A stretch of DNA of 64,000 nt, from positions 66,050,368 through 66,114,367 of the forward strand of contig NC_058337.1 in NCBI RefSeq assembly GCF_905475395.1. Reading direction: 5' to 3'. Shown here one piece after another: positions 1 through 64,000 of this stretch. The stretch is from Chrysoperla carnea. Lineage: Eukaryota > Arthropoda > Insecta > Neuroptera > Chrysopidae. Made by a program: the position numbers and the translations under genes. Position 1 is the stretch's first letter, and each line of letters begins with the position of its first letter. The notes below the pieces were generated by a model. The model saw only the letters and a list, made by a program, of their open reading frames with translations, ran no database searches and had not been told where the DNA came from.

Positions 1-73
1 TACTGCGCATCAGGCTGTTGGTTGAAAACAGGCAAAAAATTGAAAACAAAAGATATAGCCTGGTGCGCAGTAA
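1..73. repeat. short inverted repeat (hairpin)
   Basis: Bases 1-16 and 58-73 are inverted copies with one mismatch (TACTGCGCATCAGGCT against AGCCTGGTGCGCAGTA), enclosing a 41-base AT-rich loop. It begins at the first base of the window, so the true left limit may lie outside. It could be a tiny MITE or a hairpin; nothing coding is seen. Confidence 0.5.
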
Positions 74-643
74 AAAGTACGCAACGACCGAGGAATATAT
101 CTCGGCCAGATAGGCGCCTTTTTCCTGCTACCTTCTCTAATAAGTTTCACGTCTAATATATATTGTACGTACCTTATTGATTCTGTACATAAAAAAATAA
201 AAATAGAAATAAATAGTCCCTTGTGGAAATATTTTAGGCAAAAGACTTAAAAAGTTTTTCTAATTCCTGAAAACTCTTGTTTGGTATTTGTAAGACATTG
301 TCTGTAATATTTCCGCAAGGGGTACCATAATTTTACAACTATTTAACAGTCGTTGATCGATTCCACCTAGATTTATTCTTCTAGAACAAAACTTATTAAT
401 ATGATTGCTCCACATGCGAAGTTATAAATTTCGTTAATTTTGTTTTTGTTTACATTAACCTTAGGAATTTATCATTTATTTTGTTCAAAATATTAATGCG
501 CGTTGACTTTAATGCGCACACATTATCCAGCTCTTAATAATTACTTTTTGCGCACTCGCACAAAAGTCGTTGACTCGTTGTGCACAAGATTTTGGTCTTG
601 ATGCGCAAATAGGTGGTTTGATGTACGATCACAGTAATGCGCA
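1..643. promoter_or_regulatory. cluster of TGCGCA palindromes
   Basis: Six exact TGCGCA hexamers (4, 64, 513, 549, 602, 638) and one TGCGCG (497) lie in 643 AT-rich bases about 1.3 kb upstream of the ITM2 start codon. By composition well under one is expected. TGCGCA is the half-site of the NRF1 / Drosophila Ewg binding motif, so an upstream control region is conceivable. It could equally be a decayed CpG-containing repeat. Confidence 0.3.
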
Positions 644-1059
644 TAAAAATAATTTTATCTAGCAGAATTAAGTAACAATAATTCATAAAACTGAAAATAT
701 ATTTTCATTCTTATGAATTATTGTTGTCCGCATGAGTGCTATTGCATACAAAAGCGAACTCGCATCAAATCGCTTATTGCTGCTGAACAATTAAGCTTAT
801 TGAAAAAATTGGTTCTCTATTGGTTATATCAGTTTTGATGCAGTTTTGATTAACTATAAAAAACAAAATTTTCTCTTTTACTCCATAACGGAATGGTAGG
901 CGACTGTATTTTATATCATTTTGATATTAGTTCTCGTACAGAGAAATTAGAGCTAAAATGAAATTGCAATAGACAAAATTTTTTCAGAGACTCGATTTTC
1001 TCATAAGAAATTGCATAGTTTTAGTAGTATAATATAAATATTTTATCTATGGTTTTAGG

Positions 1060-1096
1060 CACTACAAACTTGGGACTAAACTTAGTATATCTTGAT
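1060..1096 (-). repeat. fragment of repeat family R1 (5' end)
   Basis: About 37 bases match, in reverse, the left end of the R1 repeat that recurs at 10.6, 37.2 and 53.2 kb. FB1 interrupts the sequence here; R1-like sequence resumes at about 1499-1520, so FB1 appears to lie within or at the end of an R1 copy. Confidence 0.5.
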
Positions 1097-1498
1097 ATAC
1101 CGTGTGTGTTTGAAGCATCTTGGGATAGAATTATGTCTGTAGTATGACTGAATACAGAATACATTCGTTTAGTAATGCATCTAAAAGAGTAAGACTACAG
1201 ATACGATAAACAGATACGATAGGACAAGCTGTTGTATGCCTGCAGAGAGTGGGAGATTTGTTGCATACAAATATTATTAATTGCTTTGATAACGTTCAAT
1301 CATTACTAGTATGTGAATGCTTTTGGAAATACGTGTTTGTATTCTGTTTATTGGTATTCCTTTGGTATACATGTATTGGTAATCCAATGCATGTATATAA
1401 TACCTCTCTTTTAGATGCATTACTTAATTAATGTATTCTGTATTCAGTCATACTACAGACATAATTCTATCCCTAGATGCTTCAAACACACACGGTAT
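1096..1498. mobile_element. foldback element FB1 (long terminal inverted arms)
   Basis: The left arm 1096-1189 and right arm 1406-1498 are inverted copies about 94 bases long, nearly identical over their outer 67 bases (both begin ATACCGTGTGTG read inward). The 216-base centre has no transposase. A diverged relative lies at 52950-53146 and shares the inner arm (TAATGCATCTAA). The short open frames here are by-products of the palindrome. This looks like a non-autonomous DNA element of foldback/MITE type. Confidence 0.75.
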
Positions 1499-1939
1499 AT
1501 TACATATATACAAGGTATAAAAAGAAGTCTTTTAAGATTTAAATATCTATGGAAATATATTTTGACATTAGTAAACTATGGAAATAAAAGTCAAAGTTTA
1601 TGATAATATAAATAGCTTTAAAGGTTTTGAAATGATAGTATCCATTAAAATGGAATTAAAAAATTTCAAAATTTTAAAATTCACAAAATATTGAACATAA
1701 AATAAAACAAACAATACAAAATAGTACAGTCCATTTTTAATAACCCTCGCTTATGTTCGTAGTTCGTGACTTATAGTGTGGTTCGTATATTTATTCTGTA
1801 GAGCACGCTAGTGTTGTTAACTAAAAAATCATTTCAACATAAAATTTATATTTATTAGGCATTCATAATATAAATCAATATTCATATTTTTAATCTGCTC
1901 AACAGTAAATAAACAAGTAGTGATTATAAATAATACAAA

Positions 1940-4900
1940 ATGACAATTATAACAAAACCAATTACTGAAAAGAAAATTGATAAGAATGGGGCGTTGCTGG
2001 AGAATGCTGAAAATATTGGAATAATTGTAAGTCATAATTATTTTTGTTTATTAAAAAAAAAAAAAACATTTCCATTGTTTTGGGTAGGTTCCATCTCTAG
2101 TACCTGTATAATACATTATCAGCTGTGCAATTACAAATATGAATAATAAATAATGGCGTAATAACTATAATTTTTCCATTTTATTTCCGTATTTGCAATA
2201 ATTAACATAATTAATGAACTTTGAACTAAAATTTATACATTAAACCCTTCATTTATCGAGTAATGTTTTTATTTAAGTTTTGTAAATAGGTATAAGTCAA
2301 TTGTTTTGAAAAGTAGTCATACTTAATCATTGGAGGATAAAATTTGTTATCTATGCCGGATTGTTATTTAATTATTGTATACAATCGTTATGTAAATGAT
2401 TACGTTACAAATTAATGCTTTTGTAAATTAACCGTTGTTGTAAATTTAATTATTGAAAAAACCTTGACAAATTCTATAGGGATTCTATTCTAATTACGAT
2501 CGATTTAACATATTTTCGATTTAATTAATTAAATCTTTATTCATTTCCGAGTTAAGATACAGTTAGTTATTTATACGAAAGCAGCGCAAAACCAACAAAT
2601 TTTGTAATTTTGTTTGATAAAAGTGGAATATAGTTTAAGGGATAAAGCTTACGTTTTACTTTTTGATATTTTAAAGAAATGGTCGAATACCTATGGTATC
2701 TTTTGAAATTGCGGAGATAAAACCTTTTGCTGATAGTGTAACACCCCTTATGTACTATCGATTTACAGTTAGCCGATGGCCGTTTATAGCAATGATAAAC
2801 AATACATATCTGGAACAAAATTGATAAATATTTTGGGATGAGGCGACGTGTGAAACAAAATTTAAGTAAAATTCTAAGACCCAGACCTAAACCATTTATC
2901 AAACCCTTAAAATTTTGTATTGATATAAATGGTGATCAGATTGTAGAATTAATACTAAACAAAATTATAAAACTTGATTGAGTGAAGTTTCGATTACTAA
3001 TTCTAAGAAGTGCAAAGAAGCTTCGATTGCTAATTCTAAAAAGTAATTAGGAATGTGTTAATATTTGGGTTTAGTAGATAACAAAATTGTAAAATTATAG
3101 ACATTTTAATTAATTGGATTAACTGTTGCCAGTACCTGAATAAAGTTAAATGGAAAGCGACAAATATTAATTTTAATTTCCGTGCTAAATTCATCAGTTT
3201 TTGTGCTGAATAAAACATAAAAAGAAAAGTCCGATAAACTTTCTTTCATCATAACTCTCAAACTCTCAAAAAGGAGTGTAATTTTTAAAAAGAATTTTTA
3301 CAAAGGAAATAAGTTTTTTTTTGTTTTATATTTGAAAAACAGTTTTTAATCCGATTACATCATATTACACCGCTGTTAACAACTTATCTAAAATAACTTT
3401 ATTTGCCTAAATATTGAAGATTTAAGATAAAAAAGTCAATTCTAAACAAACGAAATGAGCCTGCACCTTTTTATATAAAACTAACTAATGTATTAAATTC
3501 TCATGTTAGACAAAAATATCTTTATAGTATCCTTTCTGCCCCTTTCGTCAATGTCTCGTCTCTTCTCGTGAACTTGGGTCTTGAATGTCTCACCAGAATA
3601 TTGATTGCACTACTACATTTCTCGACAAAATTGTCTTCAGCCTCATTGTAACAACAGTAAAATAATGGAGTTCTTGGGTCTTACGATTCGGACCGAGTAG
3701 AGAATAGTTTTATTCGATTCGTCATGATTGAAGTTTAAAAAAAAAAAAAAAAAACATAATTTACCGAAAAGTAGGATCATCCAGCCAAACTAAGAGTCGG
3801 ATTGCGCCAGGCTTTGTTTAACTCGCTAATATCAAAATATACAGAAATACACATCGGATGAAATTTTGTTTAAAATTCCATGGAACTGTATACCCAAAAG
3901 TATACAGGTTGATAGTAAGACAGGTAGATATTCAGGCATAAAAATTTATGAACAATACATTCTAAAACTAGAAAGTACAAATTTTCTAATGAACTATTGA
4001 GTATCTAGGTACGATAATTTTTCGCAGAGATGATGCAGCTGTATAAAATTTTCATAAATTTTGTTTATTTACTTTAATTCTATGATATTTATCACAGGAT
4101 AGGTGATTGTGGTAAATAATTATTTTTATTTACTACAGAAGAGAGTTCTTTATACCCGACTGTCAAGAAAGGGTTATGTTTTTTCCGCGTATTTTGTATG
4201 TATATTTGTTATCGTATTTTGTATGTATTCTTTATTACCTCGATCTTCCAAGTGTCTGGATAGATTTCGAAGGTTAAAGTATCGTTATATTCGTCTGAAA
4301 AACCCAAGTGTCCATAGATTGGTGTTTGGAAAAAAAACAAAGAGCCGGATTTTTGACGATGAAAAGTAATAGTATTGATTGCTGTATCAAAATAAAGGAA
4401 ATCATAAAAGGATTTTACAAAAATATATAAAAGTCATACTTTTAAATTTAATTAGGAATAATTAATGCTATATTAAGTGCGGTATTATTGAATAGGTATT
4501 TGAAAATCCTAACCAAAAAGTGTAAAATAAAGAAATAAATTTAAAAAATCAAAAAACCCGTTTGCGTTAAAAACTGAAAAGAAAAAAACAAGTCAAGTAG
4601 TTTACTTAACTACTATAACAGTCGTGACCCATTTGAGCCGATAGAACGATTTGAGCTATATAAACTACTGAAGTTGTATAAGGATGAATTTTTGTTGACC
4701 AAATTTATTATGTGAATAAATTTTGCTACTGACGATGATTGCGTTGCAATCGAAACATCGATATTTAGCGACATGTAAGTCTGTTGTATGTTTTTTTAAT
4801 TGTATTTATTTAATAGAATTTCCTAATTTACAATTTTATTTCGAGTACCGTGGCATTTATTTCAATAAAATTTGTTTTTTTCCAGCTTCTATTTAACATA

Positions 4901-7900
4901 GTCGGTTTTTTAATTATTTTTTTAAAATTTATTTGTATTCCATATATATGTGAAACATATCAAGGTATACTAAGTTTTGTCCCAAGTTTGTATCGTTTAA
5001 AAATATTGAGTGTTACGAAAAAAATTTACGGTTGTCCGCCTGTCCGCCTGTCTGTTCATCTGTGATCACGATAACTCAAAAACGAAAAGAGATATCAAGC
5101 TGAAATTTTTATAGCGTGCTAAGCAATTTTTACAGCTTCTGTTTCAAACATTTTTCGTATATATCACTGTTACCCGTGATGGCCCAAATTAAATGCGTTA
5201 AATTTATACGTTACATGTATTATGTTGATATAGCATTTAGATTAAAGTGGGACATCATATTCTATATTATGTCAGATTTGATCTGCGTATCCTGGATCCT
5301 TTAATAGTTAACTCACATCCTTAACAGTAGGAGATAGAATAACACTTTAAATTAGAAAGTTGAACCGTTTCAAAAATTGTTAGCTTTCAGAAAATCTTTT
5401 TGACTTGAATCTGAATAATTTGTACAAAACATTTTTTGTAGTGTTAGTATCTTAGAAGATATTTGGGTCCATCGATTAAAATTGGTTACCCTGTATTAAT
5501 ATTATATTCACTGAGAAAGTGAGAAGAAAGATACTTTTATTACTTTGTGTGTAAAAGTGGCTATCTTTTTTTACTTCCATGACGTAAAAAAACAAACGAT
5601 TGCGTAATCACACTGTCTATACAAGGTGTTTCAACAATTAACTCCTTCAATTGTTTATTTTCACTTGTTTTTTATCATTTACCGATGGAATTATTATGCT
5701 TATCATAACCGCATATTCTGAAGTAAATAAAAATATAAAAATAATGATTCGACCACAATCATCTTTCCTGTTACAAAATAAATATACTCATCAAAAGAAA
5801 ATTTGAAAAACACAAAATTTTCGGTTTTATACATTTATCATAGCTGCATCATCTCTGCGAAAAATTATCGTATTTCGCTCAATAGCTCATTTGAAAATTT
5901 GCACTTTCTAGTTTTGGAATTTATTGTTCATAAATTTTTATCATCCCTTGCTACTGAGGGTTGAAAGGGTGAGACATTATCCTTAAATTTTGTGTTATGT
6001 ATATAAGCGTGCTAAAACTTAAAAATTTATTTTTAAACAAATGTACTAAGACTAGAATATTCCAAAAAATTACTTAAATTAATTGAAGTCCGAAAAAATG
6101 ATAATCTTTGAAAAACATTATCTCAGAAATTATTGGGTCTACAGAGACAATTCTAGCAAATTTTATTCTACTTTAAAAACATCTTGAAAAGGTGCAATAA
6201 AAAACTAGCCCATTAGGGTTATAATCGCCAAAATCGGAAAAAAACTAAAATTTTCATGGTTTATTTTTTATTTTTGACAAAATGGCTCCCAGAAACTTGA
6301 ATGTAAAAGTAATATCAAAAGATTTCTTTTAAAAAAAAAAAACAACTGAAATTATTCCTAAATATCCATATTTAGCCTCTGTTTATTTCACTATACAGAG
6401 TTTCTTTTTTAACCTGACATTTGCAAAAAAAGGTCAGATACAAAAAATTGTTTCTTTATCATTAAAAGCCTCGATCAATTCCAAATGCATGTTAATTTTA
6501 GGTGCATAGGTTATATTGGCTGTCCACGAAGGACACATCTAGGCTATAGAACCCATTGTGATACCATAATAATTTCATTTATCAACTCCTCAATTTCAGA
6601 GACTGAGTGCAACTCCTTCATGCATATACCATGCACTACACCACCCCATCACAACTATTAATTAAATTAATTTTGTTGCGCCGGCGGGAATTGAACCCGC
6701 TTCCCTAAGTTACGCCTAACCAACTGAGCTAATAGAGCTAAACTTAGATGCATAGGTTCTAGGTTAAACGGTGGTCAAAATTTTTTCAAATGAAATCCTA
6801 AATATTTTTGTTGGTGGTTCGTATTTTACAGAGGGAAAAATATCCCTTTTTCGTGAAATAAATTTTTTTAATGCATATTTTTTGATATTATCATTGATTT
6901 TGATTTTGAACAGATATTATCATTGATTTCTTATTTTTTGTTTCTTGTTGTTTTTTAAGAAATGTGGAAGAAGTGTTTTTTATTTAAACACGAAATGATT
7001 TGCAAATGTCAAGTTTAAAAAGCACCCTGTATATGTAATTTTATAAAGTGCATATTTATCAGATTAATAATTCAGTTCGTAAATAGATATTTTGTTTTTA
7101 TAATTATAAAATTCAAATCAAAAGCATTATTGTTTTATTGCGCGTACCTTGCACTTTAGAAAATAAAAACTCGTGAGCCTCAGAGCTCCATGACTATGGT
7201 CATATTTCCCCCTTATTAGATGCTTTTATGAGATGATTTTTATTTTAATGGGACTTTGTTTGTCATGTTTTTCGAGACTCTCGAAAGCAGGGGGTGAGGA
7301 TAAGCCGATCTTTTTTATTAATCGTGAATCTACTTTCCGCTTTTTCCCGTTTACGGTTCGCTATTTACAAAAACCTAATCCACATCCTTTCACTTTTTTT
7401 AACCAACAAAATTTCTTCAAATATGCATCGATCCTACCTAATAGATGTCAAAAATGATCATCGTTATTTATATATATATATATGTTTATGTATACATATG
7501 TATCTATACATTTATGTGTCCGTACTCTCTCTAGCGATCGCATTTTAAGTCCGATTTGAATAAAATTTGGTGTTAAGAAGGGTTTTGGTATTTGAAAGGT
7601 CAAGTTCGTTAATGAGAAAAATCGACCGATGAACAAGGGGTGGGGGAAGCGCAAAGTACAAAATTTTGAATTTTTTCAAAATTAAAAATATTTTAGTATT
7701 TTTTTATCAGTTTTAAGCAAAAAACTCCTCCTGTGATTTTTTTCCCTAAACGTTTAAATTCGTAATAAATTAAAAATGCAATATTCGATTTTAAGTAAAA
7801 TGTTATATTTTTTTTTTCAATCTCTAAGGGAATTCGCTTAGCTAACGCAGCTCCTGCGATACGAATTTTTTACCTTTTAACCTTCGTTCATCCACCACCT

Positions 7901-10900
7901 ACCCCTTTTGTCGGCACCCTTATCTAAAATTTTTTCTTTGGCTAGATCCACGCGACTCTCAATTACGCGGTGCATGCATTTTTGTAGAATGATTTATTCT
8001 CAAAGACGACATATTTTTATTTTCGCTACCGTAGACTTTGATAACATCGATAAAAGGGGCTGGTTTCTCGAAACTTTTTAAATAGTGTTCAAAGGGGTAC
8101 AAAAATGGATTCATAATACACCCAATCCTTCTCTGTTGACTTTCGATACTGTGCTTAAGTCAATATTTTGTGTGGAAAATACGACTAAAAAAATGATTTG
8201 CTATTTATTTATATTTTTTATGGCGCGTAATCAATTTTTATTTATTATCATATTTATCAAGGTCGGTTTCAAATTATCTTTGGTCTAAATAAAATATCTC
8301 GTGCAAACAACAAAACTATCAACATTTCGCCGTGTTTGTTTCATACCAAACGCCAATATGCATGGCGGCCACATTACAGGTAAATTTGGAAATGTCAGGC
8401 AAATGTTTTATTTTCGAAGCAAAGTTCTAAAAGAATTTTTATAATTTTTTTTCTATTCGTATTATTTCAAAAAATGGCGTATGTTATCGTAGTATCTTGA
8501 GTCACATTAAGTATTATGAATTTCCATTTTCGTTATTTGTAAAATTTTCTCACAAAGGACCCCGGACACAATACATTGATTTTTGGATTCGGGTACAATT
8601 AAAAAAAATATAGATTGAGGTAGTTTTGATAATGCTGATCAAAAGTTCTTATAGACTCAAGCCTCAAAAACCCTTCCCTTCTGATCTAAAGTCCTCCAAA
8701 AGCTTTTCAAAAATCAATGTGCTGTGTCCGGGATCTTTTGTGGCTATTGAAAACACTGACTGTATTCTGCCATTCCATTTTTTCTGTTAAAATCGCCCGA
8801 CCTCCAATATGGATACATGATTTAAATAACAAAAACAAGTGAAAACAAACAATTGACTGAATTAATTGTGATTACTCTGTCATATTACACATACATACAT
8901 GTCACACTATATAATACACACTACTGATATACCCATATAATTCACACTTTACAATTTGCGCTCTCACGGGTAAACAGTGATGTTTACGAAAAAATGTTTC
9001 AAACAAAAGTTGTTTATTTTTTTATAAGAAAAATTTTTTACATTTAAACTTTTGTTCTATCTCTAACGGTTTACAAGATGGGTCCTACGGACTCAAGACC
9101 CAATTGACCTATGTTGTTCATTTGCGAACTCGACCTCACTTTTTACGTCCTCAGCACGCTAATTTCAGCTTGATATCTCTTTTCGTTTTTGAGTAATCGT
9201 GATGACAGACAGACAGACGGCAGACGATTGACAGACAACCGGAAATGTACTAATTAGGTAATTTTATGAACACCTATACCAAAATTTTGTTCATAGCATC
9301 AATATTTTTAAGCGTTACAAACTTGGGACTAAACTTAGTATACCTTGGTATATTTCATATACAATCTCAAATATTAGAAAATTTCAAAATTTTAAGAAAA
9401 ATTGTAGAAAATAAATTTTACTACATTTTATATTCAGATATTTGGATGTAGATTGTACTTCATCTAAGTACCATTAGTATTCTACATATTTAATCGAATC
9501 TCTCTAAACAAAGTCGGAAAATCCGCTTTTACGATTTTCCGGGAGATTAAGTTGTGGAAAATGAAATTTTTTTTGTTGACTTAATTTCGAGTCGATTGGT
9601 GAAATTCTCATTTTTCTATTTGTAATTCTCATGTATAGAACAGAAAATCGTTACTTTTGGGTGGTTTTTCGCGCGATCTCTTAACAATTAACAAAAATGC
9701 AATTGGGCCAAAAATTTTTGCGGAATGTTCTTGTGTAAGCTTTACACTATAAATAAAAATTTTATACATATTAAAAATATGATTTTTTCATACACTTTTT
9801 GAGGGTTTTTTTTTCAAATTATATGAATTTTTTACTCGAAAATTGGAGGACTTAGAAAAAATTGTCTAAGATCATTTTTTGTTAATTTTCACCCTAATTT
9901 TATGATAAAAATTCGACGCGATTCGATCAATATTACTTATTTATTAAAAAAAAAATTAGTTTAAACAATAACCTACCGGGTTACCCACCGGCAACCTGCA
10001 CTTTTACGTTCACGAGCATTTTTTTAACGGCATCCTGCAAAATTTCCACCATGCGAAAATTATTAAAGCTCAATGGCAGATTTTACCGGGTCTTTTTAAT
10101 AGCCAAAATTGGGGTAATTTTGAAAAGTGAATCCGTTGAAAAGTTTCTGTTCATAAACAAATTTCGTTATAACTGTTGGCAAATCCGGACGTGGTAGCTT
10201 TAAAAAGAAAAAGTATGAATTATGAACATTCGAGGAAAGTTTATTATAAATTATATGTATCACGTCATATTAAAGTGACCACTCTACACGACCAGTGGTT
10301 CCGTTATTAGTTATTGGACAAAAGACACGAATCAACCATTATAACAAAAATGATAATGCTATCAAATGATTATGAGCAATTGATATTCTCGCAATATGTG
10401 ATTACTCATCATAAAAATTATAATATTATAATACAATATACATATATAAAATAAACAACACATTAATATTAAAATAATTTTTTACCAGAGTTACTAATTA
10501 ATATTTAAAATGGTAGTGATAGCAAAGCGAACGGCGTCAATGCATCATGAAACATAATACAGTTTATATACCCTGCATATATGTAATATGCGAGGTATAC
10601 TAAGTTTAGTCCTAAATTTGTAACGCTTAAAAATATTGATGCTACGAACAAAATTTTGGTATAGGTGTTCATAAAATCACCAGCCCATTTTCGGTTGTCC
10701 TTCCGTCTGTCTGTCAACACGATAACTCAAAAACGAAAAATGATATCAAGCTGAAATTTTTACAGAGTACTCAGGACGTAAAAAGTGAGATCAAGTTCGT
10801 AAATGAGCAACATGGATCTTCATCTTGTAACCCGTTAGAGATAGAACAATAGTTTAAATGTAAAAAATATTCCTTATAAAAAAATAATCAACTTTAGTTT

Positions 10901-13900
10901 GAAACATTTTTCGTAAACATCACTGTTTACCCGTGAGGGCACAAATTAGGCGTAAATTGTGTAGTTTGTATTATATGAAAATATCAGTTACGTATGTTTG
11001 ACATATATGTATGTGTAATATGTGATAGAGTAATTAATTAACACTGTCTATGCATGGTATTCAACAATTAACTCATTCTTTTTTTTGTTTTCACTTGTTA
11101 GATATTGTCATGAAAACTTTGATATTGTAGACTTATACCAAATATGCTATCCCTATTTATAAATGAAATTTGATAAAAAATACTTTAAAGAATTACAAAA
11201 TGTGATTGATTAAGGTAGTCCGGCCGTTTGAGCAAGTACGATGAATGTTCATTTTTTTTTTTTTGCAGTAAATGATTTTAAGTTTAAAGTCCCTTGATCA
11301 CATTAAACACAGTTTTGGGGCCTCTTGCGGGGTAAAATTTTGAATTATTTCATTTTGAAATTGTGATTTTTAACACGGTACCTTAAAGAAGAACTCACAA
11401 TAATGTTAATTGTACAAAAATTAATCGGTGATTGAGCTTCAAAAAAATTTTCATCATGAAGATAATATATCGGAGAATCTGTTTATACAAAAAAAAAAAA
11501 AAAAAAAAACTTTACCTTGCGGCTCTTTTCAAAAAGAAAATATAAAAATACTTTCGTTTTTGATGCTTTTACGATATTTTTAGAGCATTTTATTAATACA
11601 AATTGAATAGTTGATTAGTCACGTGACAGACGGACTACTTAATACAGCTATTTAATATTTTTTTCACAAACCTCCCAAAAAAATGCAAACAAGTTTGGAA
11701 AGAGGGTGGAACGTAAAAATTTTTGACCTTTTCTGTTAGGAAAAAACTTTGATTGCATTTAACTCCGAATTTAAGTTCAAAATTTTTTGTATTGCTAACA
11801 TAAATGTAATTCAAGTTTTGGTTAAAAATGTCCCACCGCTGCCTCATTACAAATTATTGTTCTTCTAGTAATTGAAGACGTAGCTCTCGGAAGAGTATCT
11901 GGGTCGCTTCGTATGGATGCAGTTGCAGCCTTAGTATTTTTAATTAGATCATCTCTGGCGTATTATGGCTGCAGCTGTATCCATACGATATAACCCAGAT
12001 ACTCTTCACAGAACTACGCCTGCAATTAATTATTAAAGGAGCAATAATGTATTGTGACGCAGCGGGGGAAGGTGGCATTTTAAACCAAAATTTTAATTAC
12101 ATTTGTGTTAGCAATACAAAAATTTTTGACTAGCGAAACTTGTATTGAACTATTGTATTGGGTTTTGGAATAAAGTATTTAAGGCACTTTCGACTTAAAG
12201 TTGTCCAAAGAATACGCTCTTAAGCCATGCCCATCGAGTCACGAGACACCCTATACCTATATTTAATTTCTGACCGATTTCATTTTCAAGAAATGGGCGT
12301 TTTTGTAAACAATAATCGCACAATCTTTAAAACAAAGCAAAACTTTGAAATAAAAATAAGAAATTTTGTTTCATATACTTTTTTTGTATTAAATTTTCAC
12401 GTTCTTTGATTTAGAACAGTTATTTAACTTTTTTTATAATTTCACATATTAAATATATTGCATAAATAGATACAATGCGATAGAAGCTTCGCACCTATCT
12501 GGCCAGGTAAAAAATCAAACTTAATTTCTCCTTAGGGATTCAAATCAACTTTTTGGGATAAACAGTGCAACTTCCTTTACTCACCATAGCTACGGTAATG
12601 GTGATTCCACAATGTAATAGACAATTTCTTGTTTCCTTGTAAAATTGTTATAATATCGTAAAAACAAGTTTAGAGACAAACCCTTAATCATCTTGTATTT
12701 CTCCGTCCGGTGGCGTTCCTAAAGCGATATATTGACGTCACCGGCATTTGAATTTAAAGTTTAGAAAAACCATTTTCAATTGCAAAATTACTTTCAAAAA
12801 AAATGAAACTTCTCTATTGCTTCATTCTAATTAAGTTATTTTATGAACAATTATGCCTACCAATTTTTTTTCTTCAATTTTAAGCAAAAAAGTTATGTAA
12901 GTTACACCTCGATTTCCACTTACTTACGCCACTAATCCCCACTTAAAATTAATTATGGAGGTCAAAAAACATCTAAAAGACTACTGGACACTATTTTCAA
13001 AGGATACTCTTTACTATTTCAAAGCTCCTTAGAAAAATATGAAAAAATATTATTTCGATGAATTTTTATGAGAAATAAAATAGCGCCAAAAGTTATTTGA
13101 TGTTTTAACGATTTAGCTTTTTGAATCCAATCCTGTATCTACAATATTATAAATTCTATTAATAATATTTTTTTCTAGCCTCCAGTTGGTGCTGGTGATG
13201 GTGATCTCGAATCGCAACAATCAATTGATGAACCTCAATTTGTTATATTGAGAGCTCGTGCACGACGTGTCTCCTCAGCCACAACACTATGCCTCTTTCT
13301 AACAGCGTTAATTGTAATGACATTCGGAATTATTGGCGGTACATACCTATATCGCCAATATGTACGTGCTCAAATGCATCGTTTTCGTGGATGGTGTAAC
13401 ATACCATTAGACTCAACAAAATCACAACAATATTTACATCAAACAATGTTATCTGATTCAAATTTGTTCCCATCAAATGATCAGTATGATAATGAAATGA
13501 ATAGAATATTGGATCAAGATGATTTCTTAAGAGAGGATTTTGAAATTGATTTAGATGATGAACATTATGAAAAAATTGATGTACCTGATTTCCAAGGTTA
13601 GTGTACATAAATTTAAGACATTTTTAAAATGAAGAAGACCTAAGTATGATCGAAGCTCTCTACCGCTTCAGGGATAAAAGGAGGGATGAATGCGACAAAG
13701 TTTGATTGTTTCAGTGAAACTACGGGTAACGGGCTAATATAACATTGTAGATTCAAATGTTTTTCAATATTATAGATTTGCCCTGAGCTTTTTTCCGAAA
13801 TTATAAACGGTAGACGGTGCAAATCTATACGTAGTTAAAATGAGAATTGGAAGCTTTTTTTGTATATTTTACATAAACGATGTTTTACATATCAAACATT

Positions 13901-16900
13901 TCCTCGAAAATAAAATTTTTTCAGGGGAGAAACAATTTTTCTTTTTAAAAAATTTGTTTCAATATATGCAAAATGGAAATTTAATGCTGTTGTGGAATTA
14001 TTCGTAGGTTTTTTGAAAAATCGTAATCCAAATGGTGTCAACTATTTCTAAATTAAACTAATTTATGTTGTTTAGGTGGACGTAAAGGACGTTTTATACA
14101 TGATTTTTATGCAAATAAAACTGGTATTATTGATATCGATAAAAAACGATGCTTTGTTATGCCATTAAATCGTGGTATGGTATTACCTCCCCGATCATTG
14201 TTTGATTTAATACAAAAAATGTGGGATGGATATTATGAAGTGGATACTGAACGTGTGCGAGAAACAATGAAAGTAGTCACACCACCACTAACTGATTTAA
14301 AAGATGTTGGATCGTACATCAAGAATGAATGTAAAAATATGACTGTGTATCAGTTAGAGAAATATAACTCCACAGGTAAATATATTTAACATTTTTAAGT
14401 TGCCGGCGATCATAGCCTAGGATCCGAAAAAAATCTTCCTTATTCCTTTATCAAATTCCATGATTCACCCCTCATTTTCAAGTTTATTATGTCTAGATTT
14501 GATGAAAAACATACTTACGGTCTAAAAATGTATCGCTTAGGGAAAAAGCACGCTACACAGATATTAGGCAAACATGTTAGTTTTTACAGATACTCTCCCA
14601 ATAATACATATAATACTCAAAACATTATTAGGCAAACATGTTAGATTTACAGATGCTCTCCTAACATATAATTGCTATTTTGAATACATGTTTTCCTAAT
14701 ATTAACTTAAGAACTTTTGATTTGTTCATCACTTTTCTACGGAATTTGTTGTTTGTTGTTTTTAGCCACGGTTACACGGTAACCACGGTAACTACGGGAG
14801 CCGAATTCCTCGCGGGTCGAACTAGTAAATTTTAATTTATTAATAGAATACAAATTCCACTTTGTATTAAAGATAACGAGTTTAAGTTTAGAAAATACTT
14901 TTTTTACATTTTCTTATCAAATTTTACATACTTAAAGGGGTTTTAGTGAAATGATTCACTCAATAGATAATGTCTTAAACTTTAAACTTGTCTTTCTTTT
15001 CGAGATACTACATCTCAAAATTTGAAAAATCACAGTGGTATACTTGAAGATTCAAGGTGTTAATCTTTCAAATAAATTATTTTATACATAAATGAGGCAA
15101 TGCCAAACGCTATGTGTAAATTACTTATCCAATAGACAAGCAGCAGTTCAATTCTCCTTCAAGTACTCAGCTAGACTATACTTCTACTAGTTACTCAAAT
15201 TCCATAGGATCGAGCTTTATCGGCCGACTAGAATTATGCCATTACATTGAATTGAATTTGCTTAAGAATGCACCTTGTGTCCTAATTTGGTGACACACCA
15301 AAACCACCAGTGTGCAGAACGTCGCCAAATTAGCAACGAGTAACATACACAATAAGAGTAATTACGATTAGCTAATTCACACTGATGATGACTTCTTGGT
15401 AGTCGAAATACGTATTTATGTAATACAAAAATTGAACTAGGAAATTGGTGTAAAATCGAAATATCTTAAGAGTTCTCATCTTTGATAATATTTATAGAAT
15501 GTTAATATATTTCAAGTGTTTCGTCAATTTCCAGCAAGAAAACCATCTTTAAAAAAAAAAAAGAAAAATATTTTTCAAAAATAGATTAAGAATTTTTAAA
15601 ACTTTTGATAAAATAAAGGCTTAAATTTTTATAAAATTTGTTTTTTAGATGTTCTAAAAGACAATTATTTTGTTTTACTCATGAGCATAAGACGTATGTT
15701 AAATAATGGTGTGCGCCCTTCAAATAATTTTTTAAGAAAATATTTTCTAAAAAAATAAATTGATGGCATCTTTTTGGATGTTTAAAGAAAATTCTAAAAA
15801 AATAATTAAGAAAAATAAATTCAAAGTAGATACTTGGATGAAAATTCAAACTTTTGTAAGAGATTTTCATTTTTCCATATCCCACCATGAACCTTATTTA
15901 TTACTTTCTAATTAACACAATACATTTTTTGGAATTATTTAATTTCAAATAATATTTTAGAATTTTATTTTACTTAATTACAAACCATCGAATGTCTAAC
16001 AGTGACAGCAGGCACTCTTTAAAAAAATTTCTTCAGTATTTATTATCTTGGATAAAAAATCTTTCAAAAATTCAAACCTCGCGAAAATTTATTTAAACAT
16101 ATATCTCGTGATATTTATTGTTTTTTCATTATCATAAAACCAAAAATTTCTTATATAAGAGACTATGGAATTCTAAGAGTCCACATAATAATTTTGCATT
16201 CACAAATTCTGTTAATATTTTGCCAACAAAAAAAAACCTGATTAAAATGCGTGTTTAAAAATTCACCATTTTTTCTAACCGTAGAATAAGATAATCTCTT
16301 TAAATTTCACGTTCAGTTGTTTGTCACTTAATCACAAATAATAATTTGTTTTCCAAAATGGGGGACATAACGACATGTAATTTTAGTATGTAACGATTAT
16401 TGAGCACCTTTTTTATTGTAAATTTTTTATTGTTTTATTTTCTTGAACTCTTTTTAAGTAATTTGATAATTTGTATTTGAAAAATATGGTTTACTATTAA
16501 TAATATAGTTTTTGGAGCAAATTTTTCATAAGATTTTAAATTGAAAACATTTATAGAAAAAAAGATTTATCGTTTTTTTCAACAACCTGAGCAAAATCAT
16601 TAAAAATATAATCGATTAAGGTTATTTTCCGGAAAACTATAAATATTTAAAATTTAATCTTTTTTTTTTTTTTTTTTTTTTTGAGAAAAATACGTTTTTA
16701 CAATTAGAGCTACAACCTGAAAGTAATATTTCTATTTTTAATATTAACAAAATTAGGATATTTAAATTAAATCCGTTGTTAGTTGCTCTATCACGATATT
16801 TTTCGAGGAAATCTAATTTTCACAACCTTTCGATTTTAAATTGAAATCTTTTTTCGTATACAATTACTTTAAAAAAATTTTTGGCCAAAGTAGTAGAAAG

Positions 16901-17118
16901 TTTTGGAGAAATTTTCGCCAGATTTTTTTCCATATATTTCACACATTATGTTGTTTTAATTCCTAAAATTATTGTGGGTGTTATTGGAATATAATATTAA
17001 TACTTTTTTTTTCTGTATTGCAGTGATGAAGCGATCTGTAAGTGATGGCCAAACATACGTAATGTTCGCTGGAAAGAAAACAGTTGAACTCGATATTATT
17101 GATTTTGATGATTTTTAG
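1940..17118 (+). CDS. ITM2: integral membrane protein 2 (ITM2/BRI) family, BRICHOS domain
   Basis: Four coding exons, 1940-2026, 13179-13596, 14076-14375 and 17024-17118, join in phase with GT-AG introns into 299 residues, close to the 260-300 of the family. Seen: a cytosolic N-terminus with an RARARR cluster (residues 54-59), a single membrane segment at about 63-85 (type II anchor), an acidic linker, and a BRICHOS domain with the family's cysteine pair at 194 and 254. The RCFVMPLN...LPPRSL stretch aligns well with human ITM2B. A KR pair at the start of exon 4 could be a proprotein-convertase site, as furin cuts mammalian BRI2; that is inference. BRICHOS proteins act as chaperone-like secretory-pathway proteins. 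Intron 1 is 11.15 kb and repeat-filled. The start is the first ATG, with a consensus GTAAGT donor 87 bases downstream. Confidence 0.92.
2147..3935. other. intron 1 of ITM2, first part: nothing recognised
   Basis: AT-rich intron sequence. A 111-codon open frame on the minus strand (2567-2902) has no recognisable domain. A 17-base poly-A run lies near 3738-3754. I see no gene or clear repeat. Confidence 0.5.
3936..4054 (+). repeat. dispersed repeat, inverted partner at 5817-5943
   Basis: About 120 bases containing TTTTTCGCAGAGATGATGCA recur in reverse orientation at 5817-5943 with moderate divergence. Non-coding and inside ITM2 intron 1. The pair encloses an R1 copy, so the outer unit could be the ends of one larger element. 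Confidence 0.6.
4940..5680 (+). repeat. R1 repeat, copy A
   Basis: Shares with the other R1 copies the ordered landmarks GGTATACTAAGTTT, GTCCGCCTGTCTG, a block reading ATAACTCAAAAACGAAAAGA, GATATCAAGCTGAAATTTTT, and a 3' end near TTTCAACAATTAACTC. The middle is rearranged relative to copies C and D. No open frame is conserved between copies. Confidence 0.7.
5817..5943 (-). repeat. dispersed repeat, inverted partner of 3936-4054
   Basis: Reverse-orientation copy of the 3936-4054 repeat, including the TGCATCATCTCTGCGAAAAA block. Non-coding. Confidence 0.6.
6513..6743 (-). mobile_element. tRNA-derived SINE, copy 1
   Basis: Read on the minus strand it begins with a tRNA-like head: an A box at 6715-6731 (TAGCTCAGTTGGTTAGG) and a B box at 6686-6698 (GGGTTCAATTCCC), the internal RNA polymerase III promoter. 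A unique body follows that ends near TGGACAGCCAATATAACC. It is flanked by 15-base direct repeats, 6498-6512 and 6744-6758, with one mismatch, as expected of target-site duplications. Copy 2 lies at 50079-50363 in the same orientation. It has no tRNA acceptor-stem pairing, so it is not a functional tRNA gene. Confidence 0.85.
7850..8060 (+). repeat. dispersed repeat, second copy at 44405-44650
   Basis: About 210 bases resemble 44405-44650 in the same orientation, sharing CCCTTTTGTCG, AATGATTTATTCT and TTTTCGCTACCGTAGA. Diverged and non-coding. Family unknown. Confidence 0.55.
8833..9362 (-). repeat. R1 repeat, copy B
   Basis: Nearly full-length reverse copy of R1, from TCACTTGTTTT (3' end, at about 8833) to TGAAATATACCAAGGTATAC (5' end, at about 9362). 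It keeps the central GGGTCCTACGG-type stretch in inverted form and the GTCTGTCTGTC block. Confidence 0.8.
10565..11105 (+). repeat. R1 repeat, copy C
   Basis: Full-length R1 in plus orientation: GAGGTATACTAAGTTTAGTC at the left, the TCCGTCTGTCTGTCAACACG block near 10700, CATCACTGTTTACCCGTGAG near 10920, and TTCAACAATTAACTC near the right end. Non-coding. Confidence 0.8.
11777..12129. mobile_element. foldback element FB3 (about 350-base hairpin)
   Basis: The arm 11777-11930 pairs with 11967-12129 in inverted orientation, around a 36-base loop. Conserved landmarks include GAAGAGTATCTGGGT near the centre and TTTTGTATTGCTAACA at the outer ends. Arm identity is roughly 75-85 percent by eye. No coding capacity. 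It lies in ITM2 intron 1, so a transcript across it would contain a long imperfect double strand. Confidence 0.8.
12130..13178. other. end of ITM2 intron 1: nothing recognised
   Basis: AT-rich intron sequence up to the 3' splice site TTTTCTAG at 13178. Short open frames show no domain. No repeat pair was noticed. Confidence 0.5.
14432..14712 (+). repeat. dispersed repeat, inverted partner at 43880-44206
   Basis: About 280 bases match 43880-44206 in reverse, with strong identity in TTCCTTATTCCTTTATCAAA and TCCATGATTCAC and weaker identity through TTAGGCAAACATG to a TTTCCTAATATTAA end. It carries an internal repeat of TTAGGCAAACATGTTAG at about 14565 and 14625. It lies in ITM2 intron 3. No coding capacity. 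Confidence 0.65.
15288..15472 (+). mobile_element. half copy of the FB4 inner foldback element
   Basis: Matches the right half of the palindrome at 18031-18342, from TTTGGTGACACACCA through AATTAGCAACGAGTAACATA and TAGTCGAAATACGTATTTAT to TCGAAATATCTT. The left arm is absent, so this is a solo arm or a deletion product. In ITM2 intron 3. Confidence 0.75.
15811..15925 (+). repeat. dispersed repeat, second copy at 18943-19055
   Basis: About 115 bases (AATAAATTCAAAGTAGATAC ... ATATCCCACCATGAA) recur at 18943-19055 in the same orientation. Each copy lies a few hundred bases to the right of an FB4-family element, so both may be parts of one larger duplicated unit. Confidence 0.7.
16660..16682 (+). 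repeat. poly-T tract
   Basis: A run of 23 T in ITM2 intron 3. It could be the antisense tail of an old retroposed sequence, but no recognisable body adjoins it. Confidence 0.6.
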
Positions 17119-17217
17119 AAATAATATTGTAAATATATATACATATCTAAATATATGTAATTTTTTGCCCATTTTGTTTGTCAGTAGATAATTTTTTCCA
17201 ACATATCTTTCTATTTA

Positions 17218-17223
17218 AATAAA
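17218..17223 (+). promoter_or_regulatory. poly(A) signal AATAAA of ITM2
   Basis: The first AATAAA after the ITM2 stop codon lies 100 bases downstream. Plausible end of the transcript; not proven. Confidence 0.45.
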
Positions 17224-17896
17224 TTTTCTTATTGTATATTATTAAAAACAAAATAATTATGTATAAATAAGTATTATAAAACAAATATTATTATGTTTAA
17301 ATTTTAAATTTTTTTAAAATAAATTTGGTGGTGATTTTTCTAACAGCACACAAGGATTTAAAAAATCCACAAAACCAATGCAATATATAAAACTAAATAC
17401 GAATTTTGATATTTTTAATTGTGATTCGATAATTCACTGATCTATTTTAATTGTAATTTAACAAAAAATTATCGGAATTTCAAATGTTCCAAAATACCTG
17501 TGAACCTATAAATACACCAATCTGAAAAATACTGTGTAATTTTTTTTATTAAATTTTTAGAATTTCCAATTTATATAGTAATCCGCAAGAATAAGTTGTG
17601 TATTATTTGGAATTACGAAATCAGATTTCCTGAGATAACAGTTTATATTAAATCCAAGAAGCTTAGTGCAACCTGATACGTATACTATTGAATACCAACA
17701 TAGCACGATTTTCAAATATTCTTTAAAAATTAGTATATAAAATTGTTTATTTGTTAATTAAATGTAAAATTATTTCCTGTAAAATATTGTGATCTCAAAA
17801 TTGAGTGCAATAAAACAAACATTTTCTTTATTGTTATTTTATATGTTGATTTATTCCCGCCAAATTTTATGAATCCGTTTGATGTAGCTGATAGTT

Positions 17897-18572
17897 ATGG
17901 TATAAGAGCTCATAACAGAAAAAGGCACCCTTCTAACACTTCAAAATTATAAAAATTAAAAGATTGAAAAATGTTACGTCCGCCAGACTAATAAAATATA
18001 ATAAATGAGAACTCTAGGAAATTTCGAAATAAATTTCGATTTTTGCCCCAATTTTGTTTTTTATATTTTATAAATACGTATTTCGACTACCAAGTATTCA
18101 TCATTAGTATGAATTAGCTAATCGTAATTACTGTTATTATGTATGTTACTCGTTGCTTATTTGGTGACACACCAAGCCACCAGTGTGCAGTCTGCCACCA
18201 AATTAGCAACGAGTAACATACATAATAAGATTAATTACGATTAGCTAAGTCATACTGATGATGACTACTTAGTAGTCGAAATACGTATTTATAAAATACA
18301 AAAAACTGATCTAGGAAATTGTGGCAAAAATCGAAATTTATCTTAAACTTTTATTTTTTGAAATTCAAGGAGGTGTTATGAAGTACATTTTCGTAAAGGG
18401 GTTTTAAAAAAAAATTTTTTTTAGCTTAATTGAACAATTAAAAAAGATAACAATTAAAGAATTTTTATTAGTCTGGCGGGCGTAACATTTTTACATGTTT
18501 TTCAGTCTTTTTCATTTTATAATTTTGAAGTGTTAGATGGGTGCTTTTTTCTACTATGGGCTTTTATACCAT
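17897..18572. mobile_element. nested foldback element FB4
   Basis: Two inverted repeats lie one inside the other. Outer arms: 17897-17998 and 18463-18572 (ATGGTATAA...ACACTTCAAAATTATAAAA...CCGCCAGACTAATAAAA). Inner arms: 18031-18168 and 18198-18342 (ATTTTATAAATACGTATTTC and TATGTATGTTACTCGTTGC blocks), with a loop near GACACACCAAGCC. The inner element has relatives at 15288-15472, 54680-54775 and 55085-55180; the outer arms do not recur in this window. It lies between the ITM2 and WDR55 3' ends. No transposase is present. Confidence 0.8.
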
Positions 18573-18942
18573 TAGGGGTAAGTAGAGGAACATTGAAAAG
18601 CGCGTTAAGTTAAACCTACTTAAAGCTTGTTTGGTAGGATTTCCGGTCTTTGGTCCGGTGGAAAAAATATTTTCCCCTTTAAGGTAGGCGTATCTTATTG
18701 GTATTTTCAATCTGAGATTACAGTACGTTTTTCTGGCGAAGTGTTTTAAAACAAGAGATAACAGGGTATACTTCATAAAATATATGAATGCCTAAAAGTA
18801 ATTATACGAACAAATAATCTGGCTTAGGACATTCGAACATCTATCTATCTACCTGTACATTTCCGATCGTCACCCAAGTTTTTAAGTCTAGTGGTTACAG
18901 ATATGACACTTCAGTACATAAAATTATGTCTATAGCAATTAA

Positions 18943-19055
18943 AAAAATAAATTCAAAGTAGATACTTTGATGAAAATTTAAACTTTTAAATATTAACAAG
19001 AGATTTTTATTTTTCAATATCCCACCATGAATCTTATTTATTGCTGTATTAACTA
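18943..19055 (+). repeat. dispersed repeat, partner of 15811-15925
   Basis: Second copy of the 115-base repeat, diverged by a small insertion and scattered substitutions. It lies just before the WDR55 3' end. Confidence 0.7.
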
Positions 19056-19260
19056 ACAGAGCAATAATATTACTTCTGGAAAACCATCGCTTAACTTAAA
19101 ATTTACAAGACACCCTTTAATCGTTTATAATCAGAGTTTGCTTTTTAATCAAAATAAGGTTTTTTTAAACCAGAAAACACAGGGAATTAAATACTTTCTG
19201 AGTCAAAAATTTATGGGTTTCAAATTGCCCGGCGAAGGCGGGTAGGCGTTAGTAATAATA

Positions 19261-19266
19261 TTTATT
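19261..19266 (-). promoter_or_regulatory. poly(A) signal of WDR55
   Basis: AATAAA on the minus strand, 72 bases past the WDR55 stop codon. A plausible transcript end. Confidence 0.45.
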
Positions 19267-19337
19267 GATAAAACTTCAAAGATACCAAGTTAAATTAAAA
19301 TAATTTTATTAACACCAATGAAATTACAACTACAGTA

Positions 19338-22104
19338 TTACGTTCCTAAATCCGCAAAAAAATCTTTTCGATTCGTTTGTTTTGATGATGGTAAATTGTT
19401 AGTTAATTGTTTTTTATTTTTCTTCTCTTTCAAATTTGTTAAACGGAAATGTTCAAAATAAGATATATTCCAAAATTTTACTTCATTTCTAAACGAACTG
19501 GATGCAATTAGTGTTCCATCATTACAAATGTCCATGCACTCAACAGACAATTGATGTTGACCCACAATACCTAGTTGTCGATGTGGAAATAAATGTGTAC
19601 CGCGTAAAATACCATCTTCATTACCAGTTACAACAATATTTTGTGTAACCGGTATTATTTTGTTAATAGATTGTTTTGGTCCAGGAAATTCGTCACTATG
19701 ATATCCAAATTCACGCCAATTAAATAAATACATTTTGCCTTTGGATGTACTTGCTAATAATTTGTGACCATGTCGGAATAATCCTAGTGATGTGAATTCT
19801 TCATCGTATTCCTCAGATTGTAAGAAAAATGATCTGTAAAAATCAAAATTATTATTTTAAAATTTTCTTTCTACTCAATTATAAATAACACAGATCAACA
19901 ATCAATATTAATAATCGATACGCATAGAAATAAAGATTCATAAACGATTACTAAAATATTAAAACTTCGTTGTGATGTGTCATTTTTTATTTTAGAAAAT
20001 TCTGAAAAATTTTAATTTTATCATTGATAAAATTTGTTTTGTACAATTTGGACAAATCATTTTTCTATTTTTTCTACTGTGGACTATTAGTATGGTATAT
20101 GACTCTAAAAAGAATGTCGGTTCTTTGACTTCCAATATTAAAAGGAGCACTACAAAAAAATACACCTACCAGCTAACCAACCATGCTGTGTCTCAATGAG
20201 TGAAATATGGAAGGTATTTTCTCATTAATAAAATAATAAATAGCCACTTTTTAGTTTGCGCAAATTCTTATAGAATTTAGTTAATACTACGTTTATAGAA
20301 ATATTACTACAGAGTTTTCGCCAGTAAAAATTACCTGTTTTTTAAATCTATTGAGGAAATAGTTCCATCACCACTAGCACAAATCAAAAAAGTTTTGTTG
20401 TCATCGACAACCATATCGCTTATAAAATCATCATGCTTTTTTGTTTGATAAATTGGTGTCTTTGTATTGTTTCTCAAATCCCAAAATCTTATACGCCCAT
20501 CGTCATCACCTAGAAAATAATTCAATTCAATTCAAATAATTCAAAATTAAATTTATTAAAGGGTTTTGATCAACCGCTTTTGCAAAATCGGATTTAAATT
20601 TAAACTTTTTTATAAGTTTATCTGTCAAATTCGTTCTTGTTTTGTATCGGCTATATTAGGAGTATAATCTCGAATTTTGACTTTGAATTCGAAATTAGTG
20701 ATCGACAATAAAAGTAATAAACATGATTTTTTAACATCTAACTCTTAACACGTTAGGCACCACAAGGAGATTTTGCTGATCTTCTCTGATCAAGTGTGCT
20801 TGAGTCAATCAGAATTCATTATTAAAATTCTGGGTTCGTTTTCAATGTTTTAGGAATAAAAACACATTTATTACTTTTTAATATTTAAATTTGATTATCT
20901 CGATATCTTGAAATTAATAAAATTCGAAGTTTAGATACTAAACAACAAATTATTGTTTTATTACCTACACAACATCGTTATCTACAAGATGATTACTTAA
21001 CTTTAAATTTTTCAAAAACCACAGATTATACTAATAATTTGGAGATACTTTCCTGACGAAATAAAAATATTGTATCGTTAATAAATAATAACTCGAAAAG
21101 TTACAAATCGATCATGCAGAAATTTACAAGACTTGTTTTGTAATTATTAGCACTTGTCCTAGAATTTGAAACACCAAAGTTTTACAGTATCTTTATTATT
21201 ATTAAATACATCAAAGAAATAGTTTTTTGAACTTTGTGCGCAAATTACAGGTAAAAGGAACTATTTACACACTTCGATTTAGCCTCATTTGTTAGGAAAT
21301 TAAGACAGGAGCAAAACACCTAAGATATTTTTATAGTAAACAATTTACTAGAAAGGCGGACATTTAATCAAGGACATAAAACGGTAGAGATCTTATAGCA
21401 AATAAGACGAAATATTAAACGAGATCGGTTTTTCTACAAAAATTATTATTCCACAAGAAGAACCTTTTTATGCGTTCTTGAATTCTTATCAGGAATTTAT
21501 AAACAATTATAGTCCGTATTGATGATTTACTTGATTTATTTTTTATTTTCGAATAAATGATTTATGTTTTTAAACGATTTAATTTACCTGAAGCTATGCA
21601 ATCTTCATTTATCACTTGTAAGCAGTTAATCGGTACTTCATGCGCATCATCTACGAATGCTTTTAATTTTCCAGTTTTGACATCAGTGACCATCAACGTC
21701 CGATCTTTTGATGTTGAATATAATATATCACCTTCATCGTCGAATTCAATATCACGACATGCTTGTGTATGTAATTCCCATGTATCAATAACATTGTTTT
21801 CTTCATTCGAATATTTACAAACGCTTACATCACCAACAATATTTGCGACAGCAATAAGATTCTCTGTAGGGTGAAAACATAAATCGACAATATGATCTTC
21901 AAATTCTATATCTGGTGGATGGTTTCGTTGTTTTTGTTGTTCTTTCTTAAATTTTTTAAATATTTCATCTTCTTCTTCGTCTTGGTCATCATCATTCTCA
22001 GTTGGTTTTGTTGATTCGGCCTGGTCTTTTTCAAAATCTTCTTCATCTGTTGTTGATGCATTTTCGTCGAAACTTACGTCGGAATCACTATCAGAATCAC
22101 TCAT
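19338..22104 (-). CDS. WDR55: WD repeat-containing protein 55 homologue
   Basis: Three exons, 21588-22104, 20335-20509 and 19338-19833, join in phase with GT-AG introns into 395 residues; human WDR55 has 383. The N-terminus is highly acidic (SDSDSDSD, then EDE runs to residue 50). WD40 blades follow, with SKDRTLMVTD, DDDGRIRFWDLR, SGDGTISSIDL and SSFRNEVKFWNIS as readable strand motifs. The C-terminus is lysine-rich and ends near KDFFADLG, the tail characteristic of WDR55. Family knowledge: a nuclear/nucleolar WD40 protein needed for rRNA maturation and cell-cycle progression. The start is the first ATG of a serine/aspartate-rich leader. It is divergent from SepSecS across 6.8 kb of mobile DNA. 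Confidence 0.92.
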
Positions 22105-23110
22105 TTTTTACTTTTTTATTAGAAATAAATATTTGTTAATAATCTTTTAGGTTAAAAATTATTAATAAAACACGTTTTAATCATAAACATTATTATTATT
22201 GATATCGATAGTTTGCTATCTATTATTGAAAGTTCAAATAGAGGCGGGTTAATAAAAAAAGGGGGATATACGTAAATTCGCCTTAGGACCTGTAAAACGG
22301 TATTTACTTATATTAGTGACAAAAAAATATCAAAATTCATTACAAATTTGAAATTTATCTTAAGGGAGTAAGGTTATGCACTTGAAGAAGGTGGGTTGAG
22401 GGGAAGTTTCCAATGCTAAATGTATGGATTATGGAACTTCTTTGCCATTATCATTTTTAAAGAAAAAAATTTCATCGAGTGAAATTTTAATAATAATTGC
22501 CACACAAACATAAAAACCCTTTAATGTTATGAAAAAGTTAATAAATATTGCGTGATAATAATCTAAAAAATGAACTAGTTATCATATCGTCAAAAATCCA
22601 AAAATCTAACTGTTAACACAGATGTATCGCCTTATGATGCTTAATATACTTAAGCCGAATCTATACAAAACAAAGTAAACTTTGTCCGCCCAGAGCCCGC
22701 CACGGTATTTTAAATATTTTAGTTAAATTTATTACCCTTTCTTCTGAAAAGTATTTTTTTATTTTTGAGGAGAAATACTTTATAATAACATCAAGTAGCC
22801 AATAATATGTATATATTCATTACCGATACAATCTTCTATCTTCTGTTAATCAAATACATATTCCCTTTGTCATTTCACTTTTGAATACACGAACACTACA
22901 TATATATTCTGTCTCTCTCATTTACTTATAAACATATATTACATATCTCACTCATAACAAAATCACACAAAAAAAATAATACACACACACACATATAGAA
23001 ATAAATTTTTATTTATTTTTGAAACATTATGTTTTGTATTTTTTAACTATTGAAAGAAATATGATATGTATGGTACTTGTACATTTCATTTTACTGTCTT
23101 ATCTTATTAT
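22105..23110. other. intergenic, upstream of WDR55
   Basis: AT-rich. Contains a short (AC)n microsatellite at 22981-22992 and presumably the WDR55 promoter. No gene is seen. Confidence 0.5.
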
Positions 23111-24240
23111 CTAGATTATTTTGGAAAACAAATTACAGGTTCGAATTTTCATGTCTCTGGGAATGCGGGCATCAATAATTTCTGGAATAATGCAATTTAA
23201 ATAAAATGCTTGCAATTTTGGAAGCATTACAATCTTCCAAAGATCATTATCCCTAACGATTTTTTTGACTGCAATTTCTTTTCCATTATAAATTACCAAA
23301 TCGCATAATTCACTTTTTGTAATATCAATTGCCCTTGTATTTGATAATAGTAGGGGTAAAAAGCTTACCGGTTTTTATTTCCCTCTACAGTGTAACATTT
23401 TTGTTTATTTGTGGCCAAAATATCTTATTAACGAAACGAAGCATTTAATGTCTACAATGTCTTCGGTCCCAACCAAACCACCGGGACTGACCCAAGACAA
23501 GGATTTTCAAAATCAATAAACAGGCCGCATTTTTCAACTTCTACATTATTCTGTATTTCATACAGATTTAATGCCACCGTTTCATTGATACGACCATATT
23601 CCATTGATTTTGAAAATACTTACTCCCCCATTTAGTAAATTTTCAACTAAATTATGTGAGGAAGTTGTTTCTTTACGATTAATCAACATATTTTTGTGAA
23701 GTTTTCGCCATTTTGCATTGTCATGTTGACCCCTTGTTTCTTCCTCGACTTTTTTTTTTGATGGTACGTTGTTTTTTAATCGTAAAAGAAATGTTTTTGC
23801 TTCCTCTAACATGGCCTCTTCACAAATATTTGGTTGGGAGTTATAAAGCCCGTAGTTTTTATCAGGTTCTTTTCATAGCTTTATTGGCCGTTTTGATAAA
23901 TACTTTACTAAATGTTTTACCAATGATCGTGCATTTAGGTGAAGATGGGCCTAAATGGCAACTAGGTCCACTTGTATGCGATAGAGCAGCGTCAACGCTA
24001 CGCATTTCATATCCACCTCGTTTCGTTAAGCTTGTCCTCTTCCCCTCATTAAATTTGGACACTAACGACAGGTATCTATAAAAAACAATTAAAATCCTTC
24101 CACTCAAATGCTTTCTTATAATTATTTAGTTTCCAGTTTAATACCATACCTCTCTGCTTCATTGGTTGATTCGTCGAAAGCTACACGATCTGCTTTAATA
24201 ATAATGGGGTCAAATATTAACAGGCCCAACTTTATTCAAT
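23111..24240 (-). pseudogene. broken YqaJ-type nuclease ORF of a mobile element
   Basis: Several minus-strand pieces in a consistent order read like one decayed protein of the YqaJ-like nuclease group found in many animal genomes. From its N-terminal side: a GKR...RGGYEMR segment near 24000-24060; an EETRGQHDNAKWRKLH segment at about 23690-23750, which fits the first YqaJ motif; a YYYQIQGQL motif at 23326-23352; then LWKIVMLPKL...IIPEIID at 23160-23240. No intact frame spans it, so it is a fossil. A second, shorter copy lies at 25634-25745. The family name rests on motif recall, not on a database search. Confidence 0.5.
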
Positions 24241-24430
24241 TCCCAATACATAAGATACAGTAATATATCTTTATTATGCGATGAAAAGGAGCGACGTCAA
24301 ATAGTTATTATTTTTCTGTAAACACTCCTTCTTATCATACCTGTGTTGTGTAGATGGAGGTACAAATATCATACTACATTATTTTATAACACACAACAAA
24401 TATTCATTGCATTTTGTATATGCATACAAC

Positions 24431-25630
24431 ATTGTGTGTATTCTCTTATTATTCTTTTATTGAAAGCGTTTTTCCCTCTTATAATGAAAAGTAAAGAAAA
24501 ATTTTGAAATTTTCATTCACCAATTGGATAGGAATGCTATTTTATTCCATTTAATTAAATATGAATTTTTTCGAATTTAATTATATATTCGTTTTGAAAA
24601 TGAAAATTGGGGAAATTAATGAAAATTTTGAAAAATCAAGATAGACAAAAGGGATAGATTTGAAAGTAGTACAACATATCCAAATTTCAAATTGAAATAA
24701 TATTTGGTTCAAGAGATTGGTAGAAAAAACCTTGTGTGTATTCTCTTATTATTCTTTTATTGAAAGCGTTTTTCCCTCTTATAATGAAAAGTAAAGAAAA
24801 ATTTTGAAATTTTCATTCACCAATTGGATAGGAATGCTATTTTATTCCATTTAATTAAATATGAATTTTTTCGAATTTAATTATATATTCGTTTTGAAAA
24901 TGAAAATTGGGGAAATTAATGAAAATTTTGAAAAATCAAGATAGACAAAAGGGGTAGATTTGAAAGTAGTACAACATATCCAAATTTCAAATTGAAATAA
25001 TATTTGGTTCAAGAGATTGGTAGGAAAAACCTTGTGTGTATTCTCTTATTATTCTTTTATTGAAAGCGTTTTTCCCTCTTATAATGAAAAGTAAAGAAAA
25101 ATTTTGAAATTTTCATTCACCAATTGGATAGGAATGCTATTTTATTCCATTTAATTAAATATGAATTTTTTCGAATTTAATTATATATTCGTTTTGAAAA
25201 TGAAAATTGGGGAAATTAATGAAAATTTTGAAAAATCAAGATAGACAAAAGGGGTAGATTTGAAAGTAGTACAACATATCCAAATTTCAAATTGAAATAA
25301 TATTTGGTTCAAGAGATTGGTAGGAAAAACCTTGTGTGTATTCTCTTATTATTCTTTTATTGAAAGCGTTTTTCCCTCTTATAATGAAAAGTAAAGAAAA
25401 ATTTTGACATTTTCATTCACCAATTGGATAGGAATACTATTTTATTCCATTTAATTAAATATGAATTTTTTCGAATTTAATTATTTATTCGTTTTGAAAA
25501 TGAAAATTGGGGAAATTAATGAAAATTTTGAAAAATCAAGATAGACAAAAGGGGTAGATTTGAAAGTAGTACAACATATCCAAATTTCAAATTGAAATAA
25601 TATTTGGTTCAAGAGATTGGTAGGAAAAAC
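24431..25630 (+). repeat. 300-base satellite, four tandem units
   Basis: Four head-to-tail units start at 24431, 24731, 25031 and 25331, with a period of exactly 300. Each runs from TTGTGTGTATTCTC to GATTGGTAGGAAAAAC. Units differ at only a handful of positions (for example GGGATAG against GGGGTAG), so identity exceeds 98 percent and amplification or homogenisation was recent. A diverged partial unit lies at 26837-27106. No open frame runs through the unit. Confidence 0.97.
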
Positions 25631-25633
25631 CAT

Positions 25634-25745
25634 CAAACGATTTTTTCGAATACAATTTCTTTTCCATTATAAATAACAAAGTCGCAGACTGCTTGTTAGG
25701 TAATATTTAATTGCCCTTGTATTTAATATTAAAAGAGATCCGCAT
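25634..25745 (-). pseudogene. second fragment of the YqaJ-type ORF
   Basis: About 110 bases are clearly related to 23255-23350 (shared TTTCTTTTCCATTATAAAT and AATTGCCCTTGTATTT). They begin right at the end of the satellite. This is therefore a paralogous fossil fragment, and the array lies between two copies of the same element. Confidence 0.6.
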
Positions 25746-26836
25746 CAACCTGAAATGGTTTTAAATGGACTTTAGTAAAATAATTTATATACAATTCTTG
25801 ATTTTATAAGCTTACCTTATTTTAGATCCCAATTATAATTTAAAAGTTCATATCAGCATTTATTTCATATAAGTTTAATTTTTCTTACCAATGTAAAATT
25901 TGTAAATGAGCTCATGCTGTGTGTCGTGAAGCGACCCTCATAATTTTTGAAATATAAATGTGGATTCATAATTTAATAAAAAACTAACCGATAAAACAAA
26001 TTAGCTTATCAATTTCTAAACAAAGGGTTCAGGAGATGCTGAAAATTTTCGTCCTTTTTGCCTTAAAACTAACCGTTCTCGAAATATAGCCATTTTCCCA
26101 CTTTCACATGTAAGTTAAAAAATACGTATTCGACCAATAAACACAATAAAATTTAAAAAAAAAATCATTATGGGTATAACATTTTCCAAATTCTCGAGTT
26201 TTCCCAAAATTTTGCATTGATGTTATTTGGAAAAACATTACAAGCAAGAGGTTTATGAGATGCCCAAGTTGTCCGTCTTACTCTATAATTTTAGAAACTG
26301 AAAAAATTTAAGATAATTACCTTGAATTGGACTGAACTAAACGGCTAGTAGACGCTTCAATATCAGGGAAAGTTAGATTTTCAGTCGAGCTAATAAATTA
26401 TATTATATAAAATTTGTTTTAAAAAATTGATTTAAAAACATACCTAAAAGTTTTCTGTGATCGAAACTAAACGTCTATTTATAAAAAAAAATATTATTAA
26501 ATTATGGTTAAAATAATTAGGTTATTATAATAGCAGTATAATGTACACACCTTCTATATAAAAATCCACGTCAAAATAAAACACTTTAAAATAAATTTAC
26601 ACAAAGCTTCTTCTTTAACTCTTTAACAAACTGAAAATTTTTGTCACTAAAAAATGAAAATATCACTTAAAACTCAGTGGCACTAGGAAAAGATAAAACA
26701 AACCATATTCTATATAGACAGGCATACAAGTTTAAACAGACCTAACTAAACGAGGAGAAATTGAATACACATACATACACAACGTTTTATTGCTTATATT
26801 GTAGATAGGAAGGAGAATTGTAAAAATATATAAAAT

Positions 26837-27106
26837 TGAAAGTATTTTTCCTACCAATAATGAAAAGTAAAGGAAAATTTTGAAATTTTTGCAAATGTAT
26901 ACTTTGCAAATGCTATTTGCTATGTTAAGGCTATCTCGAATTTTTTCGAATTTAATTATATATTGGTTTTGAAAATGAAAATTGGGGAAATTAATGAAAA
27001 TTTTGAAAAATCAAGCTAGACATAACAGGTAGATTTGAAAGTAGTACAACATATCCAAATTTCAAATTGAAATAATATTTGGTTCAACAGATTGGTAGGA
27101 AAAACG
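26837..27106 (+). repeat. diverged solitary unit of the 300-base satellite
   Basis: Matches the satellite from ATTGAAAG through AATGAAAAGTAAAG and, after a divergent or replaced 60-base stretch, from TTTTTTCGAATTTAATTATA to GGTAGGAAAAAC. It has the same orientation as the array, 1.2 kb away. It may be an older relative or the source unit. Confidence 0.85.
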
Positions 27107-27179
27107 ATCTAAAATTTAATACATTGATAAAAAATATGTATAGAACACCCTTAATGAACTTAAGTTTATTTAGAAAGAT

Positions 27180-27280
27180 TTGAAACATATAAATGTTATT
27201 TCTTATAAAATAATAAACAACTTTTATTTGAAATATTTTTTTCTAAACATCCCTTTTTATCCGTGAGGGGGGCGTTTCAA
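27180..27280 (+). repeat. R1 fragment
   Basis: About 100 bases resemble the internal R1 segment (ATAAACAACTTTTATTTGAA ... ATCCGTGAGG). Both ends of R1 are missing. Confidence 0.55.
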
Positions 27281-27700
27281 AAATACCTAAAAATTTTCGC
27301 AAGTATTTTCTATAATTTTTCTTATGCTTTTCTAGAATGTTTCACAAAACCATCTGGCGGATCTTTTTTTAATCTTCTGAGGAAAAACGCTAATTAAACC
27401 ATTATATTTTTAAAAAAATACTAATCAAAATATTTAACTAGCTACAAATTATAAATATTATCATATATCTTTAAATCCGGACATACAGTTTCGGTAGTGG
27501 CTAATTAAAGAATAGTCATCACCGACTGACATTTTCAAAAAGGCTTGTTTCCATAATGATCCACAAGTCACAAGTGCACTTGTTGAAAGTGAACTAGTTG
27601 GTTTTATATTTCTGGGTAGTACATATTTAAAAAAAACAAGCTATGAGACATTCAGCTTCCATTATTTACTGAGTTTTGTACTCTTTTTTCGCAAACCGTA

Positions 27701-27868
27701 CTCTTTTCAGGCACTTATGTTGCTGTTGAAAGGGTATTTTCACTAGGGAATGATTATTGCAGCAGTGAGAAGTCGCAACTTTCTGTAAAAACATTATCTG
27801 CCGTCTTAACAGTCAAATTTAATATACAAAATGAAAGTTGTTCGGATGTGGCTACATTATTAGACTAA
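27701..27868 (+). pseudogene. hAT-family transposase C-terminal fragment
   Basis: An open stretch ending in TAA at 27866 reads LFSGTYVAVERVFSLGNDY followed by CSSEKSQLSV, and ends in VATLLD. The S-x(4)-VERVFS...LS pattern is the hAT C-terminal dimerisation region (compare SNASSERVFS). No further transposase domain was found upstream, so this is a 55-residue remnant of a DNA transposon. Confidence 0.65.
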
Positions 27869-28156
27869 CATCCTCATTTAGCAAAAAAAAAACCACACTG
27901 AAGAAAAATATGTTTTTAAAAGAAAATTAAATTCTTATCGTTTTTTCTTCTTTTTTTCACCTATGAAATACTTGCAAAGTGTACTCTTTATGAACAAAAA
28001 ATAGTTGGTCACCTTACAAAAGGTAATCACTTTTTAAAATGAAAAGGTCTATTCATTTTTAGCTTGAATTATTTCTTTTTTAGGTCTAAACTAATAAACG
28101 TTATTGGCGAACGAAATTACCTAGAGATGGCTCTGGTGTGAATGCAATATGGCCGA

Positions 28157-28643
28157 TATAGAGGATTTTCGTTCAAGTTGTCAAAATAAATTTTTTTTTT
28201 TAACATGGAGAAAGCCCTGGATATTAATATTGGTGATATATTTTATCTACTTGGTGGATCAGTAAGGCCGTTGATGGAAGGAGAGGCGCTTTCTCGTTCC
28301 AAAAACTTGTTTTTCTGTGGTATCCAATCGAAGCAAAATAATTGTTTATTAATCAAATCTTCATGTTTGCAAACGTCGAACATCACCGAGAAACCTCATG
28401 AGATCTAAATCAAAGTGTTTGTAGCCAATGACAACAAAAAAATCGAATGCTATTGTTCTTGCAAAGCGGGCGCGGGAAGCAAGTGCTAGCATGTTTTTGC
28501 GACATTGTGCGACAACTGACGCCTGTAGATCTTGTTTTCCCACACTGGGGAACACCACAACGTTTTTCATTTTTGATAATTTCCATCTCAACAACAAAAA
28601 CATTCAGCACTTGTGTAGCTGTCAAAACTCAAAATCCTCTATA
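28157..28643. mobile_element. MITE-like element with 13-base terminal inverted repeats
   Basis: TATAGAGGATTTT at 28157-28169 is exactly inverted at 28631-28643. Similarity continues loosely inward (TTGTCA against TTGACAG). The 487-base body is less AT-rich than its surroundings and has no transposase motif. If TA or TATA is the target duplication, the inverted repeats proper start at GAGGATTTT. Tc1/mariner or PIF/Harbinger affinity is possible but not shown. It ends 265 bases before the SepSecS start codon. Confidence 0.65.
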
Positions 28644-28908
28644 ATAGTTTCACTAATCCTCCCTGCGCGGCGCCACCGTATGTTGCGATCGCGAATCGAT
28701 ATGTCGAATTTTAAAACGATAAAAATCATGCGATTTTAAGATGAATGTATACCGATTATTTGCTATTTACCAACCAAGTTTTTGACAGAAATAAACGTCT
28801 TAAACCTACAACAAACAGAAAATTTTAAAATTTCAATGAAAATTCTTAATTTTCCGTCTTTGTGTTTAATTAACCTGAACGAAACTAATGTGAATACGAA
28901 AAAGTGAA

Positions 28909-31900
28909 ATGAATTCGGAATCGTGGAACTTAATAAAACAATTGTTACCAGAAACTTACGTTCAACAAGCCAACAATGCAGCGAATTCAAGAGAAAATAT
29001 AATTAGAGAATTTTTACAACACGTATATTTATATTTTAATAATTTTGAAGGTTCTTAAAAATTTATTTCTATTTATTTTTAGAGAAATTGGCCAAAAAAT
29101 GGATGGAAAGATGATTTAATTGAACAATTTTTAAATGAATTAGCATCAATGGATTCGAATAATTTTTCGTCTAATTGCGGATTGGGAGAACGTGAAGCTC
29201 GTTTTGCATCTGATATTGTAGCTAGGCGACATTTTCGATTTGGCCATGGAGTTGGTCGATCTGGAAATTTAACTGAAATTCAACCAAAAGCTGCAGGTTC
29301 TAGTTTAATGTCACAGCTAGTGCATTCAATGATTCAAGATAGTATGAAATTAATGGGTAAAATGAATATATTTTTATCAGTACTGTAAAACTTTAGTAAG
29401 TTAAATTGCTACACACATGAGTCAGCCTTTAAAGGTCTTATGTCATAGATCATATTTTAACGCGAATTCTTGCCCCTGCAGGTAGGGCTGCCAAAATTCC
29501 GATTTTGGACCGCAGTCTCCTTTTCGCGGCAAAATCTCCGGTTTTTTTAAAATAAATCCCTTATAAATAAAAATTTATTATATTCAAAAAAAATTGTAAT
29601 TTTTTCGGGAAAGCGATTTTTATTAAAGACGTTTCCATACGACTAAAAGGTTAGAGATAAATTTTCGAAGATAAAAAAAATACATCCATGGCTTTCACCA
29701 CTATCCTGTCCCCAGTCTTTTAACCTCTCCCGAAATTTAACTTTAGATCCGCGCCTAACGATCTCATAATGCCTTTTGCATTGAATAAAAAAATGATATT
29801 TCTGGATTATGCTTCGTAAAAGTCAATGCACGGTTTTATTTTTTTATTTTTAGTTCAATACTTCTAAAAAAAAGTAGGATGCCAATTATCACAAGAAAAA
29901 TAAATTGTATTTTAACTAAAATTAATTAACGATTATTTCTAGGTATTCAATCCAAATTAAAATGTTTATTAGTACCAATGGCCACTGGAATGAGTTTAGT
30001 TATAAGTATGTTAACGTTAAAACATCAAAGATTCAATAGTAAATACGTTATATGGTCACGAATAGATCAAAAATCATGTTTTAAAAGTATATTAACGGCG
30101 GGATGTATTCCAATTGTTGTAAATTGTGTTAAAGATGAAACAGGTGAACTTCAAACCAATTTAAGTGAGATTGATAAACAAATAAATGAATTAGGTGCAA
30201 ATAATATTTTATGTATAATGACAACGACAAGTTGTTTTGCACCTAGAGCATGTGATTCAGTAGAAGATGTAGCCCAACTTGCAAAAAACTACGATATACC
30301 ACACGTTATAAATAATGCATATGGATTACAGAGTACTTACTGCATGCATCGGATACAAACTGCATCTAAGTAAGTGTATAGACGTTAAAATATTTGTCCT
30401 TGCAAAAGGAAAGGCGCAATAGGGAAAATTCATGTATTTTTTTTATATTTTTAATTCATTGTTTACACCGTTATAACAAAGTAAAAAATATAAATACTGT
30501 TTAAAAATGCTGTATTTAAGTGTACAAAAATATTTAAAATACATTATAATTTTGAGATATTTAAACGCAGTTTTTTGGCGCTCTCTGTTGATGACGTATA
30601 AGTACGTGATCTGTCAATTTTTGACAGTTCAATGTATAATTTACACTTTAAAAAAATAAATTTACAACACAGAATTTATACTCGTTATTATTAAGTTTTC
30701 TAATCAAAAGTCGTAGAATAGTATAATTTAATGAAATACCATATAAAATGTAAGTAATTAATATCATACAGTATGTCAACAAATTTGACAAGCCCGTACT
30801 TTGATGTCACGTCCGTATAAAAATTTGAATTTCCGTTTTAGAAATTTTTAAATGCCCTCACTGAATTTGTACTTTTATTAATTAATTTTAAGTAATTAAA
30901 AAGATATTAATTACTAAAATAATGGTTTAGTTGAAATGTCCAGTCATCACGGAAGAAAAATATTTGAACCAAATTTAAATTTCATGAATATTCCCTATTT
31001 GAGCAAGTGGCTTAGGGTTGAAATTGGATATTATTGTAGTACTTCTTTGGGTATTTGATTGACTATTTGTACATCCTAGGAAATTAGCATGTACAAATAA
31101 TACATCGGTTCCAAAAGACTGCTATATTACTCAATTTTACTGAACATAATCGAAAAATTCACAAAAATAGAAACCAAAATTAACGAATACCAACATCGTG
31201 TATGGCATAGCGGATATATAAACTGCAAAGGAACTTCTTAGAATTTTATCCTCTTTATGACTATGCTTTTGGAATGCTTTAATTACGGTACACTCATAAT
31301 TTTAATTGATACTTCTTAATGCACATATCTATAACATGACAATTAAAAATCTTTTTTTCTAGGAAAGGGCGTGTAGATGTTTTTGTGCAAAGTACAGATA
31401 AAAATTTTTTAGTTCCAGTTGGTGCAACTATTATAGCTGGATATAATGAAAAATTGATTTCGGATATAGCTAGCATTTATCCAGGTACATAATCTTAGAG
31501 CAGGTCAATTTTAAGACAATTAAAATAAATTGTATTTTTTTAAGGACGAGCATCGTCATCACCAATGATTGATTTATTTATAACTATGCTACATCTAGGG
31601 CAGAACGGATATCTAGAGTTATGTAACGCACGGAAGCGTTTACACAATTATTTAAAAGAACAAATGACTATAGTAGCTGAAGAGTTTAATGAAAAAATTA
31701 TAACCACTAAACATAATCCCATTTCTATTGGTAAGTCTTCTAATTAGGGTAGTTAGTTATCCAAATGATAAATGCATACATAGAATGAACAAGGACAAGT
31801 TATGGGGTCGCATGAGTGTCCTTGTTCAATAACTCCTGAAATCGAGATTTAATAAAAAATCGGCAAATTTGAGCAAACAAAAAACAAAAACAAACTTTTT

Positions 31901-32323
31901 AATAGAACAAAGTCTCAAACGTATATTAGAAAAAATTCAAAACGATTCGCGTATGCTTTCTGTTAAATTAATTTTTTAATATTATTCTCTAGCTTCTATC
32001 TCTGTTGTTTATCGAAAATATTTAATTGTAGTACTCTTATTACCGGATTTTTTCCAGCTATGACACTAAAATCTATAGAAACCAAAAACTTAACTCAACT
32101 TGGATCAATGTTATTTGTGCGGAATGTATCTGGGACACGTGTTGTTAAAGCCACTGACATCGTAAATATAAGTGGATTTAAATTCATTGGCTGGGGATCT
32201 CATTACGATGACTATGGAAGTCCATATTTAACTGCAGCTGCGGCAATCGGCGTTCAACAATGTGAAATTGATACATTTATTAAAAAGTTACGTGATACTT
32301 TGAGTAAAATATCAAAATTTTAG
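28909..32323 (+). CDS. SEPSECS: O-phosphoseryl-tRNA(Sec) selenium transferase (SepSecS)
   Basis: Six exons, 28909-29022, 29083-29356, 29943-30369, 31363-31484, 31545-31730 and 32058-32323, join in phase into 462 residues (human 501). This PLP enzyme converts O-phosphoseryl-tRNA(Sec) to selenocysteinyl-tRNA(Sec) with selenophosphate, the last step of selenocysteine synthesis in eukaryotes. Seen: GNCGVGERE-like [70 protein letters not shown], and [11 protein letters not shown] with the PLP lysine at residue 285. All blocks are in the family order and no break is seen. The start is the first ATG, in frame with [12 protein letters not shown]. It is convergent with the homocysteine methyltransferase gene, 261 bases apart. 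Confidence 0.96.
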
Positions 32324-32346
32324 ACATGAAAACGTGCCAGGCTCGA

Positions 32347-32352
32347 AATAAA
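32347..32352 (+). promoter_or_regulatory. poly(A) signal of SepSecS
   Basis: AATAAA 24 bases past the stop codon, inside the 261-base gap between two convergent genes. Confidence 0.4.
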
Positions 32353-32584
32353 TCCCATTCAATTTAAGTAAAAATTGTAACCATTCGGAGGTTAGTCGTT
32401 TCGTAACTCTAAATTGGATAACTCTGAATGATTCACTATTATAAATGTTAAATGGAAGGAGAACCATGATCTCTCATTTAATTCAAAAATTAAACTAAAT
32501 TTAGTACTTAAAATAATGTACATTAAATTAAAAGAATTTTAATATATTTTTTTGGTATACGTATTTTATAAATACATTAAATTA

Positions 32585-35500
32585 TTAAAAACTACTATTC
32601 AATTGATTTTGTTTATCTTCTTTCCATTTGATTAGTTCTTGTCGTATTTTCATAATTGTTGTATCATCTGTACGACAACATCCTCCAATCCATTTTACGC
32701 CCATATCTAGCCATGTTTTTACGTATTCACTAATTGGACGGCAAGTATTTTTCCCAGTCCATCTAAATAATTGATAAATATTTTAGAAAAGTAGTTTCCA
32801 TCATATTGTTCAAGTAAGTATTTTTTATGACATTTTAATGAAAATAGCGCGGACATGATTACGTTTACTCTCATAAAACGATTTTTCCCCAAAGAAATTT
32901 TAAATTGGTGATATTTCATCGACATTTGCAGATTTTGAACAACAGTAATGTAAGAGCTACTAGTGCAGCTCCTTAGCAGGAGCCTTGGTAAATATTTAAA
33001 TGATATTATTTTCGATAGGCATGGATTATTATTGTTAAATAAAAATCAATTTTCCATCACAAATAAGTTTTTTGTTTAAATTAAAGCTAACAGAGAGAAA
33101 CCTTTATTACAAAGAAAATGAACTAGTTAAATTTCGTATTAATAATAGAACTATACTAATATAGAATATCCTGTCTATTCAACTCAGTTTAAAATTCTAC
33201 CGACTGCGCAAAAATTATTTTATGTTCAAGAACTTTACTGAAAGGAAAAACCAGGTGGGCTAATGGATTATATTTTATAAAGGATGTTTTAAAAAAGTTT
33301 AATTTTATATTTTTTAAATAGTCCACATTTCTTATAGCTGCAGATTCGTTTTATTTGGCAAAAACTCTTGTTTGAAGCTTTTACAAGCTCTTTGAAGCTC
33401 TTAAAAGTAGAAGCAGACGTTGAATGTGAAGATGAAATTTAATTTATTTAATTTTAGGTTTTTGTATACCTAAATAACATAATATTAAAATTACAGACAT
33501 ACTAAAATACTTTTAAAATTTAGGATTATTACCTGTACATTTCGCAGTACTAAACGCAACCACTACCGCCAGCCAGATGGCCCAAGCTCTAACTGAAAGA
33601 GCGAGAAGAACAATATATCATAAAATCAGCCATAATAAAATTATTGTTTTGCCGACGTTGCGAGCTCCTATATCATAATATTGGAAACAAAAAGCAAGGA
33701 GAGAGAACGAGTAGGAGCTGGTTTTTTATGATGGAACACCCCATGTTTTTTCATTTCAAATCTTACAAGTATTTTAATTTAGAAAAAGTCTCTAGCTCAT
33801 CGGGAAGTTAGTTCAAAAATTCTAACCAGAGAATATATCGGTAAAGAATAGTCTCTGATGCTAACATTCATTTGAGTTTACAAATAACCTAAAGGTCATA
33901 ATCTAAATTCACAGTCACCAATATATACTATATTTTATCTATGGATCATTCTTCGATATTTTAATATTTTAACGAATTATTCAGCTTTATATATATATAT
34001 TATTGAAACATCTGTATGTAAATTATTTTGTCTTACCCATATTGTTCATCATATTCTTCACCACTATTCGGATAAACAATTAGTGGTATTGGAATCGATT
34101 CACGATTTTTGTTGATTCCATAAATTAAATCGTTTACAAATTTCGGTGATAAACAATTCACACCAACAGCAACCAATTGTTCTGGATTCAAATTATAACA
34201 AAAATTTGCTGCTGTTTGGAAATTTTCACCATTACTTAAACAAACGTTATCCTAAAACCGATAAGGTATCAGAAAGAATTCAAGGGCAATGTTTGGAAAA
34301 ATGTTACCTTACAACTAAAAGATAGCCAGGCTTTTATATTCGGATAGTTTTTAATTAATTCTACAAGTGTTTCGGCTTCTTTGAGACATGGTATGGTTTC
34401 TAATGCAAGTAAATCAACACCGGCATCTATTAAGGCGTCAATACGTTTTGCATGCCATGTTGCTAGAAAAGTTTTAGAAACATGTTGTTCATAATTTCCA
34501 GTGTACTCTGAACCATCGTGAAGACATGCTCCATACGGACCAACAGATCCAGCTATACGTATCTCTACATTTTCTATAGCAGGTTTTTTTATGTTAAGGA
34601 AAAATTTTTAATTAGTTATTTAAATTAATATAATTACTTAATTCTGGATGAGTTTCCTTAAACTTTTCAATTGCAGTTCTAGCTAAGTCTACAGCACCTT
34701 TAATCAAATTTATACTTCCAGTCTCAGTTTTATTTAAATGTTGCATGAATCCTTCTATGCTGGCTTGATAGGTAAATGTGGAAATTACGTCCGAACCAGC
34801 TAGAATAATAACAACTGGTTGAGATTTTGTACAAAACTGTTAGCAGCTATCACAACAATCTAATTTTATTGATGAAAGTTATTTTTAAACGAAAAATTTG
34901 ATTTATCTAAATATAAGTTATTTTAAATCAGAATTAAAAGATCGAAATACATAAAACGCATCAAGTATAGTGTGGTACATGACAAGTACGTTCATTTGAG
35001 TTTATAAGTGACATATTTTACGATGAAAGGTGGAAGTTCTCAGTACTCATTCTGGTCAATTGCATTTGGCCATATCTTATCGGAGAATTCCAACCATTTC
35101 CTCATTAATATTTCTACGTGGTAATCCATTACTGGACTTTATCAACTTTGTGTCGTCTTTTCTATTCAGCGTATCTTCCAAAAATATATGAACGCCAGAG
35201 TGATAACATTAGTATATATTCTTTAAAAATTTGATTTATTTTACGACGATCCATTTTTGACATAAAAAGTTTAAAACAAACGCGCTCGGTGAACCCTTGA
35301 ACAAATTAGCTTACCAATTAAAAAAAAAAAAATCAATAAACCCATTTTTATTCAATTTCATTGGAGTTTGTTGAGAAATATTAATAATTACACTTGGTAT
35401 TTCAGTAAAATAAGTGGAGTAAAAGATATGATGAATATGAAATCAACTCAGTGGCATAACAAAAAGTTTTGGAACCTTAACTTATTTGCTTACAATATTA

Positions 35501-36472
35501 TCTTTAATATGATTAGCGCTAACTTATTTTTATCTATAAGAGCCAGTGGTCGGAAGACTCATTTTTCTAGCCGGTAGTACCTACCGAATCGATCACGTTA
35601 GAAACGTGAAAAGCATCGACCAAGCTCAAAGTTGTAGTAATATGTTGTAAAAGAGTATTAGAGATTGATGTATTATATACATTGAGTAAATTGTGAATGG
35701 CTTGTTATAATTGTATGTACATTATTTAAAGTGCACAAGGGACAAAATAATAAAATCCTTTTACATGCCATGATTTTTGGTATTAGATGGCTCAGGCTAT
35801 TGGTTTAATATATGACTGTTTTTGATGACACATGCTACTTGGTTTAATAAATAACAGGACTATTGCCTCTCCATATTATGTTATATATGAATTTAAAGAA
35901 AAAAAACAAACAATTTAGGATGTTATAACTAAGATGAAGTTTATAATATTCATAGTTTATTAACACGGTTACTATAAGTTTAACTTGGTAGAAGTTTTAC
36001 GTGACTGATTTAATAGGTAGGTACAACCGGTTAAAAAAAGGAGTTACCATTTCATGTATAGCAAGCATAAATATCATATGATAATAAGTTTAAGAGAGTA
36101 ATTGACGAAAATAAAAGCTTTGTTTAAATACCGCATGTCTACCGGCCACTCTAAGCCAATTAGATCATTCGAGTTTTGTTTTTTTTTTTCATTTGGAAAA
36201 TCCATTCAACCCTATTTTTACGCCACTATAACACATTAATAATTAGCTAAACATTTTTTTCAACAACTACATCTATATTATTACGTAACAGTTAATATTA
36301 AACCTTCTAAAAAATCCAAATGCGCTTGTATTATTATCTCAGGATTTGTTTCTAAGAATCGAGATGTCCATAAAGGATCTCCATCAGGATTCACAGCTCC
36401 ATGTTTACTTATTTGCATCGAAGCACTACCATCTATTATTGTAATAACAGGAAAATCATTTGTAACAGACAT
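32585..36472 (-). CDS. homocysteine S-methyltransferase
   Basis: Five exons, 36304-36472, 34638-34799, 34308-34573, 34037-34251 and 32585-32762, join in phase into 329 residues, normal for the family. The enzyme methylates homocysteine to methionine, probably using S-methylmethionine or AdoMet as donor, in the cytosol. Seen: IIDGSASMQ near the N-terminus, AGSVGPYGA, LALETIP, VGVNC with a zinc-binding cysteine at 232, VYPNSGEEYD, and IGGCC with the other two zinc cysteines at 299-300. Odd: the usual TNTYQAS motif reads TFTYQAS, so a normally conserved asparagine is phenylalanine. Intron 4 (32763-34036) and intron 1 (34800-36303) exceed 1 kb. It is divergent from ARPC5 across 1.55 kb. Confidence 0.93.
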
Positions 36473-38024
36473 TTTTAAAATTATTTTTCCTTTTTTTTTT
36501 TTGGTAAAATAAAAGTGAAAATATGTAAAAATCTTATTTATAATACAGATAAATATTGATCAAAATTTGGATCATAGTTACGCCTTTTAACTCTAAATAA
36601 AAATAAATTGTTTGCATTAATGTGCATTAAAATAACTAAATTATAACGTCATTTTTGTGTGATTTGTAGCCAAAAAATTAGAACCTTTATATAGATCAGG
36701 AAATTGAACTTCTAATTGTTCAAATCTAAGAGGTTCGTAAATATTTTTTCTTTCTTTAAAATTTAATTACCTTTGGATTATTAACTGAGCAGTGTTTGCC
36801 AAATTATGCCAAAAACAGTTTTTCAATAATAATTGAAAAGTACATTCATGTTCATACTATGAAATACACTGTGGATCATTTTAATCTATAACGGCTAATC
36901 GTTCGTTTTGTAGTTTACCTATCAAAAAATAACACTATGTATATTTTAATTTTTATAAATATATATTCTTTTGCACAGTAATTACTGTTCATAAAAATAA
37001 ATAATCAAAAAAGGAATCAATTACTGCAGTGAAACGGGTGTGAACATGTTATTATAATAAATAAAAGAATAACAGATTGACTGATATATCAACGCATACC
37101 CAAACATTCCCACTACTATATTTTATCTATGGCCAAACATTTCGGGACTATATAGTCTCATTATACCATGTATATATGAAATATACATAGTATATTAAGT
37201 TTAGTCCCAAGTTTGTAACGCTTAAAAATATTGATGCTACGAAAAAAATTTTGGTATAGGTGTTCATAGAATCATCTAATTAGTCCATTTCCGATTTTCT
37301 GTCCGTCTGCCAACACGATAACTCAAAAACGAAAAGAGATATCAAGCTGAAATTTTTATATCGTACTCAGGGAGTAAAAAGTGAGGTCGAATTCGTAAAT
37401 GATCAATACAGGTCAATTGGGTCTCGGGTCCGTAGGACCCATTTTGTAAACCGTTAAAGATAGAACAAAAGTTTAAATGTAAAAAAAGTTCCTTATAAAA
37501 ATTAAAAAACTTTTGTTTGAAGCATTTTTTTTAAACATCACTGTTTACCCACGAGGGCGTTAATTAGCTGCAAATTTTATGGTATGTATTAATATAGGAA
37601 TATCACTTATTTACGTGACGTCAAAAAACAAGCGATAGCGTCATCAACACTGTCTATATATGGTATTTCAACAATTAACTCAGTCAACTATTTTTTTTCA
37701 CTTGTTTATTAATCAGGAAAATTTTAATTATTATTTATGAATATGTTGGCTATAAATTTTCAATAAATAATGTAATAAAAAATTTTTGAGTATAATTTAA
37801 CATATTAGGTAAAATCACTAACTAATGTTTCAAAAATCATAACATTCGAATTCATGATTATACGTATAATGATGTCATTCAACCCATAGATAAAAATGTA
37901 CCCAATCACAATTTAATATCAACTGTCACCACATTTTAACTGAGGTTATAAATTTATGACTCAAATTATTTTTTAAAAGGCGTGTTCTGTTATAATTTTA
38001 TAATCAAAATATTATTTCAACAAA
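36473..38024. other. shared upstream region of homocysteine methyltransferase and ARPC5
   Basis: A divergent gene pair separated by 1.55 kb, with R1 copy D in the middle. Both promoters must lie here or in the repeat. The inverted motif TTTTATCTATGG (37121-37132) / CCATAGATAAAA (37875-37886) brackets the R1 copy. Confidence 0.5.
37155..37715 (+). repeat. R1 repeat, copy D
   Basis: The fullest copy: AATATACATAGTATATTAAG at the left, AAACGAAAAGAGATATCAAG near 37330, the GGTCCGTAGGACCCATTTTG palindrome-bearing stretch near 37427, CATCACTGTTTACCCACGAG near 37537, and TTCAACAATTAACTCAGTCA near 37668. No coding frame. Confidence 0.8.
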
Positions 38025-41000
38025 ATGGCAAAGAATACATCAAGTTCAGCATTTCGAAAAATAGATGTTGACCAATATTGTGAAGAAAATTTTAAAGAAG
38101 ACGATGGTGATCAAAGTGGGAATACCGGACCCGACGAGAGCGAAATTATCAATCTACTAAATCAATATCCTTTTTAAATTTACACAATTACACATTATTA
38201 ATTTTTTTGTTTTTGTGTTATTGTATGTCACTTTAATTGTCTTAATTTATCGTAGTGGGTATTGTAGTATGTGGTAATGGTAATTAAATTCTCAAAATAC
38301 CAAACTCGAAAGCGGTTTTGTAGTTATAATTAACAATGATTTACATTGCCGAAAAGCCCAAAATTCTCAAACATCGAATGAACGACTTATACAAAATTAA
38401 AATTCCTCTAAGGCATATATAATACCTATTAATGCATTTAGTTCTAAATACATTACTCATTTTGTATCAAATTTCAAAAACTATACTATTTACGACTCGA
38501 AAATACTTTATATCAAATAAAATATATTTGGAGACTTATATACCGGGTGTCATTTTAAACAATCCAGATAAAAATTTCAGCAACAAAGGTTTATTGGGTT
38601 TTATTTTATAAATGTCCCAAGTAAAGCTGTTATACTTGAAGAGGGTCATTTCACCGAAAGCGTAAATTTAATATCGACTTTTGGGCACAGAGCACTCTTG
38701 GTCTAAGTCCTAGGGACCCACTTTCGGTACCCCTCTTTTGTCTGAATATCGAGTTGCAGAGTACTTAAAAATATACTCTAAAATCGAAGAGTATATTTTA
38801 AAAGATGTAGTGGAAAATTAGAAATTTTTTCTTTATAAAATAACAATGTTTGTTCGAAATATTTTAAATACGACAGAAATCGAAAGTAAAAATCTTAAAA
38901 TACGCATATGTAAAACACATAAAGTATGTGTGATGCACTCAATTTTTGATAGTAACAAATAGAAAAAAACTTCAAATAACAAAGTTTATAAAAAAAAATT
39001 ATTCTTACCAACTTATTTTGGAAAAAAAATTTTGGAATCCATAAATTTTTGCGTCTGGTTTCCACTGTTATTATTAGATTTACAAAAAAAAAAGGTAGTT
39101 TGTTATTTTACAAAGAATAACTTTCTAATTTAAACTTAATTTATCTTCTATTTCGGTTATGAACTTAAGTTGATTTCTAAAAGAGTAATAAATGGTATAT
39201 GAACGAAAGAGGAATCAGAGAATTTTTTAAAAATTTCATTACATTGTTTTACAACAAATTCTCGTCTGATCGGCCTAAAGTTTGTATAATCTATAATCGA
39301 TCAGTATCCGCCATTAATCGATAAATGATCGCATACTGCCATTTGAATTGCATTGCCGACTCATTAATGTAAATTCAATGGAGTTATTAGTCTACGAATA
39401 TTCATTCCAACAACACACAGATTGTAAAAGGGAAATAATGTTTACAAATTTTTAGTTAAATCAGACGAGAGATGTTGTTGAATCCATTATTAACCTCCCA
39501 GAAAGTTCTCCGCTCTGTACTTACACTAATTGTAACTATAATGTTATATAAACATCATTTAAAAGAGCTAAATCTGGTATATTACGTGTTGGACCTACCT
39601 AAATAAAGACTACAAAATATGTCAATTTGAGAAATGTATGTTCAGTAAATTCAATGTAAAAAGAAACAAAATATGAAGGAAGATAATGAAGATAATTACA
39701 TTATTTTTAGAAAAATTTGCTAAAGAGTTTTGGCATTTGAAAAGGACACTCTGTAACAGAATAAACCAAATTTGGATTCTCAAAAGTTAATTTTTTCCGG
39801 AAATGTTCTTTTCAGAGCTATGCATGGTTAAAACTAAATTACCTAATGTGTTACAAAAATTTTTAGATGTTAGATTCAGTTTATTTATATTTAAGAAAAC
39901 GCAATTTAGTGTTTTATTACAGATCTTAAAATTAAGAAAACAAAAATGTGATAGTAAATTTTTCACGAACACAATTAAAAAGGGAGATAAAATATTAATT
40001 TTTTTTTTAAATATTTGAATATATTTCCTTAACTTTGTATACAGGAAAAAATATCGAAGCTTTAAAAGTAGTGTTAAGTAACGCTCCTTTAGGATCAAGG
40101 AATCAACAAGTAAAGGTATAAATTCAATTAACACGAAACAGGGTGGTGATCGAAAATGATTTTTAAATTTCTCTTAACTGTCCCACTTATGATTTTGTCC
40201 TTCAAATATTCTGTATGCCCTATTAATCCTTAGCCACAATTTAAGGAGAAATATCTTGTAGGATAAATTAGTTACAGAAAAAAAGTTTCAAACAAAAGCT
40301 ATTACGATCTAAATAGAACATTTTAAAAATAATTTGACTTTGCTGACCTTCAGATTCATAAATGATAACAGATAGAAGATCATTTTAATCTCTTCCCTAC
40401 TACAGTCAGCCCAAACTTGGAAATAAACATATACATTTTTTTCGATTCAATCTTATTTAAAACAGTGGCATAATGGTATAACGAAAGAAAAAATTTCACG
40501 TTTTTTTTTTTTAATGTAATTATTTAAATCGCTCAAGAGATAGAAAAAGTAGATTGGTATATGCTAATATGCCCAAGAAGAGCGTTTATGCAAATTTGAA
40601 TAATATTGAAAAGTTTGGACAAAAAAGGCTTTTTTTATAAACGTTTCTGTGCTTAAAATTTTCTTCAATAGTTGCCTGAATATGTGCGGATATTGCGCGC
40701 TTGATTAATTGATCGGTAACATGCGAAATATCGGTCGAAAAATAGGTTGTGAAACATTTAGAAATACTATATTAATTATTTTTTCAATTTTTTATCTAGT
40801 ATATTTGCTTATAGTTGATATTTTTATTATAAGTGAGGTCTTAGTAATTGATGGAGTTTTTTTCTTCACAAATTTTAGTATAACTGTGCTAGAAATTTTA
40901 AAGTTGTTTCCAAACTACACGCAAAATCGTTTTTTTACGGACATCCGTATTATACTAGAATACTTAGTCAGTATAACGTATGTGTAGACAATTGAAAAAA

Positions 41001-42199
41001 TAAACTCGCTCTTGAAACATATAACAATGCGTCCAAAACAACAATTTCCTTGTTATAAATAAAATTTTTAATGCAAAAAAAATACGATGAGTGATGAACT
41101 GCAGCACCTTCAGTAGGTTGACACCTACATATTGAACTTTTTTAAGATGCCCTTCTTTAAGCTCAACAGCTTATTTGTAATATTTTTTTATATTTACCTT
41201 ACACTACAAAGTGATCTTTAATCTATTATCAGTTACGAATCTTAGTCAAAATCAAATTTAAGGCGTTTTTAAGATGCCCCTCTTTAAGCTCAACAGCTTT
41301 TGTTTGGAACATTTTTTTATATTTAACTGATTCTACGAGGTATTTCTGACTGTAAATGGCGACTAAGATGATTTTTTGTACATGTATATTCATATTTCTA
41401 TCGGAAACGACGTTATTTTAAAATAAGTAGGAACAATTTAAATTTTAATCACACTAGCAATATATTGGCTAAAAATATATTTTTGTATTATATTGAGTGA
41501 TCCATTATAATAGAGCCATACATTTTCATTCCAAGGGGTCCTTTTTTTTAAAAAGTGTTTCCTACCATACATGTGTCATGTGGCGGGGGGAAATACTTTT
41601 CCGGCATCAGTTTTTTCATAAGTGGAGTGTTTCAGTAAGTGGCGTGTAAAAGGAAGGTCAACATTTTTAAATGAAAATTCATATATCTACATTTTTAAAT
41701 GGAAATTCATATTTCTCAATGAATATTCATATTAGCAAATTGGTTTTCTTTATGCAAAAAAATAAAACTTTTCTGAAAAATTGCTGCTGTAGAAAATATT
41801 TTTTATTTTAAAATATTTAAATGCACCTTTCATACAAAATTTTCTGGCTCAATTATATTGAATAATTCTGCATATAAGTTCCTTGACTTTTCGAGTTCGA
41901 TTACCAGCCTATGAAAATAAGTACACCCCCTCTCATTAATTTGAATTACTTTTTAGGATAATGCATTAAATTTAACATTAAAAGTACTACTATCCATTAA
42001 ATCATCGTCACAAATTGAAGAAGCTGTTGCAGCATTAGATATTGAATTAGTAGATGTTTTAATGAAATATGTATATAGAGGATTTGAAGTACCATCAGAG
42101 GGTAAAAGCGCTCATTTATTGTTGTGGCATGAAAAAGCATATAGTGTTGGTGGTGTTGGAAGTATTGTTCGTGTTCTTACCGATAGTAAACGAGCTTAA
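38025..42199 (+). CDS. ARPC5: actin-related protein 2/3 complex subunit 5
   Basis: Exons 38025-38164, 40043-40115 and 41957-42199 join in phase into 151 residues, exactly the human ARPC5 length. ARPC5 is the smallest Arp2/3 subunit and helps assemble the complex that nucleates branched actin. Seen: an N-terminal [18 protein letters not shown], an acidic GPDESEI stretch, helices [10 protein letters not shown] and [20 protein letters not shown], and the C-terminal [19 protein letters not shown]. Odd: intron 1 is of the rare AT-AC U12 type and is described separately. If GT-AG is forced, the reading frame runs into a stop three codons past the true junction and the gene is mis-called. Intron 2 is an ordinary GT-AG intron. 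Confidence 0.96.
38165..40042 (+). other. U12-type AT-AC intron of ARPC5
   Basis: The intron starts ATATCCTTTTT at 38165, which is the U12 donor consensus, and ends TTGTATAC at 40042. A perfect U12 branch-point motif, TTCCTTAAC, lies at 40025-40033 with its second A ten bases before the acceptor, inside the narrow window minor introns require. Joining CA|A gives [12 protein letters not shown], which aligns without gap to vertebrate ARPC5. No GT-AG choice gives that protein. It therefore needs the minor spliceosome (U11/U12/U4atac/U6atac). It also holds a decayed repeat at about 38543-38880. Confidence 0.93.
41138..41340 (+). repeat. short tandem duplication in ARPC5 intron 2
   Basis: TTTTTAAGATGCCC followed by TCTTTAAGCTCAACAGCTT occurs at about 41139 and again at about 41266, a period of about 128 bases, with moderate divergence. 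Confidence 0.6.
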
Positions 42200-43389
42200 A
42201 TATTTTAAAATTATTAAAAATCAATTCAATCATGAATACAGTTAAAAACACATTTGCATTTAATTTTTTAGTAATTAGTATTTATTTAGTTAATCAAATC
42301 ATAATTAGGGTTGTAAGCATCCACAAATTATAAAGTATCGAATATTCTGGCTACTGCAAAAGAAACATCTATTGGTTAACAATCATAGCGTAATAAGTTG
42401 TAAAGATGTGCTTGTACAGTTTTATTAAAGACTATTCTGCGGGGGCGCCGTAATAACAATATAACAGACGATATATTAATAAATCAGCTAATCGTCAATT
42501 AATATAAGCGTCTTGAGTTTTAAACTTAAGAACGTCAGAGTATTGTTGATCTGAATATAGGATAGTTACTCGATTTAAGGTACAACCCTAATGATTTATG
42601 AACGTTATTTTAAGATGTATACATCTAAGATTCTAAGGCGTATCTCCTAGCATTCAAAAAATTATTTAGAACATCAAATATCGTTAAATTCGGAGTTTAG
42701 ATTAACCGAGGTAACAAATTTTTTAATGCCGATATTCCAATATAATTCCCTACAAACGTTTTAGTACGACATTTTCATATTTTTCGAGTAATTAATAAAT
42801 ATAATTACTAAAAACATTTTTTATTCTAATTTTATTTAATAATTTTAAAACGTTAAGTTAAAATAATAATTGCCGAAATGCCTAGGCATATTTCATTACA
42901 AAGTGTGTAAATATTTTATGAAATAAAATGATATTTCTAATTAGTAATTAATTTTTTTTTTTTTAATAAAAAATTCATCTTGTTAAGTTAACGTAATTTT
43001 TTTTTAAATTAATTGTAGAGAGCTTTACTTTGTGGAATTCCATAATTAGGATTTAAAAAAATAAAACTTCTAATTTACTTTGCTTATTAGTCCACTATAT
43101 TTTTAATATATTAATAATTTAAAATATATTGACATGTTTCATCTAACATAGACATTTTCAAAACTGAGTAATTTGTTTTATTATTAAAATAATTAAATTA
43201 TTATAACTTTAATATAAAATTTAATGTTAAAAGCGTGGGGTGCTCTTATTGCGATATTTGGCTCACCATGCTTTTTAACATTATATTATTATAAAATAAT
43301 TTAATTATTTTATAGGCTTTAGTCCGTTTTAAAAAATGTGGTATTTTAAAAAGTATTTTAGTAGGCTTTTTTTTCATGCGTCTTTAGCT
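42200..43389. other. intergenic, 3' of ARPC5
   Basis: AT-rich. A candidate ARPC5 poly(A) signal, AATAAA, lies at 42478-42483. No gene or clear repeat is recognised. Confidence 0.5.
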
Positions 43390-43570
43390 CAGTGGATTCC
43401 AAACTTTTTTATCTCGTAGGCCATTTGCCAGTATTTTATTATATAGTTAGATCCCTTACCACACAATGTCAGATTAGCACAGCGCGGTATTCGTTTTATC
43501 AGTCGATTTCATTTATTTTTTTTAATAATTGTGACTCTCCCCTCCGCCCTCTTTTTACATTTATGGGACT
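43390..43570 (+). mobile_element. possible hAT-type non-autonomous element end
   Basis: The sequence begins CAGTGGATTCCAAACTTTTT, like the CAGTGGTTC-CAAACTTTT termini of many animal hAT elements, and continues CTCGTAGGCC. The opposite terminus was not found, so only one end is supported. Confidence 0.3.
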
Positions 43571-43879
43571 AGGCCAATAACAGGGTACTTTTTCTGCGGT
43601 TTTTTACTGAACGAATTTTCTTATTGGAGTAGGTTCAGGTGTGTCGCTCTAATTTCAGCCGCCATCTTGGAAAACACTTTTTATCAAATATCTCGTAGTA
43701 GAATTTAAACTTTTATATTAAATTTTTTTTCTTATATTAAATGTTTTTTTTAATCATATGGTTATTGCTAAATATATACTACCATAGCCCATGGCTACCC
43801 TGTACTCGTGACTAAAAAACAACAACAAATTTCGTAGAAAAGTAATGAATAAAATCAAAAGTTATTAAATTAATATTAG

Positions 43880-44206
43880 GAGAACATGTTTTAAAAATAG
43901 TTTCATTTGAAATATCTTTACAGTTGCTGATTCACTTCTTAATGATGTGTTCAGTATTAGGAAAATATCTGTAAAAACTGTTACATTCGAATCATGTTTG
44001 CCTGACCCACTTATTATTTAACTTATTTAAAATAGAGATGATCTATTTTTTCGTTAAAATTATTTATTATTAGTCTAGCCTGTTTTTTCCTAAGCGGTAC
44101 AATTTTATTCCGTAAGTATATTTTTCGTCAGAAGCCAACATGACCAAGCTTGAAAATCAGGTGTGAATCATGGAATTTGATAAAGGAATAAGGAAGATAA
44201 AATATG
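43880..44206 (-). repeat. dispersed repeat, inverted partner of 14432-14712
   Basis: Reverse copy of the repeat in ITM2 intron 3. The best-conserved part is at 44150-44206 (TGTGAATCATGGAATTTGAT). Non-coding. Confidence 0.65.
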
Positions 44207-44404
44207 GGCAGAAAAAAAAATGCTGGAGAAATAATATATAAGGATTAATTAAGATAATCATTCACATTAGAATTAATTATAATTTTTCTAATTCACATTA
44301 GAATTTCAGAGCGCTTCATTTCAAAGCTAACATTCGCATTCGAGAATGTACAAAATTCAACATTCGTCCCATCACTAATACACACATACATCACTATACA
44401 TACA

Positions 44405-44650
44405 TTATCACGATTTTTTACCCTTTAACTTTAGTTAATACACCACCTTGTACTTCGTACTCCTTTTGTCGACATCCTTACCTAAAATTGTTTACGCATG
44501 GTTCACACGACCCTCAATAACGCCTGTGCCTGTTTTATTGAAGAATGATTTATTCTTATAGATCCCTTATTCTCATTTTCGATACCGTATAATCCTTTCT
44601 ATTCTTATTTTCGCTACCGTAGATCGTTTAGTCTTCGAATCGATACCCAG
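44405..44650 (+). repeat. dispersed repeat, partner of 7850-8060
   Basis: Second copy of the 7.9 kb repeat. Here the TTTTCGCTACCGTAGA end is partly duplicated (compare TTTTCGATACCGTATA just before it). Two copies of a CATCGGGA-GTTAGT motif follow at 44693 and 44820. Confidence 0.55.
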
Positions 44651-45034
44651 GGTTTGATATAGACCATTTTGGGAATGACTGTGTAGCTAGCTCATCGGGA
44701 AGTTAGTTAAGTCAAAAGCTGGTTTTCTTTAATAATTATTTTATACTTACTTTTTTCTTTTCATTTTCAAGCATTATCATTCAGTTCTTATATACGTTTA
44801 AAATTTCAAGTCTCTTGGTCATCGGGAGGTTAGTTTGGTCAAAAATTGTTTTAAATTCCATATTCTTTTGCATAAAAATAGTATTGCACCTTCCTATAAT
44901 TTTAATGTTAAACAATAGATAAAAACAAACAGATGTTCTTGAAGATTTAAAAATGTCATGAACTACCTATTTATTGCTGTTTTCAAATTATACTATTCAT
45001 ATAATGTGGCTCTTGTCAAGAACGTATCTAATCA

Positions 45035-45233
45035 TAGAGATATTACAAGAACAGAGTGTGAGCAGTAAGAGTGTCCGCAGATTAGGGACATAACGCTGCC
45101 GAGCTACCATTTTATTTCCTCTATGGTCACTTTTGATACATAGAGGTACAGTAGCTCGGCAGCGTTCTACCTATGGACACTCTCACGTATGGCTAGCATA
45201 GACACACACGCATCTACTCTTATAATATCTCTA
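45035..45233. mobile_element. foldback MITE FB5
   Basis: A 199-base palindromic element with ends TAGAGATATTACAAGA and TCTTATAATATCTCTA. Inner arms share AGAGTGTCC and AACGCTGCCGAGCTAC in inverted form, and the centre carries CCTCTATG...CATAGAGG. TA at both edges suggests a TA target duplication. Non-coding; it lies between ARPC5 and the zinc-finger gene. Confidence 0.8.
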
Positions 45234-46040
45234 GGTATCTAACTTACTGATATCAGTTTCTATCATCTATCTTATCGCTAGGATAGAGCATTATAATATA
45301 AAATACATAATTAATTGTTTATATTCTTTTCATCTCTTAGCTAGAAAGTCCAACAATTGTTTAAAAAAAAGTTGAAAATATCTAAAAAAAACTTGTTTTT
45401 GAATTATCAAATTTTATTTAAAAAATTTATTTGAAAAATAAATTATCTATTTACAGAGTAGTACATCATAACATTCTAAAAATGAATCAAATTCCAAATA
45501 ATTTAATTAAAATGTTTTACGAAAACTGAACATTTTCTAAAAATTAATTAATTAATCGTTAAATGCAGAACCGTTTTAAGCGCCACATGCAGGAAATACA
45601 TATATATCGTTTCCTTATACTATTAATTTCAGTTTCCGTACAACGATTTATGTAATAATATTATCTCTATAAATAAATAATATTCTTTAAAAATAGAGAG
45701 ATATTACATAAATGATACATACATTATGTGAAAACTCAATAATATAATGAAACAATATAGAAGTTTTAAATGTTTCTGCTAACGATGCAGAATTTGGTTC
45801 TACTTTCAACGAATAGATGGCGACGTAGCCAAAATTATATTTTTATTTTCAAGCTGAACTTGATAGAACAAATTATTATTAAGGCAATTATAATCCTTTT
45901 TTCAAAATTTAATCTTTACTATACATAAAAATGGTTATCTCCTCCTTTTTCTTGACTACGTGCGAACGAGAAATTAAAGTCCTAAATCATTTAAATAAAA
46001 CCTTATACTGTTGACGACGCTTCTTGACTGTTTAATATCG

Positions 46041-49000
46041 TTATACATTCTGCACTTTTTGTAAATTATCTAATGTCTCATTCACAGTTTCACCACCTTT
46101 TAAATATATCGTAACGCTTTCATCGCCCCCTTCCTCCGTTGCATTATTAAAAACATACGATATATTTTCACCATCTTCTAATTGCGCTTCATTACTTGCT
46201 TCCTCTTCGTGTTGGAAAATGATGTTTTGTCCAGTGAAATTTTGTAATGTACCCATATTATCCGTTAAATTGTACACAATATTCGAGGCAGAGTCAACAT
46301 ACACTACATTTCCACCTTGAGTACCATCATCATGATCAGGCAAATCATTTAAAATAACTTGACCATCTTCAGGTATAACAAATTTTTGTTCTTCTGTGTC
46401 GTTTGTAATTTCGATACCATCTTCAGTAGTAGTAACATGTTCTCCAGTGGTTTCATCACCTTGGATTACATACTGTGGAACAAATCGATACTGTTTTTTA
46501 ACACCAGGTAATTCTTCAATTGAATAATAAACAGATGCGGTAGAATTTATGTCATCTTCATGTGTATCACCATCATCTCCAATATCACCCGTTGTAGTAA
46601 CTATTTCTGCATTTTTATCAGTGTCAAAGGCTATTGCTTCACTTTTTATTAAGTTTGTCGTTAACTGTGATGTACGTTGCCATTCTTGAAATTCAGCTAA
46701 TTGTGTTTCATCTATTTCTATTGTATCATCACCTTCTTGAACCACATATTCGACGTAAGTGGTTTCATCAAGATTTTCGGTGTTACTTAAATCTTGATTA
46801 TATGCACCTATAAAAACAAGTTTAATAATTCAGTTATAGGAACTCATGTTTAAATCTATGCGGTTGTTCTCTGAAAAATTTTCTCGATTGTATGGTATAG
46901 AATTAAATTCACAAGGTAAAATTTTCCTATAATTCTGAATAGAAGATATATAAGTCGCTCATAACTTCACGACGAAAAAGTTAGATTAATAATAGTTCAT
47001 ATTTTTAAAAAATAAAATATTTTTGAAAAGGTAAAGGTAGGGTTTTCAAAACTTTTTAAAGCAAAATTATAATGCCACATGATGCCTATCTTTGATCCGT
47101 AACAATGAGCATTAATCGGAATAGTGGTTTGGAACACATTCAATTTTGATTTTTCCGTTCTGAATCTTATTTTTAACTTCACTAATCATTCTGGTATGGG
47201 AATGTCCGGCAGTGATGTTTAAGACGAGTCCACTCCTTTCTGTGTTAGCGAGTTAGTAACACAATTTTCCGCCCTAATGTCAATGTGTATTAATACACTG
47301 ATTTATCTAATTAGTCGACGCTGCTGTAAATTAAAATATGCTATCTAAATGTTACTATGAAAGTACTGTAATTTGAAAGTGACTATACATATATCAAGCC
47401 AATTATAAAATTTCGGGGAAATTTGGATATGTTGCTGAATGTTGTAAAGTGTTAAATTCTACTTCCATACTAATTATGATATTTCATGAATTCATTTTTA
47501 TGAAATTTTGGCAATATTTTTACCATCATTCTTGATTTGCGAAGATCAAATAAAAACTAAACAATGGTAGAGTCATGCGAATAGAGGTAATGCATAATAT
47601 TAAATTAAATCAATATTGAAATCTTACCTTGCATGGAATCATCTTCAGCGTATTCATATGTAATATTATCTTCGTCCACATACTCAATCAAAGATTCGCT
47701 CCCATCTTCCTTATTTTCAGAAAATTGATTTGTACCCTTTGAAAAAAATATTTTATTAAATTATAGTTAATAAAAGAAACTAAAATGTATCTATAAAAAG
47801 TTTTTTACCAAGCGCCGAGATCGTTTCAATCGACGTGACACTCCATCTTTTTGATTAACCTGTTGTACATCCATTCGTGGCCAACCGTGTGTTTCACGAC
47901 ACGATCTTTCATGACGTTTCCAATCGGTAACAATACGGAATTTTCTTGAACATACAGCACAAGAAAATTTAGGTACATTTTGATGTATCCTTGAATGCAA
48001 GTTTAACGCTGTTCGTGTCATAAAACGTTTTCCACAAGTTTTACAAACATGTTTACGATCAGCATGTTGCTCCATGTGCAGGATAAATCTGAATAAGATA
48101 TTTTAATAAATTTTGGTGAAAATTTAATAATAGCCCAGAAAAATAAGACAAAAAATATATGATCTGCTTAAAAAATCCAAGAGAATTTTTTTCACCGGAA
48201 TAATATATTTGAATGCAAGAAATTATCTGTTAAAAGTCCATTGCAAAATCATGTGCGGTAAAAAATCATTCAAAGTCAAGGTCACGTAAATAGATTTATT
48301 TTTAAAAATCTCGAAAACTATTAACTTTGTGATAGTTTTATCTATTTTAAAATTTGTTCGTGAGTTAATTTTACATAAAAAATATCCGTAGAAGCAATAG
48401 TTCTCAAGATATTTGGCTGAAAAAACTGGAAGTGTCTTTATAACATATACAGTACGTCTTATTTGACATTGCAATAGAAATAATAAACAACTTATCTGAG
48501 TGCGTAAAAGCTTCTTTTTATATGCACATAAAATAAAATCTATTTACTTTATGAAATACTTTATTGAGAATGATATTCATAATAATACAATATCTTGTTT
48601 TTCGTGTAGTAGAGTAAGTGACTTACTCTAATATTTCTCAGTTAAATATTTCGAAAACTATTGCTTCCAATTTTCATTCGAATAAAGATAACCCCGTAGA
48701 AAAAATTTGACTTGTAAGCTAAATCAGAATATCCATCAAAAATGTTAAAAAATTATTTAATTTATCTCTGATATTCTTCTAATTCAGGGGACCGAATCAA
48801 AAAAATTTTCATTTGTTTACTCACGTTTGTTCATTGTTCGAAACAGTTTGGCACGTATTGCAATAATACGGTTTATGTGTTTTCTGATGTTTACGTAGTT
48901 CTAGTGGTATTGAACAAGCAACACCACAATCCCTACAAAACATACGAGCACCACCTTGTGGAGGTATTGCGTCACGCCATGGTGTCATACGGCTTACTGA

Positions 49001-52000
49001 TGGACTATACGGCCGTTGATATACAAAATTCTCCTCTGTTGTGTGCTTTTTTTTATGTTCAATCACATCAATAATATTTAGTTTATCATTGGCGCATTCA
49101 AATGGCTGTTGACATACTTTACAAATAGTATGACCTTTTTCCACATGAAATTCAAAATGTTTTTTCAAATTTTCATTATGATTAAAACTCCAATCACATA
49201 ATGGGCAATGAAAATTACGTCCAGTTTGGTGTGTTTTTTGAACATGTTCACGTAATCTATTTGCTGTGTGAAATGAGAGGTTACATTCATTACAAGGAAA
49301 TTGTGAACCGGATGTTCCAGATGAATTTTTGTGATGAATTCGAACATGGTTTTTTAGCCCAACTCTAAAACATAACAGTTTTTAAAATAAGAATTACTAA
49401 AATCAATTTCAATTCGAATTACAATCAATAAATTAGAAACAATCAAAAAAGGCTCAATTTATTTTATACAAGTGAATTTAAAAATGGAAGTGTGTTATTT
49501 CAATTAGTTAAAGAAACCCAGTAAAATACTTCAGTTACGTGGCGAGTCAGATGAATATCAACTGAGTTATAGACGTTAAGCTATAACGTAACAGCATATT
49601 TTTAAAGTGAATATTTCTTTAACGAGACGTCTGTTTAACATTTTATATAACGTTACGTTATATACAGAACTCATATAGACAGGCTAAATATAAACAGTCT
49701 TTGCTCGGCCCACCATTTACTACTCGCTATCAAAAAAAATATGATAAGCATGTATGCGTAATAAAAAATACTAATGACCATACTAAACTTCATTTAGTAT
49801 GGTTATTTTTAAATTTTCTTCCGTAAAAGGGGGATAGAGGAGTAATATTGATGAGTTGCTTATTGATTTTACGAAAGTTTTTTTAGTTTTCTTACGCAAA
49901 ATGAAAATTTATGTGAATAATAAATATAACCAATTAATTATATATAATTTTCACATATTTATATTATTATGCATGAAATCATTTTTTATCGAAAACAGTT
50001 AAATCAAACGATCTTTGAATTAAATGATCTTAAGTTGTGCCACTTAAAGCAATTTAATACCATTATTATTATCCTTAGGTGAGGTTATATTGGTTGTCCA
50101 CGAAGGACACACTTAGGCTATAGAGCCCTTTGTGATACCATATTTGTGTTTTACCACCTTTCCGCTGATAATTTCATTTATCAGCTCCTCAATTCCTCAG
50201 AGGCTGAGTGCACCTCCTTCATGCATATATTATGTATGCACTACACCAGCCCATCACAACTATTAATTTAATTAATTTTGTTGCGACGGCGGGAATTGAA
50301 CCCGCTACCCAAAGCATACCACGGACGGAATTGGCTACACCTTAACCAACTGAGCTAATAGTGTGAAATCATTTCTTCATCGAAAACAGTTAAATTAAAC
50401 GATCTTTGAATAAAAATGAAACTTGTGCCACTTAAAATAATTTAAAACCATTATTATTATCCTTAACAGAAAAAATTTTATTGCTTGAGACAAGCAGGAA
50501 ACGGAAACGTTTTTACTAGACTTATATGAATGGATTATAGCCTATAATAGAGCCAATCCTTACCCGTTGAATTCACTTGATACAAATATTTAAAGTATTT
50601 AATTGGCATATATAATTTTGCGTTCGCTTGTACAATTTGCATGAACATACCTTGTGAAATTTTTATATTCACATTGAGTACACGAATATGTTGTATAAAC
50701 GTGTATCGTTTTTTGGTGAGCTTGTAATTTTGTACGGGAAACAAATGCAAAGCCACATGTATCACATGTGAAGGTCTCCTGTGAATGTGTTTGAATATGT
50801 TCGGCTAAACAATCTCGAGTTGTAAATCTAATTAAAAAAATCGCAAAATATTAATTTAAAAATTTTTAAAGTAGGTTTGATTTTATTAGTGCTTAGAACT
50901 ATTTTTTAGTTTCACAATTCATCTTGATGCTTTCGAAAACGTGCCGTATAAATTTTATATAAGAATATAAGAGTATTTTCTGATTTATATCACATTTTTT
51001 ATCGTTTAAAACATCAAGAAGTATAGTAAACGAAACAGTTTTGTAAATAAAGTTATAAAAATGAATGCTGTAATAAAATCACTTACATATTTGAGCAATG
51101 AGGGCACACAAATTCACATGGATTTAAATGCTGTTCAGCTTTCATATGAATATCAAATGATGCTTCGTCATCACATTCTAGACTACAAAATTCACAAATC
51201 CATCTGAAATATATTTATATATTATGAATAAAATCATCTTATGGTTAAGTTTATTTTATTTTTATTATAAAATCATTTATTAATATTATAGTTTTGTTAA
51301 CAAAACGATATAGATTTTGTATAAACTAGTAATGTTAATCATATAATTTTTACCACAACAAAAAGATGAATAACTGAGTCCGTTTATTTTGAGTGTGACT
51401 TAACTATATATTAAAAAAAAAAAAACTATTTTCCGTATAGATATTTTAATATTTTCTATCAATTTGAAACAATTATGTAGCTAATTTTATCGGCAATGCG
51501 TTTCACACATACCGTTACAATTTCAAATACCGTTTTCGAGGTATTCAACAGTTTCAAACACTTAATAATATCCACGGATGGAATTGACAAGATATAAATT
51601 TTTTTATTTGCCCTTATTTTAAAATAAATAGAAATGTACAAAGTTTTACAGGAGCGGATATTTATTAAAAAAAATAATAATAAATACATACTTTTTATTT
51701 TCAGTGTGTGATAATTTTTCGTGACAATTTAAGGCGTAACGACTTGTAAATGTTTCATTACATTGCAGACACTGTACATTTTCTGTTTCATGTAATTTCA
51801 AATGTTCACGAATTAATTGCCTGAAAAACAATTTCAAATATGAATAGGATAAAATTTATCAAAAAGCATTCCATATTCCATGATGGCGTTAATAATGAGG
51901 TGACATTGTAGAGCCATGAAAAGTTGCATAATTTAAAAAAAAAAAAAAAACTTACGCGCTCTGAAACCGTGCACTACACTGGTTACAACGATAACGATTT

Positions 52001-55000
52001 TTCTGCACGACTTTCTTTACTGTTGTTACAAATTCAGAATTATCTTCTTGTTTAATAAATGGCGGTGTATTATTTTCGGTTGGTGATTCATTTAAACTAA
52101 AACCAAAAACATAAAACTTATCCAATTCATGGATTCAAAGTTTGGGTATGTTCACAATTAACACAAAATATTAAAAAACAAAAACATTTCTGTTTTGGAA
52201 TTTGTTATAAACAATTTTAAACAGAAATTAAAAATCAAATACCTTTCCAATAATTTAGAAATATTGAGGATAACTTCGGGGCAACTTGACATTTTATCAG
52301 CCTTATGAAGCTCAATATGTTCAGCAATTAAATTCTTATTTGTTTCTGAATCATACGGGAATAACATTCTAGAAAAAAAATATAATTAAGAAAATCAAAC
52401 TGCACAAAAAAAATATTCATTTCATTTGATTTTCGGTTTTTGCTAAATTTTTAAGGACTTGAATAGGGGGAATGTAGTACTAGGTATTAAAATTTATACA
52501 TTTATGTATTTTTTAATTTTTTGTCCTTTGTTTTTAAAATTAACAATGGAAATAGTCTATCTTTACATACATGTTTTTTTGACAATTTAAACATTAAACA
52601 GTTATCGATAAAACTTGTGGTCAATAGCACAAGATCATTATGTATTATGGGTCACACCATAATGTGGATCATTTCGACAGATTGTACCGAAAGGCGTTCT
52701 GTTTAACATATAATCTTTACGGTTCACTCTAACGAACAACATCAGCATATAATGTATTCGATTGAAAAGTTGAAAGTTCTAAAAACGTTTCTTACAAACA
52801 ATGTACTTTACCCACCGGTATATATAATAATAAGTTCGCACAAAATTTTGGAATTATTTACATCTTTGTTATGAGTTTCAATGAATAGCTTAGAGCAATG
52901 CACGTGGAATGAGGTCATTACAGTCAACGTATAAAATAATGAACGGTAACGACTATGACAGAGTACATGCGTTAAGTAATGCATCTAAGAAAGACATAAT
53001 ATAGGTGTAGTTCATCTGTTGAATTAAGAAACCCCCACTCTCCAAGCGTTTTACAACTCAACGCGTATCGAAGTATATATTCAACACATGCCTATAATAC
53101 CTCTTTCTTAGATACATTGCTTAACGCATGTACTCTGTCATACTCGTGGAAAATGCCTATGCGAAGATGTAAACTAAACTATGTGTATATGAAATATATA
53201 TCAAGATATACTAAGTTTAGATATAAACTAAATTATATGTATATGAAATATATATCAAGGTATACTAAGTTTAGTCCCAAGTTTGTAAAGCTTAAAAATA
53301 TTGATGCTACGAACAAAATTTTGGTATAGCTGTTCATAAAATCCATTTCCGGTTGTCCGACTGTCTGTCAGCCCGTTTGTCGTCACGACAACTCAAAAAC
53401 GAAAAGAGATATTGAGCTGAAATTTTAGAGAGAACAAATGTTTAAATGTTTCTTATACAAAAACTAAACAACTTTTGTTTGACACATTTTTTCGCAAACA
53501 TCACTGTTTAACCGCGGGGGCGCAAATTAGGACAAAACTTTGGTGATGAATGCGAGTGAGATACGAAATGTTTAACGTATGTGTATAACACATTAATAGT
53601 GTTATACGAAACTAACAATGTATTGTGTTGGTTTTTTAAACTTTTCCAATTTATAAAAAATAATGCAAGTACTGAAATTAAACACTTTCTATACAGTGTA
53701 TTTCAACAATTAACTCAGTCATTTGTTTCTTTTCACTTATTTTACATGAATACAAATGCTTCAAATTAGTTAATTAATTTGTAATTTAAACAAGTTTTTA
53801 GTAATATCTTAGATCTTTCTAATGAGCATAATGGAAAGTAAGCAGAAAGAAGTAGAAAGTTAGAATTTATTTTTAATTTTTAGTAGGAAGAAGGTGGAAA
53901 CAAACTGTTTGACGATTTGACGCCAATGACATACCTGCAAAAATCACATAATGCCATAGTTTTACCATGATCGACTTGCATATGACGTGGTAAATCAGTT
54001 GACGGTAAATATACACGACAATCAGGACAACGAAAAAACATTTCTGTGTCCGTCTGAACACTTTCTAAGGCATGATGTGAATAGGATTTTGCAAGCTAGA
54101 AATAAAAATAAATTGTATGAATAATTGTCCAAATAATGAATAGTAAAATATAAATGCATTTACCGTATCATAGTATTCTTTATCTGTGTTATCTTCTTTA
54201 TGACGTGCGTTGTCTTTCGCCACCGTTAATTTATCTTTGAAATCTTTGTAGTGTTTATCAATATCTGCCGTTAAAGCTGACGATGTTCTACCGCTAACTT
54301 TCATAACTGTGACAAACGTAAGCTCATTAAAACCAGTTCTTTCCAATAAAGATCTTAATTCTTCTTCCGATAACTTACGATCCATTCTAATTACTTTTCG
54401 TCCATTGGTTGGTTCACTTTTAATATTTATATTATTTTGTGGACTATTATTTTTGTTCTTTGATACTTTTTGACATGATAATGCTTCATCTAAAAAAAAA
54501 AACATGTTGTCAAAATTTAGTTTATAAAAATAATTTAAAATTCAAAGTTCTAATCGGGTAGTACCAAGTATGACATATCACGGTAACTGCGGGAAAATAT
54601 GGTTTCGTGCATGCAGTAAAGAGGTTTTGATCAAAACTTCAACGGATTAGATTTTTTCTTAATTTTTATTAAAACTTTAACGTTAAGTGATGTAGTATTC
54701 ATCAATATGAATTAGCTAATCGTAATTACCCTTGTAGTGTATGTTACTCGTTGATAATTTAGTGACGGTCTGGATCGTAATAACAGTATATGTACATTTG
54801 AAAAAACTTAGGACCTGCCATAGAATAGCACCATCAGACTATACCATTATGTGCAATGTCTGTCTTTTAAAAATTAAAAGATTTAATTGTTTTGACTGGT
54901 TTATAATTGTCGGTACTACACTATTCTGTAGCAAATAACAAAAGGTTTCCACATAGACACAAATTCCTTTTTATGAAATATATTATGCCACCCCTTTCTC

Positions 55001-58000
55001 ATTATACTGAGCACACTATATAATAAAATTCTAAATTCACTCCAATATCTATCAATTTTTTGTATTGTAAATAATATTTTGACTACAATGTCATCATCAG
55101 TAGGAATTGGTAAATTGTAATTATTCTTCTGAGAGATATGTTACTGGTTGCTAATTCAGTGAATCATCGAACTGATTTTGAAATTTTATTAGAAGTAATG
55201 ATTTCTAGATTTTTACTATACTAAAATGTAAAATTTATAGCCGATTTCTTTTATTATTACGACATGATACGCGCTAGATTGCTAGATACGCTATAACGTA
55301 AATGCTTATTTTTTTCTGTTAAATAGGATCAATAAATATTAGATAAATTAAAATTAATTCCGTTAAAGATAAATAAAAAAAAAAATATGATAAAAAACAA
55401 ACCAACTAATTCACGTTCCTCTTCAAGAAATTCAACATCCATTTCAAAATCATCATCTGAATCATTTAAATCTAAATTACTATCTACATTTTCCTTATTA
55501 TTATCCAATGGATTGGTTTTAATTTGTTCTAATTCAATTGTTTCATTCGTATCCATTCCATGCATTTCACGTAACATCTTTTCAATAGCATCTTCAACTT
55601 CTTCCTCTTTTTTAATTGCACCAACATCCATATTTTCAACTGATACTGAAGATGGTAGATTTTGTTCTGATGATTCTATCTCTGAATTTTTTGAAATTGA
55701 CACGTCATTGTTATCAATTGTTTGAGAACTCTAAAATTTAATAATTTTAATAATAAAGTAAAACCCTATTATGTTTTTGTTTTGATTTGACAAGATGCGT
55801 GCATGGTTAATGCGTAGGATCCTTGAAAAAAATTATTTATGAAATGAATTTATGATTGAAAGAAAATCGATTACCATCATCCGATTCATGGAATAGTCAG
55901 ACATATTTCACCCTAAACGAGGCTCTTGAAAGTCGTATTCATTAAGAATATAATATAAAAAATGTTGTTTTCTAAGTTGAGAATTACTACGGAATTACAA
56001 AAAATTTAGGTTTAAGAGAAAATATTAAAATTAATTAATACATAGATTTATGTTTAATTATTGGCCATTTTAAAAGTATCATGTTCTGCGATTAAAAAAC
56101 TGTTATTCTCTGAATATCAGAATCCCCGAATGATTTTACCGTGCCTTAAAATTTAATATATTTAGATTTCAATCAATACTATATGAACAAAGTCCGTTAT
56201 AATTTGGTTTTTATAAGCTAGCCAATTTATTGGCTCCACACAGTATATTGATGATATTAATGAAATCAATAGGGGTTCGACATGTTCAAGACTTGTGAGT
56301 CGTTGGATGAACTTTTAAATTCGCTGATGTGCAAGTAATGAGAAGAAAGTTTTATTCAATGCCGTACCACGATAACTAACAATTAAGAACCCATTCTTCT
56401 TTCTTTATTAGCATAGTACTAGTTTAAATAAATCTAGTGTCTAGTGAAAAAAAAAAAAGGTTTTCCGGTTCGTAAATATTATGTTTAAAGAAACACAAAA
56501 AGTTGAGGGGTAATTATGAACTTTGAATACTTGGAACTTATACAGTAATTTAAAAGAATATTTGTCAAGAAAACAATAATTTTCAAATGAAAAATTGAAT
56601 AAGTCTTCGTTAATTTTTCATTTATTTTGATGGATGGATTATTAAATGAAAAGTGTGAAATAAAAGATTTATGAAGGTTAGAAAGACCAAAATGATTTCT
56701 TGAAATTTAAATTAGAAATTTATTACCTTAGCAGGTGATTTTGAATACTTATTAATAACTTTTTGTAATAAAGCACATTCATTATAATATTTCGCCCATT
56801 GCGTAACTGTATTTACGCATGGAACACATGCTTGTTGCGGGAGACCATCATTTGATTTAATCTAAAAAAATGTTTAGTTAATATTTTTCTTACAACAGTT
56901 AATATTTTTCAGAATTACCTCAACATTTAAATGAAAAGTAACTTTTTCTAAAAATTCATTGGATTTTTCATTTAAAAATTGAACACAATTTTTAGCTAAC
57001 GATCCACATAAACGACACTGTCGTTTTTGAGTTTTGTCATCAACGATCACAGTTTTTGTATTGACATTTAAAGCTTTTTCATTACTAAAATAAAAAAAAT
57101 TAGTCTCCAGAAAGTTTTTCGCATAATTTTTGATAAATTTTTTCTTGAAAAGAAAACTGTAGCTTACATTATGATAAAACACATATTTTAAATTATCACA
57201 GCTAAAAAAGTGGCCCTAAAATTTCATTAAATTAAGCATTCGCATTGGTGTTCTAGAGGACCATGCATACATGTAAATACAGTTAATTTACGGGGTGTCG
57301 CATTTAAGATGAAGACAACCTCACACTTTCGTCATTTATAGGAATATCGATATGAAAATTTACAAAGTCATACAGAGGTTGGGTCACATTTTTTAATATA
57401 TTTAACGGAAACCTGAACCTTAAACTCATTCTACTACAAACTGACAAATAGGTCAAATTCTTAAAGTTGCTTAGAATATTCTTTATGCCCATATTCATGA
57501 CAAAATTTGCTTTTATAATTCTTTCCTTATTTGGACCTGGACTCAAAATTATTACATATAAGTTTATTGAAATATTTGAACACTATTAAATTATCAATTT
57601 GTCCAGTTTTTACATTCCATAGTTATAAAATTAAAAAATTAACTTGTAATAATTTTGAGTAAAGACAATTTGTTTTCGATATCTCTAACCATCTCTGCGC
57701 TATACAAAATTTTAAGAATTTGGCCTATTTGTCAATTTGTAGTAGGCTGAGTTTAAGATTTAGGTTTCGGTTACATATCTTTAAAAATGTGTCCCATCAC
57801 TCTATATGACTGTGCGAACTTTCAAATCGATATTCTTATAAATGACGAAAGTGAGAGGGTGACTTCATCTTAAATGCGACACACTGTATACATCAGTTCA
57901 TACATATACACTTACACTCCGCTACACGAGCTTCATTGTAGCCCCTTTATTTAATGCTACTTTGGTTACACTTTTTGAGTCAAATGGCCATATAAGATTG

Positions 58001-59226
58001 TGCTCTATGAAAATTCACTACTAAATATATGATCTAAGATTGTGCTCTTTCCCCTAACCCTCCATATTTACTACCAAGTAACTGGACAAATAAACATTAT
58101 ACAATACATTTAAATGTACAATTACTTATGACAAGAAGAATCATTAATATTGAAAAAGAATTTGATCCAAGATTTTTTTTCATAAAAATAAGAAAAAAAG
58201 TACATATATGTATATCAGAACTTTGGCATTTTTAGAGGAAATATCACTTTTGTCCTAAGTATAGAATAACGCAAAGGCTAGAAACACCGTGCATGAGTTT
58301 TATTTCAGACTTTTTCCATGGTAACGATAAACTACTTAGTTTTAGAACCACAGTAATTTGAAATAAGTGAAATAATTTAATTTCTACACAATTGCTAATC
58401 AGTACTTCACAAAAGTTGTCTTAGTTTATATACAATACTCGATCAGTATTTTTAAAGCTCATAATAGTGTAGTAAAATGTCTTAGTGAATAACTGAACGC
58501 AAATTAGAACTAAAATTGACATGAATCTCTCTAGTGATTGAGTTTCGTTTGAAAGACAAGATAACTTAATCGATTTATACATAGTTCTCAATACTCCTCA
58601 TAAACAAGGTGGTATCAAAAATCACAACGAAAGTTATTTTTTTTTAAATCATACCTTTTACTAGTACTATTTGCAGGAATTTCTATAATTTCTTCTTTAA
58701 TGATGCCTTCATTTAAAGCTTGAATTTGATTCAAACCAAGTGCTTCTTGGGACTTGACACGTATCTTTAAATACGATGGACTATTCCGTCGCGTATTATG
58801 AAGCGCTTTGACATCACCAATTAATTCTTTTTTTGTAATCACATTTTTATATTTAGTTAAATCTGGTTTACTATGATCTCCACTAATTTTGTTTTTAACA
58901 ATTTGACGTGATTTTTTATCAACTTTGCGTAAATTATCTTGATTCTTGACATTTTTTGGGACAATTGTTTTCGTAATAGGTGTAACTTTCTTTTGATCTG
59001 TATTATTTGTAGCGGATTCTTGATCTGTTGGTTTATTTGTTTTACACATAACATGAACAGTTAATAAACTTTCAATATCATCTGATTCAGTATCGAATTT
59101 ATTTGAATCTATTTTATCTGCATTCATTTTAATACCATTTTGAAATTTTGGTTTTTGATTATAAAAATTTGTAAAACCAGTACTTGGCTTTACTGGTGTT
59201 AAATTATGTTTACTATTTTTATCCAT
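46041..59226 (-). CDS. ZAD and C2H2 zinc-finger protein (likely transcription factor)
   Basis: Fifteen exons join in phase into 1357 residues: 58655-59226, 56919-57084, 56727-56861, 55403-55730, 54164-54489, 53935-54095, 52243-52368, 51956-52096, 51692-51820, 51087-51203, 50651-50827, 48825-49364, 47809-48088, 47628-47736 and 46041-46807. Order: a basic low-complexity N-terminus (1-213), a ZAD domain with C214-RLC217 and C258-VPC261, an acidic/disordered linker, about 15 C2H2 fingers from about 530 to 1036 (for example CKTCGKRFMTRTALNLHSRIH), then an acidic glutamate/aspartate/threonine-rich tail that could activate transcription. ZAD proteins are arthropod nuclear regulators that dimerise through ZAD; the target here is unknown. 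Introns cut through many fingers, and TGEKP linkers are mostly absent. The ZAD is unusually far from the N-terminus. Whether exon 1 belongs to the same mRNA rests on phase alone. Confidence 0.88.
49974..50466. repeat. 105-base direct duplication flanking a SINE
   Basis: 49974-50078 and 50364-50466 are direct repeats with about 85 percent identity (TGAAATCATTT ... CGAAAACAGTTAAAT ... ACCATTATTATTATCCTTA). SINE copy 2 sits exactly between them. They are far too long for an ordinary SINE target duplication. In a zinc-finger gene intron. Confidence 0.85.
50079..50363 (-). mobile_element. tRNA-derived SINE, copy 2
   Basis: The better-preserved copy. Minus-strand A box TAGCTCAGTTGGTTAAGG at 50340-50357, B box GGGTTCAATTCCC at 50291-50303, then the same body as copy 1 (AACAAAATTAATTAAATTAA, TAGTTGTGATGG, GTGCACTCAGCC, TATAGCCTAAGTGTGTCC). 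It lies sense to the zinc-finger gene, in the intron between exons 11 and 12. Confidence 0.9.
52950..53146. mobile_element. foldback element FB2 (relative of FB1)
   Basis: Arms 52950-52993 and 53103-53146 (44 bases) are inverted copies with about three mismatches: TATGACAGAGTACATGCG then TAAGTAATGCATCTAAGAAAG. They share the inner arm and the central CCCACTCTCC (inverted in FB1). R1 copy E begins about 25 bases to the right. In the zinc-finger gene intron between exons 6 and 7. Confidence 0.75.
53175..53755 (+). repeat. R1 repeat, copy E
   Basis: R1 in plus orientation; its first 50 bases are doubled in tandem (period about 54; AAACTAAA at 53171 and 53225). It lacks part of the centre (the GTCCGTAGGACC segment) and has extra sequence before the 3' end at TTCAACAATTAACTCAGTCA (53701-53720). 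Confidence 0.8.
54680..54775 (-). mobile_element. half copy of the FB4 inner foldback element
   Basis: Carries TGAATTAGCTAATCGTAATT, GTATGTTACTCGTTG and AATTTAGTGAC, matching the left arm of 18031-18168. The opposite arm is missing. In the zinc-finger gene intron between exons 4 and 5. Confidence 0.65.
55085..55180 (-). mobile_element. degenerate half copy of the FB4 inner element
   Basis: Weaker match to the same arm (GTCATCATCAGTAGGAATT, ATGTTACTGGTTGCTAATTC), about 300 bases beyond the previous half copy. Both could descend from one element. Confidence 0.45.
57295..57888. mobile_element. foldback element FB6 (about 600 bases)
   Basis: Arms of about 260 bases, 57295-57560 and 57635-57888, are inverted copies, with ends GTGTCGCATTTAAGATGAAG on both sides and inner landmarks TTTCGTCATTTATA, TACTACAAA-TGACAAATAGG and ACTCAAAATTATTACA. 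The centre is only about 75 bases. No coding capacity. In intron 1 of the zinc-finger gene. Confidence 0.85.
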
Positions 59227-60325
59227 AATTAAAATCACTTAAACACCTTTTAAAATAACTCACACTAAAAACCATTTAATAAAAAACATTTTTATAGTCG
59301 GATTTTTAAAAATTCATGTACTTCTAGGGCATTATTGAAACTTATCTTAACCTTAGAAGTTTTTTTTTTTTTTGAATTGACATTAAATTCAAAAACCACT
59401 TTTTAAATCACAATTCCTATTGCTATTTATCACGACCGTAATAATAAAATGGCTTCCCATCGAAATTCATAAAGCATACATACCAAATCATTGTGGAGAT
59501 CGTGAAAGTAAGGTAGATATATGCTTAATATGCACGATAAAGAAAGAAAGTAAATACGTTCATCTATTTTTAATCCCACACATTTTCAAATTTAGAAGAG
59601 CACAATGCGCAATAGTTAATCACGTTTTTGTTTTTTAATGGATCGCATGTAAAATAGAAAATGAATAACTGAGATTGCCTTAAAACTAAAGAATAGAAAT
59701 GGCCTTAAATAGTCTTTTAATGCTGAACTTCTTTAGATCATATATGTAATCTAACAAACAACAAAGCGTTTGCGTTATCGAAATATATCCAATTATGGTG
59801 ATTTTGCACAGCACTCAAAGCGCGACGAGCGACAGAGGAATATTTACAGATTTTCCGATGAACTTAGAATTTGCATTTCAATCATTAATCAAAAGTGCAT
59901 ACAGTTTAGTGTATGATTCGCTTGACGCTCATTGCGTGATTCATCATTAAATTTTAAGGCGTGTTTTATACTGATGCTTGACGCTGAGTTTGAGCGTAAA
60001 ATTAGGCCACGTGGTCGGTTTAGTCCGTGCTGCTATCTGGAAAGAAGCGTCACGTCGTAAAAACGTAATTTAACTTTATAATTTATATTTCGGTCTCAGG
60101 ATTGATTTTGATAGAACTCGTTAAATAAATTTATATTCAATTATCGACATAACAATTTAAAATATTGCATATTTTATATATAGAATTATTTTATGGCACT
60201 GATATACCCACAATAGATAATCATTAATCATATTCACCAACCAATTATAGTTGTTTATTTAACATTTACTTTAGTTTTATTAAAAATGAGGTTATGGAAT
60301 TAATTTTAGTATATATATTATATGG
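59227..60325. other. intergenic, upstream of the zinc-finger gene
   Basis: AT-rich, with the presumed promoter of the zinc-finger gene at its left edge. A 72-codon plus-strand frame at 59420-59638 has no recognised domain. Nothing else is supported. Confidence 0.45.
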
Positions 60326-60470
60326 GAATATCAGTTATGAATGTGTGGCTATCTAAGAGTGGATATCTTTCTTTACTTGCATGAAGTCAAAAAAGAAACG
60401 ATTGCAATACTGTCTATACATGGTATTTCAACAATTAATTCAGTCGATTGTTTGTTTTCACTTGTTTATT
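60326..60470 (+). repeat. R1 3' fragment
   Basis: Matches the last 140 bases of R1 (GAATATCAGTTA ... ACTGTCTATACATGGTATTT ... TTGTTTTCACTTGTTTATTA). Confidence 0.7.
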
Positions 60471-60479
60471 ATGAATCCA

Positions 60480-60720
60480 AACTATTTAGTATTTGCTTTT
60501 AATTAAAACAGATATTATTATTGTTTCATTAAAATCCATTCAATAGTTTTCGAAATCGTCCAGCGAAGCGGTTGGGTACTGCTATCTTCATAAATTATAG
60601 CCTATTGTTATTCTGAGATAAGAGCTATATTATTGTAAAGTTTCATTCAAATACATTCAGTAGTTTTTGCGTGAAAGCATAAGAAACAAACTCACTTTCA
60701 CATTTATAACATATATAGGT
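60480..60720 (+). repeat. LINE-like 3' tail repeat
   Basis: Contains TTTCATTAAAATCCATTCA, CAGTAGTTTTTGCGTGAAAG and AAACTCACTTTCACATTTAT, a string I recall as widespread in arthropod interspersed repeats and often linked to RTE-like LINE 3' ends. No reverse transcriptase is encoded here. The family label is from memory only. Confidence 0.4.
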
Positions 60721-61605
60721 TTTAAATTATTTAAGTATTTTAAAGACTCGAGCGTAAAGTAAACAGTACTTTGGTTCTATTGCTCCCTGTAAATGGACAA
60801 CATGGTAAATTATCCGGTCAAATTAAAAAAAAAAATAGGAGTGAAGGTACAAAAATTCGCACCCAGCTCAAAGTTGGCAGTATTGTTCAAATCACCACCA
60901 TAAATGAAATATAAAATGTCCTCATCGATCCTATACTTTACTCAGGGACTCGGGGTCAAAGGTCATAAAAACGGGTATTAAACGCAGTCATACAAAAAAG
61001 ATTTAGAAACAAAAGATTCAAAAAAATTCAATAAAACAGGTGAAAAATCAAAATTTTAAAAGCCATTTATAAACAGTTCTTTTTATTAATAAACAATAAA
61101 ATGTTAATTAAATGAAACGGCCCATGTATATATATATGTATATAGTTGACTTAAAAAAAAATAGGCAACCTGTATACATGTATTTAAACATTTGCGTAAC
61201 TAACTCACGACTTACGAACTATATTTGACACCTAAGAAACACATTACTCCAGGTTTCAGCAAAAAGTGAACGGTTTATTTCATTTTCCTTAATCTGTTAC
61301 TGTACTGTAATATGATCAAAAGTTATAATCAAATAAATTGTAAATGAAACGAAGTTCACTGTGTCCTTTAGTAGGAAGAAAATATCAACTATCGCCTGGA
61401 CCTTGTGTAATATGTTACTTATCAACTGCAGTTTGCGATTTAACATTTAACTAAGGTACTAAGATTTTGAGGTTCGTGATAATTGTACTGAGAGATGTTC
61501 GAGTTATTTTTTCTTCATGGAAAATAATTACACTTATTTTACTTAATCACAAAATATTTAAAAATAAATACATTTATTAACAATTATTATATAAAAAATA
61601 CAAAA
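60721..61605. other. intergenic, 3' of the SLC22-type gene
   Basis: AT-rich; no gene recognised. Contains a short TA/GTATA tract at about 61126-61143. Minus-strand AATAAA-type signals for the transporter (for example TTTATT on the plus strand at 61573) lie near its right end. Confidence 0.45.
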
Positions 61606-63844
61606 TCATAAACTTTTGGCCTCTTTAACAGTTTCTGGTAGTTGAATTCCCATAGTTTCTGGTAAAAACAATGAAAAAATGCTACCCAAACCTGCTATGG
61701 CAGCAAATAATACCATTGGTAAATACGTAATACTTGGATACTGCAAAACAAAATAAAAAAACATTTTAATCAACTTTCAGACGGAATTTTTATATGCGGT
61801 TCATTTAGAGACAAAGTAGTATTGTTTTTAATTTTCTACTTTAAACAAAGTATAATGGAGAGTATAGCTTTCCAATATTCAAATCCATTTGCAGCTTTTT
61901 TCTATTTTGTCTCAAGAGAACATGCTTTTAGTGACTTACAATATATGGAACAAACGGTGCAACCATAGCCCCCAACCGAGAGATAGTTGACGCAGCACCA
62001 ACTCCGCCACTTCGAATAATTGTAGGTAACAATTCTGCTGTATAAATGTAGCAAACCCCAAGTGAAGATGTTACAAACATTTTTGCACATAAATATAAAC
62101 AAATTCTCAACCAATTTAAATCAGCTGGAATAAATATAACCGCGATGCTACTAAGACAACATCCAAATAATGATCCTGCTACGGTCCATTTACGTCCTAC
62201 ATTGTGGATTAATATCCATGCGAGAGTGTAGCCTGGTATGCTAGCTGCACTAGTCAACATGAAATTTAAATACTTATTTCCGCTCATATTCACTGAATTC
62301 ACGGATAATCCATAAAATGTAAATACATTTGCTGTCCTAAAATTCCATCAAGTTAATTAAAACAATTTAAAATACCAACCTTAATTGATTGATTGAGTGT
62401 GCCAGTACTATAACTTATCTAGATCTAAATACTGGTGCAGAGGTGGATTATCCAATAGACAAAGTAAGCACGTGTCTACAGGCATGAGGTTTGAAAAGAG
62501 TGCGCTGTCTGAAGTTTTTAAACAAATATAAAATTAATTGTGTAAGCATGCAAAAATTACAGTCTATTGTTTTAGACATTTATACAGTTATTCAAATGTG
62601 CGACAGTCTAATTCATGTAATTTCTGCAGAAAGGGGAAATTTTAATAAAAATGAACAGCAGCCCTTGGAACTCTCAATAGAGATTAACTATTTGAATGAA
62701 CAAATTCACAAATAAATTTCCAGCATAAGTAGTTAAAAAAAATAAAAATAATGAAAACCCGCCCGACTCGATCATATTGCCGTTAATACTCTTCGATCGA
62801 CACCTCAACGAAATTGATATCATTTTTTGTTCGCGCGATATCGATAAGGAAAAATTTTTTAAAAAAGGTCGCCCGATACGTTTTAATACGTTTCGATCGA
62901 CATGTCAACGAAGTCGCTATTATTTTTTGTTCGCGCAATATCGACAACGAAAAAAATGTCTACGTACGTACGTACGTACACACACACACATATATATATA
63001 CTTCTCAAAATTGGTGTTAAAGTCTTGTCCTAACCATGAAACGTAAAGATATGTTGAAAATCTCGATTTCGAAAATCGGACCCATTACAATAACTTCCTA
63101 TACTTGGAAGTCAAAAAAGGTCTTTATTGATAGATTTTATTTACCAGGGGGTGCTAATTTTCGAAACTGCCTACGGGCGCAAAATTTCTCAATCCGCCTT
63201 TGTACTAGGTGTATCCAGATACATTTATAACAATTTTATATGTGCATTTAGATACCGTTTTATATGTAACTGTTACCTTACACCACTGGCGTATGCATCG
63301 ATTAACTATTTTTGCTTACCATATGTAGAATATAATCAAGAATCGAGTAATCATTTTACAAGAAACTAAGATTTCTTTAACACATGGCCATATTTCATGG
63401 TCCGCATCACCTTTTGTGCTTACTACAGATTTTTCGTTATTTGCAGCTTCTTCAGCACGCAATGACATCATAATTGAATCAGATAAAATAACACCATTTG
63501 TTTTAGCGACCTTTTCAATAACGTTTGTTGCTTTACGTGTTCGTCGAGTTGCTAAAAGCCATCGAATTGATTCAGGAATAAACCTAAAATGTTAAAAAAA
63601 ATTTGTTTCTTTTCATTCCATTTCATTCCATTTTATTTTGTTTAATTTTATTTATTTTGTTTATCTTTTACTTACCACCAATATAGAACGAAAATAATTG
63701 GTGGTCCTGAAAATACTAATTGTATAACTATCCAATTTGGAAATGCCCATGCTATAACGCCGACCATTGCTTCTCCAAGTGTGTAGAAATAATTTAAGAC
63801 AATTGCTGTTAATTCTCGTTTTTGCTTACCAACTAATTCCACTC
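61606..63844 (-). CDS. organic cation/carnitine transporter-like (SLC22 family), 3' part
   Basis: Four exons, 63676-63844, 63320-63583, 61940-62336 and 61606-61740, join in phase into the last 320 or so residues; the 5' part lies beyond the right edge. Seen: membrane segments, the PESIRWLLATRR motif after TM6 that marks SLC22/MFS sugar-transporter-like proteins, a long cytosolic loop, WTANVFTFYGLSVNS (TM7), HNVGRKW, and YIYTAELLPTIIRSGGVG, close to the SLC22 consensus YxAELFPTxxRNxGxG. The C-terminus ends LPETVKEAKSL. Predicted plasma-membrane uptake or efflux of organic cations or zwitterions; the substrate cannot be read from the sequence. Confidence 0.88.
62781..62970 (+). repeat. two-unit tandem duplication, period about 100
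   Basis: CTTCGATCGACACCTCAACG at 62791 and TTTCGATCGACATGTCAACG at 62891 start two related units, each also carrying ATTTTTTGTTCGCGC and an ATATCGA-AA-GAAAAA block. CpG-rich compared with its setting. In a transporter intron. Confidence 0.75.
62962..63001 (+). repeat. compound microsatellite
   Basis: (ACGT)n, then (AC)n, then (AT)n in direct succession at the end of the tandem duplication. Confidence 0.9.
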
Positions 63845-64000
63845 CTGAACACAAGAATTAAGCCATTAAGAGTTTTTGATAACATGTAACTTTTACTCAG
63901 GCTTCAAATGAAGCTATAGGATTATTTTGAGGCTAGACGCCAAGCACAAAGCCCACAGCTTCTCCGCCGGGATCTCTCCCAGGATTGATGGATCTAAGGT

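Follow-up and report, generated by a model that had tools for sequence, protein, structure and literature searches.

The Arp2/3 subunit 5 gene (ARPC5, p16-Arc) at this locus is interrupted by an intron that begins with AT and ends with AC, which raises the question of which spliceosome would remove it and how old the intron may be. The preliminary description of this DNA read it as an AT-AC U12 intron. Here, that reading found support in the motifs, in their position, in the reading frame, and in homology, and ARPC5 intron 1 very probably belongs to the AT-AC subtype of U12-type introns, which would be removed by the minor spliceosome. The whole stretch of DNA analyzed, hereafter the window, is 64 kb in length with a GC content of 28.9%.

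The ARPC5 gene and its surroundings

A complete ARPC5 coding region, with start and stop codons, was found on the plus strand in three coding exons, giving a product of 151 amino acids. Coding exon 1 (38025 to 38164, +) begins at M1 and ends two bases into codon Q47, in an open frame with a start codon, and was aligned to ARPC5 chains from residue 1. Coding exon 2 (40043 to 40115, +; 73 nt) and coding exon 3 with the stop codon (41957 to 42199, +) were placed by frame and by alignment to ARPC5 chains. Between them lie intron 1 (38165 to 40042, +), which is 1878 nt long and of phase 2, and intron 2 (40116 to 41956, +), which is 1841 nt long and of phase 0, with ordinary GT-AG ends (GTATAAAT...TTTTTAG).

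The 151-amino-acid product matched the Pfam profile P16-Arc (PF04699) at 1.7e-46, with residues 9 to 150 covering profile positions 1 to 149 of 150; the domain thus makes up essentially the full length of the product, which identifies it as ARPC5 (p16-Arc). When the PDB chains were searched with phmmer, the best match was 1k8k_G (4.8e-44, residues 1 to 149). Eight distinct chain sequences named ARPC5 or ARPC5L were matched, seven of them at 6e-41 or below and 3dwl_G at 1.8e-14. Both exon junctions were crossed without lost or added residues, and the C terminus was conserved. For the exon 3 peptide (one of the three exons), no relatives were confirmed in viral_contigs or genome_contigs.

Several other features were observed in the window. 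A homocysteine S-methyltransferase gene (32585 to 36472, −) lies head-to-head with ARPC5, and its exons matched PF02574 in five pieces that span positions 2 to 282 of 283, with the first of them just below the curated cut-off. A gene for SepSecS (selenocysteine synthase) occupies 29083 to 32320 (+), and its exons together cover PF05889 positions 1 to 388 of 389. As described in an excerpt of PMC4561486, selenoproteins were lost in Hymenoptera, Lepidoptera, Coleoptera (at least Tribolium), the D. willistoni lineage, and the pea aphid; given these loss lineages, the host, if an insect, probably belongs to a lineage that keeps selenoproteins. A BRICHOS-domain exon is located at 14057 to 14389 (+), and for two exons on the minus strand (19338 to 19856 and 21562 to 22107) the best Pfam match was WDR55, each piece alone scoring below the model's curated cut-off. 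Within ARPC5 intron 2, the region from 40229 to 41367 holds a direct repeat of approximately 71 bp (86% identical) as well as an inverted pair (approximately 160 bp, 71%), which are perhaps the remains of a mobile element.

Splice signals of intron 1 and the position of the junction

Intron 1 starts with ATATCCTTT and ends with TTCCTTAACTTTGTATAC. The preliminary description had presented the donor, branch, and AC signals of this intron as perfect, and all three were exact in both motif and coordinates. At the 5' splice site, ATATCCTTTTT (38165 to 38175, +) matches the rule for U12-type donors, RTATCCTT (PMC2846911, in part), at every position, and the copy of ATATCCTTT at this donor is the sole one in the window on either strand. 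The putative branch site, TTCCTTAAC, is located at 40025 to 40033 (+), and the consensus of U12-type branch sites is TTCCTTRAC. Counted from the last intron base, its first A lies at 11 nt and its second A (40032) at 10 nt, the latter as originally claimed. The optimum for this distance in U12-type introns is 11 to 13 nt in the relevant text of PMC3584512, where such introns are also said to have no distinct polypyrimidine tract ahead of the 3' splice site. As judged by eye, TTTGTATAC, between the branch motif and exon 2, contains no distinct polypyrimidine tract. The terminal AC (40041 to 40042, +) is fixed by reading frame and homology. The AG that follows at 40043 to 40044 is exonic and, when paired with the donor at 38165, leads out of frame; AT-AG combinations of termini are disfavored in general (PMC3584512, same text). 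In the window, no further copy of intron 1 was found at an E value of 1e-6. Minor introns show a bias away from phase 0, and the phase 2 position of intron 1 is in line with this bias.

The position of the junction was examined by enumerating donors from 38030 to 38239 against acceptors from 39800 to 40061 with GT-AG, GC-AG, AT-AC, or AT-AG ends, keeping the frame into exon 2, a design that leaves a hidden micro-exon possible. Twenty-four frame-keeping junctions were obtained (4 GT-AG, 1 GC-AG, 8 AT-AC, and 11 AT-AG). Only one of them, 38164/40043, joined the exons without loss or gain of residues relative to ARPC5, which agrees with the earlier statement that only this junction gives the conserved protein. 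The product of this junction was free of gaps there when compared with both ARPC5 (SCLRQGNMTAALQ) and ARPC5L (GLLRQGDMLRAFH) chains. When intron 1 was kept, the frame stopped at 38177 after ..NQYPF, at 50 residues.

Chance expectations for the motifs were obtained from 300 first-order Markov simulations of both strands of the 64-kb window. RTATCCTT was observed 4 times versus 5.5 expected, and ATATCCTTT once versus 1.67 expected. For TTCCTTRAC with an AC or AG 8 to 15 nt downstream, there were four matches at three places (two matches share the motif at 40025) versus 0.90 expected. With counts so close to chance, the motifs alone prove nothing. For the set ATATCCTT...TTCCTTRAC...AC within 5 kb, 0.07 was expected per window and one was observed, exactly at the exon-exon junction. 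When the junction was assumed to be fixed by homology to within 15 nt on either side, the expectation for donor plus branch site there was approximately 1.4e-8. What carries weight is that motifs, frame, and homology coincide, rather than the motifs by themselves.

Other U12-like motifs in the window were considered and rejected. Additional RTATCCTT matches at 3527 (+), 47985 (+), and 13007 (−) were at chance level in number and were not taken as signs of a second U12 intron. Another copy of TTCCTTAAC, at 34601 (−), lies 20 nt from the AG of a 64-nt GT-AG intron of the homocysteine S-methyltransferase gene, whose donor, GTAATTATA, is not U12-like; this is probably an ordinary intron. The presence of the motif there indicates that a branch motif alone misleads in such AT-rich DNA. 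A branch-like motif at 41879 was also set aside; it precedes the acceptor of ARPC5 intron 2 by approximately 70 nt, and the donor of that intron (GTATAAAT) is not U12-like.

Predicted route of splicing and competing readings

We infer that intron 1 is actually spliced and that a minor spliceosome is present. In the proposed mechanism, U11 and then U6atac would pair with the donor ATATCCTTT, U12 would pair with TTCCTTAAC and leave the branch adenosine bulged, and the AC 10 nt downstream of the branch A would serve as the 3' splice site. With its second A left out, TTCCTTAAC is an exact reverse complement to GUAAGGAA, a segment of the U12 snRNA. The reverse complement of the donor contains AAGGA and AAAAGG, segments of U6atac and U11, respectively. 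A search of the 64-kb window for snRNA genes gave no Rfam match at the gathering threshold. Since retention of intron 1 leads to a stop after 50 residues, this gene would need minor splicing to yield a full-length Arp2/3 subunit 5.

A different product would result if the major spliceosome used GT-AG sites inside exon 1, yielding a shorter protein and making the U12-like motifs coincidental. Four in-frame GT-AG pairs do exist (38044/40044, 38107/40044, 38107/40059, and 38116/40044), and in human ARPC5L, defective U12 splicing led to the use of cryptic U2 sites with the deletion of 27 residues (PMC3958305, in the text excerpted); this cryptic use implies that comparable short ARPC5 products can arise. 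However, each of the four pairs deletes a conserved stretch aligned to ARPC5, the GPDE segment included, and the coincidence of donor, branch site, and AC at the conserved junction would be expected only about 1e-8 times, so we regard such splicing as a very improbable origin of the main product. Removal of the same AT-AC intron by the major (U2) spliceosome appears even less probable. An intron with AT-AC termini need not be of the U12 type, as noted in part of PMC3584512, but the donor ATATCCTTT and the branch motif TTCCTTAAC are both complete, the latter 10 nt from the intron end, and by eye no long polypyrimidine tract separates TTCCTTAAC from the AC. There is likewise hardly any chance that the three exons belong to a decayed or misassembled copy with no functional gene: the 151-codon frame is complete, with its start, its stop, a conserved C terminus, and lossless exon junctions.

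Minor introns of ARPC5 and AT-AC introns in other animals

For Drosophila melanogaster, 19 U12 introns are given in Table 2 of PMC2831892, so the earlier remark that insects keep few such introns is true of this species. ARPC5 is absent from that table, and the intron is therefore either absent or not cataloged in D. melanogaster. A term search of main texts returned no mention of ARPC5 in PMC2831892, PMC7644725, PMC2952598, PMC7367187, or PMC2846911; two Drosophila minor-splicing papers without ARPC5 in the main text count as a point against the U12-type reading. The preliminary description had further stated that AT-AC introns are rarer still, which turned out to be species dependent. The AT-AC share of U12-type introns is low in Apis (8.6%) and Anopheles (8.3%), in keeping with the statement, but reaches 47% in Drosophila (PMC7367187, in part), where 9 of the 19 introns in Table 2 of PMC2831892 are AT-AC (the text of the same paper says eight). 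According to that text, conversion to the U2 type is less frequent for AT-AC than for GT-AG introns.

The preliminary description had also mentioned a minor intron in vertebrate ARPC5 genes, and for human cells this is borne out in print. In HeLa cells, the ARPC5 minor intron was normally well spliced and extremely sensitive to a decrease in U6atac (PMC3728624, in part). The paralogue ARPC5L is likewise a U12-intron gene, and its defective splicing in patients activated cryptic U2 sites (PMC3958305, in part). The ASPIC paper (PMC1276783) was rejected as a source for the ARPC5 U12 intron; in the part concerned, ARPC5 is only named as a gene and its intron is not called U12-type. In the portions of the literature searched, no position was found in print for the minor intron of human ARPC5.

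We consider it fairly likely that intron 1 lies at the same codon and in the same phase as the minor intron of human ARPC5 (and ARPC5L), that it dates to the bilaterian ancestor or earlier, and that it was kept as an AT-AC intron here and lost in the Drosophila lineage. An ancient position is plausible, and we infer descent in common with the minor intron of human ARPC5. If the human position is shared, the supply of Arp2/3 subunit 5 would depend on minor splicing in both animals, and the locus would add one more retained AT-AC position for tracing the loss of U12 introns in arthropods. In addition, gene finders limited to GT-AG introns are expected to shorten ARPC5 here because retention of intron 1 ends the frame after 50 residues. 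A survey of U12-type introns in Insecta has reportedly been carried out by Janice et al.

Three known systems come closest. One is the minor intron of human ARPC5 in HeLa cells (PMC3728624), which is in the same gene and of the same minor-spliceosome class; the portion cited does not give its intron number, subtype, or codon position. The U12-type intron of human ARPC5L (PMC3958305) is of the same class in a paralogous gene, and the excerpt likewise gives neither its position nor its subtype. The AT-AC U12-type introns of D. melanogaster share the subtype and the machinery, and eight of the nine AT-AC rows listed for them are U12-type in humans too (PMC2831892, Table 2). Overall, ARPC5 intron 1 is a clean instance of a well-known class, and a minor intron in this gene has already been described from human cells.
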